Below are positions 1 to 64,000 of a stretch of DNA of 64,000 bases, piece after piece (position 1 is the first letter of the stretch; every line of letters starts with the position of its first letter). This DNA is from Akkermansia muciniphila (GTDB lineage: Bacteria > Verrucomicrobiota > Verrucomicrobiia > Opitutales > Opitutaceae): contig CAMCZZ010000012.1 of the NCBI GenBank assembly GCA_945888375.1, positions 1-64,000 on the forward strand, written 5' to 3'. Position numbers and translations under genes: made by a program. The notes below the pieces were generated by a model that was given only the letters and a program-made list of their open reading frames with translations, did no database searches and was not told where the DNA came from.

Positions 1-54
1 CATCTGCTCGCGCGCGTCGCTCATCTTCTCTACTTTCTTCTTCTGTCGGGTCAT
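1..54 (-). CDS. 5' end of an unidentified gene (partial, runs off the left edge)
   Basis: An ATG at 54-52 on the minus strand opens 18 stop-free codons to the window edge, reading MTRQKKKVEKMSDAREQM. The peptide is short, basic and lysine-rich, so no family can be named. In-frame GTG and TTG codons lie further upstream, so the start is not certain. It points the same way as argG but lies beyond the argG terminator, so it would be a separate transcription unit. Confidence is low because only 54 bases are visible. Confidence 0.35.
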   Translation of the reverse strand, partial: MTRQKKKVEKMSDAREQM

Positions 55-145
55 GGTCGGTTCCTTGTTCGTTTGTGGTTTAGGTTTGGTCACCAAAACC
101 ACCCTTCCATGACCCGACCTTTTGCTGAACTTTTAAGACACTACC

Positions 146-282
146 GCGCAGCCCGGCGCCGCAGGCGGAGGGTGCGCCCGCAGGGCGAACACTATCCGGA
201 GGGTATTTCGACCCGAGGGCTTCACCGAAAGGCGCCGCCAAGTCACCTAACCACACCCCGGGAAATGCCCTGATCCCGGCTG
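146..282 (+). repeat. Dispersed intergenic repeat, copy 1
   Basis: Bases 146-248 align without gaps to 30708-30810 with about 83 of 103 positions identical. After a short variable stretch both copies also share ATCCCGGCTG (273-282 here). This copy lies in the 305-base gap 55-359 between the partial leftmost gene and argG. It contains a small hairpin, CGCCC-GCA-GGGCG, around 176-187. Both copies can be translated on the minus strand into a similar peptide, but differences fall in all codon positions, so a non-coding element fits better. Apart from the repeat and the argG terminator nothing else was seen in this gap. Confidence 0.7.
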
Positions 283-304
283 AGGCGACATCGTCGCGAC
301 ACAC

Positions 305-334
305 AAAAAAGCCGCTCCGGGCAAAGGGAGCGGC
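305..334 (-). terminator. Rho-independent terminator of argG
   Basis: GCCGCTCC (311-318) and GGAGCGGC (327-334) form a perfect 8-bp stem with an 8-base loop. On the minus strand the stem is followed by a run of six T (the A run at 305-310). It lies 25 bases past the argG stop codon and in the right direction. Confidence 0.85.
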
Positions 335-359
335 GCAGGCCGGAAAAACCAGCGGTTGG

Positions 360-1586
360 TCAAACCTTGGGCCCGCCCTGCGAGAGCTTGCGCGCGCGCA
401 GGCGGAGGCCGTTCAGGCGGATGAAACCGGTGGCGTCGCTCTGGTTATACCAGCTCTTCACACCCTCCATCGAGGCGATCTTGTCGTCGTAAAGCGAATA
501 CTTCGACTTGCGGCCGCAGGTGATGATGTTGCCCTTATAGAGCTTCAGACGGACCGTGCCGGAGACGTAGCGCTGGCTCTCGTCCACCATGGCTTGGAGC
601 ATCTCGCGCTCGGGTGCGAACCAGAAGCCGTTGTAGACGAGCTCGGCGTATTTGGGGATGAAGCCGTCGCGCAGGTGCAGCACCTCGCGGTCGAGGGTGA
701 GCGACTCGACTTGCCGGTGGGCCTGCATGAGGATGGCGCCGCCCGGGGTCTCGTAGACGCCGCGGCTCTTCATGCCGACGAAACGGTTCTCCACGAGGTC
801 GACGCGGCCGATGCCGTGTTTGCCGCCGAGTTTATTCAACGCCTTCATCACCCCGCCCGGGGTGAGTTTCTTGCCGTTGACCGCGACGGCGTCGCCCTTC
901 TCGAACTCAATTTCAACGTATTCGGGCTTGTCCGGGGCATCCTCCGGGGCCACGGAGAGTTTGAACATCGCCTTGTTGGCTTGGGTGGTGGGATCAAACC
1001 ATGGATCCTCGAGGATGCCGGCCTCATAAGAAATATGCAAAAGATTGCGATCCATCGAATAAGGCTTCTTAAGTGAAGCCTCGACCGGGATTTTGTGCTT
1101 AGCGCAGTAGGCGATCATCTCGGCGCGACCGGGGAAAAGGGCGCGGTATTCCTCCATTTTCCAGGGAGCGATGATCTGGAGATCGGGGGCGAGCGCCATA
1201 TAGGTGAGCTCAAAACGGCACTGATCGTTGCCTTTGCCGGTGGCGCCGTGGGCGACCGTGTCGGCCTTCTCCTTGCGGGCGATATCCACCTGCGCTTTGG
1301 CGATCAGCGGACGGGCGATGGAGGTGCCCAGGAAATACTGGCCCTCGTAAATCGCGTTGGCGCGAATCATCGGGAAAATATAGTCGCGAGCGAAGTCCTC
1401 GACGAGATCCAGAGTGTAGTGCTTCGAGGCGCCGGTGGCCTTGGCCTTTTTATCCAAGCCCTTGAGCTCTTCCTCCTGGCCGACATCAGCGGCGAAGGTG
1501 ACGATTTCGGCGTCATAAGTTTCCTTGAGCCACTTGACGATGACGGAGGTGTCGAGACCCCCGGAGTAGGCGAGAACGATTTTCAT
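360..1586 (-). CDS. argG: Argininosuccinate synthase
   Basis: ArgG joins citrulline and aspartate with ATP to give argininosuccinate, the next-to-last step of arginine synthesis, in the cytosol. The protein starts [15 protein letters not shown], the PP-loop ATP site of the family, and carries [13 protein letters not shown] near residue 120, the conserved citrulline/aspartate-binding stretch. At 408 residues it has the usual length (about 400). An ATG 42 bases upstream would add an odd leader before the conserved N-terminus, so the start at 1586 was chosen; no clear Shine-Dalgarno is present. It is the last gene of the minus-strand set argB-argD-argF-argG and is followed by a strong terminator. 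argH is not in the window. Confidence 0.97.
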
Positions 1587-1708
1587 AGGAAAAATAGGTT
1601 TTGTGGGCGGCGAGGACAGGTGGAGCAAAGAAAAAGGCGCAAGAAAACGCGAAGCCGCCCGAAACCGCCTCCAAAGCGAAAAACAAAGCGCAGAAAGCCT
1701 CCGTAATT

Positions 1709-1764
1709 CGATGGCGATTTACCAGCGGTCTGCGGCGAAACGCCCCAAGGCGCATCCGCCATCG
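1709..1764. promoter_or_regulatory. Inverted repeats in the argF-argG spacer
   Basis: CGATGGCG (1709-1716) and CGCCATCG (1757-1764) are perfect 8-base inverted repeats. Between them are two smaller hairpins, GGCG-AAA-CGCC (1734-1744) and CGCC-CCAA-GGCG (1741-1753). They share bases, so only one can form at a time. The element lies just past the argF stop and about 120 bases before the argG start. It could be a transcription pause, a partial terminator or an RNA-stability element between the two genes. No T tract follows, so the role is open. Confidence 0.3.
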
Positions 1765-1773
1765 ACAAGACCA

Positions 1774-2715
1774 CTAGGCGCGACGTGCCAACAGCGTCAT
1801 AATCGCCTTTTGCACGTGCAGGCGATTTTCAGCCTGATCAAAAATGATGGAACGAGGATTATCCAAAACCTCCTGCTGCACCTCTTCCCCCGCATGCGCT
1901 GGGAGACAGTGCATGAAATAAGCGTCCGCTTTGGCCGCCGCGAAGATTTCGCCGGTGACGCTGTAGGGAGCCATGAGCGCGAGGCGCTCCCGCTTCTCCT
2001 CCTCTTTGCCCATGCTCACCCACACATCCGTGTAAACCACATCCGCGTCTTTGACCGCTAGGAGCGGATCGGTGGTAAATTCATAGCCGCCAGCGAAACC
2101 CTCCCGCGCGAGCAAGCCCTCCAACTCGGCCGAGGGCGCAAAACCCTTGGGTCCAGCCAGACTGATCTTCATGCCAAACAAATTTGCCCCCAGCACCCAA
2201 GAATTGGCCATGTTGCAGGCAGTGTCTCCGAGAAAGGCGATTTTCCTCCCGCGCAGGGAGGCAAACAAATCCCCTCCGGCTGGTGCCCAGCGCTCAGCCA
2301 TGGTGAACGCGTCGGTGTAAATCTGGCAGGGGTGAAGGAAGTCAGTCAGCGCATTGATGACCGGGACCGTGCCAGCCGCAGCCAGTCGTTCCACCTCGGC
2401 GTGGTCGTAGGTGCGCACGATCAAACCGTGCACAAAACGCGAAAGCACCCGGGCGGTATCCTCGATCGACTCGCCGCGCCCCAGCTGGATGTCGTTTTTG
2501 CTCAGGAAAAGCGGATTGCCACCCAATTCATGAATACCGACCTCGAATGATACGCGGGTGCGGGTCGATGACTTGGAGAAAATCAATGCCCACGTCTGGT
2601 GCTGCAAGACGGTGCCCAGGGCGGTGCCACGCAGGGCCTTGAGTTCGCGCGCCAGAGCGAAAAGTTCGGCTACTTGAGCAGGCGAGAAATCAGTCTCTTT
2701 CAGGAAATGCTTCAT
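1774..2715 (-). CDS. argF: Ornithine carbamoyltransferase
   Basis: This enzyme transfers the carbamoyl group of carbamoyl phosphate to ornithine, giving citrulline for ArgG. Family motifs are all present: SSTRTRVSFE (carbamoyl-phosphate loop), FLHPCQ around residue 130, YTDVWVSMG and MHCLPAH (ornithine/catalytic Cys). The 313-residue length is normal for anabolic OTC. The start at MKHFLKE was chosen because the open frame further upstream runs into the argD 3' end and encodes an arginine-rich stretch with no family similarity. It sits between argD (121 bases upstream) and argG (187 bases downstream) on the same strand. Confidence 0.96.
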   Translation of the reverse strand: MKHFLKETDFSPAQVAELFALARELKALRGTALGTVLQHQTWALIFSKSSTRTRVSFEVGIHELGGNPLFLSKNDIQLGRGESIEDTARVLSRFVHGLIVRTYDHAEVERLAAAGTVPVINALTDFLHPCQIYTDAFTMAERWAPAGGDLFASLRGRKIAFLGDTACNMANSWVLGANLFGMKISLAGPKGFAPSAELEGLLAREGFAGGYEFTTDPLLAVKDADVVYTDVWVSMGKEEEKRERLALMAPYSVTGEIFAAAKADAYFMHCLPAHAGEEVQQEVLDNPRSIIFDQAENRLHVQKAIMTLLARRA

Positions 2716-2836
2716 GTCCGTCGATAGAAGCGGCTCAACGTAGGGAAGCCGCGTCCCCGCGGGCGAGGGTAATCTTAGCCTCGCCACCAAAACGTGACCC
2801 AGCCCACCCAACGCTCGCCTCAACAGCGTGCCAGGC

Positions 2837-4057
2837 TCAGGTGGCCTTGGCCGCGAAAACCCGGCGCAGGATCTCGACCGACTCCGCCAACTCCAACTCG
2901 CTCGCAATCAAAGGAGGAAGCAGACGAATGACGTTCCCCCCGGCCAAGGGCGCCAGCAAACCCGCCTCGCGCAGGGCGGCGATATAGGGCGGCGGCTCGG
3001 AGGTAAGTTGCAGGCCCACCAAGAAACCCACGCCGCGAAGGCCGGTCAGCTGCGCGGGAAACTCCTCCGCTAAACGCGCCAGCGCGGCGTGCCACGGGCC
3101 ACTGACCCGAGCAACATGCTCGCAGAGTTTTTCGTCCGCGATGATATCCAGCGTCGCCAAGGAGGCGGCGCAAGCCAGCGGCGTGCCGCCAAAGGTGGTG
3201 CCATGCATGCCGGGCTGAAAAAGATCCGCCGCACTCTCGCCGATCCAAATCGCGCCAATGGGAAATCCGCCGCCGAGACCCTTGGCCATGCCGATCGCGT
3301 CCGGTCGCACCCTGGCGTGGTCGAAGGCGAAAAACCGCCCCGTGCGCCCGATGCCGCATTGGACTTCATCCAAAATGAGCAGCAGATTGTGGCGGTCGCA
3401 AAGAGCGCGTAGACCGCGCAAAAAGTCAGACGTAGCGGGATGAACCCCTCCCTCGCCCTGGATAGTCTCGATGAAGATCGCCGCCGTCCGGTCATCGACC
3501 AACGCCTCAAACGATTCCAGATTGTTCAATTCGCCAAACTCAAAGCCTGAAAGCAAAGGACGGAACCCTTTTTGAATTTTCTCCTGCGGCGTCGCGCTCA
3601 TGCCCCCGAAAGTGCGGCCGTGGAAGGCTGACTTCGCACAGATGACCTTGTGGCACTTGCCCTCCTCGCCGGACTTCCGGATGCCGTGCAGGCGGGCGAG
3701 CTTTAACAGACCCTCGTTGGCCTCGGCGCCAGAGTTGCAGAAAAACACCCGGCCCGGGCCAGCCTGAACGACCAGGCGGCGGGCGAGTTCACCCTGTAGC
3801 GGATTGCGATAAAGATTACTGACGTGCGCGAGGGTGGCCGCCTGCTCGGAGACGGCCCGGACCCAGCGCGGGTGGCAGTGGCCGACGGCGTTGACTGCGA
3901 TGCCCGAGGCAAAATCCAGATAGCGTTTGCCGGCGTCATCCCACACCCGGCAACCCTCGCCGCGGGCAAGAGTAATGGCAGGTCGTCCGTAGTTCCGTAG
4001 AACATACGAATCATAGGCGGCCTCGGCGGCGGTCTGGGCGATCTGGTTCTGGCTCAT
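2837..4057 (-). CDS. argD: Acetylornithine aminotransferase
   Basis: ArgD is a class-III PLP aminotransferase that converts N-acetylglutamate semialdehyde to N-acetylornithine with glutamate as donor. Visible marks are FCNSGAEANE (PLP phosphate site), LILDEVQCGIGRTG with the PLP-nitrogen Asp, and MAKGLGGGFPIGA containing the Schiff-base Lys. At 406 residues it matches the family. The start MSQNQIAQ was chosen over an ATG 42 bases upstream, as it leaves the usual short lead to the first helix. It is placed between argB and argF; the gaps of 93 and 121 bases allow co-transcription or separate promoters. GabT-like or AstC-like activity cannot be excluded, but the gene context argues for ArgD. 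Confidence 0.95.
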   Translation of the reverse strand: MSQNQIAQTAAEAAYDSYVLRNYGRPAITLARGEGCRVWDDAGKRYLDFASGIAVNAVGHCHPRWVRAVSEQAATLAHVSNLYRNPLQGELARRLVVQAGPGRVFFCNSGAEANEGLLKLARLHGIRKSGEEGKCHKVICAKSAFHGRTFGGMSATPQEKIQKGFRPLLSGFEFGELNNLESFEALVDDRTAAIFIETIQGEGGVHPATSDFLRGLRALCDRHNLLLILDEVQCGIGRTGRFFAFDHARVRPDAIGMAKGLGGGFPIGAIWIGESAADLFQPGMHGTTFGGTPLACAASLATLDIIADEKLCEHVARVSGPWHAALARLAEEFPAQLTGLRGVGFLVGLQLTSEPPPYIAALREAGLLAPLAGGNVIRLLPPLIASELELAESVEILRRVFAAKAT

Positions 4058-4150
4058 GGATGGAAAAGGGAGAAAATGCTGGACGCACCCCCGGCGCAAG
4101 GCGGGCCGGAAAGATTAAACCCTGAGCGCGATCCCGGGGGCCGGAAGGGC

Positions 4151-5035
4151 TTAACCGTGCACGATCTCGGTGCCGATGCCCTTGTCGGTGAAAATCTCCA
4201 GCAGGAGCGAGTGTGGCAGGCGCCCGTCGATAAAGTGAACACGCTGCACTCCCTCGTTAAGCGCCCTTACGGCACTTAACACTTTTGGGCGCATACCCTT
4301 GTCGATCACTCCGCTCTTTTTTAGATCATCCACTTGGGAGACTTTGAGCGTAGAAATGAGCGAGGTCATGTCGGGCGGGGCGGCGAGCAAGCCGGGGACG
4401 TCGCTCATGTAAACTAATCGCCGGGCGCGTAAGGCGCTGGCCACCCGGCCGGCGACGAGATCGGCGTTCACATTGTAGGGCTTGCCATCATGGCCCTCGG
4501 CCACCGGCGAGATCACCGGCACATAGCCCTCCGCAATCTCCTTTTTGATCAACTTCACCTTCACCTCGACGACCTCGCCAACGTAGCCGAGATCAACCGT
4601 ATCACCATTATCATCTATGGTGAGTTTTTCGCAGACTAAAACGGTATCGCCAGCCAGGGCGCGGGGCTTGGAACGGGCGAGTGCTATGGCGTCGCACACA
4701 TCTTTGTTTACGATTTCATCGAGCGTCTTTTTCACGATCTGCACCGTGGCCTCGTCGGTGATGCGCATGCCGTTCGGGGCAAACTGGGATTTCAAACCCG
4801 ACTGCTCCATGGCCTTGGTAATGGCTTTGCCGCCCCCGTGAACGACGACGACATTGATGCCGCAGGCGGCGAGAAAGGCGATATCATAGGCCACGCGGTT
4901 ACGGACCTCGGGATCGGGGTCGTCCATGAAGCTGCCGCCGTATTTCACCACGAAGGTGGATCCGCGAAAGTCTTGAATATAAGGGAGCGCCTCGAGCAGG
5001 ACGCGGGCCTTGGCAGTGATGTCGGAAACGTTCAT
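4151..5035 (-). CDS. argB: Acetylglutamate kinase
   Basis: ArgB phosphorylates N-acetylglutamate, the second step of ornithine synthesis and usually the arginine-feedback point. The protein shows [12 protein letters not shown] (ATP-binding Lys and glycine loop), [10 protein letters not shown] (acetylglutamate-binding glycine loop) and [18 protein letters not shown], all family hallmarks. Its 294 residues fit the long, arginine-inhibited type with an N-terminal helix, [20 protein letters not shown]; inhibition is inferred from that helix. It is the first gene of the minus-strand arg set and is divergent from argJ. Confidence 0.96.
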
Positions 5036-5106
5036 TTGGATAAGCCTAGAAGGTGGGGTAAATCACCCTGCGTCAGGTTTTCCACCACATTCTCCGCGAC
5101 GGACGT

Positions 5107-6489
5107 GTGACGGAGTGGCGGCAGCCCGAAAATGCTCTTCACTTCCCTCGTCTCCGGTCCACTTATCCGCCCGTGCCCAGTTCACAGAATACTTTTCCCT
5201 CCCGTGCCGCGCATCGCGCCTGGCTCGCCGGCCAAGCCGCCCTGCCCAAGGGCTTCCGCGTCGGGACCACACGCTTCGAGTTTTTGCCTAAGGAGGCGCC
5301 CAAGCCATCGAAAATGACGCTGACGCTGATCGCGCTCGATGCGCCGACGGCGGATTTTGCGGCCGTCTTTACCAAAAACGCCTTTCCAGGGGCCCCCGTG
5401 ATCGTAGGCCGGAAACGCCTGGGGGAGCCCCGGCTCGGCGCCATCCTGATCAATAATAAAATCTCCAACGTGTGCGCCCCCGATGGCGTCGCCGCCAGCG
5501 AGGCGGTCTGCGCCGCCACCGCCGGACTGCTCGGGCTGGCGCCGTCCGAGGTGCTCCCCTGCTCCACCGGCGTGATCGGCTGGGGCCTGCCGGTCGAGGC
5601 CATGACCGCCGCTCTCCCGCAGGCCGCCACGGCGCTGGCGGCTGGGGATATCCTGCCCGCCGCCGAAGGCATCGTCACAACAGATCTCTACCCCAAAATC
5701 CGCCGCGCCGACCTCGGGGGCGGATCCATCGTCGGCATCGCCAAAGGCGCGGGCATGATCGAACCCAACCTCGCGACAATGCTCGTCTACCTCCTCACCG
5801 ATCTGGCGGTGCCCCGTGAGATTTTGCGCGCCATGCTCAGCCGCGCGGCCGGCGAAACATTTAACCGCATCTCGATCGATAGTGATACCAGCACGTCCGA
5901 CACCGTCGTCGCCGTCTCATCCGGCCTGGTGCCCTGCGCCGACCTCGCCGCCTTTGAAAATGCCCTGCGCGGCGTTTGCGCCGACCTCGCCGAGGACGTG
6001 GTGCGAAATGGCGAAGGTGTTCGCCACGTCCTTCGCGTGCGGGTGACCGGCACGCCGGACGTCACCACCGCGTGCGCCTTGGGCAAGGCCATCGTCAACG
6101 CCCCCCTTTTTAAGTGCGCCATGGCCGGAAACGATCCGAACGTCGGCCGCCTCGTCCAGGCGATCGGCAAATACGTCGGCGCCTCGGGCCTGGGTCTCGA
6201 CCTCTCCAGACTCCGGGCATGCATCGGCGGGCAGGAGATCTTCTCCGGGGGCGCCTTCCGCCTGGACTATGCGAAGGAGTCCGCCTTGGTGGCGCATCTC
6301 CGCTCGGCCGAACTTTATCAGAGCCAACCCACCCCCGACGGCGGCTTCGCCCCCCCAGTGGACTACCCCCCGCACGAACGTTGCGTGGAGATTGAGGTAG
6401 ATGTGGGGGCAGGGCAGGCCACCGCGACGGTTTTTGGCGGCGATCTCACCCACGAATACGTGAGCGAGAACGCCGACTACCGGAGTTGA
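5107..6489 (+). CDS. argJ: Glutamate N-acetyltransferase / ornithine acetyltransferase
   Basis: ArgJ moves the acetyl group from N-acetylornithine to glutamate, recycling it; some members also acetylate glutamate from acetyl-CoA. The precursor cuts itself before a Thr; here that site is in EPNLATMLVYLL, with the Thr as new N-terminal nucleophile. Other marks are PCSTGVIGWGLP and SIDSDTSTSDT. The GTG at 5107 gives 460 residues, longer than the usual roughly 400. An in-frame GTG at 5173 (protein MPSSQNTF...) gives 438 residues and a roomier divergent promoter, and may be the true start. The C-terminal sequence GDLTHEYVSENADYRS is the conserved ArgJ end. argB is divergent. Confidence 0.95.
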   Translation: MTEWRQPENALHFPRLRSTYPPVPSSQNTFPSRAAHRAWLAGQAALPKGFRVGTTRFEFLPKEAPKPSKMTLTLIALDAPTADFAAVFTKNAFPGAPVIVGRKRLGEPRLGAILINNKISNVCAPDGVAASEAVCAATAGLLGLAPSEVLPCSTGVIGWGLPVEAMTAALPQAATALAAGDILPAAEGIVTTDLYPKIRRADLGGGSIVGIAKGAGMIEPNLATMLVYLLTDLAVPREILRAMLSRAAGETFNRISIDSDTSTSDTVVAVSSGLVPCADLAAFENALRGVCADLAEDVVRNGEGVRHVLRVRVTGTPDVTTACALGKAIVNAPLFKCAMAGNDPNVGRLVQAIGKYVGASGLGLDLSRLRACIGGQEIFSGGAFRLDYAKESALVAHLRSAELYQSQPTPDGGFAPPVDYPPHERCVEIEVDVGAGQATATVFGGDLTHEYVSENADYRS

Positions 6490-6517
6490 GCCGGTAGGGC
6501 GTCCGGGCCAGCCGGGA

Positions 6518-8065
6518 TCAGAGCAAATCCGCCGCCAACTCGGCGAGGCGGCTGCGTTCACCCTTGGTCAACTTCACATGCGCGGCGAGCGACTGGCCTT
6601 TCATGCGATCGTGGCAGTAAACGAGGCCGTTGCTGCGGGAGTCCACGTAAGGGTTATCTATCTGGGCGGGATCACCGATGAGCACGATCTTCGAGCCCTC
6701 GCTGATACGAGTGATCACGGTCTTCACTTCGTGCGGGGTGAGCTGCTGGGCCTCGTCCAAGATAAAAAAGCGCCGGGCGATTGAGCGACCGCGGATGAAA
6801 GCGAGGGCCTCGATCTCGACCAACCCGCTCTTGATCAGGCGCTCGTAGGGCTTCATCGGCGCGTTTGGTCCGGCCGAGCCGCCATTGCCAGTGGGAGCCG
6901 ACCCCGTAAGGGCGGCGTTGGACATAGCCAGCGCCGAGGCCCCGCCCTTGCGATGTTTTTTGGAGACTTTTTTGGCGGCAAACTGCGGCTCCTTCGGCGG
7001 CCGGGAGGGTATGAGCACTTCGAGCGCGTCGAAATAGGGCTGCAACCAAGGTTTCATCTTCTCCTCAATCGTGCCCGGAAGAAAACCGATATCCTTGCCC
7101 AACGCCATGACTGGCCGAGAGATGGATACGCCGTCATAACGCGACTGGTCGTCATGGGTCTGGTGCAGCGCACAACCGATGGAGAGCAGGGTCTTGCCCG
7201 TGCCGGCCTTGCCGAAGCAGGTGACCAGCGTGATCGAATCGTCGAGCAATGCGTCCATAAAGAACTGCTGCTCGAGATTGCGCCCGCGGATCGTGATGCC
7301 GCCGGGTGCCTTGATCCAATCAGGGATCTTTAATCGGCACACGCGGCCTTCGCCATAGTAGCGCGCCGGCATGGTCTTGCCCTCGGTCGAGCGCAGGAGG
7401 ACATATTCGTTAAGGGTGAGGGTGCGAGAGGTCTCGTCCTCCAGGGTAAACTCGCCCTCCGAGGCAAAACGCTGCAGCTCGTAGATGGTGACCTCGATCT
7501 CGCGGTAGTCACCCTCGTCGTCGACGTCAGCCACCTTGTCGTTGAGGTAATCCTGCGCTTCGAGACCGACGGCGCGTGCCTTCAGGGCCACATTCACGTC
7601 CTTGGTGACCAGAATGGTGGGCGGCGGATAACAGGACTTCACATACAGCGCGGCGGCGATGATGCGGTTGTCCTTTTTCGCGAGATCGGGCAGGATGGCC
7701 CGAAACGCCATCATCGCAGGAGTATCCTTGAGCGCCGGGTCGGCCAGCCAGGGATTGATGATGATGGAGAGAGTGCCGCCATTGGGCAGCTTCACGCCCT
7801 CGTGCATCGAGCGGGAATCGGGCAGCAACTCGGAGAGGATGCGGTGCACGCGCCGGGCATTGCGACCACGCTCGGTGGACTGCTCAGTCTTGATGGCATC
7901 GAGCTCCTCAAGAACTTCGACCGGGATAGCGAGGTTGTTGTCCTCGAATTTAAAAATAGACTGGGGGTCGTGGAGGAGGACGTTGGTATCCAAGACGAAG
8001 GATTTGGCCTTCGCGGATACCTTCAGCCTAGGTTTCAGAGCAGCCGCACCAGGGATAGATTCCAT
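6518..8065 (-). CDS. phoH: PhoH-family protein with N-terminal PIN domain (PhoH2 type)
   Basis: An N-terminal PIN nuclease domain (about residues 15-160, SFVLDTNVLLHDP with metal-binding Asp) is followed by a PhoH ATPase domain with Walker A GKAGTGKT and Walker B FFILDEAQQLTP. This is the PhoH2 layout, linked in other bacteria to RNA unwinding and cleavage. The length of 515 residues is typical. Between the Walker motifs lies a low-complexity insert rich in Gly, Ser and Ala near residues 400-430. The start at 8065 was picked because the open frame upstream has no family similarity. Two DnaA-box-like sites lie directly before this ATG, which is unusual. Confidence 0.93.
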   Translation of the reverse strand: MESIPGAAALKPRLKVSAKAKSFVLDTNVLLHDPQSIFKFEDNNLAIPVEVLEELDAIKTEQSTERGRNARRVHRILSELLPDSRSMHEGVKLPNGGTLSIIINPWLADPALKDTPAMMAFRAILPDLAKKDNRIIAAALYVKSCYPPPTILVTKDVNVALKARAVGLEAQDYLNDKVADVDDEGDYREIEVTIYELQRFASEGEFTLEDETSRTLTLNEYVLLRSTEGKTMPARYYGEGRVCRLKIPDWIKAPGGITIRGRNLEQQFFMDALLDDSITLVTCFGKAGTGKTLLSIGCALHQTHDDQSRYDGVSISRPVMALGKDIGFLPGTIEEKMKPWLQPYFDALEVLIPSRPPKEPQFAAKKVSKKHRKGGASALAMSNAALTGSAPTGNGGSAGPNAPMKPYERLIKSGLVEIEALAFIRGRSIARRFFILDEAQQLTPHEVKTVITRISEGSKIVLIGDPAQIDNPYVDSRSNGLVYCHDRMKGQSLAAHVKLTKGERSRLAELAADLL

Positions 8066-8067
8066 TA

Positions 8068-8087
8068 GGTGTATAACTTGTGAATAA
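8068..8087 (-). promoter_or_regulatory. Two tandem DnaA-box-like 9-mers before phoH
   Basis: On the minus strand TTATTCACA (8087-8079, a perfect match to TTATNCACA) and TTATACACC (8076-8068, one mismatch) lie in the same orientation, 11 bases apart start to start. They sit 2 bases upstream of the phoH ATG. A related sequence, GGTGAATAACTTGT, recurs at 9689-9702. They could make phoH DnaA-controlled or belong to a spread-out origin. Confidence 0.5.
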
Positions 8088-8186
8088 AGGTGAACAGACC
8101 GCGGCGCTTGTCGATGACGGATTACGCCGTTTCGTGTCGCTGCAGCGATTGTTTCCTCACCGTTGCACAAGTTTGGCCATTCCGGC

Positions 8187-8495
8187 CTAAGACGGCGGTC
8201 GGGCGGCCCCGGGCTTCGCCACCGGCGGCACCCAAAGCCGGAGCAACAGCTCCGCCAAACCCCGCATGCTGGTGCGCGCACCGCCTTCACGACGCGCAAA
8301 ACTGCGAAATGGCTCCACCACCTCCGCCCTCTCTCGAAAATAGCGCCAAAGCTCACGCTCCAAGTTCACCGCGGCCGCATGAAGGTCGGCATGGCCCGCC
8401 GCCTCGCGCTTGACCAACTCCTGCCAGTGCCGCCGCTCCTCGGGGCATTTTAGCAGGTAATCATGGACCATTTGCTCGCTGCGATTAAGGCTCAT
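8187..8495 (-). CDS. Conserved hypothetical protein, small and helical
   Basis: This 102-residue protein starts MSLNRSEQMVHDYLLKCPEE and is rich in charged helical residues (RHWQELVKRE, LERELWRYFRERAEVVEPF), with no signal peptide or membrane segment. I do not recognise a named family. The start at 8495 was chosen because the frame upstream is arginine-rich and overlaps the region before the divergent gene at 8618. It lies between phoH and a coiled-coil membrane protein, near dnaA. Confidence 0.65.
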   Translation of the reverse strand: MSLNRSEQMVHDYLLKCPEERRHWQELVKREAAGHADLHAAAVNLERELWRYFRERAEVVEPFRSFARREGGARTSMRGLAELLLRLWVPPVAKPGAARPPS

Positions 8496-8617
8496 GGAGA
8501 GAGATGCTGGATATGCGCAAGCGAGGGAACGAGCGCGGACAAAGACAAAAAGCGAGCGCAAGGCCCCAGGCGCAAGATTTGCTCCGCTTTCCGCCCAAGT
8601 CGTGCTAGGACCCTGCC

Positions 8618-9523
8618 ATGTCTAAACTCCAAGAACAAACCCCCGCCATCGTCATCACCGCCCTGATCATGGGCGCACTCCTCGGCAGCTACGCCTACTA
8701 TGTGAACGCAAAGGTCCTGCCCGCCCAACGCGCCGAACTAGAAGCCATGCGCAGCGCCCACGCCGCCGACCTCGAACGCACCGCCGCCGAGACCCGCAAG
8801 GAAATCGCTTCGGTGAATAAACTCCTTCAAGATGCCATCGCCACCCGCGCCGGCGGGCTGTTTTTGACCGAGGAGGAAGCCAAGGCCGCCGAAACCGCCA
8901 AAGTCACCCAGCTAGCCGAGGCCGTGGCTCAAAAACTTCAACCCTACAACCCGCTGCCCAAGACGCCGGAAGAAGCCGAGGCCATGCAAAACGCCCAGGT
9001 GGACAAAGTCTCCGGGCGCCTGTCCGAACGCATCCAACCCATCCTCGGCCAGATCGCAGCCGACCAAAACCTCACCCGCGAATCCCTCAACCGCTACGCC
9101 AACCAAATCTCAGAACAAGTCACCGGCGTGCTGGCGGGAGAACTCGATCGCAACGAACGCCTCGGCACCCAAGTCCAGCTCACCCAGAGCCTCGCCCAAG
9201 AATCCATCGCCCTGTCCTCCGAACTCACCGCCCTATACCTGAGCTCGATCAAGGACCAAGGGGTGCTCAACCGCCTCCTCCTCCTCCCCGCCAACATCGT
9301 CCGGGATGCATCCAACTTCAGCTTGCTCAATAACGATGAACGCCGCGCCAAAGAAGCCGAACTGACCAAACGCCTCCGCGACATCCAGACCCGCCTCGAA
9401 GCCGCCCGCACCGCCACCGAAAGCACCCTCTCCAGCCGCAACCAGGAACCCGGTTCCGTGATCGTGGAACCCACCCCTCCGCAAGCCGTGCGCGCCACCC
9501 CCACCCGCCCTTCCGCTCCCTGA
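8618..9523 (+). CDS. Hypothetical membrane-anchored coiled-coil protein
   Basis: The 301-residue protein has one N-terminal membrane segment (about residues 9-28, IVITALIMGALLGSYAYYV), then a long Ala/Glu/Gln-rich helical region (30-275) likely to form coiled coil, and a Pro/Thr-rich tail ending RPSAP. No catalytic motif is visible and I cannot name a family. The layout suggests an inner-membrane protein with a large helical domain in the periplasm or cytosol. It is divergent from the 102-residue gene and ends just before the origin-like region in front of dnaA. Confidence 0.75.
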   Translation: MSKLQEQTPAIVITALIMGALLGSYAYYVNAKVLPAQRAELEAMRSAHAADLERTAAETRKEIASVNKLLQDAIATRAGGLFLTEEEAKAAETAKVTQLAEAVAQKLQPYNPLPKTPEEAEAMQNAQVDKVSGRLSERIQPILGQIAADQNLTRESLNRYANQISEQVTGVLAGELDRNERLGTQVQLTQSLAQESIALSSELTALYLSSIKDQGVLNRLLLLPANIVRDASNFSLLNNDERRAKEAELTKRLRDIQTRLEAARTATESTLSSRNQEPGSVIVEPTPPQAVRATPTRPSAP

Positions 9524-9535
9524 GAACCACATCGC

Positions 9536-9602
9536 GCCGTCACCTCGCCGTCACCCGGCCGTCACGCGAGCGTAAAACCAGACGTAGTGACAAAACCGTG
9601 AC
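9536..9602. repeat. Helically phased GTCAC/GTGAC motif array
   Basis: GCCGTCAC occurs at 9536, 9547 and 9558, an exact 11-base tandem spacing with three variable bases per unit. The reverse motif GTGAC follows at 9587 and 9598, again 11 bases apart. The arrangement puts all sites of each set on one face of the helix and looks like an iteron or operator array rather than chance. Confidence 0.65.
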
Positions 9603-9831
9603 GCTTGGTCCAGAGGGCAAATCACCGCCCTACCTCCGCGCGCTTCTTGGCAACTAAAAAAGACGAAAAAACTTATGCGCCAAACGACGGTGAATAACTT
9701 GTCGGAAACTTCACCTTGAAAGGGTCCAGCCCCTGACCGTTACTGCACTCCCGCCATCGCTTCCGCTAGGCCATATCGCTCTTTACCACCTCCTCACTTC
9801 GCCCCCTCGGCAATCCCCCTCTCAGGGAGAC

Positions 9832-9859
9832 GTTAAATATTTGTTAATGAATATTTAAC
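9832..9859. repeat. AT-rich perfect inverted repeat upstream of dnaA
   Basis: GTTAAATATT (9832-9841) and AATATTTAAC (9850-9859) are perfect 10-base arms around TGTTAATG. Such an AT-rich palindrome stands out in this GC-rich sequence. It lies 150 bases before the dnaA start and could be a DNA-unwinding element or a repressor site. Confidence 0.6.
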
Positions 9860-9969
9860 AAAACCATTTTCTGCGCCTCCTGCGCAACTGTTTTGCAAGG
9901 CTTCCTCCCCTTGGGTTTAACCAGCCAGCGGACGAGTAGTGTGTGTGGTAAAAGCGCTATTGCCAACGG

Positions 9970-9978
9970 TGTGAATAA
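9970..9978 (-). promoter_or_regulatory. DnaA box in the dnaA leader
   Basis: TGTGAATAA is the reverse complement of TTATTCACA, an exact match to the DnaA-box consensus TTATNCACA. It is 30 bases before the dnaA ATG, a usual place for DnaA autoregulation. Confidence 0.6.
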
Positions 9979-10008
9979 ACTCCCGCCCTCCTCTCGCTCC
10001 GCCCACTC

Positions 10009-11394
10009 ATGCCCGCCGCCATCCATAGCTCCAACAACCTCTGGGAATCCGCCAAAGCCGACCTCTGCGGCCTCTTCCCCGAGGACGTGTTCAAGCTTTG
10101 GTTCGATCCCGTGGTCTGTCTGGAAGTAACTCCCGATCAACTCACTCTCGGCGTGCCCAACGATTTTGCCGCCATCTGGATCCATGACAATTATATGGAT
10201 CTCATCCTTCAACGTCTCCGCCTCACCTCCGGGCGCGATATGAAGGTCGTCCTCCGCAGGGCCGAAGCCGCTGGCTCCGCCTCGGGTCTCCCGGGCGCCG
10301 AAGCCGCTCGCCTCCGCGCCGTCGCCCCCCGCCGCGCCCCCCGGCCGGCCGAGGAACGCCTGCCCCTTAATACCTCCTTAAACCTTCGTAATACCTTCGA
10401 AAGCTTCGTGGTGGGAGACAACAACCAGATGGCCGCCGCCGCCGCCCGCGCCGTCGCCGACGCCCCCGGCCAGTCCTACAACCCCCTCTTTCTCTACGGG
10501 GAGACCGGCCTCGGCAAAACCCACCTCATGCATGCCATCGGCCACGCCATCCTCCGGCGCCGCCCCGAGGCCCGCATCGCCTACCTCTCCGCCGAAAAGT
10601 TCACCAACGAATTTATCCAGGCCATTCAGGAAAATGCCCTGACCAAGTTCCGCCAACGCTACCGCCACGTCGATGTGCTCCTGATCGACGATATCCAGTT
10701 TCTCGCGGGCAAGGAGCGCTCCCAAGAAGAGTTCTTCCACACCTTTAACGACCTTCACGGCGCCGGTAAACAGATCGTCATTTCCAGCGACCGCCGCGCC
10801 TCCGAGATCGAAAAACTCGAGGCCCGCCTCGTGTCCCGCTTCGAGTGGGGCCTCCCTGCCGATATCCAGCCGCCCGATTTCGAAACCCGCCTCGCCATCC
10901 TTCGCGTAAAGGCCGCGGCGATGAAGTGTGAACTGCCCCCGGCCGTGGCCTCGTTCATCGCCCAAAACATCTCCCGCAATATCCGTCGCCTCGAAGGCGC
11001 CCTGATCAAGGTCGTATCCTACAGCCAACTCACCGGCAAACCCATCGACCTGGCCGCCGCCGAAAACTTGCTGAAAGACGTTCTCATAGAGCAGGCGCAA
11101 AACCAACTCACCATCGAGGTGGTCCAAAAACGCGTCGCCGATCACTTCCAGATCCGCCACAGCGATATGACCAGCAAACGCCGCCCCAACAATATCGCGA
11201 TCCCTCGCCAAGTAGCCATGTATCTGGTGCGCAACTTGATCCCCAAACACTCCCTGCAAGATATCGGCGATGCCTTCGGCGGCCGCGACCACGGCACCGT
11301 GATCCACGCCTGCAAGGCGGTGGACAACATGCTCTCCCAAGACGCCCACATGAAGGGCCAGATCGAGTTCCTCCGCACCGCCCTCAGTCGCTAA
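10009..11394 (+). CDS. dnaA: Chromosomal replication initiator DnaA
   Basis: DnaA binds DnaA boxes and opens the origin. Domain I is seen at residues 8-75 (LWESAKADLCGLFPEDVFKLW), then an Ala/Arg/Pro linker (about 85-120). The AAA+ domain follows, with FESFVVGDNNQMAAAAARAV, Walker A GETGLGKTH and Walker B VLLIDDIQFLAG. The DNA-binding domain IV carries the signature HSLQDIGDAFGGRDHGTVIH near the C-terminus. The 461 residues are normal. The upstream region with DnaA boxes supports autoregulation and a nearby origin. Confidence 0.97.
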   Translation: MPAAIHSSNNLWESAKADLCGLFPEDVFKLWFDPVVCLEVTPDQLTLGVPNDFAAIWIHDNYMDLILQRLRLTSGRDMKVVLRRAEAAGSASGLPGAEAARLRAVAPRRAPRPAEERLPLNTSLNLRNTFESFVVGDNNQMAAAAARAVADAPGQSYNPLFLYGETGLGKTHLMHAIGHAILRRRPEARIAYLSAEKFTNEFIQAIQENALTKFRQRYRHVDVLLIDDIQFLAGKERSQEEFFHTFNDLHGAGKQIVISSDRRASEIEKLEARLVSRFEWGLPADIQPPDFETRLAILRVKAAAMKCELPPAVASFIAQNISRNIRRLEGALIKVVSYSQLTGKPIDLAAAENLLKDVLIEQAQNQLTIEVVQKRVADHFQIRHSDMTSKRRPNNIAIPRQVAMYLVRNLIPKHSLQDIGDAFGGRDHGTVIHACKAVDNMLSQDAHMKGQIEFLRTALSR

Positions 11395-11446
11395 GCCCCC
11401 CGCTAGATCCGCGGACTACACCGCTCTGGTCACACCTGCCGTTTCG

Positions 11447-11467
11447 CCCGATTGAACGGGGTTTTTT
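11447..11467 (+). terminator. Weak terminator after dnaA
   Basis: CCCG (11447-11450) and CGGG (11457-11460) form a short stem with a 6-base loop, followed by six T (11462-11467). The stem is only 4 bp, but the T run and its place 53 bases past dnaA make a terminator plausible. Confidence 0.4.
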
Positions 11468-11511
11468 ATTCGCTCCCTCGACTCCCACCCCGCCAGCACC
11501 ATCCTGCCGCC

Positions 11512-12087
11512 ATGTCCCTCACACCCGAGCAAAAGTCCACCGTCTCCTCCTGGATCGCCGCCGGCGACAACCTCTCCACCGTGCAGAAAAAGCTGCGCGA
11601 ACAGTTCCAGTTGTCTCTGACCTACATGGACGTCCGCTTCCTTGTCGACGACTTGAACCTCACCCTGAAAGATCCCGCCCCCAAGGCCGACACGAGCGAC
11701 GTCACCAAAGCCAAGGCCCCCGCCCCCGCCCCCGCCCCCGCCGAAAAGAAAGGGCTGCTGGACAAGGCGAAGGAAAAACTGGGCCTAGGCAAAGCCCCGG
11801 CCGATGCCTCCGGCACCGACCAGGAAGACGAAGCCCCGGAGGAGGACGCCCTTCCCCCCGCCCCCGGCAACGTCGTGGTCGAGCTTGATGCCCTCACCCT
11901 CAGCCCGGGTGCCATCGCCAGCGGCACCGTCACCTTCAGCGACGGCGTCACCGGAAAGTGGGTGGTCGATCAATACGGCCGCCCCGGCTTCACCAGCATC
12001 AGCCAGCCCGGCTACCGCCCCACCCCCGAGGACGGCCAAGCCTTTATGCAGGAACTGGATGCCGCCCTCCGCCAGAAGGGTTTCTAA
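11512..12087 (+). CDS. Hypothetical protein with Pro/Ala linker
   Basis: This 191-residue protein has an N-terminal helical part (residues 1-50, SLTPEQKSTVSSWIAAGDNL, then QKKLREQFQLSLTYMDVRFL), which looks like a small helix-turn-helix-type domain. A low-complexity Ala/Pro/Lys/Glu linker follows (about 55-125), then a beta-rich C-terminal domain (125-191, ending QELDAALRQKGF). No signal peptide or membrane segment is present. I cannot name a family. The start was set at ATG 11512; an ATG 60 bases upstream lies within the dnaA terminator area. A strong terminator closes the unit. Confidence 0.75.
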   Translation: MSLTPEQKSTVSSWIAAGDNLSTVQKKLREQFQLSLTYMDVRFLVDDLNLTLKDPAPKADTSDVTKAKAPAPAPAPAEKKGLLDKAKEKLGLGKAPADASGTDQEDEAPEEDALPPAPGNVVVELDALTLSPGAIASGTVTFSDGVTGKWVVDQYGRPGFTSISQPGYRPTPEDGQAFMQELDAALRQKGF

Positions 12088-12126
12088 ACCCGTCCAGGAC
12101 CGCCCAAAGACCCGCCCATCCCCCCG

Positions 12127-12160
12127 CCCCGGCACCGTCCCTGCCGGGGTCTTTTATTTT
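12127..12160 (+). terminator. Rho-independent terminator
   Basis: CCCCGGCA (12127-12134) and TGCCGGGG (12142-12149) make a perfect 8-bp stem with a 7-base loop, followed by TCTTTTATTTT. It lies 39 bases past the stop of the upstream hypothetical gene. Confidence 0.85.
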
Positions 12161-12203
12161 CCACGCTCGCCGCCGCCGCCGCTTCGCTCTGCCTTCGTGA
12201 TCC

Positions 12204-14216
12204 ATGGACGAGACACCCGAACACCCTCCCTTCGAATCCCCCGGGGGCTCCTCGATCGATTTCCGCGCCGAGCTAAATGACGAGCAGTTCAACGCCGTCA
12301 CCGCCGAGCCCGGCCCCCTGCTCGTCCTCGCCGGCGCCGGCTCCGGCAAGACCCGCACCCTCACCTACCGCGTCGCCTACCTGCTCTCCATGGGCGTCCG
12401 CCCCGGCGAGATCCTTCTGCTGACCTTCACCAACAAGGCGGCGAAGGAAATGCTCGCCCGCGTCGAGCAACTGACCGGCGTCGAACCCCGCCGCTTCTGG
12501 GGCGGCACCTTCCACTCCATTGGCGCCCGTATCCTGCGCATGTATGGCGATGCCGTGGGCCTGCCGAAAAACCCCACCATCCTCGACGCCGACGATGCCG
12601 AGTCGCTGCTGAAGCTGTCCGTCGAGGCCGAGGACAAGCTGTTCTTCAAGGACAAGACCCACCCAAAACCCGGCCCCCTTCACCACGTCCTCTCCCTCGC
12701 CCGCAACACTCGGCTCGACCTCGCCGAGACCGTGTCGCGTCACTTTCCGCAATACCAGGAGATCGCCCACCGCCTGCCCGCCTTTGCCGCCGCCTACGCC
12801 GCCCGCAAACGCGAGCAAAACGTGCTCGATTACGACGACCTGCTGGAATTGTGGCTCGACCTGCTGATCAAGGCCCCCGACGTCGCCACCTATTTCGCCT
12901 CCCGTTTCCGCCACGTCTTGGTCGATGAGTATCAAGATACAAATACGCTCCAATCGGAGATCGTGGACCGCATGGGCGCCCACCACCGCATCATGGCCGT
13001 AGGCGACGACGCCCAGTGCATCTATTCGTGGCGCGGGGCGAATTTTGAGAATATCATGACCTTCCCCGACCGCCATGAGGGGACCGTAATCCACCGGATC
13101 GAGACCAACTACCGCTCCACCCCGCAAATCCTCGCCCTCGCCAACGGCGTGCTCGAGGCCCAACCCCGCGGCCGCCATTTCGAGAAAAAACTCGTCGCTG
13201 CTCGCGCCAACTCCACCAAGCCCTACGTCGTCCAGGCCATGGATGACCGGGAGCAGGCCGAGTTTATCATCAAGCGCGTGCGCAGTCTGATCGAGGACGA
13301 CGGCGTCTCCCCCGCCGAGATCGCCGTGCTCTACCGTTCGCATTTCGTCGCCCTAGAAATCCAGCTCGCTCTCTCCCGCGCCGCCATCCCCTACACCATT
13401 ACCAGCGGCGTTAAGTTTTTCGAACGCCAGCACGTGCGCGACCTAGTCGGCCTCATCCAGTTCGTCTACAATCCCGCTAACACCCTAGCTTGGGAACGCA
13501 TCGCCGTGCTCCTGCCCAAGGTAGGCGAGAAGGGCGCGCAAAAGATCCACGCCGCCGCCCTCGACCACGCCCGGCTGCTGCGACTGGATTTTGTCGATGC
13601 CTTGGCCAGCGACGACGTGAAAGGCCGCGTGCCCAAGGACGCCAAGGACGACTGGCCCCAGTTCTGCGCCTCCCTCCGCGAGGTCGCCCACGCCTTGCGG
13701 GATGAAAAACCCGCCCGCGCCATCGAGCTCGCCATCGAAGGCTGGTATGGCGACCACCTGAAGGGCGCCTACGCCGACTACCTCGACCGCCACGAAGAGC
13801 TGAAGGCGCTGATCGGCTTTGCCGAACGCTTCGACGACATCCAGGACCTGCTCGCCCAGATCGTCCTGCTCAACGGCGAAACCAGCGAGAAGGAAGTCGC
13901 CCCGCCCCAGGATGCGATCAAGCTCACTACCGTCCATCAGGCCAAAGGTCTCGAATACGACGCCGTGTTCGTCATCGGCCTCGCCGACGGTTTGTTTCCC
14001 GGCCGCCGCTCGATCGAGGATGGCGATGTCGAGGAGGAACGCCGCCTGTTTTACGTCGCCGTCACTCGGGCCAAGAACGAGCTCTACCTTTGTTACCCCA
14101 AAGTCGCGTCCCGCGCCGGCCCGGGAGGCATGCTGCTAAACCCGAGCCGTTTCCTCACTGAGCTCTCGCCCTCGCTCTACGAACCGCTCCGCATCAAACG
14201 CCAGTTCGGATGGTGA
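12204..14216 (+). CDS. UvrD/PcrA/Rep-type SF1A DNA helicase
   Basis: An ATP-driven 3'-5' DNA helicase of the UvrD/PcrA/Rep family, acting in repair and replication restart. Motifs in order: Q-motif LNDEQFNAV, Walker A AGAGSGKTRTL, TFTNKAAKEM, GTFHSIGARIL, Walker B VLVDEYQDTN, VGDDAQCIYSWRGA, ETNYRS, TTVHQAKGLEYDAVFVIGL and YVAVTRAKNELYL. The 670 residues are slightly shorter than PcrA/UvrD (about 720), with a short C-terminal tail. Motif set alone does not separate UvrD from Rep or PcrA. It converges with the SNF2 helicase gene 77 bases downstream. Confidence 0.92.
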   Translation: MDETPEHPPFESPGGSSIDFRAELNDEQFNAVTAEPGPLLVLAGAGSGKTRTLTYRVAYLLSMGVRPGEILLLTFTNKAAKEMLARVEQLTGVEPRRFWGGTFHSIGARILRMYGDAVGLPKNPTILDADDAESLLKLSVEAEDKLFFKDKTHPKPGPLHHVLSLARNTRLDLAETVSRHFPQYQEIAHRLPAFAAAYAARKREQNVLDYDDLLELWLDLLIKAPDVATYFASRFRHVLVDEYQDTNTLQSEIVDRMGAHHRIMAVGDDAQCIYSWRGANFENIMTFPDRHEGTVIHRIETNYRSTPQILALANGVLEAQPRGRHFEKKLVAARANSTKPYVVQAMDDREQAEFIIKRVRSLIEDDGVSPAEIAVLYRSHFVALEIQLALSRAAIPYTITSGVKFFERQHVRDLVGLIQFVYNPANTLAWERIAVLLPKVGEKGAQKIHAAALDHARLLRLDFVDALASDDVKGRVPKDAKDDWPQFCASLREVAHALRDEKPARAIELAIEGWYGDHLKGAYADYLDRHEELKALIGFAERFDDIQDLLAQIVLLNGETSEKEVAPPQDAIKLTTVHQAKGLEYDAVFVIGLADGLFPGRRSIEDGDVEEERRLFYVAVTRAKNELYLCYPKVASRAGPGGMLLNPSRFLTELSPSLYEPLRIKRQFGW

Positions 14217-14293
14217 CTCCGGCACCGCCGGCCGGGCGCCGCTCACCCTGCCGCGGCCGGCGCGGGCCCGGGCAGCGGGCTGTCCTTAAAGAC

Positions 14294-17200
14294 CTAGGAT
14301 AAAATTTCGCGCAAACTCTCCAGATCCATGACGGAGGCCACGCTCTCCTCCTGGATGACCGCCTCCGCCAAGGCGGATTTTTCCCGCTGCAGGGCTCGGA
14401 TTTTTTGCTCCACCGTGCCTGCTGCGATCAAGCGGTAGGCGATGACGGGCCTGGTCTGGCCGATGCGATGAATACGATCGATCGCCTGGGCCTCCGCCGC
14501 CGGATTCCACCAAGGATCAAAGAGAATAGCATAGCTCGCTGCGGTGAGATTCAGACCGAAACCCGCCGCCTTGAGCGAGAGCAGGAAGACTGTCTTGGCC
14601 GGATCGCGCTGGAACTCCTCCACCAGCTCGGCCCGGTTCTCGGTCGCACCCGTCAGAATCAAATGCCCGATACCGCCCGCCACGAGTCGCTCCCGGATGA
14701 TATTCAACATTTCCACGAACTGGCTGAAGACGAGCACCTGGTGCCCCTCGTCCGCCAGCTCCTCGATCCGCTCCATCAACGCGTCGAGCTTCGCGCTCGG
14801 CAGGCAGGCATGCGCCCCGTCGATGAGCGCCGGATGGCAACAAATCTGCCGCAGCCGCAGCAGGCTCGCAAGCACGTGGAACCGCACCGCGTCGAGCGCG
14901 CTCTTGGTCTCGACCCCGAGGATCTGCGCCCGCGCCCGCTTCAGCTCGGCGTCGTAGAGCCGGCGCTGTTCGCCCTCCAGCTCGACCACGATCTCGTCCT
15001 CGGTGCGCGGGGGCAGATCCGGCGCCGCCTGAGCCTTGGTCCGGCGCAACAGAAAATGCCGAACGCGCCGGTGCAGACGGGCCAGCGCCGCCGGATCGGC
15101 CTCCGCATACTGCCGCCGGAAGCCCGGCTGGTCGCCCAGCAGGCCCGGTTGCGCGAAGGCGAACAAACTCCACAGATCCGACAGCCGGTTTTCGATCGGC
15201 GTGCCGGTCAACACCAACCGGTGCCGTGCCCGGAGCGAACGCGCGGCCACCGCGACTTGACTGCCCGGATTCTTGATGAACTGGCCCTCGTCGAGCACGA
15301 CCGCATCCCACGCCTCTGCACGGAAGCGCGCGGCATGCAGCCTGAGCTGGGTATAGTTGGCCACAAGCAGACGAGGCTGAGCCACCCCGCGCGCCGCCGC
15401 CCCGCCCGGACCGGGAAAAAACGCCCCGATCCCGAGCCCGGGCGCAAAACGCTGCGTCTCCGCCAGCCAGCCATGAGTCACACTCTTCGGACACACCACC
15501 AAGGCGCGAAACGGCCCGGCCTCGGCCGCCCGGGGTTGCGCCGCGAGGTGGAGCAACCACGCCAGGGTCTGCACCGTTTTGCCCAGTCCCATGTCGTCCG
15601 CCAACACCCCGCCGAAACCCTGGCCCGAGAGGTGCGCCAAAAACTGAAACCCTTCCGCCTGGTAAGGCCGCAAGGTGGCCTTGAGCCCGTCCGGCAGGGC
15701 CGGCACCGGCTGGGCCGCGATCCGCGCCGCGCGATCCTGCAAAGCATGCACCCAGAGCGTGTCGCGCGCCGCCAGCGCCTCCGCCTCGAGGGCGAGTTGC
15801 AACACATGTAAACGATGCCGCGCCGGCCGGCCTCCGGAGGTAACATCATCCACCCCCAAGCCCAGCCGGTCGAGCGCCGCCGCTGCGTCCGCCTCGACCT
15901 TCACTTCCGGAGCGACCCGCCGCCAGCCATGACGCGGCAGGTTCACCCATTTTCCCCGGGCCTTGAGCAACAGGGCCACCTCCTCGGCGCTAAGCGTCGT
16001 ATCCGCCACCTTGAGACCGACCGTGAGGTCGAACCAGTCTTGCTGCGCGTCCGGCGCGGCCGCGACGGAGAGCTCGAGCTGCGCCCGCAAAGGCTCGCCC
16101 AGCAGCCCCGCCAGCTCCGGGGAAAGCACGACCTCCAGCCCGGCGGGCTGGGCCGCATGCCAAGCCAGAAAGTCATCCGGAAAATCGTCGTCCACCGTGC
16201 GCGTCCAGGCCTCCGCCCAGCCGTCCCAAACCAGATCCAAACCGCCGAAGCAGGCGCTCGCCGCCCGGGCCGCCGAGAGATCAAATTCAAGCAAAGGCGC
16301 GCCCGCCAGAACCGGCGGCGGGGTCGAGTCCTTACCCCAGCGCCAACCCGTCCCATCGGCCCACTGCTGGGCACAGGCGGGGGAGTCTGCGATCGCCAGC
16401 AGCTGGGCGTTGAATTCCCGCTCGCGCCCATCCGGCGCGGGCGCGAGCCAGCACTTGAGACGGGGTTTTAGCAAAACCACCCGCACCTCGGCCCCGAGAC
16501 CCGCCGGCAAACGCAGCCCCGCCGCACGTAACCGCGGCAGGAGGCGCGGATCCGTCAAGGCCGCCACCGGCAAACGCTTGGAGGGCCCCGGAGACGGACC
16601 GCGCCACACCCGCCCTTCGAAAAGGTAAAGCGGCTCCGGACGCAGGGTTGCCAGCACCACCGGTTCGGCGACGCGCCCATCCGGGGCGACCAAGCGCACA
16701 TCGAGCTGGTCGGGCCGCTCCGCGCTGAGCGCCGCTTCCGGGGCAAGCGGCTCCGCCTCGATCGTCAGAGGCGTGCCATCAGGCCGCGCCAAAGCCCCCC
16801 GAAGAGCCGCCACGCCGAGCAGTCCCGCTACCGCCGCCACCGGCAGGGGGCGGCGATTGGAAAGCCCGGCAGGTGCGAGGCGGCACTCGACCGCCAGAGC
16901 CGCCCCGAGCGCCGCCTCGGCGGGCGGAAGCCTCTCGAAGTCCGCAGGGCGCAGGGTGGCGAGGTCGCTCAACCAGCGCTGCGTCGGCGCGCGCCAGGGT
17001 TTGCCCGGCTCGGAGCGGACCTCCACCAACCAGCCACCCGCTTCCTCGAGCCGCACTCTCAAACCGGCGCGACAAGCCAGCAAGGCCGGGTTGGCGGGAT
17101 CCGCCTTTTCCTCGGACGTCGGCAGAGCCCGGATCCAGCCCTCGAGTTCATGCTGGAGCGCCCGGTCCCGGACCGCCGCCGGATCCGCCGGGGCAAAAAG

Positions 17201-17575
17201 CAGGCTCGGTGCGACCGCCGCCACCAGCGAGGCTGGATCGCGGCCATCCCGCGCCCCGGCCTCGCTGCTCGAGATCCAGGCCAAGCCGGCCGCGTAGGCG
17301 TGTTTGCAGTCCACCCCAACCGCGCAAGAACACCGAGTGGTCCAGTCGCCGCGGGTGTAGAACAAGGTCAGCGCATAACGCGCCCCGCCCTCGACCTCCG
17401 CTTTCACGAGGTGATCGGCCTCGGACCAGACCCGCAAAACCGCTCCACTCTGGAAATAATCACGCCCGCGCTGCCGTGAGCCGGCATCAAAGAGGTCCAG
17501 CCGCGCACGCAGCGCGTCGATCGCCTCGGGCGTGCGGACGGTGCGCACGACCGGGGCGCGAAAACGCGGGGGCAT
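14294..17575 (-). CDS. SNF2-family helicase with N-terminal SWIM zinc finger
   Basis: A large (1093-residue) SNF2/Rad54-type ATPase, a class that remodels protein-DNA or RNA-polymerase complexes. A SWIM zinc finger near residues 80-95 (CSCAVGVDCKH) is followed by a long family-specific region (100-620). The ATPase core comes next: LRPYQAEGFQFL, Walker A DDMGLGKT, motif II LDEGQFIKNP, LTGTPIENRLSDLWSLF, LVFSQFVEML, LKAAGFGLNLT and AIDRIHRIGQ. Motif II reads DEGQ instead of the common DEAQ/DEAH. The gene starts 15 bases after the glyQS stop, so the two are probably co-transcribed. Confidence 0.9.
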   Translation of the reverse strand: MPPRFRAPVVRTVRTPEAIDALRARLDLFDAGSRQRGRDYFQSGAVLRVWSEADHLVKAEVEGGARYALTLFYTRGDWTTRCSCAVGVDCKHAYAAGLAWISSSEAGARDGRDPASLVAAVAPSLLFAPADPAAVRDRALQHELEGWIRALPTSEEKADPANPALLACRAGLRVRLEEAGGWLVEVRSEPGKPWRAPTQRWLSDLATLRPADFERLPPAEAALGAALAVECRLAPAGLSNRRPLPVAAVAGLLGVAALRGALARPDGTPLTIEAEPLAPEAALSAERPDQLDVRLVAPDGRVAEPVVLATLRPEPLYLFEGRVWRGPSPGPSKRLPVAALTDPRLLPRLRAAGLRLPAGLGAEVRVVLLKPRLKCWLAPAPDGREREFNAQLLAIADSPACAQQWADGTGWRWGKDSTPPPVLAGAPLLEFDLSAARAASACFGGLDLVWDGWAEAWTRTVDDDFPDDFLAWHAAQPAGLEVVLSPELAGLLGEPLRAQLELSVAAAPDAQQDWFDLTVGLKVADTTLSAEEVALLLKARGKWVNLPRHGWRRVAPEVKVEADAAAALDRLGLGVDDVTSGGRPARHRLHVLQLALEAEALAARDTLWVHALQDRAARIAAQPVPALPDGLKATLRPYQAEGFQFLAHLSGQGFGGVLADDMGLGKTVQTLAWLLHLAAQPRAAEAGPFRALVVCPKSVTHGWLAETQRFAPGLGIGAFFPGPGGAAARGVAQPRLLVANYTQLRLHAARFRAEAWDAVVLDEGQFIKNPGSQVAVAARSLRARHRLVLTGTPIENRLSDLWSLFAFAQPGLLGDQPGFRRQYAEADPAALARLHRRVRHFLLRRTKAQAAPDLPPRTEDEIVVELEGEQRRLYDAELKRARAQILGVETKSALDAVRFHVLASLLRLRQICCHPALIDGAHACLPSAKLDALMERIEELADEGHQVLVFSQFVEMLNIIRERLVAGGIGHLILTGATENRAELVEEFQRDPAKTVFLLSLKAAGFGLNLTAASYAILFDPWWNPAAEAQAIDRIHRIGQTRPVIAYRLIAAGTVEQKIRALQREKSALAEAVIQEESVASVMDLESLREILS

Positions 17576-17590
17576 TACCGGAGCGGCGGG

Positions 17591-19138
17591 TTAATAGACC
17601 TGCTCGTCGAGCAGGGCGAGGAGTTCGGCCTCGGTCACACGACGCTGCGCCATCGAGTCGCGCTCGCGGAGGGTGAAGGTATCGCCTTCCTTCTCGATGG
17701 TGTCGAAGTCGATGGTCACACACCAGGGCGTGCCGATCTCGTCCTGACGACGGTAGCGACGACCGATCGCGCCGGCCTCGTCGTAGAACACGGCGTAGCG
17801 ACGCTGGAGCTTCTTGTGCAGGGCCTGGGCGCGGGCGACGAGAGCCTCCTTGTTTTTGAGCAAGGGCAGGATGGCGACCTTGACCGGCGCGATGCGGGGG
17901 TTGAGACGCAGGACGGTGCGCATCTCAGCGTTGCCCTTTTCGTCCACCACCTGCTCCTCCGCATAGGCGGCCGTGAGCACGGCGAGGAAAATACGATCCA
18001 GGCCGACCGCCGGTTCGATGACGTGCGGGACGAACTTTTTCTTCGTCGCCTCATCGAAGATCTCCTGCGGTTTACCCGAGGCCGCGGCGTGCTGGCCGAG
18101 GTCGTAGTTGCCGCGCGCGGCGATGCCCCAGAGCTCCTGCACGCCGAAGGGGAATTTGAACATAATGTCCGTCGTGCCCTTGGAGTAGAAGGCCAGCTTT
18201 TCCTTCAGGTGGTCGTATTCGGAGAGGTGGGAATCGGGCAGACCGATACTCTTCAGCCAGTCCTTGCACCACTCGATCCAGTAGCGATGCCACTTCGCCC
18301 AGTCGTCATCCTCGTGAATGAAGAACTCCATCTCCATCTGCTCGAACTCGCGCGAACGGAAGATGAAGTTACGCGGGGTGATCTCGTTGCGAAACGACTT
18401 GCCGGTCTGGGCGATGCCGAAGGGCAGCTTCACCCGGCCGGTGTCGACGACGTTTTTGAAATCGACGAACATGCCCTGCGCCGTCTCCGGGCGCAGGTAG
18501 GCGACGGAAGAGGCGTCCGTCATGGCCCCGACGTTCGTCTGGAACATCATGTTAAAAGCGCGCGGCGGGGTGAGGTCGGGGTTGCCGGTGGCGGGCGACG
18601 GGATGAGCACGATCTCCTCGGGCTTGGCCTCGGTGAAATCCTTGGGCGTCACGGCCGCGAGGGTGCCCTGGATGGCCTTCTTGCGCTTGAGCTGCTCGGC
18701 GGCGGTCTGGAGCTCCTCGGCGGTCCGCTCGCTCTCGAGCGCGGAGACGTAGCCGACGGTCTGCGCGACACCGTCCGCGCCGGTCACGACGACGGGGGCC
18801 CAGAAGAGTTGGTCGGCGCGGTAGCGGTTTTTGGAGACCTTGCAGTCCACCAGCGGATCGCTGAATCCGGCGACGTGGCCGGAGGCCTCCCAGACTTTCG
18901 GGTGCATGATGATGGAGGTCTCGATCCCCACGACATCATCCCGGCGTCGCACCATGTCATTCCACCAGCAATCGCGGATGTTTTTCTTCAACTCGACCCC
19001 GAGCGGACCGTAGTCGAAGAAGCCGTTGAGGCCCCCATAGATCTCGGAGGAGGGGAAGACGAAGCCACGGCGTTTCGCGAGGGAAACGAGGGCTTCCATG
19101 AGGTTGGCGGGCGCAGGGGAGGCGGCGGACGAAGACAT
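17591..19138 (-). CDS. glyQS: Glycine--tRNA ligase (single-chain, alpha2 type)
   Basis: Charges tRNA-Gly with glycine. It is the dimeric class-II form of archaea, eukaryotes and some bacteria, not the bacterial alpha2-beta2 type. Marks: [18 protein letters not shown] near the N-terminus, [14 protein letters not shown] (motif 2 area), [20 protein letters not shown] and the C-terminal anticodon-binding domain ending in [16 protein letters not shown]. Its 515 residues fit. The start MSSSAAS was chosen because the frame upstream is only the reverse of the carbonic anhydrase gene. It is divergent from can with a 120-base gap and reads into the SNF2 gene. Confidence 0.95.
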
Positions 19139-19258
19139 AAAGGCCAAGGCTAACCCATGCGCCGGCCGCCGGTCAATCGCGCGCCTCGTCGGAATCGGCC
19201 GCCCCCCCAATCTTTCCCTTGGCCCGCGCCAGTCTGCCGCCCAAGGTCTTGGCGAAAC

Positions 19259-19906
19259 ATGGACGACCTTCCCCAGCTCTTCGCCCAAAACCGTGATTGG
19301 GCCGACACCATCACCCGGCGCGACCCCGATTTTTTCGTTAAACTTTCCCGCCAGCAAAATCCCGAATACCTCTGGATCGGCTGCTCCGATAGCCGCGTGC
19401 CGGCCAATGAAATCATCGGCCTGCTCCCCGGCGAGGTCTTCGTCCATCGCAATATCGCCAACGTCGTCGTCCACACCGATTTAAACTGCCTCTCCGTCCT
19501 CCAATACGCAGTCGATGTGCTGAAGGTGAAGCACGTCATGGTCGTCGGCCACTACGGCTGCGGCGGCGTGCGTGCCGCCCTCCGCTGCGACCGCGTCGGC
19601 CTGGCCGATAATTGGCTGCGCCACGTGCAGGACGTAAAGAGCCGTCACGAGGCCTGCATCCACGCCCTGAACGGGGAGGATACCCGCGCCAATCGGCTCT
19701 GCGAGCTGAACGTGATCGAGCAGGTCTCCAACGTCTGCCAGACCACCATCGTGCGCGACGCATGGGAACGCGGCCAGGCCCTTGCGGTGCACGGTTGGAT
19801 CTACGGTCTAAAGGACGGCCTGCTGCGCGATCTGCGCATGACCGCCGCCTCCGCTCCCGAGGCCGAGGCCGCCTACCGCGCCGCCGTGGCTAATCTCGCT
19901 GGGTAA
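19259..19906 (+). CDS. can: Beta-class carbonic anhydrase
   Basis: Interconverts CO2 and bicarbonate in the cytosol with one zinc per subunit. Zinc and active-site residues are visible: Cys42-x-Asp44-x-Arg46 in GCSDSR, and His98 with Cys101 in GHYGCGG. The 215-residue length and sequence resemble E. coli Can closely ([36 protein letters not shown]). The ATG at 19259 gives this match; the frame before it overlaps the divergent glyQS promoter region. No signal peptide. Confidence 0.95.
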
Positions 19907-19963
19907 AAGCACGCTGCGCTTTCCCCTCGTTTTCACCCGGAGCCACCTTCAAATAAAGCTGCT

Positions 19964-22099
19964 TTGTCTGAATCACTAAAAATACCTCCGTCGGTAAATG
20001 TAGAAATCGCTCGCCGTCTCACCCTGACCACCTGTCGGGCGGTGCTGGGTTTTGCCGGGATTGGCGCTTTCGTTTTCCCCGTGATCGCGCCAGATAGAAT
20101 AAGCCGGGGCATCCTTTGTCTGCTTTTGGCCGCATTTGCCACGTTGTGCCTTGTCCTGCTCCGGCGCGGCTTCATAAAGCTTTCGGCTAAAATATTAGCC
20201 TTTAGCATTTTAGGGGGCATTGCCTTCGGCGGTATGTTTAATGGCGGCATCGAGGCACCGATGCTCGCCAGCACCCTCACGCTCGTCAGTTACAGCACCT
20301 TGGTTTTCGGGCTGCGCAGCGGCTTGGCCTATGCCGCTGCGTGCACCTTGTTATTCGGCCTGTTCATCCTCTACGTCGAGCCGATAGTCCCGCCCGAGAG
20401 GCTGCGCGCGATGGTCATCGTCGTGCTGGCGCTGGTGAACGCAGTGCTGCTATGGGAAACGACCCGGATTTTGCGCGGTTCAGCCGAGGAGGCGCATGCA
20501 GAGGCCGAGCGCCGGGCTCAGACCGAGGCCGCCTTGCGCGAGAGTGAAGCCCGCTTCCGCCGCATGGCAGATAATGCGCCTGATGTGATCTTCCGCTATC
20601 GCCTGGAGACTCTGCCCGGACGGTGCGACTACATCAACAGCACCATCGAGCGCATCCTCGGCTACCGACCCGAGGAGTTTTATGCGGACCCCGAGTTGGC
20701 CGGCAAAGTCATCCATCCCGACGACCGCCCGCTCTTCCACACCCTCTTTGAAGAGGGGCAACTGCCGGATGGCGCCGTCGTGATGCGCTGGATCGCCCGA
20801 GACGGCCGCATCGTTACGACCGAACAGCGCATCGTGCCCGTCCACGATGCCAGCGGACACCTCGTCGCCATCGAGGGTATCGCCCGCGATGTGACGGGCG
20901 TGCGTGCGGAAGCCGAACGCCTCCGCGTGATTGAGAAGCAGCTCTACCAAGCCCAAAAAGTGGACGGGATCGGCACCCTCGCCAGCGGCATAGCGCATGA
21001 TTTCAACAATATCCTCACCGGCATCCTGGGCTATAACGAGCTCGCCACGGTTTCGCTGCCACCCAAAACGCCGGCCCAAAGCCACCTTGAAGAAGTGCGC
21101 AAAGCCGGTCTGCGCGCCCGCGACCTGGTGGCCCAGATACTGAGGTTCAGCCGCCGTAACGAAACCCGGCGCAGCGCCCTCGATCTCGCCGCGGCGGTGG
21201 CAGATACCCTGCGCTTCCTGCGCTCGACCACGCCGGCCACGATCAAGTTCGAGTCCCGCCTCAAGCCGGGCATCATCGAAGCTGACGAGACACAGATTCA
21301 CCAAGTAGTCCTAAACCTCTGCACCAACGCGGTCCAGGCCATGGCCGATCGCGCCGGCACCTTGTCTGTCTCGGTCGAAGCCGTGACGGTGGATCAGGCG
21401 CAGGCCAATGCCACCAAACCCCGACTGGTCGCCGGACCGCACTTATGCCTGAGCGTGAAGGACACCGGACGAGGCATGGACGAGGCCACTGCCAGTCGAA
21501 TCTTTGAAGCCTTTTTCACCACGAAAAATATCGGCGAGAGCACCGGGCTGGGCCTAGCCGTGGTGCTGGGTATCGTCACGAGTCACAATGGCGGCATCTC
21601 CCTTGAAACCGCGCCCGAAGCCGGCACCACCTTCCAAGTCTTCCTGCCGGTCCAAACGGCCAAGGCCCCCAGCCTTCCCGCGCCCGCTCCCCAGTCCCAA
21701 CGCGGAGGCGGAGAAAAAGTGTTGATCATAGACGACGAGCAATCCGTCGGCATGTTCAGTGCGCTTCGCCTAGAGCAGCTCGGCCATCGCGTCCTCATCT
21801 TCAGCGATCCGCACCTCGCCCTCGCCGAGCTGAAGACCCGACACAGCGACATCGATGTGGTGGTGACCGATCTCACCATGCCAGGGCTCACAGGATTCGA
21901 TTTGCTGGATGAGCTTAAAGCGCTCGCACCCAATTTGCCCAGCGTGCTGGTCACCGGGAACCGCAACGCCATCCCTCCCGCCAAACTAACCGCCATGAAA
22001 ACCGTGGTGGTGCTGGAAAAGCCCTTTACCGGCGATGAACTCGCCCTGGCTGTGTGCAAGACGTTGGATCTATCCCGCGCGACCCACACGCCGGCCTAA
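19964..22099 (+). CDS. Hybrid histidine kinase (membrane, PAS, HisKA, HATPase, receiver)
   Basis: A 711-residue sensor kinase. Residues 20-165 hold five or six membrane segments with no large outside domain. A PAS domain (about 190-320, ESEARFRRMADNAPDVIF) follows, then HisKA with phospho-acceptor His345 in GIAHDFNNIL. The ATPase domain comes next (N box QVVLNLCTNAVQAM, G boxes DTGRGMD and STGLGLAVV), then a C-terminal receiver (575-700) with Asp636 in VVVTDLTMPG. The HDFNN type of His box occurs in NtrB-like kinases with attached receivers. The start is a TTG, with no good ATG nearby. No response regulator with an output domain is adjacent, so the signal and target are unknown. Confidence 0.88.
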   Translation: MSESLKIPPSVNVEIARRLTLTTCRAVLGFAGIGAFVFPVIAPDRISRGILCLLLAAFATLCLVLLRRGFIKLSAKILAFSILGGIAFGGMFNGGIEAPMLASTLTLVSYSTLVFGLRSGLAYAAACTLLFGLFILYVEPIVPPERLRAMVIVVLALVNAVLLWETTRILRGSAEEAHAEAERRAQTEAALRESEARFRRMADNAPDVIFRYRLETLPGRCDYINSTIERILGYRPEEFYADPELAGKVIHPDDRPLFHTLFEEGQLPDGAVVMRWIARDGRIVTTEQRIVPVHDASGHLVAIEGIARDVTGVRAEAERLRVIEKQLYQAQKVDGIGTLASGIAHDFNNILTGILGYNELATVSLPPKTPAQSHLEEVRKAGLRARDLVAQILRFSRRNETRRSALDLAAAVADTLRFLRSTTPATIKFESRLKPGIIEADETQIHQVVLNLCTNAVQAMADRAGTLSVSVEAVTVDQAQANATKPRLVAGPHLCLSVKDTGRGMDEATASRIFEAFFTTKNIGESTGLGLAVVLGIVTSHNGGISLETAPEAGTTFQVFLPVQTAKAPSLPAPAPQSQRGGGEKVLIIDDEQSVGMFSALRLEQLGHRVLIFSDPHLALAELKTRHSDIDVVVTDLTMPGLTGFDLLDELKALAPNLPSVLVTGNRNAIPPAKLTAMKTVVVLEKPFTGDELALAVCKTLDLSRATHTPA

Positions 22100-22122
22100 T
22101 TGGCCAAGAGCAACCGACTGCA

Positions 22123-22145
22123 CCCGGATTCCGCGCTAATCCGGG
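22123..22145 (+). terminator. Hairpin after the histidine kinase gene
   Basis: CCCGGATT (22123-22130) and AATCCGGG (22138-22145) form a perfect 8-bp stem with a 7-base loop, 24 bases past the kinase stop. No T run follows, so it may end transcription only weakly or protect the 3' end. Confidence 0.45.
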
Positions 22146-22314
22146 CGGAGTATCGCTCCAGTGATTGCGTCGTCGGGTCCGGCGCGGAATCCCCAGCCTG
22201 CACCTGGGGCAATCCGTGGTCAAAAATTCGGGTGCTTAGTCAAAAGGATATCAGCCGCTGGTATGCTTCGCGGTCAGAGGGAACTGCAGCCTGCAGGCTG
22301 GAAAGGCACGGGCA

Positions 22315-22345
22315 CAAAAAAGCGGACCCTTCAACAGGGTCCGCT
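22315..22345 (-). terminator. Rho-independent terminator of transketolase
   Basis: AGCGGACCCT (22321-22330) and AGGGTCCGCT (22336-22345) are a perfect 10-bp stem with a 5-base loop. In the minus direction it runs into a T tract. It lies 79 bases after the tkt stop codon. Confidence 0.85.
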
Positions 22346-22424
22346 GTGCTTTATAAAATCCGGAGGGCCAGTCCTTTCAACTCGATGAGCGGGACGGCGG
22401 CTAACCCCGGGGCCCCAACGGGCC

Positions 22425-24410
22425 TTAGAGGCTTTGGGCGGCGGCGACCACGGCCTCGGCGGTGATGCCGAGTTCCTTCATCACCGTGCCGCCGGGGGCG
22501 CTGATGCCGAAGCGGTCGATACCGATGACCTTGCCGTCGAGACCGGTGAACTGATACCAGAGCCCGGAAACGCCGGCCTCGATCGCGACGCGCTTGCGGC
22601 AGGAGGTGGGCAGCACGCTCTCGCGGTAGCCGGGGCTCTGGCGCTTGAAGCGCTCGAAAGACGGCATGGAGACCACGCGCACGCCCGCGCCGAGGACCTT
22701 GGCGGCATTGACGGCGAGGTGCAGTTCGGAACCGCTGGCGAGCAGGATGTGAGTCAGCTCGGCGGTCTCGCGGATGGCCACGTAGCCGCCGTGCAAGACG
22801 CCGGAGCGACGGGCCTCGACCGGAATATCGTTCAGGATGGGCATGGCCTGGCGCGAGAGCGCGAGGAGGGTGGGTCCGTCATTGCGGCTGAAGGCGGCGG
22901 CGAAGGCGCCGGCCGTCTCCTCGGGGTCGCCGGGGCGGATGACGTCAAGGCCGGGGATCACGCGCAGACCCGAGACCGTCTCGACGGGCTGGTGGGTGGG
23001 GCCGTCCTCGCCGACGCCGACGGAGTCGTGGGTGTAGATATAGGTGACGGGCAGCTTGCAGAGCGCAGCCAGACGCATGGCGGGACGCGAGTAGTCGGCG
23101 AACACCAGGAAGGTGGCAATGGAGGGCTTGAAGATGCCATCGTAGGCCAGGCCGTTGGCCATGGCGGCCATGGCGTGCTCGCGGATGCCGAAGCGGATGT
23201 TGCGGCCGGCGCGGTTGGCGGCGTCGAAATCCTTGTCCGCGGCGATATAATTGAGGGTCGATCCGTAAAGGTCGGCCGAGCCGCCGATGAGCAGGGGCAG
23301 CTTAGCGGCGAGGGGCTGGAGCACCTGCTGGCCGGCGGCGCGGGAAGCGAGCTTCACGTCCGCGGCAAAGGCCGGGATGGTGGCGGCGAGTTCCTCGGCG
23401 GTCAGCACGACGTTGCGGCTCTCGAGCAGGGCGGCCTTTTCGGGGTTGGCGGCGGCCCACTCGTGGAAGGTCTTTTTCCACTTCTTGTAGGCGCGTTCGG
23501 TCTTCTTCTTGAGCCCGTCGAAATGGGCCCGGACCTCGGGGCTGACGAAAAAGTGCTGGTCGGCGGGCAGGCCCAGGCCGGCGCGCGCGGCGTCAATGAA
23601 CTTGGCGCCACCTTCGCCGTGGCCCTTTGAGGTGCCGGCGACTTCGGGGATACCCTTGGCAATGATGGTCTTGGCGACGATGAGATTGGGTGCGCCGACG
23701 GCCTTCTTGGCCTTGGCGACGGCCTTGGCGATGGCGGCGATATCGTGGCCATCGACCAATTGGACGTTCCAGCCGAGGGCTTTGAAACGCTTCACGAAGT
23801 CATCGTCCTGCGACTTGTTGGCCATCGCGTCGAGGGTGACGTCGTTGCTGTCGAAAATGACGATGAGGTTATCCAGCTTTTGGTGGGCGGCGAAGGATAC
23901 GGCCTCAAGCGCGACGCCTTCCTGCATACAGCCGTCGCCCGCGAGGGCGATCACGTGGCTGTCGAAGATGGGGTGCGTCTCGGTGTTGAAACGAGCGGCG
24001 GCCATCTTGCCGGAGATCGCGAAGCCGACGGCGTTGGCGATACCCTGGCCGAGGGGGCCGGTGGTGGCCTCGATCCCGGGGGTCTCATGGAACTCGGGAT
24101 GGCCGGGGGTCTTGGAATGGAGCTGGCGGAAGTTCTTTAGCTCATTGAGCGAGAGGTCGTAGCCGCTGAGGTGCAGCCAGGAATAGATGAACATCGAGCC
24201 ATGGCCGGCGGAGAGCACGAAGCGGTCGCGATTGAGCCAGCGGGGGGCGCTAGGGCAGTGCGAGAGCGCACCACCGAATAGGGCGGCGCCGACTTCGGCA
24301 GCGCCAAGCGGCAGGCCGAGGTGGCCGGAATTGCTCTTATGGACGGCGTCCATGGCGAGGCCACGGGCCTGATTGGCGGCTAAGGCAAGGAGAGGGAGAT
24401 CGAGGGCCAT
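22425..24410 (-). CDS. tkt: Transketolase
   Basis: A thiamine-diphosphate enzyme of the pentose phosphate pathway that moves two-carbon units between sugar phosphates. Visible are the N-terminal [18 protein letters not shown], the TPP motif starting at [11 protein letters not shown] and ending in DSNDVTLDA, and the pyrimidine-domain stretch with [17 protein letters not shown] and [18 protein letters not shown]. The C-terminal domain with [20 protein letters not shown] completes it. The 661 residues are normal. It is a single-gene unit with its own terminator. Confidence 0.96.
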
Positions 24411-24600
24411 AGGGAAAAGATTAAGACTGGAGTTATAGGTTGAGAGAGGGAGGAAACGGTCGTGAAAGGAACTGAGTAGAAAGGCGCGGCGTGGCGGGGA
24501 AAGCCCAAAGCCCTGAAAATGATCGCAGATGGGAAAAATTCCGCCGAACCCGGGGGCCGGCGCCGCCCGAAAGCAGCAGGGAACGAGACGTTTCTGCGTA

Positions 24601-24626
24601 AAAAAACCCCGGGGGCACCGGGGTTT
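24601..24626 (-). terminator. Rho-independent terminator of the rpsP-trmD-rplS unit
   Basis: AAACCCCGG (24604-24612) and CCGGGGTTT (24618-24626) pair perfectly with a 5-base loop; on the minus strand a T run follows. It lies 30 bases past the rplS stop. Confidence 0.85.
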
Positions 24627-24655
24627 GGTAAGACGATCGGCAGAAGGGCCGAAAA

Positions 24656-25042
24656 TCAGGCCGAAGCGGCAGCGGCAGCGGCGGCCTTGGCGTCGTAGCG
24701 CTTGACGTTGACCTGCATGGCGGCCTTGCCCTTGAGATCGCGGAGGTAATAGAGGCGGGCGCGGCCGATCTCGGCCTCGCGATCCACCTCGATCTTCTCG
24801 ATGTTCGGGGAATTTACCGGGAATACGCGCTCCACGCCCTCGCCATAGCTGATGCGGCGGACGGTGAAGGTCTCGTGGATCCCGTGGCCCTTGCGGGCGA
24901 TGACGATGCCGGCGAAGAGCTGGGTGCGCTCTTTGTCGCCCTCGCGGACTTTGGTGTGCACCTTCACGCCGTCGCCGACCTTGAAGGACGGAACGTTGCG
25001 GATCTGGGCGGAGGTGATCTCTTTGATGATCGGGTGGCTCAT
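24656..25042 (-). CDS. rplS: 50S ribosomal protein L19
   Basis: L19 sits at the interface between the ribosomal subunits. The family core is present: [40 protein letters not shown], and [20 protein letters not shown]. At 128 residues it is slightly longer than usual owing to an Ala-rich tail ([11 protein letters not shown]). It is the last gene of rpsP-trmD-rplS, 13 bases after trmD, and is followed by a strong terminator. Confidence 0.97.
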
Positions 25043-25055
25043 GGCGATAAAGTGA

Positions 25056-25736
25056 TTAAGGTTTTTCGAGTAAATCGGGACGGACGAGGCGGGTTTTCTC
25101 CACGCGTTGCTCGTGCCGCCACTTTTCGATTTCAGCGTGGTTGCCCGAAAGGAGCACTTTCGGCACGGACTGACCTCGGAATTCGGCGGGACGCGTGTAT
25201 TGCGGGAAGTCGAGAAAACGACCGGTGAAGGATTCGTGTGTCAACGACTTTTCGTCGCCGAGCACGCCGGGGATGAAACGGGCGAGTGCATCAATGACCA
25301 CGGCCGCCGCCAGTGTGCCATTGGTCAGCACATAGTCGCCGATGCTGATTTCCTGGTCGATCACAGTATCGCGAATGCGTTGGTCGATGCCTTCGTAATG
25401 ACCGCTGAGAAAAATCAAATGCGACTGGACGGACAACTCGCGGGCAATCTTCTCCGAAAAGGGCACGCCATCCGGGGTCAAGTAAACCCGCCGGCAACCC
25501 GGAGTCTGGAGCTGCTCGATGGCCGCGACCACCGGCTCGGGCTTCATCACCATACCCGCGCCGCCGCCGAAGGGGCGGTCATCGGCTGTGCGATGTTTAT
25601 CGGTGCACCAGGCGCGCACATCGTGGACCGACACGCCTAGGAGCCTGGCCTCGACCGCCTTGCCCAGGATGCTCTCGGCTAGGAAGCCGTCGAGCATGCG
25701 CGGGAAGAGCGTCAGGACATCGATTTGGAGCGACAT
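25056..25736 (-). CDS. trmD: tRNA (guanine-N1-)-methyltransferase
   Basis: TrmD methylates G37 of tRNAs with SAM and guards against frameshifting. It belongs to the knotted SPOUT fold: [15 protein letters not shown] at the N-terminus, [26 protein letters not shown] and [16 protein letters not shown] of the SAM-binding knot are all present. It has 226 residues. The start MSLQIDV was chosen; an upstream ATG would read through the strong hairpin at 25751-25777. It lies between rpsP and rplS in the usual order, but without rimM. Confidence 0.96.
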
Positions 25737-25750
25737 GGGTGGAAACGAAA

Positions 25751-25777
25751 GCGCCCCGGACGAAGAGTCCGGGGCGC
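25751..25777 (-). promoter_or_regulatory. Strong hairpin between rpsP and trmD
   Basis: GCGCCCCGGAC (25751-25761) and GTCCGGGGCGC (25767-25777) form a perfect 11-bp stem with loop GAAGA. In the minus direction TTTCGTTTCC follows, 14 bases ahead of the trmD start. It looks like a terminator or attenuator that would lower trmD-rplS expression relative to rpsP. Confidence 0.65.
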
Positions 25778-25800
25778 GCAAGGGTCGAGAGCGGTCCAAA

Positions 25801-26082
25801 TCAGGCGGCGGGCGTCTCGGCGGCGACCGGAGCGGCAGCGGCGGCCTTGCGGGCGAGCTTGATCAAACTGTGCGCGGTGTCGGTAGGCAGGGCGCCCTTG
25901 CTGAGCCAGTAGTCAGCGCGCTCGAGACGAAGGATAAGACCATCCTTCTTGGCGCGAGGATTATAGGTGCCCAGCACCTCGGTGGAGGCGCCGTCACGGC
26001 GGGAGCGGGCCTCGGCGACCACCACGTGATAGATGGGATTGTGGGTCGAACCGATGCGGGAGAGGCGGATTTTAAGGGCCAT
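25801..26082 (-). CDS. rpsP: 30S ribosomal protein S16
   Basis: A small-subunit assembly protein. MALKIRLSRIGSTHNPIYHV and YNPRAKKDGLILRLERADYW are family marks. The 93 residues include an Ala-rich C-terminal tail after AHSLIKLARKAAAAAP. The start at 26082 matches the universal N-terminus. It is the first gene of the rpsP-trmD-rplS group, divergent from ychF. Confidence 0.96.
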   Translation of the reverse strand: MALKIRLSRIGSTHNPIYHVVVAEARSRRDGASTEVLGTYNPRAKKDGLILRLERADYWLSKGALPTDTAHSLIKLARKAAAAAPVAAETPAA

Positions 26083-26276
26083 GGAAGATCGAGGGACGAG
26101 GGCTAGTGATTTGGAAAAGGGTGGAAAACACGGGTCGCGAGCGCTGGTGTCAAGTCGCCATTTCCCGTCCGCCAAACCTAAATCCCCGCCCGCCGCGGAG
26201 AAAACTCCCTCCAAGCGGGGGGCGACCGGAGACAAACCTTGACCGCCTCCCCACCCTGCTGGGACTTTGCTTCTTT

Positions 26277-27377
<1,101 letters not shown>

Positions 27378-27397
27378 GCCTGTCCGATCGCGGCGAG

Positions 27398-27784
27398 CTA
27401 TTGTTTTGATTCCGCCTCGGAGCGACGCATGGGCATAGCGTCGATCAACGCGAACAGGGCCTCGGCGGAAACGGGAGCGGCGGCGTCAAGCTTCACGCCG
27501 CCGTCCTTGCCGATCAGGCGGACCCGGAAAGCGACGGCTTCGCCCCGCGTGACGATATGCAGATCGCGCTCGATCAACCCCGCCCACACCGGCAGGAGCG
27601 CGGCGGCTTGGGTCTGGTAGTCGGCGGCGGCCGTGTGCGGGGTGTCGATCACCAACACCCGATGCTTCCAGCGATGGCTTTCGAGATCGGGCAGAGGAAG
27701 ACTTTCGGCGGAGGCAGGCACCGGGCCGGCGACGAACAGGACGGACGCAAGGCCAGCCGCGAAACCCGGGGTGATTGAGCGCAT
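27398..27784 (-). CDS. DUF4174 domain protein, secreted
   Basis: A 128-residue protein with a signal peptide (MRSITPGFAAGLASVLFVAG, cut near ASA-ES). It then shows the DUF4174 pattern: HRWKHRVLVIDTP, ERDLHIVTRGEAVAFRVRLI, GKDGGVKL and the C-terminal IDAMPMRRSE. The function of this family is unknown; the fold is thought to be thioredoxin-like, but no CxxC is present here. It converges with ychF (20-base gap) and follows cysI and a possible tiny gene on the same strand. Confidence 0.85.
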   Translation of the reverse strand: MRSITPGFAAGLASVLFVAGPVPASAESLPLPDLESHRWKHRVLVIDTPHTAAADYQTQAAALLPVWAGLIERDLHIVTRGEAVAFRVRLIGKDGGVKLDAAAPVSAEALFALIDAMPMRRSEAESKQ

Positions 27785-27832
27785 CACGCAATTTGTCACC
27801 GTCGGCGCGCCGGGCAAATACGGCGAGAGAAT

Positions 27833-27994
27833 TCACCCCGTGAGCAGCGCACTGCTCGCAAGCAAGATGATGGCGGGGGCGGCCAGCACCGCCGCCGTGA
27901 AACCCTCGTCGGTCGTGGGCCCCGAGGTGGCCGAGGCCTTCACCGCCTTGCCCGGTCGTGAGGTCTGAGGGGCAAACTTTCCCGCGCGGACCAA
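27833..27994 (-). CDS. Possible small tail-anchored membrane protein
   Basis: A 53-codon frame starting at TTG 27994 (or 36 codons from GTG 27943) ends in a hydrophobic stretch, FTAAVLAAPAIILLASSALL, just before its stop, preceded by a polar Thr/Ser/Asp segment. This is the layout of a tail-anchored miniprotein. It starts 22 bases after the cysI stop on the same strand. No ATG or good ribosome site is seen, and chance frames of this size are common at this GC, so confidence is low. Confidence 0.3.
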   Translation of the reverse strand: MVRAGKFAPQTSRPGKAVKASATSGPTTDEGFTAAVLAAPAIILLASSALLTG

Positions 27995-28016
27995 CGCTGG
28001 CCCGTCCCCGCCGAGC

Positions 28017-29777
28017 TCAAGCGGCGGGAGCGGCGCCGGCGGCGGGTTTCGCCGGCACGAGGCCGCCGGTGCCGACGGCGTGGAAGGTGGCGTCGGCGGG
28101 CAGGATCACTCGCTCGCAGAAGTCGCCGAAGGTCTCGCCGGCGCCGCGCTCGAGGGCGTAGCGCTTGATCACGGGCGAGAGCAGTTTCACCGCGTCGTCG
28201 ATCGTGATGCTTGGGGAGACGAGGCGGTTGAGGCGGCTGCCGTTGTAGGCGGCGCCGAGGTAGAGGGCGTATTTGTTGGGCGCTTTGCCAACGAAGCCGA
28301 TCTCGGCGAGGTAGGGTCGGGCGCAGCCGTTGGGGCAACCGGTCACGCGCAGGCTGATGGCGTCGTCGCGCAGGCCGGCCTCGTCGAGCACGGTCTCGAA
28401 CTTCGCGAGGATGTCGGGCAGGGCGCGCTCGCTCTCGGCGAGGGCAAGTCCGCAGGTCGGGAGGGCGACGCAAGACAGCGCGTTCAGGCGCAGGCCGGAG
28501 CGGGTGTTTTCTTTGTCGAGACCGTGCTTGGCGAGGATGGCGTCGATGGCGGGCTTTTGCGCAGCGGCGACTCCGGAGATGGTGACGTTTTGCGAAGGCG
28601 TGAGGCGGAAGTCGGCGGTGGTGCCGTCGAGCGTGGCGGCGACCTCGCGCAGCGCGGTCTTCATCGCCCAGCCGTCGCGGTCCACGATGCGGCCGGAGAG
28701 GATGTGCAGCCCGTAGAACCAGGTGCCGTCGGCGTTTTGGTGCCAGCCGTGCGGGTCCTGGATGGTGGTGAAGACGGCCGCGCGGGCGGGCGCGAAGACG
28801 ACGCCGCTGCGTTTCTCGACCTCGGCCTTGAACCAGGCGATGCCGCGGTCGGCGATGGTGTATTTGAGGCGGGCGTGTTTACGGTTGGTGCGGTCACCGT
28901 GGTCGCGCTGGGTGGTGAGGACGGCGTCACCGATCTTGTTGACGTTTTCGCGGGCGATGAAGCCGAGGGTGTCGGCCAGGCGCGGGAAGGTTTCCTCGTT
29001 ACCGTGGCTCATGCCGAGACCGCCGCCGACGGTGACGTCGTAGCCGAGCAGGGCGCCGTTTTCGATGACCGCGATGAAGCCGAGATCCTGCGAATACACG
29101 TCCACGTCGTTGGAGGGTGGAACGGCGAAACCGGTCTTGAATTTGCGCGGAAGGTAGGTGGCGCCATACATGGTCTCGACCTCGGGCTCGCCGCCGGCGA
29201 CGAGTTCCTCGTCGAGCCAGATCTCGTGGTAGGCGCGGGTCTTGGGCAGGGCGTAGTCGGACCAGCCCTTGGCGTCCTGATAAACCTGTTCGAGCACGGG
29301 CGACTGCTCGGGATTGACCGGGGCCATGACGTTGCGGTTCACGTCGCCGCAGGCCGCGATGGCGTCGAGCAGGACCTGGTGCATGCCCTGAATGAGGGGC
29401 TTCATGTTGCCCTTCAGCACCCCGTGAAACTGGAAGGTCTGGCGGGTGGTGAGGCGAAGCGAAGGCGAGCAGAGATCGGTGGCGAGCCGATCGAGGACGA
29501 GCCACTGGGCGGCGGTGGCTTTGCCGCCGGGCAGGCGCACGCGGAGCATGAACGAGTAGGCCTTGTCCTTGCCGGCTTTTTTGAGGGCGAGACGCTGGTC
29601 GCGGTCGTCTTGCTGGTAGGTGCCGTGGAACTTGATGAGTTGCTCACTATCGGCCGAGACGACGGCAGTGGACGTGTCGGCGAACTCCGCCTTCAGGTTG
29701 CCGCGCAGGTGGTGCGAGGCGGTCTTGATGCCCTCGTTGGCGACGAGGGGCTTGGGCGCGGCAGAATCGGAGATCAT
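28017..29777 (-). CDS. cysI: Assimilatory sulfite/nitrite reductase hemoprotein (CysI-like)
   Basis: Reduces sulfite to sulfide with a siroheme and a 4Fe-4S cluster. Two duplicated halves are visible, with RLTTRQTFQFHGV in the first. The cluster ligands are in SCVALPTCGLALAES (C-x5-C) and GCPNGCARPY (C-x3-C). VGGGLGMSHGNEETFPRLA is the family glycine stretch. Its 586 residues fit CysI. The start MISDSAAPKP was chosen at 29777, leaving 139 bases to the divergent lexA. No cysJ flavoprotein or other sulfur gene is next to it; the electron donor is unknown. Confidence 0.9.
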   Translation of the reverse strand: MISDSAAPKPLVANEGIKTASHHLRGNLKAEFADTSTAVVSADSEQLIKFHGTYQQDDRDQRLALKKAGKDKAYSFMLRVRLPGGKATAAQWLVLDRLATDLCSPSLRLTTRQTFQFHGVLKGNMKPLIQGMHQVLLDAIAACGDVNRNVMAPVNPEQSPVLEQVYQDAKGWSDYALPKTRAYHEIWLDEELVAGGEPEVETMYGATYLPRKFKTGFAVPPSNDVDVYSQDLGFIAVIENGALLGYDVTVGGGLGMSHGNEETFPRLADTLGFIARENVNKIGDAVLTTQRDHGDRTNRKHARLKYTIADRGIAWFKAEVEKRSGVVFAPARAAVFTTIQDPHGWHQNADGTWFYGLHILSGRIVDRDGWAMKTALREVAATLDGTTADFRLTPSQNVTISGVAAAQKPAIDAILAKHGLDKENTRSGLRLNALSCVALPTCGLALAESERALPDILAKFETVLDEAGLRDDAISLRVTGCPNGCARPYLAEIGFVGKAPNKYALYLGAAYNGSRLNRLVSPSITIDDAVKLLSPVIKRYALERGAGETFGDFCERVILPADATFHAVGTGGLVPAKPAAGAAPAA

Positions 29778-29900
29778 GGCAAAAAGGTAAGGATATGAAC
29801 TTTGCCCATGTTTACGCGGTCGCAAGGTCGTTTTCCACTTGCTGCGTCTCCCGCCCCCCGACGGCACCGGCGAGGTGGTTCTTGCAAAATTCATGAAGGC

Positions 29901-29914
29901 TGTTCATTTGAACA
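29901..29914. promoter_or_regulatory. LexA box (SOS operator)
   Basis: TGTTCATTTGAACA is a perfect TGTTC-N4-GAACA palindrome; the wider arms CTGTTCA/TGAACAG (29900-29916) are also perfect. This motif type has been reported for Verrucomicrobiota LexA. It lies directly against the lexA ATG (29917), so LexA would block its own transcription. Confidence 0.85.
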
Positions 29915-29916
29915 GT

Positions 29917-30531
29917 ATGCTTACCGACCGCCAAGAAGAGATCCTCGATTTCATTCGCTGCCACCAGCAGGCCCACACTGTGCCGCCCTCCACCCGCGCG
30001 ATCCAGAAACACTTTGGCTTCGCCTCCCAAAATGCCGCCATGAGCCACCTGCGCGCCCTCGCGGCCAAGGGCGCGGTGCAACAGTTCGGGGATGGCTCGT
30101 GGGGCCTGAAAGTTTCGGAAATTCAAGGCCTCTTCGACCTCCCCATCTACGGCGCCATCCCCGCCGGGCTACCTGATCAACGCGAACAAGAGCCGGCCGA
30201 GACCCTCGCGCTGGACCCGGCCGCCTTTGGCCTCGGTGGTCGCCCCCGGCAGGCGTTGTGGGGCCTGCGCGTCACGGGTGATTCGATGCTCGGCGCACAT
30301 ATCTGTGACGGGGATATCGGCCTCTTTGAACGTCGTGAGGCCCGCCCGGGCGACATCATTGCCGCCTTGGTGGATGGCGTCACCACCACGCTCAAACGCC
30401 TTGTGCTGGTCGATGGCCGGGCGGTGCTGCGGGCCGAGAATCCACGCTATGCCGATATCATCCCCACGGAACGCCTTGAAACCCAGGGCGTATTGGTGGG
30501 CTTGGTGCGCCAAAACCCGGCGCGAGCCTAA
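29917..30531 (+). CDS. lexA: LexA repressor (SOS regulator)
   Basis: LexA represses SOS genes and cleaves itself when RecA filaments form. The winged helix domain (residues 1-65, MLTDRQEEILDFI, PPSTRAIQKHFGF) is followed by the S24 peptidase domain. The cleavage site Ala83-Gly84 is in IPAGLP, and Ser123 (GDSML) with Lys160 (TTTLKRL) form the catalytic dyad. It has 204 residues. The start at 29917 follows the LexA box; upstream ATGs would put the box inside the gene. Confidence 0.95.
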   Translation: MLTDRQEEILDFIRCHQQAHTVPPSTRAIQKHFGFASQNAAMSHLRALAAKGAVQQFGDGSWGLKVSEIQGLFDLPIYGAIPAGLPDQREQEPAETLALDPAAFGLGGRPRQALWGLRVTGDSMLGAHICDGDIGLFERREARPGDIIAALVDGVTTTLKRLVLVDGRAVLRAENPRYADIIPTERLETQGVLVGLVRQNPARA

Positions 30532-30707
30532 AAACGGGGCCTCCCGGCCCATCCGCTGAGGCGGCGGCGAGTTTAAGCCTTATTGGCCACCGGACCTCGC
30601 GTAGATGGAGGGGAAGACGGCTTGGCACGGCTCGCCTGAGCCAAGAACACTCGGTTGAACGGCGGAGCAGCGGGTCGAGGAGGCGAGCCGATTGCGGCGC
30701 GGACCGA

Positions 30708-30841
30708 GCGCAGCCCGGAGCCATAGGCGAAGGGTGAGCCCGCAAGGCGAATAAACCCCGAAGAGTATTTCGAGCCGAGGGCCCCAACGAAAGGTGACGC
30801 CAAGTCGCCTCGATGCGAACCGGTGGACCGCATCCCGGCTG
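30708..30841 (+). repeat. Dispersed intergenic repeat, copy 2
   Basis: Bases 30708-30810 match 146-248 without gaps at about 81% identity, in the same orientation relative to the window. A shared ATCCCGGCTG (30832-30841) follows a variable stretch. Here the variable stretch has become the arm of a perfect hairpin (30822-30850), GGTGGACCGCA / TGCGGTCCACC around TCCCGGC. Confidence 0.7.
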
Positions 30842-30850
30842 CGGTCCACC
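30822..30850. other. Strong hairpin at the end of repeat copy 2
   Basis: GGTGGACCGCA (30822-30832) and TGCGGTCCACC (30840-30850) pair perfectly over 11 bp with a 7-base loop. No T run follows on either strand, so a structural or mobility-related role of the repeat is as likely as termination. Confidence 0.55.
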
Positions 30851-30886
30851 ACGCCAGCAACTCTGTGACACTTTATTTACATAACC

Positions 30887-30904
30887 AATTGCATTTTAGC
30901 AATT
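30887..30904. promoter_or_regulatory. AT-rich palindrome before the ParA-like gene
   Basis: AATTGC (30887-30892) and GCAATT (30899-30904) flank ATTTTA. The AT-rich stretch 30868-30905 is the likeliest promoter area; the palindrome could be an operator for the ParA-like gene pair. It is a short match and may be chance. Confidence 0.3.
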
Positions 30905-30955
30905 ATGGCCGATAGCGTGAGAGGTTGCCCAGCCTACACCCTTTTCTGCAAACAC

Positions 30956-31849
30956 ATGGCGCGTCGTATCGCATTTTTGCATTATAAAGGCGGCGTCGGG
31001 AAAACATCCCTCGTCGTCAACATTGCCGCCTGTCTGGCGCAGCAAGGGGCGCGGGTGTTGCTCTGCGATCTCGATACGCAATCCAATGCCTCGATCTGGC
31101 TTCTGCGCCTAGAACGCTGGAACCGTCTCGTTTCCGGCACCCGTGGCACGGTATTTACTCTGTTCCAACCGGATCCCCCGGCGCTGGCCGATCTGATCGT
31201 GCGCGATGTCGTGGAGGATAGGGAAGGGAGAAGGATCCTCCCTGGTCTGGATCTGCTCCCGACCAGCTTTAATCTCGTCGATCTGGAGGCCGACTATAGC
31301 GGCCCGCCAGGCAAACCCGCCTACGTCCACTTCCGCGAAGCGCTTTCCACCGTCGAGGCGGATTATGACTTCGTCCTGTTTGATTGCCCGCCCAACGTCC
31401 TCCGCGCCTCGCAGTGCGGCGTTTTTTCCGCCGCCGAGATCTACGTCCCCGCCAACCCCGACGCCCTTTCTTTGATCGGGTTTACCCTCCTGGTGGAAAA
31501 GCTCGCCTCCTTCCACGACACCGCCGCCGGTTTCCGCCGCCATGCCCTCGGCCCGGCCGCACAAATCGAGGGCATCCTGTTCAATGCGGTGAAAAGCAAC
31601 ACGGACGTGGAGGTGCCAAAAATGCGCATGCAGCTGCGCCTGAACCAGTTCAAAACAGCCAAACGCGTGGCACGCGGCGCGAAAATCTTCGCCGCCCAGG
31701 TGCGCGATGCCACCGTCGTGCGCCGGGCCGTGACCCTAGGCCTGCCCGTGGCCCTTGTCTCGGCTGAGACGGCCGCCGATTCCAGCGGTATCATCGCCGA
31801 TTACCGGGCCCTGACCCGCGAACTCTTGCTCCACACCCTCTCGGTATGA
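30956..31849 (+). CDS. ParA/Soj-like ATPase
   Basis: A MinD/ParA-type ATPase of 297 residues. It begins MARRIAFLHYKGGVGKTS, with the deviant Walker A KGGVGKT and its signature Lys11 and Lys16. LLCDLDTQSNAS (A' motif) and FVLFDCPPN (Walker B) follow. No N-terminal DNA-binding extension is present, as in Soj. There is no parB or parS sequence nearby; instead it overlaps by 4 bases an unknown gene. That suggests the ATPase positions that partner or its cargo rather than the chromosome. An ATG at 30905 would add 17 residues without family similarity. Confidence 0.88.
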   Translation: MARRIAFLHYKGGVGKTSLVVNIAACLAQQGARVLLCDLDTQSNASIWLLRLERWNRLVSGTRGTVFTLFQPDPPALADLIVRDVVEDREGRRILPGLDLLPTSFNLVDLEADYSGPPGKPAYVHFREALSTVEADYDFVLFDCPPNVLRASQCGVFSAAEIYVPANPDALSLIGFTLLVEKLASFHDTAAGFRRHALGPAAQIEGILFNAVKSNTDVEVPKMRMQLRLNQFKTAKRVARGAKIFAAQVRDATVVRRAVTLGLPVALVSAETAADSSGIIADYRALTRELLLHTLSV

Positions 31850-32784
31850 CTCCCAGACCCTCTCCCGCAGAAAATAGACCGCTGCGCGCACACACCACCC
31901 CCGAACAATGGGACGAACTGCGCCTAGCCTTCCACCGCTCCCTGCTGGCAGACACGCCCCTTTCAAGCCTGGCCCAAAATATCGATGGCTGCGCCTGGAA
32001 CGTGGAGGGACCCGAGGAAAAGCCCTCCGCCTATATCGATCTCTCCCACCAGGAACTGCTCCTCCGGCTGCGCGCCCGCAACCTCCCTCCCATCCTGATC
32101 GACCATCTGGCCGATATCCTGCGGGGCACGCTCGCCTTTGACGAATCCTTCGGCGCCATGGTGGAGATCGCCAACAAAGCCGAGGCCCGCACCGATCCGG
32201 TGCAGCGCAATCTCGAACGCCTCGGCATCCCGCCCGACTTCCCCACCGAGCTATGCTGCTTCACCCCGGGCACCCACCAATTCTGCACCCGCGAGGGCTT
32301 GGTTAAACTGATCGACTTCCTGATGTTCTCCCGCAGCGCCTCGCGCCAGGTCATCGTGGGTGGAGAATTTCGCGATCTCCTCAACGCGATCGTCCATATC
32401 GACGAGGCAACCCTCGCCCGCCTACTCCCCTTTCGGCTGAAAACGACCGGCCTGCATCTGGTCGAAGCCATCGGCCTGCTGGTCCGCCCGCTGGGGATTG
32501 AAGAAAGAGTCATGCTCGCCCGCTCCCCCGCCAGCACACCGGTGGAACTGAAACAACAAGTCGCCCGCCGCGTGGATTATTTCCAGGACCAGACCGCACA
32601 CCTGCGCCAATCGCTGAAGAGCGGCATGCCCCTGCCCCGTCTCGTCGTTTCCCTCGACGACCTCAGCGTGGAATCAGCCGTCGCCGCGCTGCTCGCCCCC
32701 CACCTCGCGCCGCTCCGCACCGTCGAGTCCCCAAAACCACCCCGTCCCAGCCTGCTGCAGAGACTTTTCCTACGCCGGGGCTGA
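31846..32784 (+). CDS. Unknown protein coupled to the ParA-like ATPase
   Basis: A 312-residue, mostly helical, soluble protein. The start ATG overlaps the ParA-like stop (ATGA), which implies translational coupling. No signal peptide, membrane span or known motif is visible; notable stretches are AYIDLSHQELLLRLRARNL, ELCCFTPGTHQFCTREG with three Cys, and a basic Pro-rich tail ending LLQRLFLRRG. It does not look like ParB (no helix-turn-helix or arginine box seen). It could be the ATPase's cargo adaptor. The gene ends directly against the convergent YkgJ-type gene. Confidence 0.8.
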   Translation: MTPRPSPAENRPLRAHTTPEQWDELRLAFHRSLLADTPLSSLAQNIDGCAWNVEGPEEKPSAYIDLSHQELLLRLRARNLPPILIDHLADILRGTLAFDESFGAMVEIANKAEARTDPVQRNLERLGIPPDFPTELCCFTPGTHQFCTREGLVKLIDFLMFSRSASRQVIVGGEFRDLLNAIVHIDEATLARLLPFRLKTTGLHLVEAIGLLVRPLGIEERVMLARSPASTPVELKQQVARRVDYFQDQTAHLRQSLKSGMPLPRLVVSLDDLSVESAVAALLAPHLAPLRTVESPKPPRPSLLQRLFLRRG

Positions 32785-33039
32785 TCAAGGCCGCGTCGCC
32801 GCCTCCAAAGCCGCGATCCGCGCCAGGGCATCCTCGCGACCCGTCCCGCATAAATCCTCTGCCGGACGGAGGCTCACGCAAAACGCCGGGCGCTCCGGGC
32901 GCCCGAAAAGCGCGCACCGCAAGTCAGGCAACAGTTGCACGCAACGCACTCCGGCCGGCTTGCCCCCGGGCATACCCGGGATCGGGCTGGAGATGCTCGG
33001 GGCGATGCAACACGCCCCGCAACCTGCACGACAGTCCAT
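32785..33039 (-). CDS. YkgJ-family cysteine cluster protein
   Basis: An 84-residue protein beginning MDCRAGCGACCIAPSIS, with the CxxxCxxCC cluster of the YkgJ family, thought to bind zinc or iron. Further Cys are in GVRCVQLLPDLRC, PAFCVSL and EDLCG, the full family set. The function is unknown. It follows the DUF748 gene by 26 bases on the same strand and is likely co-transcribed. The frame continues upstream within the DUF748 gene but without family similarity, so ATG 33039 is the start. Confidence 0.85.
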   Translation of the reverse strand: MDCRAGCGACCIAPSISSPIPGMPGGKPAGVRCVQLLPDLRCALFGRPERPAFCVSLRPAEDLCGTGREDALARIAALEAATRP

Positions 33040-33065
33040 GGCCAGCGGAGTGGTCACGAGCCTGC

Positions 33066-36000
33066 TTACTTGAGCGCGAGGTTGATGCGAAGTCCCGCCG
33101 GCGCCGACGGGACCAGGGTGATGCGCTCGGCCGCCACTTTCCCACCCTCCAGCAAACAGCCACGGACGGCCAGTGCCCGCGCCGTGGCGAGGGCCTCGAG
33201 TTCGGTCCGCGGGATTGCCATGCGCTCCACCAACCGCGCCTCCATCCCTGCTTCGGTCACCTCTTCCACCAAAACGGGCAGCTCCGGCCCCACCGCCTCC
33301 GGTCTCCACTCATTTCGGCCCCGCCCGTAGAATCGACTCCGGGGGCCCAGCGAACGGCGCAAGCCGCCGCTGTCCGCGCGCGCCACCGCAGCCGCAGGCT
33401 GATTCTCGGCCGGCAGCACCGCCTTTGCCGCGACCGCCCCCGGCCCCGGCCCCGGCGGCAGGCCGGCCCCGGAAACAGGGAAGGCCGCCGCATAGAGCCT
33501 GGCCAGCATGCCCGCACGCAGTTCCGGCGTGATCGACAACTCCTCAGGCGGCGGCGTATTCACATCCACCTGACGCCGCGCCTCCCAGGCCGCGGTCCGG
33601 ACTTCCCGCTCAAGCCTGGCCAAGCCCAGGGCCTGCCCGTCCGCAACCGGATCAAAGGCCCCGACAATATCCAGCTGAAGCGCCGGCCGCCCCGCCAACG
33701 CCTTGGCCACGGTTGCGAGTTTTGAGCGAGCCGCCTCATCCAATTCCGCCGAGCCAGCCGCGAAGTCGAGATACCCCAGCTCCTCGCTTCCTCCGCCGAA
33801 AGCCGCACCCAACAGCGAGAACGGAGAGGTGGCGGCCTTGACGAGGAGGTTGCTGAATACCCGCAACACCACCCGCCCGATGCGGAAATTGGGATCATCC
33901 AGGCTACCCCGGACCGGCAGGTCGATGACGATTCTCCCGCCGGAATCGCGCAACAAAGCCAACGCCAGCCCGACCGGCAAAGTGGTCGCGTCCGGACTTT
34001 GGGTGGTCTCACCCAAGTAAAAGCGGTCGAGCGTGACGACGTTGTCCAAATCCACCAGGCGATCATCCAAGCGGGCTTTCACCGCGAGGCCGAGATTGCC
34101 ACTCGTCAACGAACGCCCGGCAAACTTGCCGATGTAAGGCCCCGCCCCCGGCTGCAAATCGATACCCTTGAGGTCCACCACCAGATCCATGAAAGCCGGC
34201 CGCCCGAGCGGATTGAGACTACCCTTGACGGAGACCGGTGCGAGGCCGTCGAACTTGCCTTGCAAAGCGAGATCCGCCCGCCCTCGAGCCTCGGAACTAA
34301 GACCGGCGATGTAGCCCTCGAAATCCGATATGCCGCCGCGGGCAAAGGGGCGGATTGAACGATCCTCAAAACGGAAGACGCCCCGCTCAAAACGGATACG
34401 GCCGATGTCAACCGTGAGAGGGAGCGCGGGCGGCGGCGGCACAGGCGGCGCCGCCGTAACCGATTGCGGCCCGCCCGTCCGGTTAAAAGCGAGTGAACCA
34501 TCCGCGTCGATGCGCACCGCCGCGCCGGGCTCCACCAGCCGGACCTCGTCGGCGTGAAAAGCGGCCGGCGCCGAGGAGGCGCGTATGCCCGTCACTGCCA
34601 AATCAGCCCACTTAACCAAATCCTCCGCGAGCTTGCCATCGACCAATCGCAAACCGGCCAGGCCAAAGTCTCCCGCAAAAACAGCCGAGCTCTCGCGCAG
34701 TGTCGCCCTGCCCCGCGCCCGCACCGCGCCCTCCACCAACCGCACATCGGCGATGGACTCGACATACGGACTGAGGCCGGCCAGGGCGATTCGCTCCAGC
34801 GTGAGCTCCAGATCCGCGGCCAGAGGTTGCGCCGCCACGGTGCCCGCCACGGCGATCCGTCCGTCGCGAGGCAGGGTGACTTCGAGTTCACACGGCAGAG
34901 AAGCCGCCGGATGTTCGGTATCAATCCCGCGGACGACCAGCGAGAGACCTTCAACCCGGTGCTCCACCCGGCGCGGCGCGGTGAGATCCACCAACTCGGC
35001 CTGCACGTCAGAAAGCGAGAGCTCGGCCAGTTTGATCGCCGGATAGTCCGGAGCCACTCCGGCCTTGTCCACCGCCGGCTGCCTGGCAGGAAACGCCGGC
35101 TCCAGAAGCCGCGCCAAATCAAGCCCGGCTGCTTCCAGCGTAGCTTTGAGGCGCACTCCCTCGATGGCGATTTTCCCGATGTCTGCACGCAAAGAGGCGG
35201 AATCAGCGGATACCGCGTTGATTGCCAGACGCCTTATCGCCAAGGCATCTTCCGCCACCCCGGGCGCGCCGAAGCGGACGTCCCGCAGCGTCACCGCCCC
35301 ATTGCCGAGGCGCAAGAACGGGGCCCCACCCTTTAGATCCAGGGTAAACTCTCCCGCTACATCGAGAAAAGCCGAGCGCAGCTCACCTTTGCAGACATCA
35401 TGGTAGTAAGGCGAAAAACGGGCCAAATCGATATTCTCCAACACCAATTCGCCCTTCGATTGAATAGGGTCGGCAGAGAGGGTGCCTCTCCAAGCCAACC
35501 GCTCCCCCGCTCCCGTCACCGCCTCAAAGTGATAGGGCGAATCCGGATCACCAACCGTGTGAAATTCCTCCAGCAAAAACGAAACCGGCCCCGCCTCAGT
35601 CGCAAAAGGACGCCCACGGCTGGCATCGCGGAAAGCCACGCGGGCATCGGTGACTTCCAAACGGCGGATCCGCAACGCCGGGGGCCTGGCCGGCTTGGCC
35701 CCGGCGGGGGTCGGCTCCGCCCCGGCCAGACGCACCAAGATGTCATCGAAATTCAGCCCGCCGCTGGCGCTTTTAAAGACGCGGGCCCGCAGACCGTCCA
35801 AGGCGATCTCTTGAAAACACACCCGGCCAGTGAGCAGCGACCAGGAGTCAAGATTGGCATAAAAGCGCCTCCAGCCGATGAACTCAGCCGCGTCCGGCGC
35901 CGCCTCGGCGACCGCCAAGCCTTCCAACGCGACCGAAAACTCCAACGGGTTGAGGCGCACCCGCTCGATTGTGACCGCACGACCCAGCGACGCGGAGAGC

Positions 36001-36185
36001 CGCTTGACCGCCTGGGCCCGCACGATCGGCGGCAAACCGAAAAAGCCCAAAAGCACCACCGCGCCCAAGAGGCCCGCCGCGCCCAGCAGCCAACGGTGCC
36101 GCCGCCAAAACGCGGGCGGACGGCCGCGCGCGGCGCGCAGTTGCTGGAGGGAGGGAGCGGAGGAATCAGTTAGGGGCCCGGGCAT
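33066..36185 (-). CDS. DUF748 / AsmA-like large envelope protein
   Basis: A 1039-residue protein with one N-terminal membrane segment (about residues 28-52, WLLGAAGLLGAVVLLGFFGL). Repeated beta-rich AsmA-like segments follow (for example RAVTIERVRLNPLEFSVALE and LYKSLN-like stretches such as VKGSLNPLGRPAFMDL). Near residues 750-800 there is an OmpA-like piece, LDFAAGSAELDEAARSKLAT, as in other DUF748 proteins. Members are thought to form long hydrophobic grooves between the inner and outer membrane, perhaps moving lipids; this is inferred from the AsmA superfamily. A Pro/Ala-rich region (about 890-960) precedes the C-terminus. Confidence 0.8.
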   Translation of the reverse strand: MPGPLTDSSAPSLQQLRAARGRPPAFWRRHRWLLGAAGLLGAVVLLGFFGLPPIVRAQAVKRLSASLGRAVTIERVRLNPLEFSVALEGLAVAEAAPDAAEFIGWRRFYANLDSWSLLTGRVCFQEIALDGLRARVFKSASGGLNFDDILVRLAGAEPTPAGAKPARPPALRIRRLEVTDARVAFRDASRGRPFATEAGPVSFLLEEFHTVGDPDSPYHFEAVTGAGERLAWRGTLSADPIQSKGELVLENIDLARFSPYYHDVCKGELRSAFLDVAGEFTLDLKGGAPFLRLGNGAVTLRDVRFGAPGVAEDALAIRRLAINAVSADSASLRADIGKIAIEGVRLKATLEAAGLDLARLLEPAFPARQPAVDKAGVAPDYPAIKLAELSLSDVQAELVDLTAPRRVEHRVEGLSLVVRGIDTEHPAASLPCELEVTLPRDGRIAVAGTVAAQPLAADLELTLERIALAGLSPYVESIADVRLVEGAVRARGRATLRESSAVFAGDFGLAGLRLVDGKLAEDLVKWADLAVTGIRASSAPAAFHADEVRLVEPGAAVRIDADGSLAFNRTGGPQSVTAAPPVPPPPALPLTVDIGRIRFERGVFRFEDRSIRPFARGGISDFEGYIAGLSSEARGRADLALQGKFDGLAPVSVKGSLNPLGRPAFMDLVVDLKGIDLQPGAGPYIGKFAGRSLTSGNLGLAVKARLDDRLVDLDNVVTLDRFYLGETTQSPDATTLPVGLALALLRDSGGRIVIDLPVRGSLDDPNFRIGRVVLRVFSNLLVKAATSPFSLLGAAFGGGSEELGYLDFAAGSAELDEAARSKLATVAKALAGRPALQLDIVGAFDPVADGQALGLARLEREVRTAAWEARRQVDVNTPPPEELSITPELRAGMLARLYAAAFPVSGAGLPPGPGPGAVAAKAVLPAENQPAAAVARADSGGLRRSLGPRSRFYGRGRNEWRPEAVGPELPVLVEEVTEAGMEARLVERMAIPRTELEALATARALAVRGCLLEGGKVAAERITLVPSAPAGLRINLALK

Positions 36186-36267
36186 GACGCGACGATGCGG
36201 CCGGTCGCGTCCCCGGCAAGCCACCCCGCGCGACGCTACGGTAAAACCTGCCCGCCTCGGGACAGAA

Positions 36268-36747
36268 TCAGGCCTTGAGCTCGTCCAGTAAGACGAGCAG
36301 CTGCGCGGCGTGGTCCTTGGTATCCACCTTCTCCGCCACCGCTAGGACCGTGCCATCCCGGTCGATCACAAAGGCCGCCCGAGCCGGCCCCTCGTAGGTT
36401 TTGCCATACATCGACTTCTCCACGATCGCCGCCGCCGCCTTGGCAAAAAGGTCGTCCGGATCACTGGCCAGGGTGTAGCTGATTTTTTTCTTCACCGCGT
36501 ATTTCAGATGCGAGCTACAGGTATCGCGGGAAAGGGCGACGAGGTGGTAGCCTCGTTTGGCAAACTCGTCCGCCCGCGCCGCTAGGGAGTCGTTCTGTTT
36601 GTCGCAGGAACCGGTGTTGTTTCTCATGTAGACCGACACGATGGCCGGGCGGTCGAGAAGTTCGTAGAACGCGACCTCGGCTTCAGCGCCGTCGCGGACG
36701 ATCTTGAGCTTAAAGGAAGTCTTTAGTTTTTGGCCGGGCTTGATCAT
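36268..36747 (-). CDS. Peroxiredoxin, BCP/AhpC-TSA type
   Basis: A 159-residue thiol peroxidase that removes peroxides with a reactive Cys. The probable peroxidatic Cys is in NNTGSCDKQNDSLA and a candidate resolving Cys in SRDTCSSHLKYAV. The BCP pattern is loose: the usual TPGCT is TGSCD here. FVIDRDGTVLAVAEK is the typical C-terminal strand. The start MIKPGQKLKT was chosen at 36747. It lies between a GH43 gene and the DUF748 gene, all on the minus strand with gaps of 80-95 bases. Confidence 0.82.
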   Translation of the reverse strand: MIKPGQKLKTSFKLKIVRDGAEAEVAFYELLDRPAIVSVYMRNNTGSCDKQNDSLAARADEFAKRGYHLVALSRDTCSSHLKYAVKKKISYTLASDPDDLFAKAAAAIVEKSMYGKTYEGPARAAFVIDRDGTVLAVAEKVDTKDHAAQLLVLLDELKA

Positions 36748-36841
36748 GGCAAAGCAAGAAGTCCCGCCGGAGGTAACCGTCAAGGGGCAGCCTGCAAATC
36801 CGCAGGCGGCCAGCCCTTGCGCAGCCCACGCAACCGCTGGC

Positions 36842-37822
36842 TCAAGGAGCCGGCGGCATCGGCGGATAAGCCTGCCGCAGACGCTCGTATTCCCCGGTTG
36901 TCACCGGGAGCACGGTGCCATGCCGAAAGCGGAAAGGGAACTGGAAGTCTGAGGCGGGAGCAAAAGCTCCGCCCTCCAGCGCGGAGGCAACGAAGGGCTT
37001 GTAGCCCTCGCCCTTGGAATAGTGGTCGAGCAAAAGACACCAGGACCGCGTCCGGCCTTCCGCATCGGTTAAAGGAAAACAGGCCGGGCCTTCATAACCG
37101 ACCAACCGCGCGAGGGAAAAATCGGTCACGTCCTGCCACGGCCCGTCGAGCCGGTCGGCCACCTCGAGGGTGATGGCCTTGTATTTCTCATCCTTGGTGA
37201 AACGGTGGTAGCGACCGCCGTCCCGCACGATGGTGGTATCGATGATCGTGGTCGGTTTTTCGATGTAGATAAAGGGTTCGCCAAAGGTCCGGAAATCTTT
37301 CGTGCGCGCGGCCCAGATCCGGTGCCGCTGAAAATCATCACGGCCGGTGGTAGAAGCCCAAAAAACCAAATAGTCGCCCCGTTCTTCATCATGGATCGCC
37401 TCCGGCGCCCAAGTGCAGCCGGCATCAGGCGGCGCCACCTCAACCAAACGCGGGCCATGCCAGTTCACCAAGTCAGCGGTTTCCCACACCAGGAGCGATC
37501 TGCTGCCCGCACGCACCGCGCGACCCCAGTCGGGGTTGAGGTGGATGGAGAGATCCGTGGCGATGAGATAGGCCTTACCGCCGCCCTGCGCACGCAGCAC
37601 GAAGGGGTCACGCACCCCCTTTTCACCGGCAGCACTCACCAGAACCGGCCGGCCACCCTGCAAAGCCTCCCAGGTCCGGCCATCCCGGCTCAGCCCGAAA
37701 TACACCTGCTCAGTCAGTGGCGTGGACTCGCCCTTGAACGTGACGAAGAGGTAGCCGCCGGGGCCTTCAGCGGCTCCGGACGCAGAGGCAATCAACAGAG
37801 TCATAAAAAGGAATTTAAACAT
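36842..37822 (-). CDS. Secreted glycoside hydrolase family 43-like protein
   Basis: A five-bladed propeller enzyme candidate of 326 residues, with signal peptide MFKFLFMTLLIASASGAAEG. GH43 acidic residues are likely the Asp in GVRDPFVLRA, and the Glu in APEAIHDEERGDYLVFW; WETADLVNWHGPRLVEV is typical for the family. Substrates of GH43 include arabinans and xylans. It lacks the C-terminal module seen in the other secreted proteins of this window. Confidence 0.82.
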   Translation of the reverse strand: MFKFLFMTLLIASASGAAEGPGGYLFVTFKGESTPLTEQVYFGLSRDGRTWEALQGGRPVLVSAAGEKGVRDPFVLRAQGGGKAYLIATDLSIHLNPDWGRAVRAGSRSLLVWETADLVNWHGPRLVEVAPPDAGCTWAPEAIHDEERGDYLVFWASTTGRDDFQRHRIWAARTKDFRTFGEPFIYIEKPTTIIDTTIVRDGGRYHRFTKDEKYKAITLEVADRLDGPWQDVTDFSLARLVGYEGPACFPLTDAEGRTRSWCLLLDHYSKGEGYKPFVASALEGGAFAPASDFQFPFRFRHGTVLPVTTGEYERLRQAYPPMPPAP

Positions 37823-37857
37823 GATGAAAAAAGACGCTCACACCGGGGAAAGATTAA

Positions 37858-37875
37858 CCCGAAAGCACGTTCGGG
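37858..37875 (-). terminator. Hairpin after crcB
   Basis: CCCGAA (37858-37863) and TTCGGG (37870-37875) form a 6-bp stem with a 6-base loop. On the minus strand TTAATCTTT follows. It lies between crcB and the GH43 gene and may end the crcB message. Confidence 0.45.
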
Positions 37876-37947
37876 CAATCTCGAGCACGTGGAGCCAGTC
37901 TCATCAATTCGTCCTATGCTCTCCTCACCCGCGTGCAGTCCGCCCGC

Positions 37948-38328
37948 TCAGGAGCGCGCCCCCACCCCTGAAAAACCAGCCCAAACCGCGAGTAACCCGA
38001 CTAAAATGCTCAAAACAACATAGGCTCCAGCTACCAGGAATTCACCGCGACGCAGGAGCTGAAAAGTCTCCAAGCCAAACGCGGAGAATGTCGTGAAGCC
38101 GCCCAGCAAACCCGTAAAAAGAAAAAGCCGAGCCGGGGTGGAGAACTCCGCCTGCTTGACCGAAATCCCACTCAAAAAACCGATCACCAGACACCCGGCC
38201 AAATTGATTAAAAAGGTGGCGGCCGGGAAACGCCAATCCCCCCAACGCGCCACCACCCAAATCGAAAAAAGATAACGAGTAACCGAGCCCAGAGCACCGC
38301 CCAGCGCGACTAGCAAAAGAGGTTTCAT
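37948..38328 (-). CDS. crcB: Fluoride channel CrcB/FluC
   Basis: A 126-residue inner-membrane protein with four membrane segments that exports fluoride as a dual-topology dimer. Family marks are GGALGSVTRYLFS at the N-terminus, FLINLAGCLVIGFLSG with the conserved Asn, and GLLGGFTTFSAFGLETF. It follows rsgA by 42 bases; no fluoride riboswitch was seen in front of it. Confidence 0.95.
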   Translation of the reverse strand: MKPLLLVALGGALGSVTRYLFSIWVVARWGDWRFPAATFLINLAGCLVIGFLSGISVKQAEFSTPARLFLFTGLLGGFTTFSAFGLETFQLLRRGEFLVAGAYVVLSILVGLLAVWAGFSGVGARS

Positions 38329-38370
38329 GTCGTAGGTTAAAAAAGTTATTCAAGGGCTGGGATCGGATGC

Positions 38371-39486
38371 TTATTCCTCCCGGTGCTGCCCGTGGCGGAA
38401 GGGTTTGGCGGCGCGTTCGGCGGCCTTTTGTTTCCAGCTCGGCTTACTCGCAACCGCGCCGGGTTTGCGAAGGGCGGGCGCCTTGGCCGCCTGCTCAGCC
38501 TTCAGCTTGCGGTAGCTCGCGAGCCGCTCGAGCGGGAGCGTGCCGGCCGCCAGCGCGACGCGGACCGCGCAGGCGGGCTCATCCTCATGACGACAGTTGG
38601 TGAAACGGCAGCCGGCCGCGACCTCGACGATGTCGGCATAGGCTTCCTCCAGCGCCTCGTCCGCGTCCCAGAGTTGCAGCTCACGCATGCCCGGGGTGTC
38701 GATGATGAGCGCGCCGCTGGGGGCGAGCACCAACTCCCGGCGGGTGGTGGTGTGGCGTCCCTTGGCATCCTTGTCTCGCACCTCTCCGGTCGGCAGCTCG
38801 GCGTCGCGCGCGAGCCGGTTGATGAGGCTGGATTTGCCGACACCCGAACTACCCACAAAGGCGAGGGTGCTCCCGGGGGTAGCATGGCCCCCAAGAAGCT
38901 TCAAACCGCGCCGGGTGTGGCTGCTGGTCACTACGATAGGCACACCGGGCACGAGCCGATCGATCTCGGCGCGCACCGACTCGGGATCAGGGTGCAGATC
39001 CGCCTTATTTAACACGATCACGGGCTGGGCGCCGGAGTCACGCGCGGCGACGAGGAAACGCTGGATACGCTTGGGATTATAGTTCCGGTCGAGCCCGCTG
39101 ACGAGGAAGACGACGTCGATGTTGGCTGCGATGATCTGCTGGGATTGCTCGCCGCCGGCCGACTGGCGGGAGAAGCGGCTGCGACGCGGCAGCAAGGCGT
39201 GGAGTTGGGCGCGGCCCTCCGCCCCCGGACTGGGCGAAACCGCCACCCAGTCGCCCACCGCCGGATACGCCTCGGCGTCGCGTTTGGCATCGTGATGGAA
39301 TTTGCCGATGCACTCCGCCAGTAATTCGCCCGAACCGGTCACCACCGCGTAATAGTGCCGGCGAAGCTCCACCACCACTCGCGCCGGCTCCAGCCCGGCG
39401 GCGGCGTGGGGGGCAAACGCGAGCGCCCAAGAGGCGTCCCAACCGTAGGGTGCCAGCGGGTGGGAAGCGGCAACGGATTCAGACAT
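38371..39486 (-). CDS. rsgA: Ribosome small subunit-dependent GTPase A
   Basis: RsgA helps late 30S maturation. It has the circularly permuted G domain: G4 (VLNKADLH) comes before G1 (FVGSSGVGKSSLINRL) and G3 (DTPGMREL). An N-terminal OB-fold region (residues 30-100) and a C-terminal zinc finger, CRFTNCRHEDEPAC, match. A basic tail (KPSWKQKAAERAAK) ends it. At 371 residues it is normal. It is placed between yhbY and crcB in the same direction. Confidence 0.95.
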   Translation of the reverse strand: MSESVAASHPLAPYGWDASWALAFAPHAAAGLEPARVVVELRRHYYAVVTGSGELLAECIGKFHHDAKRDAEAYPAVGDWVAVSPSPGAEGRAQLHALLPRRSRFSRQSAGGEQSQQIIAANIDVVFLVSGLDRNYNPKRIQRFLVAARDSGAQPVIVLNKADLHPDPESVRAEIDRLVPGVPIVVTSSHTRRGLKLLGGHATPGSTLAFVGSSGVGKSSLINRLARDAELPTGEVRDKDAKGRHTTTRRELVLAPSGALIIDTPGMRELQLWDADEALEEAYADIVEVAAGCRFTNCRHEDEPACAVRVALAAGTLPLERLASYRKLKAEQAAKAPALRKPGAVASKPSWKQKAAERAAKPFRHGQHREE

Positions 39487-39526
39487 TTCGGAAGAGGGGC
39501 GGCCAAAACGCCGGCGCAGGCGGGCC

Positions 39527-39832
39527 TCAAAGCGCGACCACGCGGCGGGCAGGCTCGGCGTGGCGGCGAAAAAAGAGGGCGGTGTGTCCGACCGCGCCCA
39601 CGCAGGGCGCGGCGCCCTCGGTCTCGATTTGCGCGATGAGCGCGGCGCGTTCGTGGCGATCGGCTCCCTCGAAGCGGAGTTTCACCAACTCGCGGGCCTC
39701 GAGCAGACGGGCGAATTCGCGAAAAAAAGTCGGCGTGAGCCCGGCTTTCCCGACCTTGATGGCTGGCTCGGTGGTCTGGCCGATTCCGCGCAGGCGGGTT
39801 TTTTGCGCGGCGGTAAGGGGAAGGTTTTCCAT
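39527..39832 (-). CDS. yhbY: YhbY-like CRM-domain RNA-binding protein
   Basis: A 101-residue protein with the CRM fold that binds pre-50S particles. MENLPLTAAQKTRLRGIGQ, EPAIKVGKAGLTPTFFREF and ELVKLRFEG are the family stretches; the GxxG loop is represented by VGKAGL. A short basic tail follows the domain. It shares direction with rsgA (40-base gap), another ribosome-assembly factor. Confidence 0.9.
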   Translation of the reverse strand: MENLPLTAAQKTRLRGIGQTTEPAIKVGKAGLTPTFFREFARLLEARELVKLRFEGADRHERAALIAQIETEGAAPCVGAVGHTALFFRRHAEPARRVVAL

Positions 39833-39890
39833 GTGAGACCGACGGTGATGGGGTTGAGCGCCAAGGTCCAACCTCGAAGCAGGCATCCCT

Positions 39891-41966
39891 TCACCATCGA
39901 AAACCCACCTCGGCCCGGACCAAACGGGGCGGGGCAAGACCGAACGTGCCGCCGGCGGTGCGGCTGGTCTGGGTCTCGGCGCCGGAGAGGTTTTCCAACG
40001 CGAAAGTCAGGTCCAGGCGGGGCGACAGGGCGCAACGGACCGCGAGGTCGAGCCGGACCGAGGGCGCGAGGGCGAGCGTGTTCAAATCATCCTCGTATTG
40101 CGCCGAAACCCAGCGGCTGCGCAGGTCGAGTTCGAGATCGCGCACGACCCGCCAAACGGCCCCGGCGGTCAGCGTGTGGCGAGGCACTTGGGGCAGGCGG
40201 AGGCCGTCGAGCGCGGCCGCCCCAGCCCCGCCGGAACGCACCCGGGCATCAGACCAAAGATAATCGGCGTCGATCCGCAGGGCCGGAAGGGCTTGCCAGT
40301 GGCCGCCGAGTTCGAGTCCACGCACGCAGACGGCGTCGAGATTGCGGCGTTCCCGCAAGGTCGGGGAGAGCGAGACGTTCGCGACCGCGCCGGCCAGGTC
40401 GTTTTGAAAAACGGTGGCCCGCAGGGCATGGCGCCCGGCCGGCGGGGCGAGCTCGAGCCCGATCTCGCCTCCAAGCAACGTCTCGGGATCAAGCCCGGGA
40501 TTGGCCTGGGTGGTGACAGCACCAACCCGGAAAGGCCGGTAAAGCTCATTTAGCGTCGGGGTGCGATAGGCGGAGTAGGCGGCGGCGCGGGCGGTGACCC
40601 GGGGCGTGACGCGCCAGGCAAGGCCCAGGCCGGGTGAAAAGGCGAGGTCCTCGCGGTCGGGATAGGCCTCGTCCAGAAGGCGGGCGCCGGTGGTCCGGGT
40701 GGCTTCCTGGCGAAAGCCATTGGCCCGCGCAGTGGAGTCGAGTCGTGCGCCGCCCGTGAGGACCAGACCTTCAGCCAGCGGGCGGGCGTGAGTTAAAAAG
40801 ACACCGGCCGCGGTCTGGGCGCCGCCAGCCCTACGTTCTCGCGTAAAAGCGCCCGCGTTGTAGAAAAAGTATTCTCGGGTCTCCCCGTCCACGCGGCGGG
40901 CGTCCAGGCCCAGCGCGGTAAGGGAACCCTGGCCCTCGCCGAGACCGACGGACTCGCCCCACGCGACCTGGGCGGATGCGCCCACGGCGAGGGAAGGCAC
41001 CGCGTATTGGTCGCTCGCGGGCGTCTCAAAGGTGCGGGCGGTATCGATCGCGCTGAAGGTGCTCTGAAAATCCTGCTCCTGCACGTAAAGCGAGACCGAC
41101 CAAGCCGGGCCTCCAGGCGCGGCGCCGAGGAGCTTGGAAGAGACGAAAGCCTCCTTGGACGCATTGCGCTGGTAAGGGGTGCCGTTGCCCCGCTCCTCAC
41201 TCCAAGCGCGAATCCGAGTGGTCAGAGTGGTGGTTTCATCCACCCGCCGGGCCCAAGTTAATTGCCCGCGCTGGTGGGCCGAGTCAGCCGCGCTGTCAAC
41301 GGGGCCGGGATCACGGACGAGGCGCGGGCCGGCGGAGGCAAAGGTGGCGGCATCCACCCGAAAGGCATCGCGGCCGGAGGAGCGGCCGAGCGTAGCCGTG
41401 GCTTCGATGTCACGAGTTTCAAACTCCCCCGCCGTGGCGGAAATCGTGGCGCCGGCCGGCGCTTCCAGCGGGGAGACAGAGATCAACTGCACCACACCGC
41501 CGAGCGAAGCACCGCCCCACGCCGCCGAGCCGCCGCCACGCACCAGTTCCACACGGTCCACCGAGCCAGAGGGAATCTTGGACCAGGCGACCCAGCCGCC
41601 AAAGGGGTCGTTGAGCGGGACACCGTCGAGCAATACCAGGGCGCGACTGGCCCCGCTAGGGCCGATCCCGCGGAGCGACACGCCCTGCGCAGTGGGATTA
41701 GCAACGAGGGAGCCTGCCCGGCGGAAAAGCGAAAAGGCAGCGCAGCGGCGCAGGGTGTCGTCGAGGACGAGTGCCGGACCATCCCGCACGGTTGCACCCG
41801 AAAAAATATCAACCGTCAGCGGCAGCGTCGCCGGGTCCTGCGGCAGGCGGGCGGCAGTCACGATGAGGGGCGGCAGCGGAGTGGACAGTTCGGCCTCCTC
41901 TGCCCGGCTAAACAGAAGGCAGGCGGCGAACAAGCAGGCCAGAGACACGGAACGCGGGGTGGGCAC
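39891..41966 (-). CDS. TonB-dependent outer-membrane receptor
   Basis: A 691-residue outer-membrane transporter that uses TonB energy. From GTG 41966 it has a signal peptide (MPTPRSVSLACLFAACLLFS). A TonB-box-like stretch (LPPLIVTAARLPQDP) and the plug (about 40-150, GVSLRGIGPSGASRALVLLDGVPLNDPFGG) follow. The barrel ends in LVRAEVGFRW with a terminal aromatic residue. The long frame before GTG 41966 has no family similarity and overlaps the divergent pectate-lyase-like gene. The plug resembles BtuB/siderophore types; the neighbouring pectate lyase suggests an oligosaccharide, but the substrate is unproven. Confidence 0.88.
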   Translation of the reverse strand: MPTPRSVSLACLFAACLLFSRAEEAELSTPLPPLIVTAARLPQDPATLPLTVDIFSGATVRDGPALVLDDTLRRCAAFSLFRRAGSLVANPTAQGVSLRGIGPSGASRALVLLDGVPLNDPFGGWVAWSKIPSGSVDRVELVRGGGSAAWGGASLGGVVQLISVSPLEAPAGATISATAGEFETRDIEATATLGRSSGRDAFRVDAATFASAGPRLVRDPGPVDSAADSAHQRGQLTWARRVDETTTLTTRIRAWSEERGNGTPYQRNASKEAFVSSKLLGAAPGGPAWSVSLYVQEQDFQSTFSAIDTARTFETPASDQYAVPSLAVGASAQVAWGESVGLGEGQGSLTALGLDARRVDGETREYFFYNAGAFTRERRAGGAQTAAGVFLTHARPLAEGLVLTGGARLDSTARANGFRQEATRTTGARLLDEAYPDREDLAFSPGLGLAWRVTPRVTARAAAYSAYRTPTLNELYRPFRVGAVTTQANPGLDPETLLGGEIGLELAPPAGRHALRATVFQNDLAGAVANVSLSPTLRERRNLDAVCVRGLELGGHWQALPALRIDADYLWSDARVRSGGAGAAALDGLRLPQVPRHTLTAGAVWRVVRDLELDLRSRWVSAQYEDDLNTLALAPSVRLDLAVRCALSPRLDLTFALENLSGAETQTSRTAGGTFGLAPPRLVRAEVGFRW

Positions 41967-41983
41967 GGGGCAAACCTGTCGAA

Positions 41984-41996
41984 CGGAACCGTTCCG
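41984..41996. promoter_or_regulatory. Operator-like palindrome in the receptor/pectate-lyase divergent region
   Basis: CGGAAC-C-GTTCCG is a perfect 13-base palindrome with 6-base arms, 17 bases before the receptor start and about 90 before the divergent gene. LacI-family regulators of sugar genes often use operators of this kind. No regulator gene is nearby. Confidence 0.4.
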
Positions 41997-42086
41997 GGGC
42001 AATCCCGCTTGGGCGCGAAGGAGGTATTCTAACTGGAAGAAGGCGGGCGACGCGCCAATCCGGCGGATCGGTTGTCTGTTGGAGGC

Positions 42087-45000
42087 GTGAGAATACCCCC
42101 GCTCATTGCCGCCGTGTTGTCGTCGTTCGCCTTGGTCCCGGCTGCGCGAGCAGTGTCCGCCTTTCCCGGCGCGGAGGGCTTCGGGGCCAACGCTAAGGGC
42201 GCGCGGGCCTCGGCCAGCCCGACCGTCTACCGCGTCACCAACCTGAACGACTCGGGGGCGGGCTCGCTGCGCGACGCGGTGAGCGTCTCCGGCCGCGTGG
42301 TGGTTTTCGACGTCGGTGGCCTGATTCGGGTAGGTGCGCCCATTGTCTTCGCATCCAACCTCACCATCGCGGGCCAGACCGCACCGGGCGGTGGTATTAC
42401 CCTCTACGGAAACCGCGTGTCCTTCTCGGGCGCGAACAATACCATCTGCCGCTACCTGCGCTTTCGCATGGGCATCGACGGCGACGATGGGGCGGACGCA
42501 GTCGGCGTGGCCAGCGGGAGCGACATGATCTTTGACCACGTCTCCGCCTCCTGGGGTCGTGACGAAACCTTCTCCATCAGCGGTGACACCGCCATCCGCA
42601 TCACCCTGCAGGACTGCCTGATTGCCCAAGGCCTGCGCATCCACTCCGCCGGCGGCCTCATGCAGACCTCCGGAGGAGTGAGTATCCTCCGCACCCTCTA
42701 CGCCGACAACTGGATGCGCAATCCGAAGATCAAAGGGGTGAATGACTACATCAACAACGTGGTCTACAACTGGGGTGGCGGCGGGGGCTACATCCCGGCG
42801 GGCGATTCGGCGGGGGATTCCTACGCAAACATGATCCGGTGTTACTTCATCGGCGGCCCCGAAACCGGCGCGGGAAGATCACCGTTTTCATCGGGCAACA
42901 CCAATTACCGCCTTTACCACTCGGGCAACCTTCAGGACCTCGACCTCGACGGGGTGCTCGATGGCGTCGCAGTGACCAATGCCAGCTTTCCCACCCTTCA
43001 GCTCGTCAGCACACGCTTCGCCTACCCTGCTCCGACGACCGAGCTGTCCGCCCCCGCCGCCCTCGCTTGGGTGCTCAACCAGGCCGGCGCGTCGCACCGG
43101 CGTGACCGGACGGATGATTACGTCGTCGCCGAAGTCCGCACCTACGGCACGAAAGGCGCCTTCATTTATGACGAGGCGGAAATGGGCGGCGTCGGGACGG
43201 TCGCCGCCGGTTTGAAGCAAGCCGATGCCGACAACGATGGCATGCCCGATTGGTGGGAGCAGGCCGCCGGGACCAACTCCGCCGTCGCCGACGCCACCGT
43301 GCTCGGCGCCGACGGTTACCTGAACATCGAGCGCTACCTAAACGCCCTCGTCGTGGGCGGCGTGCCGGGTGCCTTCATCACCGGCATATCGAACGACACC
43401 GGGGCATCGGGCTCGGACGGCGTGACCTCCGACCGCACCCTCCTCCTCCGCGGCACCGCACCCGCCGGGTCCGCCATTTCCCTAGCCCGGGCCGATAGTG
43501 GCGTGCAGGGGACGGTCCTAGCCGATGCGACCGGACAATGGACCTATGATTACACCGCCACCGCGCTGGCCGACCGGGTCTATGCTTTCACCGCCAGCGC
43601 CACCGTTGGCGGAGTCGCCACCCCGCCGTCGCCCGCCTTGGTCGTTCGCATCGACACCATCGCGGCACCCGCCCCGCTGATCACCGGCCTTAGCCTCGCC
43701 CCAGTGGCCGCGGTTTCCGGCACCGCCACACCGGGAGATACGGTTGCCGTGAGCCTCGCCGGCCAAGTCGTGGCCACCGGCGTGGCCGACGAGTTGGGCA
43801 ACTGGACCGCGCTCTACACCGGAACCGCTCTCGGCACGGGATTAAAAACCTTTACCGCCGCCGCGACCGATCCGGCCGGCAATGCCGGCCCCGCCTCCAC
43901 CGGCTATGTCGTCGATACAAGAATAGCCGCGCCGGTTTTTACCACCATCAGCACCGACAGCGGCGCATCCGCCACCGACCAACTCACCAGCGACACTACC
44001 CTAGTGCTATCGGGAAGCGCGCCCTCTGGATCGACCGTCACTGTCACCCGCGCAGGGGTGGGCGTCGTAGGCGCCGTGACCGCCAGCGGCGGGAGCTTTT
44101 CGTTCAGCTATGCCGCGACCACGCTTCCGCCCGGCACCCATACCTTCACCGCCACCGCGACACTCGCGGGTTCAGCCAGCCCGGTCTCCGCACCCTTCTT
44201 GGCTAAGATTGACACCACCGCGCCCGGTCTCGCCTCCATACGCCGGCTCACCCCGGCCACCTACTCCACCAATGGAGGTTCCGTGGTCTATCGCGTCACC
44301 TTCTCCGAACCCGTTACCGGCGTGGACCTGGCCGACTTTACCCTCACCAAGTCAGGCACCACGGGCGCACTCATCTCGATCTCGATCGTGAGCTCGACCA
44401 TCTGGGACGTCTCCGCCGGGAGCATCTCGGGGGATGGCACCGCCCGGCTGGACGTGAATGCCAGCGGCACTGGTATCCTTGACCTCGCCGGCAACGCGAT
44501 CTCCGGCGGCTACTCCTCCGGGCAAGCCTACACCGTGCGTCTCGCCGGCAGCGGCGCCTGGATAAACCTCGACGAAGACGGCCTGTGGAGCGACTCCGCC
44601 AACTGGGATGGCGGCCTCGTCGCGGCCGGCACCGGTGCCACCGCCGACTTCAGCCTGCGCGACCTCGTCGCGGACACCTCACTAATCCTCGACTCCAACC
44701 GCACGCTCGGGCGCATTGTCTTGGGTGACACCGATTTTTCCACACCCGCCGGTTGGACCATCTCCGACGGCAATGCGTCCGCCCGCGTCATCACCCTGGA
44801 CGGCACCTCGACCCCGATCATCCAAGTTGACGCCGCCACCACGCCGGCCGGCGACACCACCGACGTCCCCGCTGCCAACGCCACCCCGCACCACCTAGCG
44901 GTGGCTCTGGCCGGTGGCAAAGGCTTCACCAAAACCGGCGTCGGCACCCTGGAGTTAAACCGGCCAAATCCCGCGCTGGCTGGCGCGCTGACCATCTCGA

Positions 45001-46802
45001 AAGGCATCGTTCAAGTCGGCCCCGGCGGCACGCTCGCACCGGCCTCGGTGACCATCGCCACCTCCCAGCAACTCCGGGTCACGGGCGGAGCGTTCACTAC
45101 CGCCGGCAACGTGTCCTGGACCTCCGGCACCGGCACGGGCGTGCTCGTGAGCGGAGGCAGCGCCAGCTTCCAAAACATCGTCCCGACCAACACCCGCAAC
45201 AGCTTCTTCCGCGTCACCGGCGGCGTGGTCACCGCGAAGGACCTCCATTTCCCCCGCAGCGGCGACTCCGAGGCCCAGACCAGCGGCACCGGCGTGTTGA
45301 TTTCCGGCGGCGACACGACCTTCGCGAACATCGGCCTCGGCACCGTCGACTCGTGGGCGGGCATGACCGTCTCGGGCGGCAAGCTCACCGTCACCGGCAT
45401 CCTGCACAACGGTTACCAAAAGACCGCCGGGCGCGGCGGCGTGATTTATCTTTCCGGGGGCGAACTCGCGGTCACGGACGCGACCCAGGGTCTGGTGATG
45501 GCGCGCAATCCCGGAGGCGCGAACGCCAACACCAACAACGTCGCCAAACTGCTCATCACCGGCGGCGTCGCCAACCTCGCCCGGCTCACGCTCGGTTACG
45601 ACGCGACCGTGAGCGCGGGCTCCGCGAGCATCACGGTGAGCGCGGGCGAGCTCAACCTCGGCGCGGGCGGGATCGTGAAAAACGGCGCGGCTGGGCTGGC
45701 ATCCTCGCTCTCCTTTTCTGGCGGCACCCTCGGCGCCCTGGCCAATTGGAGCACTGGCCACGCGCTGTCCATCACCGACGCGTCCGCCACGCCGCGTTTC
45801 ACCATCCGCGCCGCCGGGCCCGACGGAGCGCCGCAAGACATCACGCTCAACGGCGCCGTATCCGGCGTAGGCGGGTTCAACAAAACCGGCGGCGGCACGC
45901 TCACGTTGAGTGCCGCGAACACGACCGCGGGCAACATCTACGTCAACGCCGGCACCCTCAACCTCACCGGGTCCCTCGCCGCCGCCTCCGGTAAGACCCT
46001 CGCGGTCAACGCCGGCGGCACGCTCGCCGGCACTGGGACCTCGAACATCGTGCTCGGCTTGTTCCCGGGCGGCGTGGTGTCGCCGGGCGGCAACGCGGTG
46101 GGAACGCTCACCGTGGCGGGCGCGCGGATCTCCGGCGGCTCCTCCCTGCGTTTCAACTTGGGCGCGGGCGGCGACCAACTAGTCATCCCCGGCGGTTTCA
46201 CCACCTTCGGCTCGGGCGTGGTGACGTTCGCGTTTACTCCCGGAACGCTCGTGGTCGGCACACCCTACACTTTGATCACCACGCCCGGCGGCGTTCCCGG
46301 CATCACGACCGCCAACCTCGCCTACACCGGCCTCGGCCACGCCAAGGGGCGCTTCACGGTGGGGCCGAACAACGTCCAGTTTACCCTGGACGACGACGGC
46401 ATCGCCCTGACGCCGTTCTACGACTGGTTGATCGGGCGCGGACTGGCCGCCGACACCGCCAGTGCGCCGGACGATCCCGACGCCGACGGCGTGGCTACGC
46501 TGCTCGAGTTCGTCTTCGGCCTAGAACCGGTGGCGCCGGACATGATGCCGCTCTTCGCAACCACCATCGTGGCCGGGGAGGAGACGTATCCGGCGGTCAG
46601 TTACCGCCGCCGCCGCGCGCGGGGCGGGGTGACCGTGGCGGTCGAGGTCGCCCGCGATCCCGCCTTCGCCAGCCTGGTGGCTCCGGTGGATATGGAGGCT
46701 CCGCCGGAACTGGAGGGTTTCGACCGTGTGCTGGTGCGGTCGGCTCTACCCCTTTCCTCCGCCGCGAGCCAGTTTTTCCGGGTCCGCGCGACGCTACCCT
46801 GA
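42087..46802 (+). CDS. Secreted pectate-lyase-like multidomain protein
   Basis: A 1571-residue exported protein. Signal peptide: MRIPPLIAAVLSSFALVPAA. Residues 28-340 are a PL1-type right-handed beta-helix (AFPGAEGFGANAKGAR, RVTNLNDSGAGSLRDAV, IWGRDE-like SASWGRDETFSI). A D-rich bridge, DADNDGMPDWWEQAAG, follows near 380. Three Ig-like repeats (about 430-700), another beta-domain (710-820), autotransporter-associated strand repeats (825-1370) and a C-terminal module (1440-1571, DPDADGVATLLEFVFG ... FFRVRATLP) complete it. No outer-membrane barrel is present. A TTG at 42072 is an alternative start; GGAGG lies directly before the GTG, too close to decide. It is divergent from the TonB-dependent receptor. 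Confidence 0.85.
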   Translation: MRIPPLIAAVLSSFALVPAARAVSAFPGAEGFGANAKGARASASPTVYRVTNLNDSGAGSLRDAVSVSGRVVVFDVGGLIRVGAPIVFASNLTIAGQTAPGGGITLYGNRVSFSGANNTICRYLRFRMGIDGDDGADAVGVASGSDMIFDHVSASWGRDETFSISGDTAIRITLQDCLIAQGLRIHSAGGLMQTSGGVSILRTLYADNWMRNPKIKGVNDYINNVVYNWGGGGGYIPAGDSAGDSYANMIRCYFIGGPETGAGRSPFSSGNTNYRLYHSGNLQDLDLDGVLDGVAVTNASFPTLQLVSTRFAYPAPTTELSAPAALAWVLNQAGASHRRDRTDDYVVAEVRTYGTKGAFIYDEAEMGGVGTVAAGLKQADADNDGMPDWWEQAAGTNSAVADATVLGADGYLNIERYLNALVVGGVPGAFITGISNDTGASGSDGVTSDRTLLLRGTAPAGSAISLARADSGVQGTVLADATGQWTYDYTATALADRVYAFTASATVGGVATPPSPALVVRIDTIAAPAPLITGLSLAPVAAVSGTATPGDTVAVSLAGQVVATGVADELGNWTALYTGTALGTGLKTFTAAATDPAGNAGPASTGYVVDTRIAAPVFTTISTDSGASATDQLTSDTTLVLSGSAPSGSTVTVTRAGVGVVGAVTASGGSFSFSYAATTLPPGTHTFTATATLAGSASPVSAPFLAKIDTTAPGLASIRRLTPATYSTNGGSVVYRVTFSEPVTGVDLADFTLTKSGTTGALISISIVSSTIWDVSAGSISGDGTARLDVNASGTGILDLAGNAISGGYSSGQAYTVRLAGSGAWINLDEDGLWSDSANWDGGLVAAGTGATADFSLRDLVADTSLILDSNRTLGRIVLGDTDFSTPAGWTISDGNASARVITLDGTSTPIIQVDAATTPAGDTTDVPAANATPHHLAVALAGGKGFTKTGVGTLELNRPNPALAGALTISKGIVQVGPGGTLAPASVTIATSQQLRVTGGAFTTAGNVSWTSGTGTGVLVSGGSASFQNIVPTNTRNSFFRVTGGVVTAKDLHFPRSGDSEAQTSGTGVLISGGDTTFANIGLGTVDSWAGMTVSGGKLTVTGILHNGYQKTAGRGGVIYLSGGELAVTDATQGLVMARNPGGANANTNNVAKLLITGGVANLARLTLGYDATVSAGSASITVSAGELNLGAGGIVKNGAAGLASSLSFSGGTLGALANWSTGHALSITDASATPRFTIRAAGPDGAPQDITLNGAVSGVGGFNKTGGGTLTLSAANTTAGNIYVNAGTLNLTGSLAAASGKTLAVNAGGTLAGTGTSNIVLGLFPGGVVSPGGNAVGTLTVAGARISGGSSLRFNLGAGGDQLVIPGGFTTFGSGVVTFAFTPGTLVVGTPYTLITTPGGVPGITTANLAYTGLGHAKGRFTVGPNNVQFTLDDDGIALTPFYDWLIGRGLAADTASAPDDPDADGVATLLEFVFGLEPVAPDMMPLFATTIVAGEETYPAVSYRRRRARGGVTVAVEVARDPAFASLVAPVDMEAPPELEGFDRVLVRSALPLSSAASQFFRVRATLP

Positions 46803-46825
46803 CGGCCCGGCGGGCAGCGGGCGGT

Positions 46826-47656
46826 TCAGGCCAAACGCCGGAGGGGGAAAATCGAAACGTCCACGCCGGGCGAGGTGTGGGCGTGGTCGGCGGGGCGGGC
46901 GGGCGACGCGAAGCCGTTGTCGGCAAAGAGCGACGTCTCCGCAGCGTGGACCCTCGCGCGCGCCAGCGGGTAGGGCGTGTGCCAGACCCGCCCGCTCGCG
47001 AGGTTGCCGTCGGCGCGGCGGGAGAAGAGCAGGTAGCGCTCGGTCAGGAAGTGGTCGAGGGTGCCGGCCGCAGCCGGCGCGAAGGGCGCGGCGGGCGCGT
47101 AGGCGAAGGTGTTGGCCGCGCCGCCCGGGCGGCGGGATTCGAACCGCGCGGTCGAGGTCGGCGTGTCGGGGCGCTCGCCGCGCTGCCGGGCGAAGACGTA
47201 GGGAAGGGAGAACAGCGAACGGGCGAGGGCGACGGCGGCGTGGTTGTTACAATCGAGCGAGTAGAACCAGACGCCAGGCGTTCCATCCGCCGTGTGCACG
47301 TAGGTGCGCAAATTGAGTTCGAGGAACCAGGAGAGGCCTGGCACGGGCGGTAGTAAACGCGGGCGAACGCGGTCCATCCAAAACGGCACCACGCCGAGGT
47401 AGGCGCGGTCCTCATGGGTGTCGACGAAGAGACCGGGCGGCAGGGTGGCCTGGACCACGGCGGGGTCCCAAGCCCAGTGCAGGAAAAGCAGGTGTTGCCA
47501 GCGTTGAAACATCACCGGCGCGGCGGCGGGACGGACACGCAGCGCTTCGCGTTGGGCGGGGCTTGGACGGGTGGAAACGGAGAAGGGGGCAGGCACCACG
47601 GAAAGTGGCGCGTCCCCGGGAAAATTGCAAAGCGGCGGGGCAAGCCGGACGTTCAC
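46826..47656 (-). CDS. DUF2071 (YqjF-like) protein
   Basis: A 276-residue protein of the DUF2071 family. Marks: QRWQHLLFLHWAWDPAVVQA, LPPGLFVDTHEDRAYLGVVP, FWMDRVRPRLLPPVPGLSWF and ELNLRTYV. The function is unknown; related YqjF folds resemble acetoacetate decarboxylase. The GTG start at 47656 overlaps the upstream gene's TGA (GTGA), so translation is likely coupled to the VTT/ATP-grasp gene. Confidence 0.85.
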   Translation of the reverse strand: MNVRLAPPLCNFPGDAPLSVVPAPFSVSTRPSPAQREALRVRPAAAPVMFQRWQHLLFLHWAWDPAVVQATLPPGLFVDTHEDRAYLGVVPFWMDRVRPRLLPPVPGLSWFLELNLRTYVHTADGTPGVWFYSLDCNNHAAVALARSLFSLPYVFARQRGERPDTPTSTARFESRRPGGAANTFAYAPAAPFAPAAAGTLDHFLTERYLLFSRRADGNLASGRVWHTPYPLARARVHAAETSLFADNGFASPARPADHAHTSPGVDVSIFPLRRLA

Positions 47657-49275
47657 GCCCGGTTGGCGAGGGCGAGGCGGATGGTCTCGGCGGCGGTGAG
47701 CGCGCACGCGCCGGCCGCGCGGGTCTCGCGCGCGATACGCCAGGCGAGGTGCCACTGCCGGCAGAGCACGGTCCAACCGTGCCAGGGTCCGTGGCGGGGA
47801 TCGTAGATGCTGGTCGCCTCGGAAGTGAGGCCGTTGAGCTCGATCACGGTGAACTCGCCGCGCCGGAAGGCCTCCGCGTCCGGCGTGCGCACATCGTAGC
47901 GTCCGAAATAAAAACCCTGGAAAACACGGCTGACCCGCTCGACCTCGGCGAGCAGCGCCGGCGTCTCGTGGGCCGCGCCGTCGAGGAAGAGCGAACCGCG
48001 GCAGTGGGTGCCCAGATCGGTCAGCGGGATGCGTTCCCCGGCGGCCGGCACCTCGTCACGGCGGGCGGCGAACTCGCGCAAAAAAAACGCCGCCATGCAG
48101 ACGGCGCGGTCATCGGCGAGGATCAGCGTTTCCAGATTCCGGATACCATCGCCGGTGAGCGCGGGGGTGCGTTTCTCCGTGATGGCGAAGATGCGTCCGC
48201 GCACCTCGGACGGGAGGCGGGCGTAGAAGACGCCGAACTCGATGCCGCGCACGTAGGCCTGGGCGATGAGCGGGCCGGGCGCGGCGGCGAGGGCGGCCTC
48301 GGCGGCGGCGCGATCGCGCGCGATCACCACGCCGCCGCCGCGCTCGCCGACATTGGGCTTGAGCACGACGGGGAAGGGCGTCGCCAGGGTCCCGAGAAAG
48401 GCCTCCAGCGCGGCCCGGCGGGCCTTGGTTTCCCCGGGCGCGAGCAGCGCCCACGGCGCGACCGCCCCGCTGGGGTCGAGGGCGCGAAGGATCTCCGCCT
48501 TGGACTCGCCGACCAGGCCGCCGCCGGCCCCGATGCCGGGATTCACCGCGGTGAACCAGGTGAGGCAGCGGGCCCGCAGGCCCAGCCAGGTGATCCAGAG
48601 CACGACGGGCGGGTAGACCGCCCACATCGGCCAGAACTCCCAGCGCACGATGCGGCGCCAGCGCGAGAGCAGCAGGCGGCGGCCACGCCAGGTGGAGGCG
48701 TGGAGGCCGAGGCGCACGAGCAACCAGACGAGCAGACCGCCCACCAGCAGGCCCGGGGCGGCGGCGGTCCAGGTTTGCACCCAGGAGCGGGCGGCCTCGC
48801 CGAAGATTGCAGCCGCGCCGACCAGCAGGGGCGTCCAGAGCGCGCAGGCTAGGGTCAGCCAGAGGGTGAGGCGGGCGAAGGGCACCCGCAGCAGGCCGGC
48901 GGCGACGTAGGTGGGCAGGCGCGTGCCAGGCAGAAACCGAGTGGTGAAAATCAAGATCGCGCCGCGTGCGGTCAACCAGCGGCCGGCGCGGTCCACGCCT
49001 TCGCGGGTGACGAACCAGCGCAAGGGGGCGCGATCCAGCCCGTGCGCGCCTAGCCAGCGGCCGGCGGCGACGAGCGCGAGATCTCCGATCAGGATGCCGG
49101 CAAGGCAGGCGGCGGTGGCGGCGGGAAATGAAACCGCGCCCTGGGCGACAAGGAGCCCGGCCGCGATGCAGGCGAGGTCCTCGCTCGCCAGGGTGGCCAG
49201 GGCCAGGCCGAGCAGAGTCCACGGTCCACCCTCGGCGGCGAGGGCGAGCCAGCGGGTGGCGAAGTCGGCGGGCAT
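47653..49275 (-). CDS. VTT (DedA/SNARE-associated) membrane domain fused to an ATP-grasp-like domain
   Basis: A 540-residue fusion. Residues 15-190 are a VTT/DedA-type membrane domain with several spans, the family Gly/Arg stretch FTTRFLPGTRLPTYVAAGLL and LAGILIGDLALVAAGRWLG; such proteins scramble or flip lipids. After a further membrane region (190-240) comes an ATP-grasp-like ligase domain (about 260-500): VVLKPNVGERGGGVVIARD, EFGVFYARLP and FTVIELNGLTSEATSIYDP with acidic metal ligands. This suggests a membrane-bound enzyme that ligates an amine to a carboxylate, but the substrate is unknown. Neighbours NRDE and DUF2071 are on the same strand with short gaps. Confidence 0.78.
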   Translation of the reverse strand: MPADFATRWLALAAEGGPWTLLGLALATLASEDLACIAAGLLVAQGAVSFPAATAACLAGILIGDLALVAAGRWLGAHGLDRAPLRWFVTREGVDRAGRWLTARGAILIFTTRFLPGTRLPTYVAAGLLRVPFARLTLWLTLACALWTPLLVGAAAIFGEAARSWVQTWTAAAPGLLVGGLLVWLLVRLGLHASTWRGRRLLLSRWRRIVRWEFWPMWAVYPPVVLWITWLGLRARCLTWFTAVNPGIGAGGGLVGESKAEILRALDPSGAVAPWALLAPGETKARRAALEAFLGTLATPFPVVLKPNVGERGGGVVIARDRAAAEAALAAAPGPLIAQAYVRGIEFGVFYARLPSEVRGRIFAITEKRTPALTGDGIRNLETLILADDRAVCMAAFFLREFAARRDEVPAAGERIPLTDLGTHCRGSLFLDGAAHETPALLAEVERVSRVFQGFYFGRYDVRTPDAEAFRRGEFTVIELNGLTSEATSIYDPRHGPWHGWTVLCRQWHLAWRIARETRAAGACALTAAETIRLALANRA

Positions 49276-49289
49276 GGCGGGGCGAAAAC

Positions 49290-50018
49290 TCAGGCGGTGA
49301 GCGGAAGCAGCCACACCCGCTCGGGGTTCGCCGAGGGATAAAAGGTTTCGTAGGCGACCATAACGGCGACCGGACGCACACACACGTGCGTGAGGCTGCG
49401 GGTGGCGGCGTCGGAGCGCAGCATACGCACGGAGTGGGCGGGCCGTTCCGGATCGTGCACGCGATGCCAGGCCGCGAGATCGGCGGGCGACGGGGCCCCG
49501 GCGTGCCCGGCGCGGAGGACGTCGAACTTATCCAGCCGCCAGGCCACGACCTCGCTCGTCGCGAAGGAGGAAGACGACAGGCAAGCCGGGGAGCCCAGGG
49601 TCTCGGGTCGCAGCTTCTCGCCGTTCCAATGCCAGCGGCGGGCGGAGGCGTCGGCCGAGACCGCGACGAGGTGGAAGGGCGGGAGGCGGGCGAGGTCGAC
49701 GGCGGCGAGGCCGGCGGCCACGGCGGCGAGGTCGCGGGCGGGCGCGAGGTCGAGCACTAGGAGGCCGCGGCTGCGGGCGGGGCCGGCGGGGCGCCACGGG
49801 GTGGCGTAGTCGTTGAGCAGGGCGAGGGTCAGTCCGGCGGCGTTGACCAGCATCCAGGTGCCGCCGGCGCCGGCGTCGCGCGGGGCGAGCCAACGGAGGC
49901 CGTCGGTTTCACCGAAGGCGGGCGGGGTCTCGACGGCGCGCGGGTGGCGTTCGTCGCGGTTAAAGAACAGATCGTAGCCGTCGCGGCGCGGCGCGGCGGT
50001 CCAGGTGAAGGTGCACAT
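49290..50018 (-). CDS. NRDE (TANGO2-like) family protein
   Basis: A 242-residue member of the NRDE/TANGO2 family. It starts MCTFTW, with the conserved Cys2 as possible N-terminal nucleophile, and has the family motif FFNRDERHPRA. GGTWMLVNAAGLTLALLNDY and SLTHVCVRPVAVMVAYETF are further family stretches. The function is unclear (TANGO2 relatives are linked to lipid or heme handling). It lies 14 bases before the VTT/ATP-grasp gene and 18 after the DinB gene, all on the minus strand. Confidence 0.85.
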   Translation of the reverse strand: MCTFTWTAAPRRDGYDLFFNRDERHPRAVETPPAFGETDGLRWLAPRDAGAGGTWMLVNAAGLTLALLNDYATPWRPAGPARSRGLLVLDLAPARDLAAVAAGLAAVDLARLPPFHLVAVSADASARRWHWNGEKLRPETLGSPACLSSSSFATSEVVAWRLDKFDVLRAGHAGAPSPADLAAWHRVHDPERPAHSVRMLRSDAATRSLTHVCVRPVAVMVAYETFYPSANPERVWLLPLTA

Positions 50019-50036
50019 CGGCCCGGCGGACGCGCC

Positions 50037-50564
50037 TCAGCCGGCGGCCTGAGCGACCTGATGGCGGAGGGTGGAGGGGGCCATGCCGAAATCCGCCGCG
50101 GGCTGGTGACCGAGCCGGGTGCAGATCACCGCGATCAGCGCGTAGTGGTGGACGGTGTGGCTGAGCAGGAACTCGAGTTCGCGCGACACGCTCGACGCGG
50201 ACCAGGAGGCGACCCCGGCGGTCGGCGGGTTCTCCATGCGCACGCGCACGGGGCAGTCGGCGGAGGACGCGGCGAGGGTGTTTTCGAGGCGTGCGGCCAC
50301 CTGCGCGAGGCACTCGCGGGCGTGGGCGCACTCCCGCTCGATGCGAACGTCGCGTGCGCGATTCTCGTAGTCGATGCCTTCGTCTTGGTCTAGCCCGTCG
50401 AGGAAGCTCGTGTAGTGTTCGAGCACGTGGCGGAGGTGTCCGCCGATCGTGGAATTGAACACCGCCGGGTCGCGGGTGGCGTAACCGGCCGGGTCGAAGG
50501 TGGCGAGGAGGGCGATGCCCTGATGAACGACGTCAAGGTTGGCGCGTATGGCTTGGGCGATCAT
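50037..50564 (-). CDS. DinB-like four-helix metal-binding protein
   Basis: A 175-residue DinB/YfiT-type protein. Metal-ligand His residues are probably in GGHLRHVLEHYTSFLDGL and LLSHTVHHYALIAV. Members include thiol-S-transferases and bacillithiol enzymes; the substrate here is unknown. The start MIAQAIRANLDVV was chosen over an upstream ATG inside the YHS gene end. It begins the unit DinB-NRDE-VTT/ATP-grasp-DUF2071. Confidence 0.8.
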   Translation of the reverse strand: MIAQAIRANLDVVHQGIALLATFDPAGYATRDPAVFNSTIGGHLRHVLEHYTSFLDGLDQDEGIDYENRARDVRIERECAHARECLAQVAARLENTLAASSADCPVRVRMENPPTAGVASWSASSVSRELEFLLSHTVHHYALIAVICTRLGHQPAADFGMAPSTLRHQVAQAAG

Positions 50565-50613
50565 GGGCGGGAGGAGGTTCCGGTGGTCCGGAGCGTCGAG
50601 TGGGCTGGGACGC

Positions 50614-51060
50614 TTACTTTTTTTCAAGGAGCTTCGGCCAGTTGGCATTTCCGGCGGCGATCAGGCCGGGGACGTCCTTTTCCCACTTTTTCTGAACATC
50701 GAGGCTGTAGTTCAGGTAAAGTTTGCCGTCCACGATCTTCCAGGCGTAAGGATCGATGCCGGCGGTGTAACCCTGACTGACCGCCCAGGCGCAGTAGCCG
50801 CCGAACTGGGGCGCGTATTTGGCGGGCTCGGCCTGGAACAAGGCGAGATTCTCGGCCGAGGCGAAACGCCAGGTGGCGCCCTGCCATTCGGTGATGAAGG
50901 CCTTGTCGCCCTCGACCGGCTTGGCGGCGGTGAAGTAGGCGACGGGGTCGTAGCCCTTGATGGCGACGCCGAAGAGGGTGGTGTTGACCGGTTTTTCGGC
51001 ACGGAGGAACGGCGTGCAGACGAGGGCAAGACCAGCGAGCAGGAGGCGGAGGAACTTCAT
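50614..51060 (-). CDS. Secreted YHS-domain protein
   Basis: A 148-residue exported protein with signal peptide MKFLRLLLAGLALVCTPFL. The YHS domain follows, in which AIKGYDPVAYFTAAKPVEG and KYAPQFGGYCAWAVSQGY are typical; Cys and His/Tyr may bind a metal. YHS proteins of this kind are common in Verrucomicrobiota and Proteobacteria with unknown function. It follows the DoxX gene by 26 bases on the same strand. Confidence 0.87.
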   Translation of the reverse strand: MKFLRLLLAGLALVCTPFLRAEKPVNTTLFGVAIKGYDPVAYFTAAKPVEGDKAFITEWQGATWRFASAENLALFQAEPAKYAPQFGGYCAWAVSQGYTAGIDPYAWKIVDGKLYLNYSLDVQKKWEKDVPGLIAAGNANWPKLLEKK

Positions 51061-51086
51061 GGGAGGACGGAAACAGAGGGAAACGT

Positions 51087-51521
51087 TTAGAGACGGACGC
51101 CGATCACGGGCAGGGTGCGGCGATACAGGAAGAGGAGGAAGGCGCTGCCGGCCCAGACGACTAGGGCGAGGCCGAAGAGGGTGCCGCCGTCGTCCTGGAC
51201 CACGATGCCGAGCTTGGTGAGGTGGAAAAAAATCGCGCCGCTCATGGTGCCGAGGGCGAGCAAGGCGCCCACCGCGGTCAGCCCGGGGATAAACAGCAGC
51301 ACACTCGCAATCAGCTCGACCACGCCGGAGCCGATGCGGCCGACCGGTTCTTGGCCGACGGTCTCGAAGATGTAGACCGACTCGGGAGCGGCGGTGAACT
51401 TGAAGAACAAGGTCTGGACGAGGATGATCGCCACGACGACGCGGGCGATCCAGCTGGCGATGACCAGGCCTTGGGAAAGGCCAGACGAGGTGACTGACGT
51501 GGAATCGGGTTGGTTGCTCAT
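51087..51521 (-). CDS. DoxX-family membrane protein
   Basis: A 144-residue inner-membrane protein with four hydrophobic segments (IASWIARVVVAIILVQTLFF, GSGVVELIASVLLFIPGLTA, LLALGTMSGAIFFHL and LFGLALVVWAGSAFLLFLY). This is the DoxX/MauE-like pattern; such proteins often act in electron transfer or redox sensing. The start MSNQPDS was chosen. It forms a unit with the YHS gene downstream. Confidence 0.82.
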   Translation of the reverse strand: MSNQPDSTSVTSSGLSQGLVIASWIARVVVAIILVQTLFFKFTAAPESVYIFETVGQEPVGRIGSGVVELIASVLLFIPGLTAVGALLALGTMSGAIFFHLTKLGIVVQDDGGTLFGLALVVWAGSAFLLFLYRRTLPVIGVRL

Positions 51522-51576
51522 GGCGTAAGTGAGATGCGGACGCACCGGATTTTATTCCCGGTTTTTTTGCTCCAAT

Positions 51577-52015
51577 TCAGAGCACGGTGTGGAGTTTGGC
51601 TGGGGCGTCCTCGATCAGCAGCACGTAGGCGAGGCGTGGGACGCGACGACCGGGCGGTTTTCGCCAGCGGGGCCGAAGGCGCTGCGGCGGGAGACGTAGA
51701 GGTGAAACTCGTCGGTCGGGCCGAGCATAAAACAAATCTCGAAGACCTCGATGCCGGCGAGATTGAGGCGGCGGCAGCCCAAGGCGCGCAGTTGATCAAA
51801 ATCGAGGTCCAGGTGGGCCGGGAGGGGGCGAGGAGATCTGTCAGCAGTTCCCGGAGGCGGCCGCTGCCTCCGAGCACGAGCGGTTCGTGTTCCGGGGTGA
51901 GGTATTCCGAGCGGGCGGCGGAGGCGTCGGCTAAGCTGCGCGACAAGCTCAGGGCGAAACGGTAAAGCCAAGCGTAGTGGTCATCGACCAATCGGGTGAA
52001 TACGGCGTTGGCCAT
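51577..52015 (-). pseudogene. Decayed ECF sigma factor / anti-sigma-like fusion remnant
   Basis: Three frames each keep a piece of coding sequence. From ATG 52015 the first frame reads the start of an ECF sigma factor (MANAVFTRLVDDHYAWLYRF, then ALSLSRSLADA), after which region 2 is lost. A second frame (around 51850-51640) reads DFDQLRALGCRRLNLAGIEV and FEICFMLGPTDEFHLYVSRR, like the C-terminal part of small anti-sigma-type proteins. The third ends RLAYVLLIEDAPAKLHTVL and a stop at 51577. A central deletion joining two neighbouring genes, plus two frameshifts, explains this best. Confidence 0.6.
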
Positions 52016-52069
52016 TGGGGGCGAGCAAGAAGCCTTGGTCGCGGTTGGCTGTTTGCGCGGGCGCCGGAT

Positions 52070-52774
52070 TCAAAGTGCCAGCTCGGCGGACTGCAGCTCG
52101 CGGTAGGCGCCGGGCTTCAGGTCGCCGAGAGTAAGCGGGCCGAACGCGACCCGGTGCAGGGTCAGCACGGTGCCGCCCCCGGCGGCGGCGAACATGCGGC
52201 GGACCTGATGGTATTTGCCCTCGATCAGGGTTACCTCGGCCTCGCGCGGCCCGAGCGGGCGGAGGGTGGCGGGCGCGCAGGGCTCGTCCTCGCCGTCGAG
52301 CCGGAGCGTGCCGGCGGCGAACACCTCCGCCAGTCCGGCCGGCAGATCGCGGTCGAGGGTGGCGTGGTAGATTTTGGGAACCTTATGTTTCGGCGAGGTG
52401 AGGCGGTGGACCAGATCGGTCTGATCGGTGAGCAGCAGCAGGCCGGAGGTTTCCTTGTCGAGGCGGCCGACCGAGGTGATGACGGGGTTGCGCTCGCGCC
52501 AACGAGGCGGGAGCAGATCGTAGACGAGGGGCGCCTCACGGAGATCATGCGAACACGTCAGGCCGAGGGGCTTGTGGAGTAGCAGGAGCAGGCCCTCGGG
52601 ATGGTCGAGGGGCTCACCATCCACCCGCACGGCGGCGGGTGAGGGCTTGCTGCCGGGATCGTCGGCCGTTTTGCCCGCGATCGCGATGCGACCCGCCTTC
52701 AGCCAGTCGCGGACTTCGCGGCGCGAGCAATAACCGAGATTGGAGAGAAGTTGGTCGAGGCGGCGGACGGTCAT
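52070..52774 (-). CDS. rsuA: 16S rRNA pseudouridine synthase, RsuA family
   Basis: Makes pseudouridine in rRNA (position 516 of 16S for RsuA). An S4 domain (MTVRRLDQLLSNLGYCSRRE) precedes the catalytic domain with GRLDKETSGLLLLTD, whose Asp is the nucleophile, and EGKYHQVRRMFAAAGG. The 234 residues fit RsuA; RluB/RluE cannot be fully excluded. The frame upstream is the reverse of pyrH, so ATG 52774 was chosen. It is divergent from pyrH. Confidence 0.9.
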   Translation of the reverse strand: MTVRRLDQLLSNLGYCSRREVRDWLKAGRIAIAGKTADDPGSKPSPAAVRVDGEPLDHPEGLLLLLHKPLGLTCSHDLREAPLVYDLLPPRWRERNPVITSVGRLDKETSGLLLLTDQTDLVHRLTSPKHKVPKIYHATLDRDLPAGLAEVFAAGTLRLDGEDEPCAPATLRPLGPREAEVTLIEGKYHQVRRMFAAAGGGTVLTLHRVAFGPLTLGDLKPGAYRELQSAELAL

Positions 52775-52876
52775 CCCGCCAGCGTGGATGTTTTCCCGCA
52801 CTGGGAGCAATGTCAGGCCGTAGCCAAACGCCCGCACGCTTGACCGCCCCGCTCGCGCCCCGCTTCCTTGCGCGTC

Positions 52877-53614
52877 ATGAGCGAACGCCCGGCCCAAGCT
52901 TCCCAAGTAAAATATAAACGCATCGTCCTCAAGCTCAGCGGAGAGGTCCTGCGCGGCAAAGGCACCGACCCCATCGACCCGCAGATTCTCGAGGACATCT
53001 GCCGGCAAGTGAAAGTAGCCCATGACGCTTCGGTCGAGGTCTGTGTCGTAATAGGCGGGGGCAATATTTTCCGCGGTCTCCAAGGCTCCCAGCGCGGCGT
53101 CGACCGCACCACCGGCGACTACATGGGCATGCTTGCCACCGTCATCAACTCCCTCGCGATCATGGATTGTCTGGAAAAGATGGGCGTAAGTTGTCGCGTC
53201 CAGTCCGCCATCCCCATGAACCAGGTCGCGGAGCCCTTCATCCTGCGCCGCGCCATCCGCCACTTAGAAAAAGGCCGGGTGGTCATCTTCGCCGCCGGCA
53301 CCGGCAATCCCTATTTCTCGACCGACACCACCGCCGCCCTCCGCGCCTCGGAGATCCGCGCCGACATCATTATGAAGGCCACCAAGGTGGACGGCATCTA
53401 CAACAAGGACCCAAAGAAACACGCCGACGCTGTGCGCTACGACCGGCTTACCTTCCTCGATGCCCTGAAGCAACGCCTCAACGTCATGGACAGCACCGCG
53501 TTCAGCCTTTGTCTCGACAACAACATGCCCATTCTGGTGTTCGACTTGAACGCGCCTGACGTCATCACCCGCGCCATCCATGGCGAGCAGGTCGGCACTC
53601 TGGTGCACGCTTGA
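52877..53614 (+). CDS. pyrH: Uridylate kinase
   Basis: Phosphorylates UMP to UDP; hexameric amino-acid-kinase fold. [49 protein letters not shown] and [20 protein letters not shown] are family signatures. It has 245 residues. The ATG at 52877 was preferred to TTG 52868. It is a single gene with no frr or tsf next to it, which is unusual since these are often grouped. Confidence 0.96.
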
Positions 53615-53621
53615 CGGGCAG

Positions 53622-53639
53622 GGCCGGCGGAGCCCGGCC
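53622..53639 (+). terminator. Hairpin after pyrH
   Basis: GGCCGG (53622-53627) and CCGGCC (53634-53639) form a 6-bp stem with a 6-base loop, followed by AGTTTCG. It is 7 bases past the pyrH stop and probably a weak terminator. Confidence 0.45.
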
Positions 53640-53730
53640 AGTTTCGCGGTGCCTAAAAGCTGGCTCAATTGTTAGAAAAAACGATTTTGATATCTTAAGT
53701 AGGTCCAGCGCCTTGTCATTTGCATCGAAC

Positions 53731-53772
53731 GGGGGTAGCCAGAATTGGTCGAGACCGAGGCTATTTACCCCC
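53731..53772 (+). promoter_or_regulatory. Structured 5' leader of the arabinanase-like gene
   Basis: GGGGGTAGCC (53731-53740) can pair with GGCTA (53759-53763) plus CCCCC (53768-53772), leaving TTTA as a bulge; an inner GGTC/GACC pair closes near the loop. The stem ends 16 bases before the ATG. It could control translation or be an operator; the sequence matches no riboswitch I know. Confidence 0.35.
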
Positions 53773-53788
53773 GATACCCCAGCTTGTG

Positions 53789-56596
53789 ATGCTTTCTTTA
53801 AGCGACCAGATCCGCGTGCGAGGGCCGCTGCTGCTCGGACTCACTCTGGCCGCGGGGGGGCTGAACGCGCAGCCGGCGGTGCCCGTTTTTACGCAAGAAG
53901 TCTCGGTTCACGACCCTTCAATCGTGCGGGCTCCTGACGGCTATTATGTCTTCGGCTCTCATCTCGCCTCGGCACGCAGCGCCGATCTGATGGCTTGGAC
54001 GCAGCTTTCTTCCAGCCCCGTCGCAGGCAATCCGCTGGCCGCCGATCCAGCGGCGGCCTTCGCCCCAGCCGTCGCTTGGATCGGGGGAACCCTGAATTTC
54101 TGGGCGCCCGACGTGCACCGACTCGCAAGCGGAAAATACGCGTTCTTCTATTCCCTTTGCGAAGGGGACAGCCCGCGCGGGGTCATCGGATTGGCGTCCG
54201 CCGACGCCCCGGGCGGCCCCTACGCTGATCAAGGCTCGTTGATCAAAAGTGGCATGTGGGGGGAGATCAGTCCCGACGGCACGGTTTACGATGCCACGCG
54301 GCACCCGAATGCGGTGGATCCGGATGTCTTTGCCGATGCCCAGGGAAACCTCTGGATGGTTTACGGGTCCTACTCCGGCGGCATCTTCATTCTGCGTCTG
54401 GATGCCGCTACGGGGCGACCGCTGACCGGCCAAGGCTACGGCAAGAAGCTCGCGGGCGGAAACCATGCCCGGATCGAGGGTCCGTGCATCTTACACAATC
54501 CAGCCACGGGCTATTACTATCTTTTTCTTTCTTTCGGCGGGCTTACCCCGGATGGCGGATACCAAGTGCGAGTAGCGCGCTCGACCAACCCCGACGGACC
54601 GTATTTCGATCCGGCCGGGGTAAACATGACCCATGTGGGCGGACCGGCCGGATCCTTTTTTGATGACGCGGCCATCGCCCCCTACGGGGCTAAACTCATC
54701 GGCAACTACCAGTTCAACCACATCCCGGGCGAGCCGGGCGCCAGTGCACGGGGATACCTTTCGCCCGGACACAATTCCGTGTATCGCGACGCCGCCACCG
54801 GTCTGGCCTATTTTGTTTTTCATACCCGCTTCGTCGGCCGCGGGAACGCCCACGAGGTGCGCGTGCATCGTCTTTATTTCAATGCCCAGGCTTGGCCGGT
54901 GGTCGCGCCGCAACGTTACGCCGGTGAGGTCGATCCAGTCCTGGATGCCGCGCAAATCCCGGGACGCTACAAACTTGTCAACCACGGCAAGGACATCTCG
55001 CCCGATTTGCATACGTCTTCGTTGATCACACTGGTGGCCGATGGCACGGTCACGGGCGACGCGAGCGGCGCATGGACCATCGAGGCAGGAAACGTGGCTA
55101 CCCTCACGTTGCAGCGGATCGTATATCGAGGCGTTTTTACCCGCCAATGGGATGACGATAACCGGGTATGGGTGCGGGCTTTTACCGCCCTCTCCGCCGG
55201 CGGGGTGACCGTGTGGGGCAGCGAGGTGGCAACTCCAAACGCGCCCCCGGTATTGGGCCCGCAGTCCAATGCGGCGGCGGTTCGCGGTGAGACCTGGCGA
55301 CGCACGGTCTATGCCAGCGACGGCGATTACGCCCAATCGGTCGCCTACAGTCTGAAGGAGGCTCCTGCAGCAGCCGAAATCAACTCCTTCACAGGGGAAA
55401 TCAACTGGACGCCCTCGCTCGCCGAGGTCGGCAAGCTCCACCGCTTTACCGTCCGGGCGACAGATAACGGCGCCGCGCCACGCTCTACCGAAGCAAGCTT
55501 CGAAGTGGCGGTTTCCTCTCGGACGGTCCTGCGCCGGGTGGAGCTGGATTTCACGACCGCGGGCGGCTCTGGGTTGCGCGATGGAGCCGGGCGTTTCACC
55601 GGCTTAACCGCACGGCTACCGGGCACGGGCGGCGGCGTGCCGATTAATGACCCCCTGCTTAGCCTCACGACGGCGGGCACGGGCGGACTCGCGTTGACCA
55701 CGACGCAATCCGACTACAACGGCAGCACCGGACTGACGGGCAATCGCAGCATCGGGCTGGCCTTGGCCGAGCTGGGCTTCACGGGCGCGGAAGACTTTGC
55801 GGTGACTGCGCGGTTCGCGCCGCTGCCGAGGCTTGGGTTAGTGGATCAAGTGGGGCTCTTCGTGGGCACGAGCGGCACGATGCTGACCCGGGCAGGCGCG
55901 ATCGTCTTTGGCTCCGCACCAGAAGGCTACGCAGTGCACACCCGGGCCGGGGCGGACAAGGATGGGCACTTCAAGGGGGTCCTGGATCCGACCGATGGCC
56001 TGACTGTGTGTATCCAGCGTGCAAGTGGTGCGTGGGGTTACTGGGTAGATGACGCGGAATGGCCGCCTCTGACCTCGGGGGTAGCGAGCGAACCGGTATT
56101 TTTGAACAACACGGCGGGCTTATGCGCCGGCGTGTTTGCCATCACACCACTCAATGCCACCCCAAAGACGGTCATGCTCGAGTCGTTGATGGCGGTGGTA
56201 GACACCGGCCTGACGCCTTTGGAAACTTGGCGCGGGCGCTATTTCGAAAACGCAGCCTCCGCAGGTGCAGGAGCAGATACGGCGGACCCTGACAGCGATG
56301 GTTTACCCAATCTACTCGAATACGCGCTAGGCGGCGACCCGGTCGGCGGGGATGGCGGGGAGCGGCCGCAGGTCGGAGTCGCAGGAGGCATGCGCCTGAC
56401 TCTTTCGTTCACGCGGATCGCCGAGGCGTCGCTCACCTACCTAGTGGAAGCGGCCGACACGGTGGGAGGCCCGTGGGTGACGATCTGGACGAGCACGGGC
56501 GCTGCGAATACGGCAGGACGGGTGACAGTCACGGATACGATGGCATTAACCACGAGCGGGACGACGCGTTTCCTGCGTTTGCGGGTAGCGCGTTAA
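53789..56596 (+). CDS. Secreted GH43 arabinanase-like protein with C-terminal module
   Basis: A 935-residue exported enzyme. Signal peptide: about residues 1-30 (GPLLLGLTLAAGGLNAQ). A GH43 propeller follows (residues 35-350: VSVHDPSIVRAPDGYYVFGS with the base Asp, NAVDPDVFADAQGNLWMVYG, RIEGPCILHNPATGYYYLFL with the probable acid Glu). An arabinanase-type domain (about 380-480), a cadherin/Ig-like segment (490-585, PSLAEVGKLHRFTVRATDNG) and a concanavalin-like region (585-800) come next. The C-terminal module (810-935) has DPDSDGLPNLLEYALGGDP and the end RFLRLRVAR. The likely substrate is arabinan. The ATG 53789 gives a clean signal peptide. Confidence 0.88.
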   Translation: MLSLSDQIRVRGPLLLGLTLAAGGLNAQPAVPVFTQEVSVHDPSIVRAPDGYYVFGSHLASARSADLMAWTQLSSSPVAGNPLAADPAAAFAPAVAWIGGTLNFWAPDVHRLASGKYAFFYSLCEGDSPRGVIGLASADAPGGPYADQGSLIKSGMWGEISPDGTVYDATRHPNAVDPDVFADAQGNLWMVYGSYSGGIFILRLDAATGRPLTGQGYGKKLAGGNHARIEGPCILHNPATGYYYLFLSFGGLTPDGGYQVRVARSTNPDGPYFDPAGVNMTHVGGPAGSFFDDAAIAPYGAKLIGNYQFNHIPGEPGASARGYLSPGHNSVYRDAATGLAYFVFHTRFVGRGNAHEVRVHRLYFNAQAWPVVAPQRYAGEVDPVLDAAQIPGRYKLVNHGKDISPDLHTSSLITLVADGTVTGDASGAWTIEAGNVATLTLQRIVYRGVFTRQWDDDNRVWVRAFTALSAGGVTVWGSEVATPNAPPVLGPQSNAAAVRGETWRRTVYASDGDYAQSVAYSLKEAPAAAEINSFTGEINWTPSLAEVGKLHRFTVRATDNGAAPRSTEASFEVAVSSRTVLRRVELDFTTAGGSGLRDGAGRFTGLTARLPGTGGGVPINDPLLSLTTAGTGGLALTTTQSDYNGSTGLTGNRSIGLALAELGFTGAEDFAVTARFAPLPRLGLVDQVGLFVGTSGTMLTRAGAIVFGSAPEGYAVHTRAGADKDGHFKGVLDPTDGLTVCIQRASGAWGYWVDDAEWPPLTSGVASEPVFLNNTAGLCAGVFAITPLNATPKTVMLESLMAVVDTGLTPLETWRGRYFENAASAGAGADTADPDSDGLPNLLEYALGGDPVGGDGGERPQVGVAGGMRLTLSFTRIAEASLTYLVEAADTVGGPWVTIWTSTGAANTAGRVTVTDTMALTTSGTTRFLRLRVAR

Positions 56597-56626
56597 AGCC
56601 GTAGAGGGTGGAGTATCCCAAGACGC

Positions 56627-56650
56627 AAAAAAGCCCGGCCGAGGCCGGGC
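56627..56650 (-). terminator. Terminator of the pseudopilin gene
   Basis: GCCCGGCC (56633-56640) and GGCCGGGC (56643-56650) are perfect arms around GA; on the minus strand six T follow. It lies 29 bases past the stop of the pseudopilin gene and may also slow transcripts from the convergent GH43 gene. Confidence 0.8.
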
Positions 56651-56679
56651 CTTGCGCAGCAAGCAAGCCGGGGATGGGT

Positions 56680-57441
56680 TTACCAGAGGAAGGTAGGCGT
56701 GCCAGTGGTGCGGATCACCATCTTATCGAAGGGACGCCAAGCGACGTGCCCATCGACGAAGGCGACGTTGCCACCGGAGGGAAGCAGACCGTTGAGATGG
56801 TTGGTGCGATTTCCCGCGAGACCGCCGAGGACATCACTGTAATTATCGCGTCCCTGACGCATGATGGTATCCACCACCAACTCCCGCTTGCTAGGCGGAG
56901 TCTGCTCGATGTTGGCACCGACCCGGGTGGGGTAGTAAGCTTGGATCTTCAAGTTCACCCGGCTATCCTCAGCCAGAGCGACCGTGCCTGGATTGGTATC
57001 GCCGGTGCCATCCGTAAGACGGGTTCTAGGTTGGGGAACCTGAGCGACGCCGGGAATCAGCGTCACGTAGTTAGAGACAGCGAAGGTGCCGTTATACTGC
57101 CACATGGAATCCGCATCATTGGGCAGGCCGGAGGGGCAGTAAATGACATCCCGGCCGGCGTTGCCAACGAGGAGTTTCACCATGTCCTTGTGCATATCCC
57201 AAGCCCAAGCTCCTGCCTGATAGGCCGGGAATCGTTGCTGGCGGTCTTGGTTGGCGAAGCTGACCAAGGACAACGCTATCTGACGGACATTGCTGCTACA
57301 CTTGGCGCGCTTGGCGGTATCGCGGACCTTACCAACCGTGGGGATGATAATGGCGGCGAGGATGCCGATGATCGCGATGACCGTGAGTAATTCGATCAGG
57401 GTAAAACCATGGCGGCGGTTGGAGGAGGATTGGGGTTGCAT
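56680..57441 (-). CDS. DUF1559-like prepilin-type (pseudopilin) protein
   Basis: A 253-residue protein with a type IV prepilin leader: a basic start, then RRHGFTLIELLTVIAIIG with the Gly-Phe cleavage site and Glu5. A globular domain follows, ending NVAFVDGHVAWRPFDKM, the phrase typical of the many DUF1559/H-X9-DG-type proteins of Planctomycetes and Verrucomicrobiota. Their role is unknown; the leader implies processing by prepilin peptidase and assembly at a type II-like system, none of which is encoded here. It lies downstream of the giant secreted protein on the same strand, separated by a terminator. Confidence 0.88.
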   Translation of the reverse strand: MQPQSSSNRRHGFTLIELLTVIAIIGILAAIIIPTVGKVRDTAKRAKCSSNVRQIALSLVSFANQDRQQRFPAYQAGAWAWDMHKDMVKLLVGNAGRDVIYCPSGLPNDADSMWQYNGTFAVSNYVTLIPGVAQVPQPRTRLTDGTGDTNPGTVALAEDSRVNLKIQAYYPTRVGANIEQTPPSKRELVVDTIMRQGRDNYSDVLGGLAGNRTNHLNGLLPSGGNVAFVDGHVAWRPFDKMVIRTTGTPTFLW

Positions 57442-57452
57442 GGGTTGTTCGC

Positions 57453-57491
57453 TAAAAAGACGAGCCGGCCACCGAGGGGCAGCCGGCTCGT
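57453..57491 (-). terminator. Terminator of the giant secreted protein gene
   Basis: ACGAGCCGGC (57460-57469) and GCCGGCTCGT (57482-57491) form a perfect 10-bp stem with a 12-base loop; on the minus strand TCTTTTTAG follows. It lies 17 bases past the stop codon and separates this gene from the pseudopilin gene. Confidence 0.82.
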
Positions 57492-57508
57492 GATATAACG
57501 GGACGAGC

Positions 57509-60500
57509 TTATTGTGTGGTCACGCGCAGACGGAGGAAGCGGCGCGGCTGGGTGGCGAGGGAGACCGTGTCCTCGTAAACCTCGTCGCCGGCGGCGGAGA
57601 AGGCCTGGTAGGTTTGCACGGTGGTCCAAGAGCCCGTAACATCATTGGTGGCCTCGATCGAATAGACCAAGGTGGCATCGCCGATGTGGTGGAAGCCAAG
57701 CGTCAGGAAGTTGCCCGAACGGCCAACGGTGGCGGCAGCGCCGGAGTTGGGGGTGAGCGGCTCGGTGCCGAGGGCATATTCCAGCAGGTTGGGGATGCCA
57801 TCGGAGTCAGCGTCGGAGGCATCGGCTCCGTTGCCGGAGTTGGCGCTCGAGCCGAACTTGGACTGGCGCCAGAGCTCAAGCGCGGTGCCGGTGTTTACCG
57901 GAGTCGCGGAAGCCTCGGCCGAGTAAGCGCTGGTGGCGAGGGCGTTGGCCGAGGCGACCACGTAGTAGTAGGTGGTGCCGTTGACCGCGGTGACGTCAGT
58001 GTAACTCTCGGTCGCAACGATACCGGCGCTCAGGGTGGTGTAGGGACCGCCGGCGGTGGTGGAGCGGGCGATGGTGTAGGTGGTAGCACCGGCCGAAGCA
58101 GTCCAGGTCAGGCCAACCTGGCCGTTACCGGCGGTAGCGGCGAGACCGGTGGGGACGGGCGGCGAGACTTCCTCGCTGGTGACGAGCAACTGGAAGGCAT
58201 TCATCGGGATGCGGCCGCCGTCGGAATCGGCGCCGACGCTCCAAGCCACAGTGCCATCGGCGGCCACGATACCATCGAAGGCCACGAAAGCCTGAAGGTT
58301 GTAGCGGAGATCTCGACCCTGACCATTGTCGGTGGCGGCAGGGGCCTGGGCGAGATGGTTGTTTGCGGAAGCGAGTGTGATAGTGGCCGCATCGTTAAGG
58401 TTGGTTATGCTCGAGAACGTGGAGGAGAAACCCGAGGCATAGACGACCAGCTTCACGCGATGGCCGGAGAGGGCCTGGAGGCCGCCGACGGTCAGGGTCA
58501 TCGGGACGGTCTGGCTGTCGGTGAAGGCGAGGTCGCGCAGGATGGGGGCGCCGCTGGCGCTGTTGCCCGTTATGTCGATGGCTCCATCGGCCTCATTCAG
58601 GCTGTCGGCGCTGCCGCCGACGCCGGCGTAGGCGAGGGTAAGACCCGCGAGACCCAGACCCGACGATTCGCTCGACAGGACGCCGGAACCGGAGCCGGCG
58701 GCGGTGGTGACGTTGTTCCAGGTGTTGGTCTGGGCGCCAACGTTGCTCGCGGAGACAGTGCCATCGGAGAGGAGCACACCGGAATAGGGCATCACAGATA
58801 CGGCAGAGGTGCCGAGGTCGCCGTTGATCAGCAGGGCCCGATTGGCGTCCACCACCACCACAGAAGCGGTGCGGCTGGTGGTCGCGGAGCCGCCGGAGGT
58901 CGTGTCGGTAATAACCACGGTATAGCGACCGGTGTCGGCGCTGGTCAGGCTGGACAGGTTCAGGTTCGCACTGGTCTCGCCAGGGAGATCGACCTCGTTC
59001 TTTTGCCACTGGTAGCTCAGCACGCCGCCAGAGTTATTGCTCACAGCCGAGACCGAAAGGCTGGCGGAAGCGCCGCCAACGCGCAACAGGGAGGAAGGCG
59101 CGGTGGTGACGGTGGGGGGATAGGCGGTGCCGGCCGGAGTGGTGTCCACGATCTGGACGGCGGCGATGCCGCCGGCGTTGGCGTTGAGCACGGCATCCTT
59201 GGCGGTGATCACCAGTTCGGATCCGGTGACACCGGTGAAGCGCACGAAGGTAGCGGGTGCGGCGGTGGCGGCGGCCGTGGCGTCAAGTGAAGCACCGATC
59301 ATCGCTAGGGGTGCATAGGGAGTGGTGGCGTAGCTGTCGTTTTGGAATATGCGGTAGTAGTAGGTCGGACTGTTCGCGCGATCGAGGGTGACCGCGCCGA
59401 CGTTGGCGCCGACGCCTCCGGCCACGTAGACATAGACGTCGTAGGTGCCGTAGGGGATATTCGCAAAGGTCACGGTGGCGCCGGTGGCGGAGCGGGTCTC
59501 CATGTAGCCGTGGAGGAGCTTGCCGTTGGCGTCCTTGTCGGCGACGAGGCCCAAGCCAAGGCGGGCGGACCAGGTGTTGGCCGCAGCCCAGGTGGCGGTG
59601 GTGTAGCCGGTGGAGCCGTTGCTCTCGGCCAAGGCCAGCGGCGTGGACTGGCTCGCGACGCCGGTGTCGGCCGCGGAGTTGTTCCAGTTGGCGGCCGGGT
59701 AGAAGCCGGCGACGTAGTCGGAAGCGAGGACAGCGACCTCTTCGGACCAGCTGCCATTGCCGGCACCGACAAAGTTCAGGCCAATGGAGCGGCGGCCGGC
59801 CCCGGGCAGTTCGATCACGCTGATCGAAACGATGGAATCGGCGGAGACGACGTAGCCGGGGGTGTTGTCGGAGACGACGACCTTGTAGCTGCCGGAGCCG
59901 GCGGTGGAGGCGGTGTCGATCGCGAGGGAGGCGTTGGTCTGGCCGGAGAGGATGACGTCATCCTTATACCACTGGTAGGTCACGGAGCCGCCCATGTTGG
60001 AGATGCCGTTGGCGGTCAGGGTGAGGGATGCACCGGTGCCGACGGTCTGGGAGCCGGGCGATACAGTGACGGAGGGATTAACGACGGAGATGCCGTTGGC
60101 CGAGTTAAGGAACTGGCTGGGGGGCAGGGCGGCGCGGGAGAAGCGGACTTCGTCGAGGTCGCCGCGGAGGAAGTCGACGTTGTTGAAGCCGTAGTCGCCG
60201 CGACCAAGGGTCCAGGGCGTGTCGGAACCGGTGGTGGGGACGAGCAGGCCGGTGAAGCCGGTCACAGAGCCGACCGAGACGCCGTTCACGAAAAGGGTAA
60301 GGGTGCCCTTAGTGGAGTCACCGACGGCGGCGACGTGATACCAGTTGCCGACGACCGGGACGGACTGGCTGTTGACCTGGAGACTGGTGCCAGAGCGGTC
60401 GATGAGCTCGATGCGGAAAGCGTTGTTCAGGCCAGTGCCAACGGCGGCGCCGGCCTTGGAGAGGTAGAAGAGACCCTGGGCGCCGGGTCCCTGGCCGGGG

Positions 60501-62719
60501 TTGGCGCTGTCGTCGCGACCGACGACGGTCTGCCAGCCGTTGAGGTTATCGAGGCGGAAGAAGGCCTCGATGGTGAAGCTGGTGAAGGGCTCTTCGGCGA
60601 GGGTGCCGGAGGTGGGGGCGATGAGGCCGTTATTTCCGGTGGCGGGGAAGTTCACGCCTAGAGTGTTGGCCGCGCCGGTGGCGGGAATGATGGAGTAAGG
60701 TAGGGCGTCGTTGGCGTAATTGGGAGTGCCCAGGACGGTCAGGTGGTTGGTGCCAATGGAGTCCAGGGTGCTGGAAATGGTAGCCAGCGCGGGGCCTTCC
60801 TCGAAGCGGTAGTGAGCGACGGCAAAAGAGGCGCCAGGCTGCACGGTGTAGGCGGGGAAGGTGGTGGTGGTGGGCGTGGAGCCGTTGGCGTCGTCGGAGA
60901 CGATCACGCTGTAGATGCCGTTGGCGGCGGCGGTGGCCGAGGTGACGGTGTAACTGGAGCTGTTTGCGCCGGAGATGGCCGTCGGGGTGGCGCCGGAGTC
61001 GGCCTGGTAATACCACTGGTAGGTGAGGTTACCGGTGCCGGTCGCGGAGACGCGGAGGGTGATGTCGGAGCCGAGCGGATAAGTGGCCTCAGAGGGTCCG
61101 GCGGTGACGACCGGGGGCGGGAAGGTGATGGTCGGATCGACGACGGTGGTGAGGAGACCGGTCGCGGGATCGAACTGGTAGATGGTGGTGCCGACGGCGG
61201 GCTTGGTCCACTTAGTGCCGTTCAACGAGAAACCGGCGACGGAGAAGGTGGGGCCGTAGGTCTCGGTGAGGGTGGCGTGGTCGATGACGGTCCAAGAGTT
61301 GCCGACGGCGGTGCTGGCGTTGGTGAGGTCAAAGGCGATGTCGCCGTCGAGGGTCACGGTGCCGGGACCGGTGAGCTTGCTGTTCACGCCGTTGGCCCCG
61401 ACGGTGAACTGGATGGCGGCGTTGTCGGCGAGGGCGAGGGTGCCGTCGGAGACGGTGGTGTTGCCCGCGTAAGTGTTGACGCCCGTGAGGGTGAGTTTGC
61501 CGGTGCCGAGCTTGGTCAGGCCGCCGCCGGTGGAGACGGAGTCGGCGGTGAGGGCCTTGGCGATGGTGATGTCGAAGCCGTTGGAGTCGATGATGGCTCC
61601 ACCCGCCTTGACGGCGGCCGTGCTGGCCGCGTTCGCGGCGATGAAGAAGTTAGTGGGGCTGACGTCAGCGGCGGCGGCTTTGAGGGTGCCGCCGTTGAAG
61701 TTGACCACGCGGGTGCCGGTGGCTTTTCCGCTGCGGATCTGGCCGATGGTGACAGTGCCGCCGTTTAGGTTGAGGGTATTTGAGACGGTGGCGCGGTCGG
61801 CGTTGTTATTAAGGTCGATGACCGAGGTGGCGCCGCCATTGAGCGCGCCGGAGTTGATGGTGACGGCGGAGGTGCCGTTGGAGGCGCCGGGGCCCCAGCT
61901 ACCAACGCTGAAGCGCAGGTCGGTATTGGCGTTTAAGTTGAGGGTGCCGCCGTTGATATTGATGAAGCCGTTGCTGCTATCCCAATAGGAGAGGATCGCC
62001 CAGCGCTCGATGGTGGAGCCGACCGAGACGGTGGCACCGGACTCGATGTTGAGCGTGCCGACGGTGGTGGAGGCGCCCGCGAAGGCGACGAGCAGGTCGC
62101 CCTCGGACTGGATGCTGGCGCCCGAGCCAACGTTTACCGTGCCGACGGCGGCCGCGGTGGCGTTGGTGCCGTCACCGATTACGAAGCCACCGCGGGTGCT
62201 GATGGAGGCGGTGCCGCTGAGATTGATAGTGCCGTTGGCGGAGAGTCCAGAGCGAGCCACGTGCACCTCCTGGGCGCTGAGAGTGCCGCCGGACATATTG
62301 TAGGTTCCGGTGCCTCGCTCGGTGCTGACGATGAACCAGTTTGCCGTGCCGGTGGCGAGGGCGCCACCGGTTTGGTCCAACCGGCCTACTGCGCCGGTGC
62401 CGTTGGCGATGAAAATATCAACCGGGGTGAAGACGGAGCTGGCGCTGACGATGGGGAACACGCCGGCGGCCGCTTTGTTGATGGTGAAATTGCCGCTGGG
62501 GTTGGCGGGATCGCTGCTCCAGTTGGCGGCGGTGTTCCAGTCTTGGCTGGTGTCGCCGACCCAGGTGGCTTGGGCGTGGGCGGTGGCGGCGAGGCCGGCC
62601 ATCAGGAGAAATGAACCGGCGAATTTAGCGGTGGTCCGAATGACTGCGCGGTCCAGCAGTTGCATGGACGCCATGCGCCGACTGGCGCGAGGGGGGTGAT
62701 TACGAGGGATCAATTTCAT
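57509..62719 (-). CDS. Giant secreted repeat protein with LamG, Ig-like, FN3 and C-terminal module
   Basis: A 1736-residue exported protein. A basic start leads into the signal peptide (FAGSFLLMAGLAATAHAQ, cut near residue 48). Residues 50-520 are autotransporter-associated beta-strand repeats (TWVGDTSQDWNTAANWSS; KLGTGKLTLTGVNTYAGNTT). A LamG/concanavalin domain (about 630-870, HYRFEEGPALATISS; FTIEAFFRLDNLNGWQTVVG), Ig-like domains (880-960 and 1200-1290), two related unknown modules (975-1197 and 1295-1520) and an FN3 domain (1518-1607) follow. The C-terminal module (1613-1736) has DADSDGIPNLLEYALGTEP and the end RFLRLRVTTQ. There is no autotransporter barrel and no visible catalytic site; binding to glycans or a surface is the likeliest role. 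Confidence 0.85.
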   Translation of the reverse strand: MKLIPRNHPPRASRRMASMQLLDRAVIRTTAKFAGSFLLMAGLAATAHAQATWVGDTSQDWNTAANWSSDPANPSGNFTINKAAAGVFPIVSASSVFTPVDIFIANGTGAVGRLDQTGGALATGTANWFIVSTERGTGTYNMSGGTLSAQEVHVARSGLSANGTINLSGTASISTRGGFVIGDGTNATAAAVGTVNVGSGASIQSEGDLLVAFAGASTTVGTLNIESGATVSVGSTIERWAILSYWDSSNGFININGGTLNLNANTDLRFSVGSWGPGASNGTSAVTINSGALNGGATSVIDLNNNADRATVSNTLNLNGGTVTIGQIRSGKATGTRVVNFNGGTLKAAAADVSPTNFFIAANAASTAAVKAGGAIIDSNGFDITIAKALTADSVSTGGGLTKLGTGKLTLTGVNTYAGNTTVSDGTLALADNAAIQFTVGANGVNSKLTGPGTVTLDGDIAFDLTNASTAVGNSWTVIDHATLTETYGPTFSVAGFSLNGTKWTKPAVGTTIYQFDPATGLLTTVVDPTITFPPPVVTAGPSEATYPLGSDITLRVSATGTGNLTYQWYYQADSGATPTAISGANSSSYTVTSATAAANGIYSVIVSDDANGSTPTTTTFPAYTVQPGASFAVAHYRFEEGPALATISSTLDSIGTNHLTVLGTPNYANDALPYSIIPATGAANTLGVNFPATGNNGLIAPTSGTLAEEPFTSFTIEAFFRLDNLNGWQTVVGRDDSANPGQGPGAQGLFYLSKAGAAVGTGLNNAFRIELIDRSGTSLQVNSQSVPVVGNWYHVAAVGDSTKGTLTLFVNGVSVGSVTGFTGLLVPTTGSDTPWTLGRGDYGFNNVDFLRGDLDEVRFSRAALPPSQFLNSANGISVVNPSVTVSPGSQTVGTGASLTLTANGISNMGGSVTYQWYKDDVILSGQTNASLAIDTASTAGSGSYKVVVSDNTPGYVVSADSIVSISVIELPGAGRRSIGLNFVGAGNGSWSEEVAVLASDYVAGFYPAANWNNSAADTGVASQSTPLALAESNGSTGYTTATWAAANTWSARLGLGLVADKDANGKLLHGYMETRSATGATVTFANIPYGTYDVYVYVAGGVGANVGAVTLDRANSPTYYYRIFQNDSYATTPYAPLAMIGASLDATAAATAAPATFVRFTGVTGSELVITAKDAVLNANAGGIAAVQIVDTTPAGTAYPPTVTTAPSSLLRVGGASASLSVSAVSNNSGGVLSYQWQKNEVDLPGETSANLNLSSLTSADTGRYTVVITDTTSGGSATTSRTASVVVVDANRALLINGDLGTSAVSVMPYSGVLLSDGTVSASNVGAQTNTWNNVTTAAGSGSGVLSSESSGLGLAGLTLAYAGVGGSADSLNEADGAIDITGNSASGAPILRDLAFTDSQTVPMTLTVGGLQALSGHRVKLVVYASGFSSTFSSITNLNDAATITLASANNHLAQAPAATDNGQGRDLRYNLQAFVAFDGIVAADGTVAWSVGADSDGGRIPMNAFQLLVTSEEVSPPVPTGLAATAGNGQVGLTWTASAGATTYTIARSTTAGGPYTTLSAGIVATESYTDVTAVNGTTYYYVVASANALATSAYSAEASATPVNTGTALELWRQSKFGSSANSGNGADASDADSDGIPNLLEYALGTEPLTPNSGAAATVGRSGNFLTLGFHHIGDATLVYSIEATNDVTGSWTTVQTYQAFSAAGDEVYEDTVSLATQPRRFLRLRVTTQ

Positions 62720-63486
62720 GGGGATACAAAAAACAGCCGAGACTCCCAAATGGAGTGCGGTATGATTAAGATAATCAGGGGTTAGGGTAACAAAACAGCA
62801 ACCGGTAGCTACGCTGACGGGTGCGGGCGGATGCTGGGGGGGTGGAAAAAGAAAACAGAGTTGTAACCAGCAGAAAAAGGCAGGGTTTAGGCAAAGTATT
62901 TTTTTGCAGATAGAGCACACCCAAGCTCACTTTAAAAATTAAAAATAAGTCACTTATCTTCTTCTTTAACAATATATATTCAATTTCTATTTGGACTTTC
63001 TAAATCGCCTTTCAGTCAATAAACAGGACAATAAATCAAACTAAACCCATAGAAGAGCATTGGGTTTTATAACCGCGGATTTAAGTTAAAATCCTGCACC
63101 TCAACATAGGCTGTATCGCGCTACCGAGCGATACCAGGGTGCGTCTGGGAAATAAAAGCTGCGTGGCGCCGGCAGCGGAGCAGGGGGGGAGCGAGGCAAA
63201 CCAAGCTGGGCCGGCGTTGACCTCGACGGAATGGCCCTCGGGGTTACCTTCGCCTCGGTCGCCAGGGCCGAGCATGGTTTACCTCTCACGGAGCAAAGGC
63301 CTATTTTGAAGAAAGCGCCAAGTGTTCCGTCATCGAAGAAGTTTGAATAAACCAAACCGGATGATGGAGGCAAAAAGCCTTAAATGACGCAAAAAAGACA
63401 GAAACATGAAACACTGGGTTTGAATTTGAGCTTCCTGCGTCTTTTTGCGGCCGATTACTTCTAAAATGAACTTAAACAACGAGACA
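62720..63486. other. Long intergenic region with an AT-rich island
   Basis: No convincing gene in 767 bases. About 62890-63110 is strongly AT-rich, including runs such as AATATATATTCAATTTC, and should hold the promoter of the giant protein gene. AAACCCA (63043-63049) and TGGGTTT (63061-63067) form a terminator-like hairpin. Bases 63110-63300 are a GC-rich block without homology inside the window. CGCAAAAAAGACAG (63388-63401) and CTGCGTCTTTTTGCG (63435-63449) are imperfect inverted repeats past the last gene. Confidence 0.5.
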
Positions 63487-64000
63487 CTAGGGAACGATTA
63501 GGTTTAGGCGGAAAAAACGGCGGGGGGCGGTGCCATCCGGCACGGGGGCATTTAGCTCGATCCGAGTGGCCTCGGCCCGAGGCAGGCCATCGGCCCCGGG
63601 GGGAGCCCAAGGGGACCAAGTGACCAAATCGGTGGAGGTTTCCAAGGACCACGCACGATCCGGTGGCAGCACAAAAACTACGGTAATCGCGGCCCTGCCG
63701 GCGGGGGCAGGGTTGATGGAAACATTCAACGAGCTGCCCGGATCAAGGGGACCGGTGTAGGAGATGAACTCGGCAAGGTTAGTCTGACCATCGCCATCGG
63801 GATCGGCGGTTTCGGCGCCTTCAACCGAGGTGGCGGAACCAAAGGTGGCGGTGCGCCAAGTGGTGTAGTCGGCACGCGCACCGAGGGCGGAGATCCACTC
63901 GGCAAGGAGGGCGATGCCGGAAGGATCCAGCTCGGAGGTGGCAAGCGGCGGCATGCGCGTGAAGCCGTTTTGCATCGAGACGCGGTTGTAGACAATCGAA
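63487..64000 (-). CDS. 3' part of a secreted protein with the C-terminal module (partial)
   Basis: The reading frame stays open to the window edge, giving the last 171 residues of a larger protein. It begins VYNRVSMQNGFTRMPPLAT and continues IALLAEWI, the end of a cytochrome-c-like or PQQ/sorbosone-dehydrogenase-type domain common in the PVC group. The C-terminal module then follows: TTWRTATFG, ADPDGDGQTNLAEFI, a beta-rich tail with WSLETSTDLVTWSPW, and RRFFRLNLIVP at the end. The first Met inside the window (63975) is probably internal. Confidence 0.7.
   Translation of the reverse strand, partial: SIVYNRVSMQNGFTRMPPLATSELDPSGIALLAEWISALGARADYTTWRTATFGSATSVEGAETADPDGDGQTNLAEFISYTGPLDPGSSLNVSINPAPAGRAAITVVFVLPPDRAWSLETSTDLVTWSPWAPPGADGLPRAEATRIELNAPVPDGTAPRRFFRLNLIVP

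Follow-up and report, generated by a model that had tools for sequence, protein, structure and literature searches.

Phased GTNAC arrays in front of dnaA in Opitutaceae as probable Pho-box-type sites for PhoB

What are the phased GTCAC repeats in front of dnaA in this genome, and which protein reads them? They lie in a 485-base gap (9524–10008) between an ORF at 8618–9523 and the dnaA start at 10009. The window, the whole stretch of 64,000 bases that was analysed, is part of contig C12 (95,063 bases) of a draft genome of 3.22 Mb. A first-pass annotation had offered two readings of the gap, a replication origin with a lineage-specific initiator element or an operator controlling dnaA, and had drawn no connection to phosphate. 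Our comparison supports the operator, and the arrays are probably Pho-box-type sites through which PhoB changes dnaA transcription when phosphate is scarce. The region is laid out as follows.

8618–9523, plus strand: upstream ORF of 301 aa, co-oriented with dnaA, stopping 12 bases ahead of array A
9536–9565, plus strand: array A, three GCCGTCAC units in 11-base steps (starts 9536, 9547 and 9558)
9587–9602, minus strand: array B, two GTCAC units 11 bases apart (read as GTGAC at 9587 and 9598)
9673–9681, plus strand: DnaA-box-like TTATGCGCC, inside a conserved block, from 47 genus representatives aligned on the next box
9689–9697, minus strand: DnaA box TTATTCACC with one difference, from conservation
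9716–9744, plus strand: promoter-like pair TTGAAA-N17-GTTACT, from conservation
9832–9859, no strand assigned: AT-rich inverted repeat with 10-base arms and an 8-base centre
9970–9978, minus strand: perfect DnaA box TTATTCACA, conserved
10009–11394, plus strand: dnaA (Bac_DnaA, 240.7 bits; Bac_DnaA_C; DnaA_N)

The three GCCGTCAC units, the two inverted GTGAC motifs and the perfect DnaA box are present as the first-pass annotation had described them. The AT-rich repeat, described there as a perfect 28-base element, actually consists of two perfect 10-base arms (9832–9841 and 9850–9859) and 8 central bases that do not pair. Three TTAA motifs follow each other within it at 11-base steps, as in the CtrA-like TTAA-N7-TTAA; these steps are kept in this genome, G011 and G014, unlike the palindrome arms, which are incompletely kept across the three. 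The GTCAC cores of array A start at 9539, 9550 and 9561 and are followed by a degenerate fourth unit, GTAAA, at 9572–9576. Arrays A and B are out of register, their first units being 48 bases apart, which is no multiple of 11. The upstream ORF matches no Pfam or NCBIfam family at the thresholds used. An RNA element was considered and rejected: an Rfam search of 8500–11500 with permissive filters gave three matches, all below their gathering scores and all on the minus strand, within or just past dnaA.

A search of the 3.22-Mb genome for GTCAC-N6-GTCAC gave 12 sites, where the reversed pattern gave 5; a 64-base stretch before dnaA accounts for three of the 12. The triple pattern GTNAC-N6-GTNAC-N6-GTNAC has a single occurrence, at the dnaA array. 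With one mismatch allowed there are seven places versus three for the control: two at dnaA, two overlapping ones before a metallophosphoesterase gene and three elsewhere, which adjoin secY, a PATR protein and a phosphoribosyltransferase and have no phosphate genes next to them. The degenerate array ahead of the metallophosphoesterase (L174, C1:367488–367525) precedes a gene whose product weakly resembles UDP-2,3-diacylglucosamine diphosphatase; we presume that it might take part in low-phosphate lipid remodelling, as for PlcP.

We compared the regions upstream of dnaA in 69 genomes of the host's family, which we take to be the Opitutaceae from the closest named relatives of its dnaA (Verrucomicrobia/Opitutae MAGs) and from general knowledge of the group. 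These genomes cover 47 of the 49 genera seen; g23, in which dnaA lies at a contig end, and g15 were left out, as was G100, with only 301 bases. Positions in the regions fetched later are counted from the start of the dnaA match, at most 27 bases off the first codon. One representative per genus entered the lag test. Between -650 and -370 the 47 representatives contain 94 GTNAC units, which form 42 lag-11 and 18 lag-22 pairs, with no more than 4 at any other lag from 5 to 40; 300 first-order Markov simulations gave a mean of 0.08 lag-11 pairs and a maximum of 1. The neighbouring interval from -370 to 0 holds a single lag-11 pair in the same representatives. The interval -650 to -370 had been fixed after inspection of the first 26 regions. 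In the 26 genera that were fetched once the pattern was known, G130 excluded, 18 pairs have lag 11 and 8 have lag 22; no other lag exceeds 2, and pairs are present in 11 of the 26.

Exact arrays of two to four units are present in 40 of the 69 regions and 25 of the 47 genera, with starts from -418 to -543; none was found in the other 22 genera. Six genomes (G093, G098, G111, G126, G130 and G138) had been fetched with knowledge of the site, and only G130 represents its genus; without them, exact arrays remain in 34 of the 63 regions and in 24 of the 46 genera. With a softer three-unit test, arrays are found in 24 of 47 genera and are absent from 23, and 39 of its hits lie between -600 and -401 versus 2 in the rest of the -900 to 0 range. 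Beyond the family, 2 of 10 further families in the order have a two-unit array before dnaA, near -394 and -421, as do 2 of 12 named loci, L052 (-466) and L053 (-477).

These results separate what is private to this genome from what is shared. Three GCCGTCAC units were found in this genome only among the 26 regions compared, with two units in G011 and G014, and to this extent the element is lineage-specific, as had been proposed; phased arrays as such occur in about half of the genera. What is widespread in the family is phased GTNAC at this position with changed spacers. Array B is kept as GTAGTGAC-N6-GT(T/G)AC in all 10 members of the same genus with an upstream region collected. The orientation of the arrays at dnaA is mixed, and array B of this genome is directed away from dnaA. 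Since the spacers vary freely between genera while register and position are kept, we regard the array as a protein-binding site. The recurrence of the 11-base register in many genera also supports the earlier suggestion of protein molecules that sit next to each other in phase with the helix.

Beyond the array lies a conserved block with a pair of DnaA boxes near -330 and the promoter-like TTGAAA-N17-GTTACT near -290. TGTGAATAA with at most one mismatch is found at -360 to -290 in 60 of the 69 regions, TTGA(A/G/T)N-N17-GTTA in 53, and TTATTCACA occurs exactly within the final 75 bases ahead of dnaA in 62. Judged by its conservation, the pair at 9716–9744 is presumed to be the dnaA promoter.

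In several genera the array stands within what looks like a composite element. A GGCTT..AAGCC-type palindrome lies exactly 9 bases past the array in G029, G035, G057, G060, G072, G098 and G138, 20 bases past it in G065 and G077, and 12 bases past it in G020. A GTATTCA-type box precedes the array by 19–21 bases in ten regions and by 32 bases in two others; three further regions have it 27 or 30 bases ahead or after the array. The spacings of 9 and 20 and of 21 and 32 each differ by 11, which is one unit. The composite occurs in array-bearing genomes of genera g16, g22, g44, g47, g52, g59, g60, g64 and g65, among others. Additionally, an extra exact GTNAC-N6-GTNAC lies near or over the dnaA start in G001 and G004 (about -20) and in G063 (-60).

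The same arrays are found at phosphate genes. In 120 genomes of the family, GTNAC-N6-GTNAC-N6-GTNAC occurs at 107 places versus 17 for the reversed pattern; of the 75 that were listed, 24 precede dnaA, spread over 20 genomes. Of 51 genomes scanned for PF12849 (PstS-type), 49 have a match; 13 of the 27 non-dnaA triple-array places listed for these 51 genomes lie within 4.5 kb of one. PBP_like_2 (PstS-type) matches are numerous in G023 (41) and G059 (17), with no more than 6 in each of the other 49 genomes searched. A Pfam scan of ORFs flanking 22 non-dnaA loci finds the phosphate-selective porin O/P (Porin_O_P) at L144 and L164, PstS-type PF12849 at L144 and L145, VTC at L156, Porin_5 at L152, L165 and L173, histidine kinases at L146, L150 and L151, an MFS transporter at L155 and glycosyltransferases at L169 and L172. 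For 9 of the 22 loci no Pfam family was found in the flanking ORFs scanned, which is weak evidence since the scan did not include every flanking ORF and the ORFs were chosen as the longest, sometimes spurious in G+C-rich genomes; at L163 this choice masked a PstS-type gene 129 bases from the site.

Directly before pstS (within 450 bases), a lag-11 pair is present in only 2 of 30 loci, those of this genome, where it reads GTCAC-N6-GTAAC, and of its neighbour G011. Since many arrays precede a porin gene or follow pstS, whole pstS loci were examined in a second test. The 30 loci contain 25 lag-11 and 18 lag-22 GTNAC pairs, with at most 3 at any other lag; 1.83 Mb of control DNA, in 101 stretches, has 5 lag-11 pairs. 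A chain is present in 16 of the 30 loci, and 14 have no exact pair; the motif thus accompanies phosphate-regulon genes of the lineage, though not at every pstS locus. An oriented GTCAC-N6-GTCAC-N6-GTAAC is common to many phosphate-porin and dnaA sites. After pstS (L190, L194, L195, L197–L200, L204, L208, L214 and L215), GTNAC-N6-GTNAC precedes TTGAC or TTGC and, in many cases, a hairpin resembling a terminator; the arrangement may mark a regulatory point between pstS and the gene after it.

The two groups of sites differ in what lies downstream. In activator-type Pho promoters of E. coli, a -10 element lies about 10 bases after the last repeat. A TA exactly 10 bases past the last unit is found in 0 of 44 dnaA arrays (1 of 44 when these are read in the reverse direction) versus 13 of 22 other triple arrays, which were oriented by likeness to GTCAC..GTCAC..GTAAC and in several cases come from related genomes, so that they do not count as 22 independent cases. 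L146 was excluded from the architecture and TA comparisons, its site lying inside the kinase ORF.

In their direct GTCA-type repeats at 11-base steps, the arrays agree with the Pho box. We built a matrix from 50 E. coli PhoB ChIP-seq sites in the available part of PMC10294691; the background rate came from 121 control stretches of at least 10 kb, about 2.2 Mb in total. Over the 47 dnaA regions the matrix gives 21 hits between -500 and -401, 45-fold above background, and a second peak of 8 hits between -300 and -201 (17-fold) over the promoter-like motif, with 0–2 hits in the other bins. The best hit of a region lies within -560 to -390 in 24 of the 47, where about 9 are expected. The match to mapped PhoB sites thus holds over the 47 genera; in the dnaA region of this genome, the best hit is the AT-rich repeat at 9832–9859 and not array A or B. 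In G022, G026, G110 and G141, which have no array, a matrix hit at about -290 overlaps the promoter-like GTTACT (TGTAACAGTAACGTAAAG type); perhaps these hits represent a relocated site.

The genome also encodes a candidate regulator. There are 31 matches to the PhoB model, of which two alone span it end to end. The better of these, L180 (249 aa, C2:199544–200215), has PhoB (TIGR02154) as its best model, with 247 bits and thus below the curated equivalog cut-off of 296.2. L180 is followed by a PhoR-like kinase that scores best against PnpS and PhoR but reaches the cut-off of neither. The DNA-binding domain of L180 has its best solved-structure match in E. coli PhoB (3t72, 1qqi and 1gxp), and a RTVDxHxRRLR stretch is common to both; at full length, the best solved match is MtrA. 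A second full-length OmpR-type regulator, the product at C8:82632, scores below L180 on the models listed for both.

A PhoB (Pho-box) array is therefore the most likely identity of the dnaA sites, given the siting of the same design at phosphate genes, the peak of the E. coli matrix and the phoB-phoR-like pair. The Opitutaceae sites share with the E. coli Pho box GT(C/A)A(C/T) every 11 bases, recognition of the dnaA arrays by the ChIP-seq matrix, and an architecture present at PstS-type, porin and VTC genes. They differ from it in G+C-rich spacers, in having up to four units, in their position before dnaA and in the missing TA at 10 bases. In the part of the E. coli PhoB ChIP-seq paper that was available, dnaA is not named in the text and oriC appears in one reference only (PMC10294691).

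The best-surviving alternative, which we consider unlikely, is that another OmpR/PhoB-family regulator, MtrA- or CtrA-like (e.g., the product at C8:82632), reads the dnaA arrays, and that the phosphate sites look alike since related regulators read similar repeats. MtrA of Mycobacterium tuberculosis is not known as a phosphate regulator. It belongs to the OmpR/PhoB family, and in the available passages its boxes in oriC are direct GTCACAgcg-like repeats (PMC4285127) and it binds the dnaA promoter, through a motif of 7 bases with a shared core (PMC4285127, PMC2945938). The full-length match of L180 to MtrA, the presence of a second full-length regulator and the different downstream geometry of the dnaA and phosphate arrays are in keeping with this alternative. 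A regulator of this genome scores 206 bits against the MtrA model, for which the cut-off is 300, and the comparison with the MtrA box, made for the GTCAC core, shows a shared core. Against it stand the oriented triple that dnaA and phosphate-porin sites have in common, the DNA-binding domain of L180, which taken alone is closest to E. coli PhoB, and the lower scores of the second regulator. The Opitutaceae differ from the MtrA system in having such sites at phosphate genes as well, and in a dnaA that lies away from the skew origin (see below). At the Caulobacter Cori, as described in the available text, CtrA is likewise a response regulator that reads TTAA-N7-TTAA, also an 11-base step, in a replication control region; its motif is different, its site is at the origin itself, and it competes with DnaA.

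That the region is the chromosomal origin, with the array binding an origin regulator, is very unlikely. In its favour is a group of two or three conserved DnaA boxes that lies, together with an A-rich block, beside dnaA. The first-pass annotation had expected the GC skew to switch here; the draft genome cannot be ordered, and skew was read in 20-kb samples of complete relatives. In five of them the negative-to-positive switch is about 0.7–2.1 Mb away from dnaA: between 885 and 1,500 kb in G017 and between 1,649 and 2,142 kb in G018 (dnaA at 0 in both), between 3,960 and 4,590 kb in G034 (dnaA at 5,610), between 4,430 and 5,040 kb in G097 (dnaA at 3,760), and at the record start in G082 (dnaA at 2,292 kb of 4,320 kb). 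In the complete genome of the same genus, G010 (4,001 kb), the switch is near 3,810 kb and dnaA at 0, about 190 kb apart. G104 and G084 have no clear skew. An exact array is present in G018, G034, G097 and G010 and absent from G082, and the genus of G017 has a soft array only. We therefore set aside, on skew, an origin with a dedicated initiator element. In G018 and G082, dnaA is nearer the skew terminus, and no DnaA box of the form searched was found in 30 kb around the G082 skew switch.

A coincidental or selfish repeat with no regulatory role is scarcely credible: its spacers are unconserved between genera and 22 of the 47 lack an exact array, but turnover of spacers with exact register and position kept is the behaviour of a binding site, and 42 lag-11 pairs stand against the 0.08 simulated.

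Returning to PhoB, we infer its binding at this locus, dnaA as its target and the sign of its control. The arrays lie about 110–250 bases ahead of the conserved promoter-like motif with its DnaA boxes. Under phosphate scarcity, molecules of phosphorylated PhoB would line up next to one another on one helix face in 11-base steps, and bound PhoB would then change dnaA transcription, most likely lowering it, which would lead to less replication initiation. Since the dnaA arrays lack a TA at 10 bases, they are probably no ordinary activator sites; a -10 element about 10 bases downstream is not found at dnaA, and repressor sites need none. Repression or modulation of dnaA in low phosphate is thus the likeliest mode, about evenly balanced against the other modes; repression itself is a guess by analogy, from the missing -10-like TA and the physiology of other bacteria. 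The chances are roughly equal for and against the fuller proposal, in which Opitutaceae PhoB is wired straight to dnaA and the family-recurrent array, lacking the TA and in several genera part of a GTATTCA and GGCTT...AAGCC composite, throttles dnaA and hence replication on phosphate exhaustion.

Response regulators known at oriC or dnaA include, in the available passages, CtrA, MtrA, ArcA and HP1021 (PMC4285127, PMC2945938). Low phosphate lowers DnaA and halts initiation in Caulobacter, by a different route that involves translation inhibition and Lon, with dnaA dropping along with cytoplasmic phosphate; the available phosphate-starvation passages describe no PhoB site at dnaA (PMC10723716, PMC11208175). 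In the PVC relative Waddlia, PhoB has been mapped with another motif, and the accessible text advises defining it in other PVC members (PMC4989314). In the part of the literature that was covered, with few subscription papers among it, no PhoB site or Pho box at oriC or dnaA is reported for Verrucomicrobiota.

Phosphorus is a main ingredient of DNA, and how replication stops when it runs out is known for few lineages. As the array recurs in roughly half of the genera sampled, replication initiation in this family may well be under the direct control of phosphate supply. If true, a direct link from PhoB to dnaA would be a simple answer, testable in cultured Opitutaceae. It would also provide a PhoB binding motif and regulon for Verrucomicrobiota and a phosphate-sensing counterpart of CtrA and MtrA.
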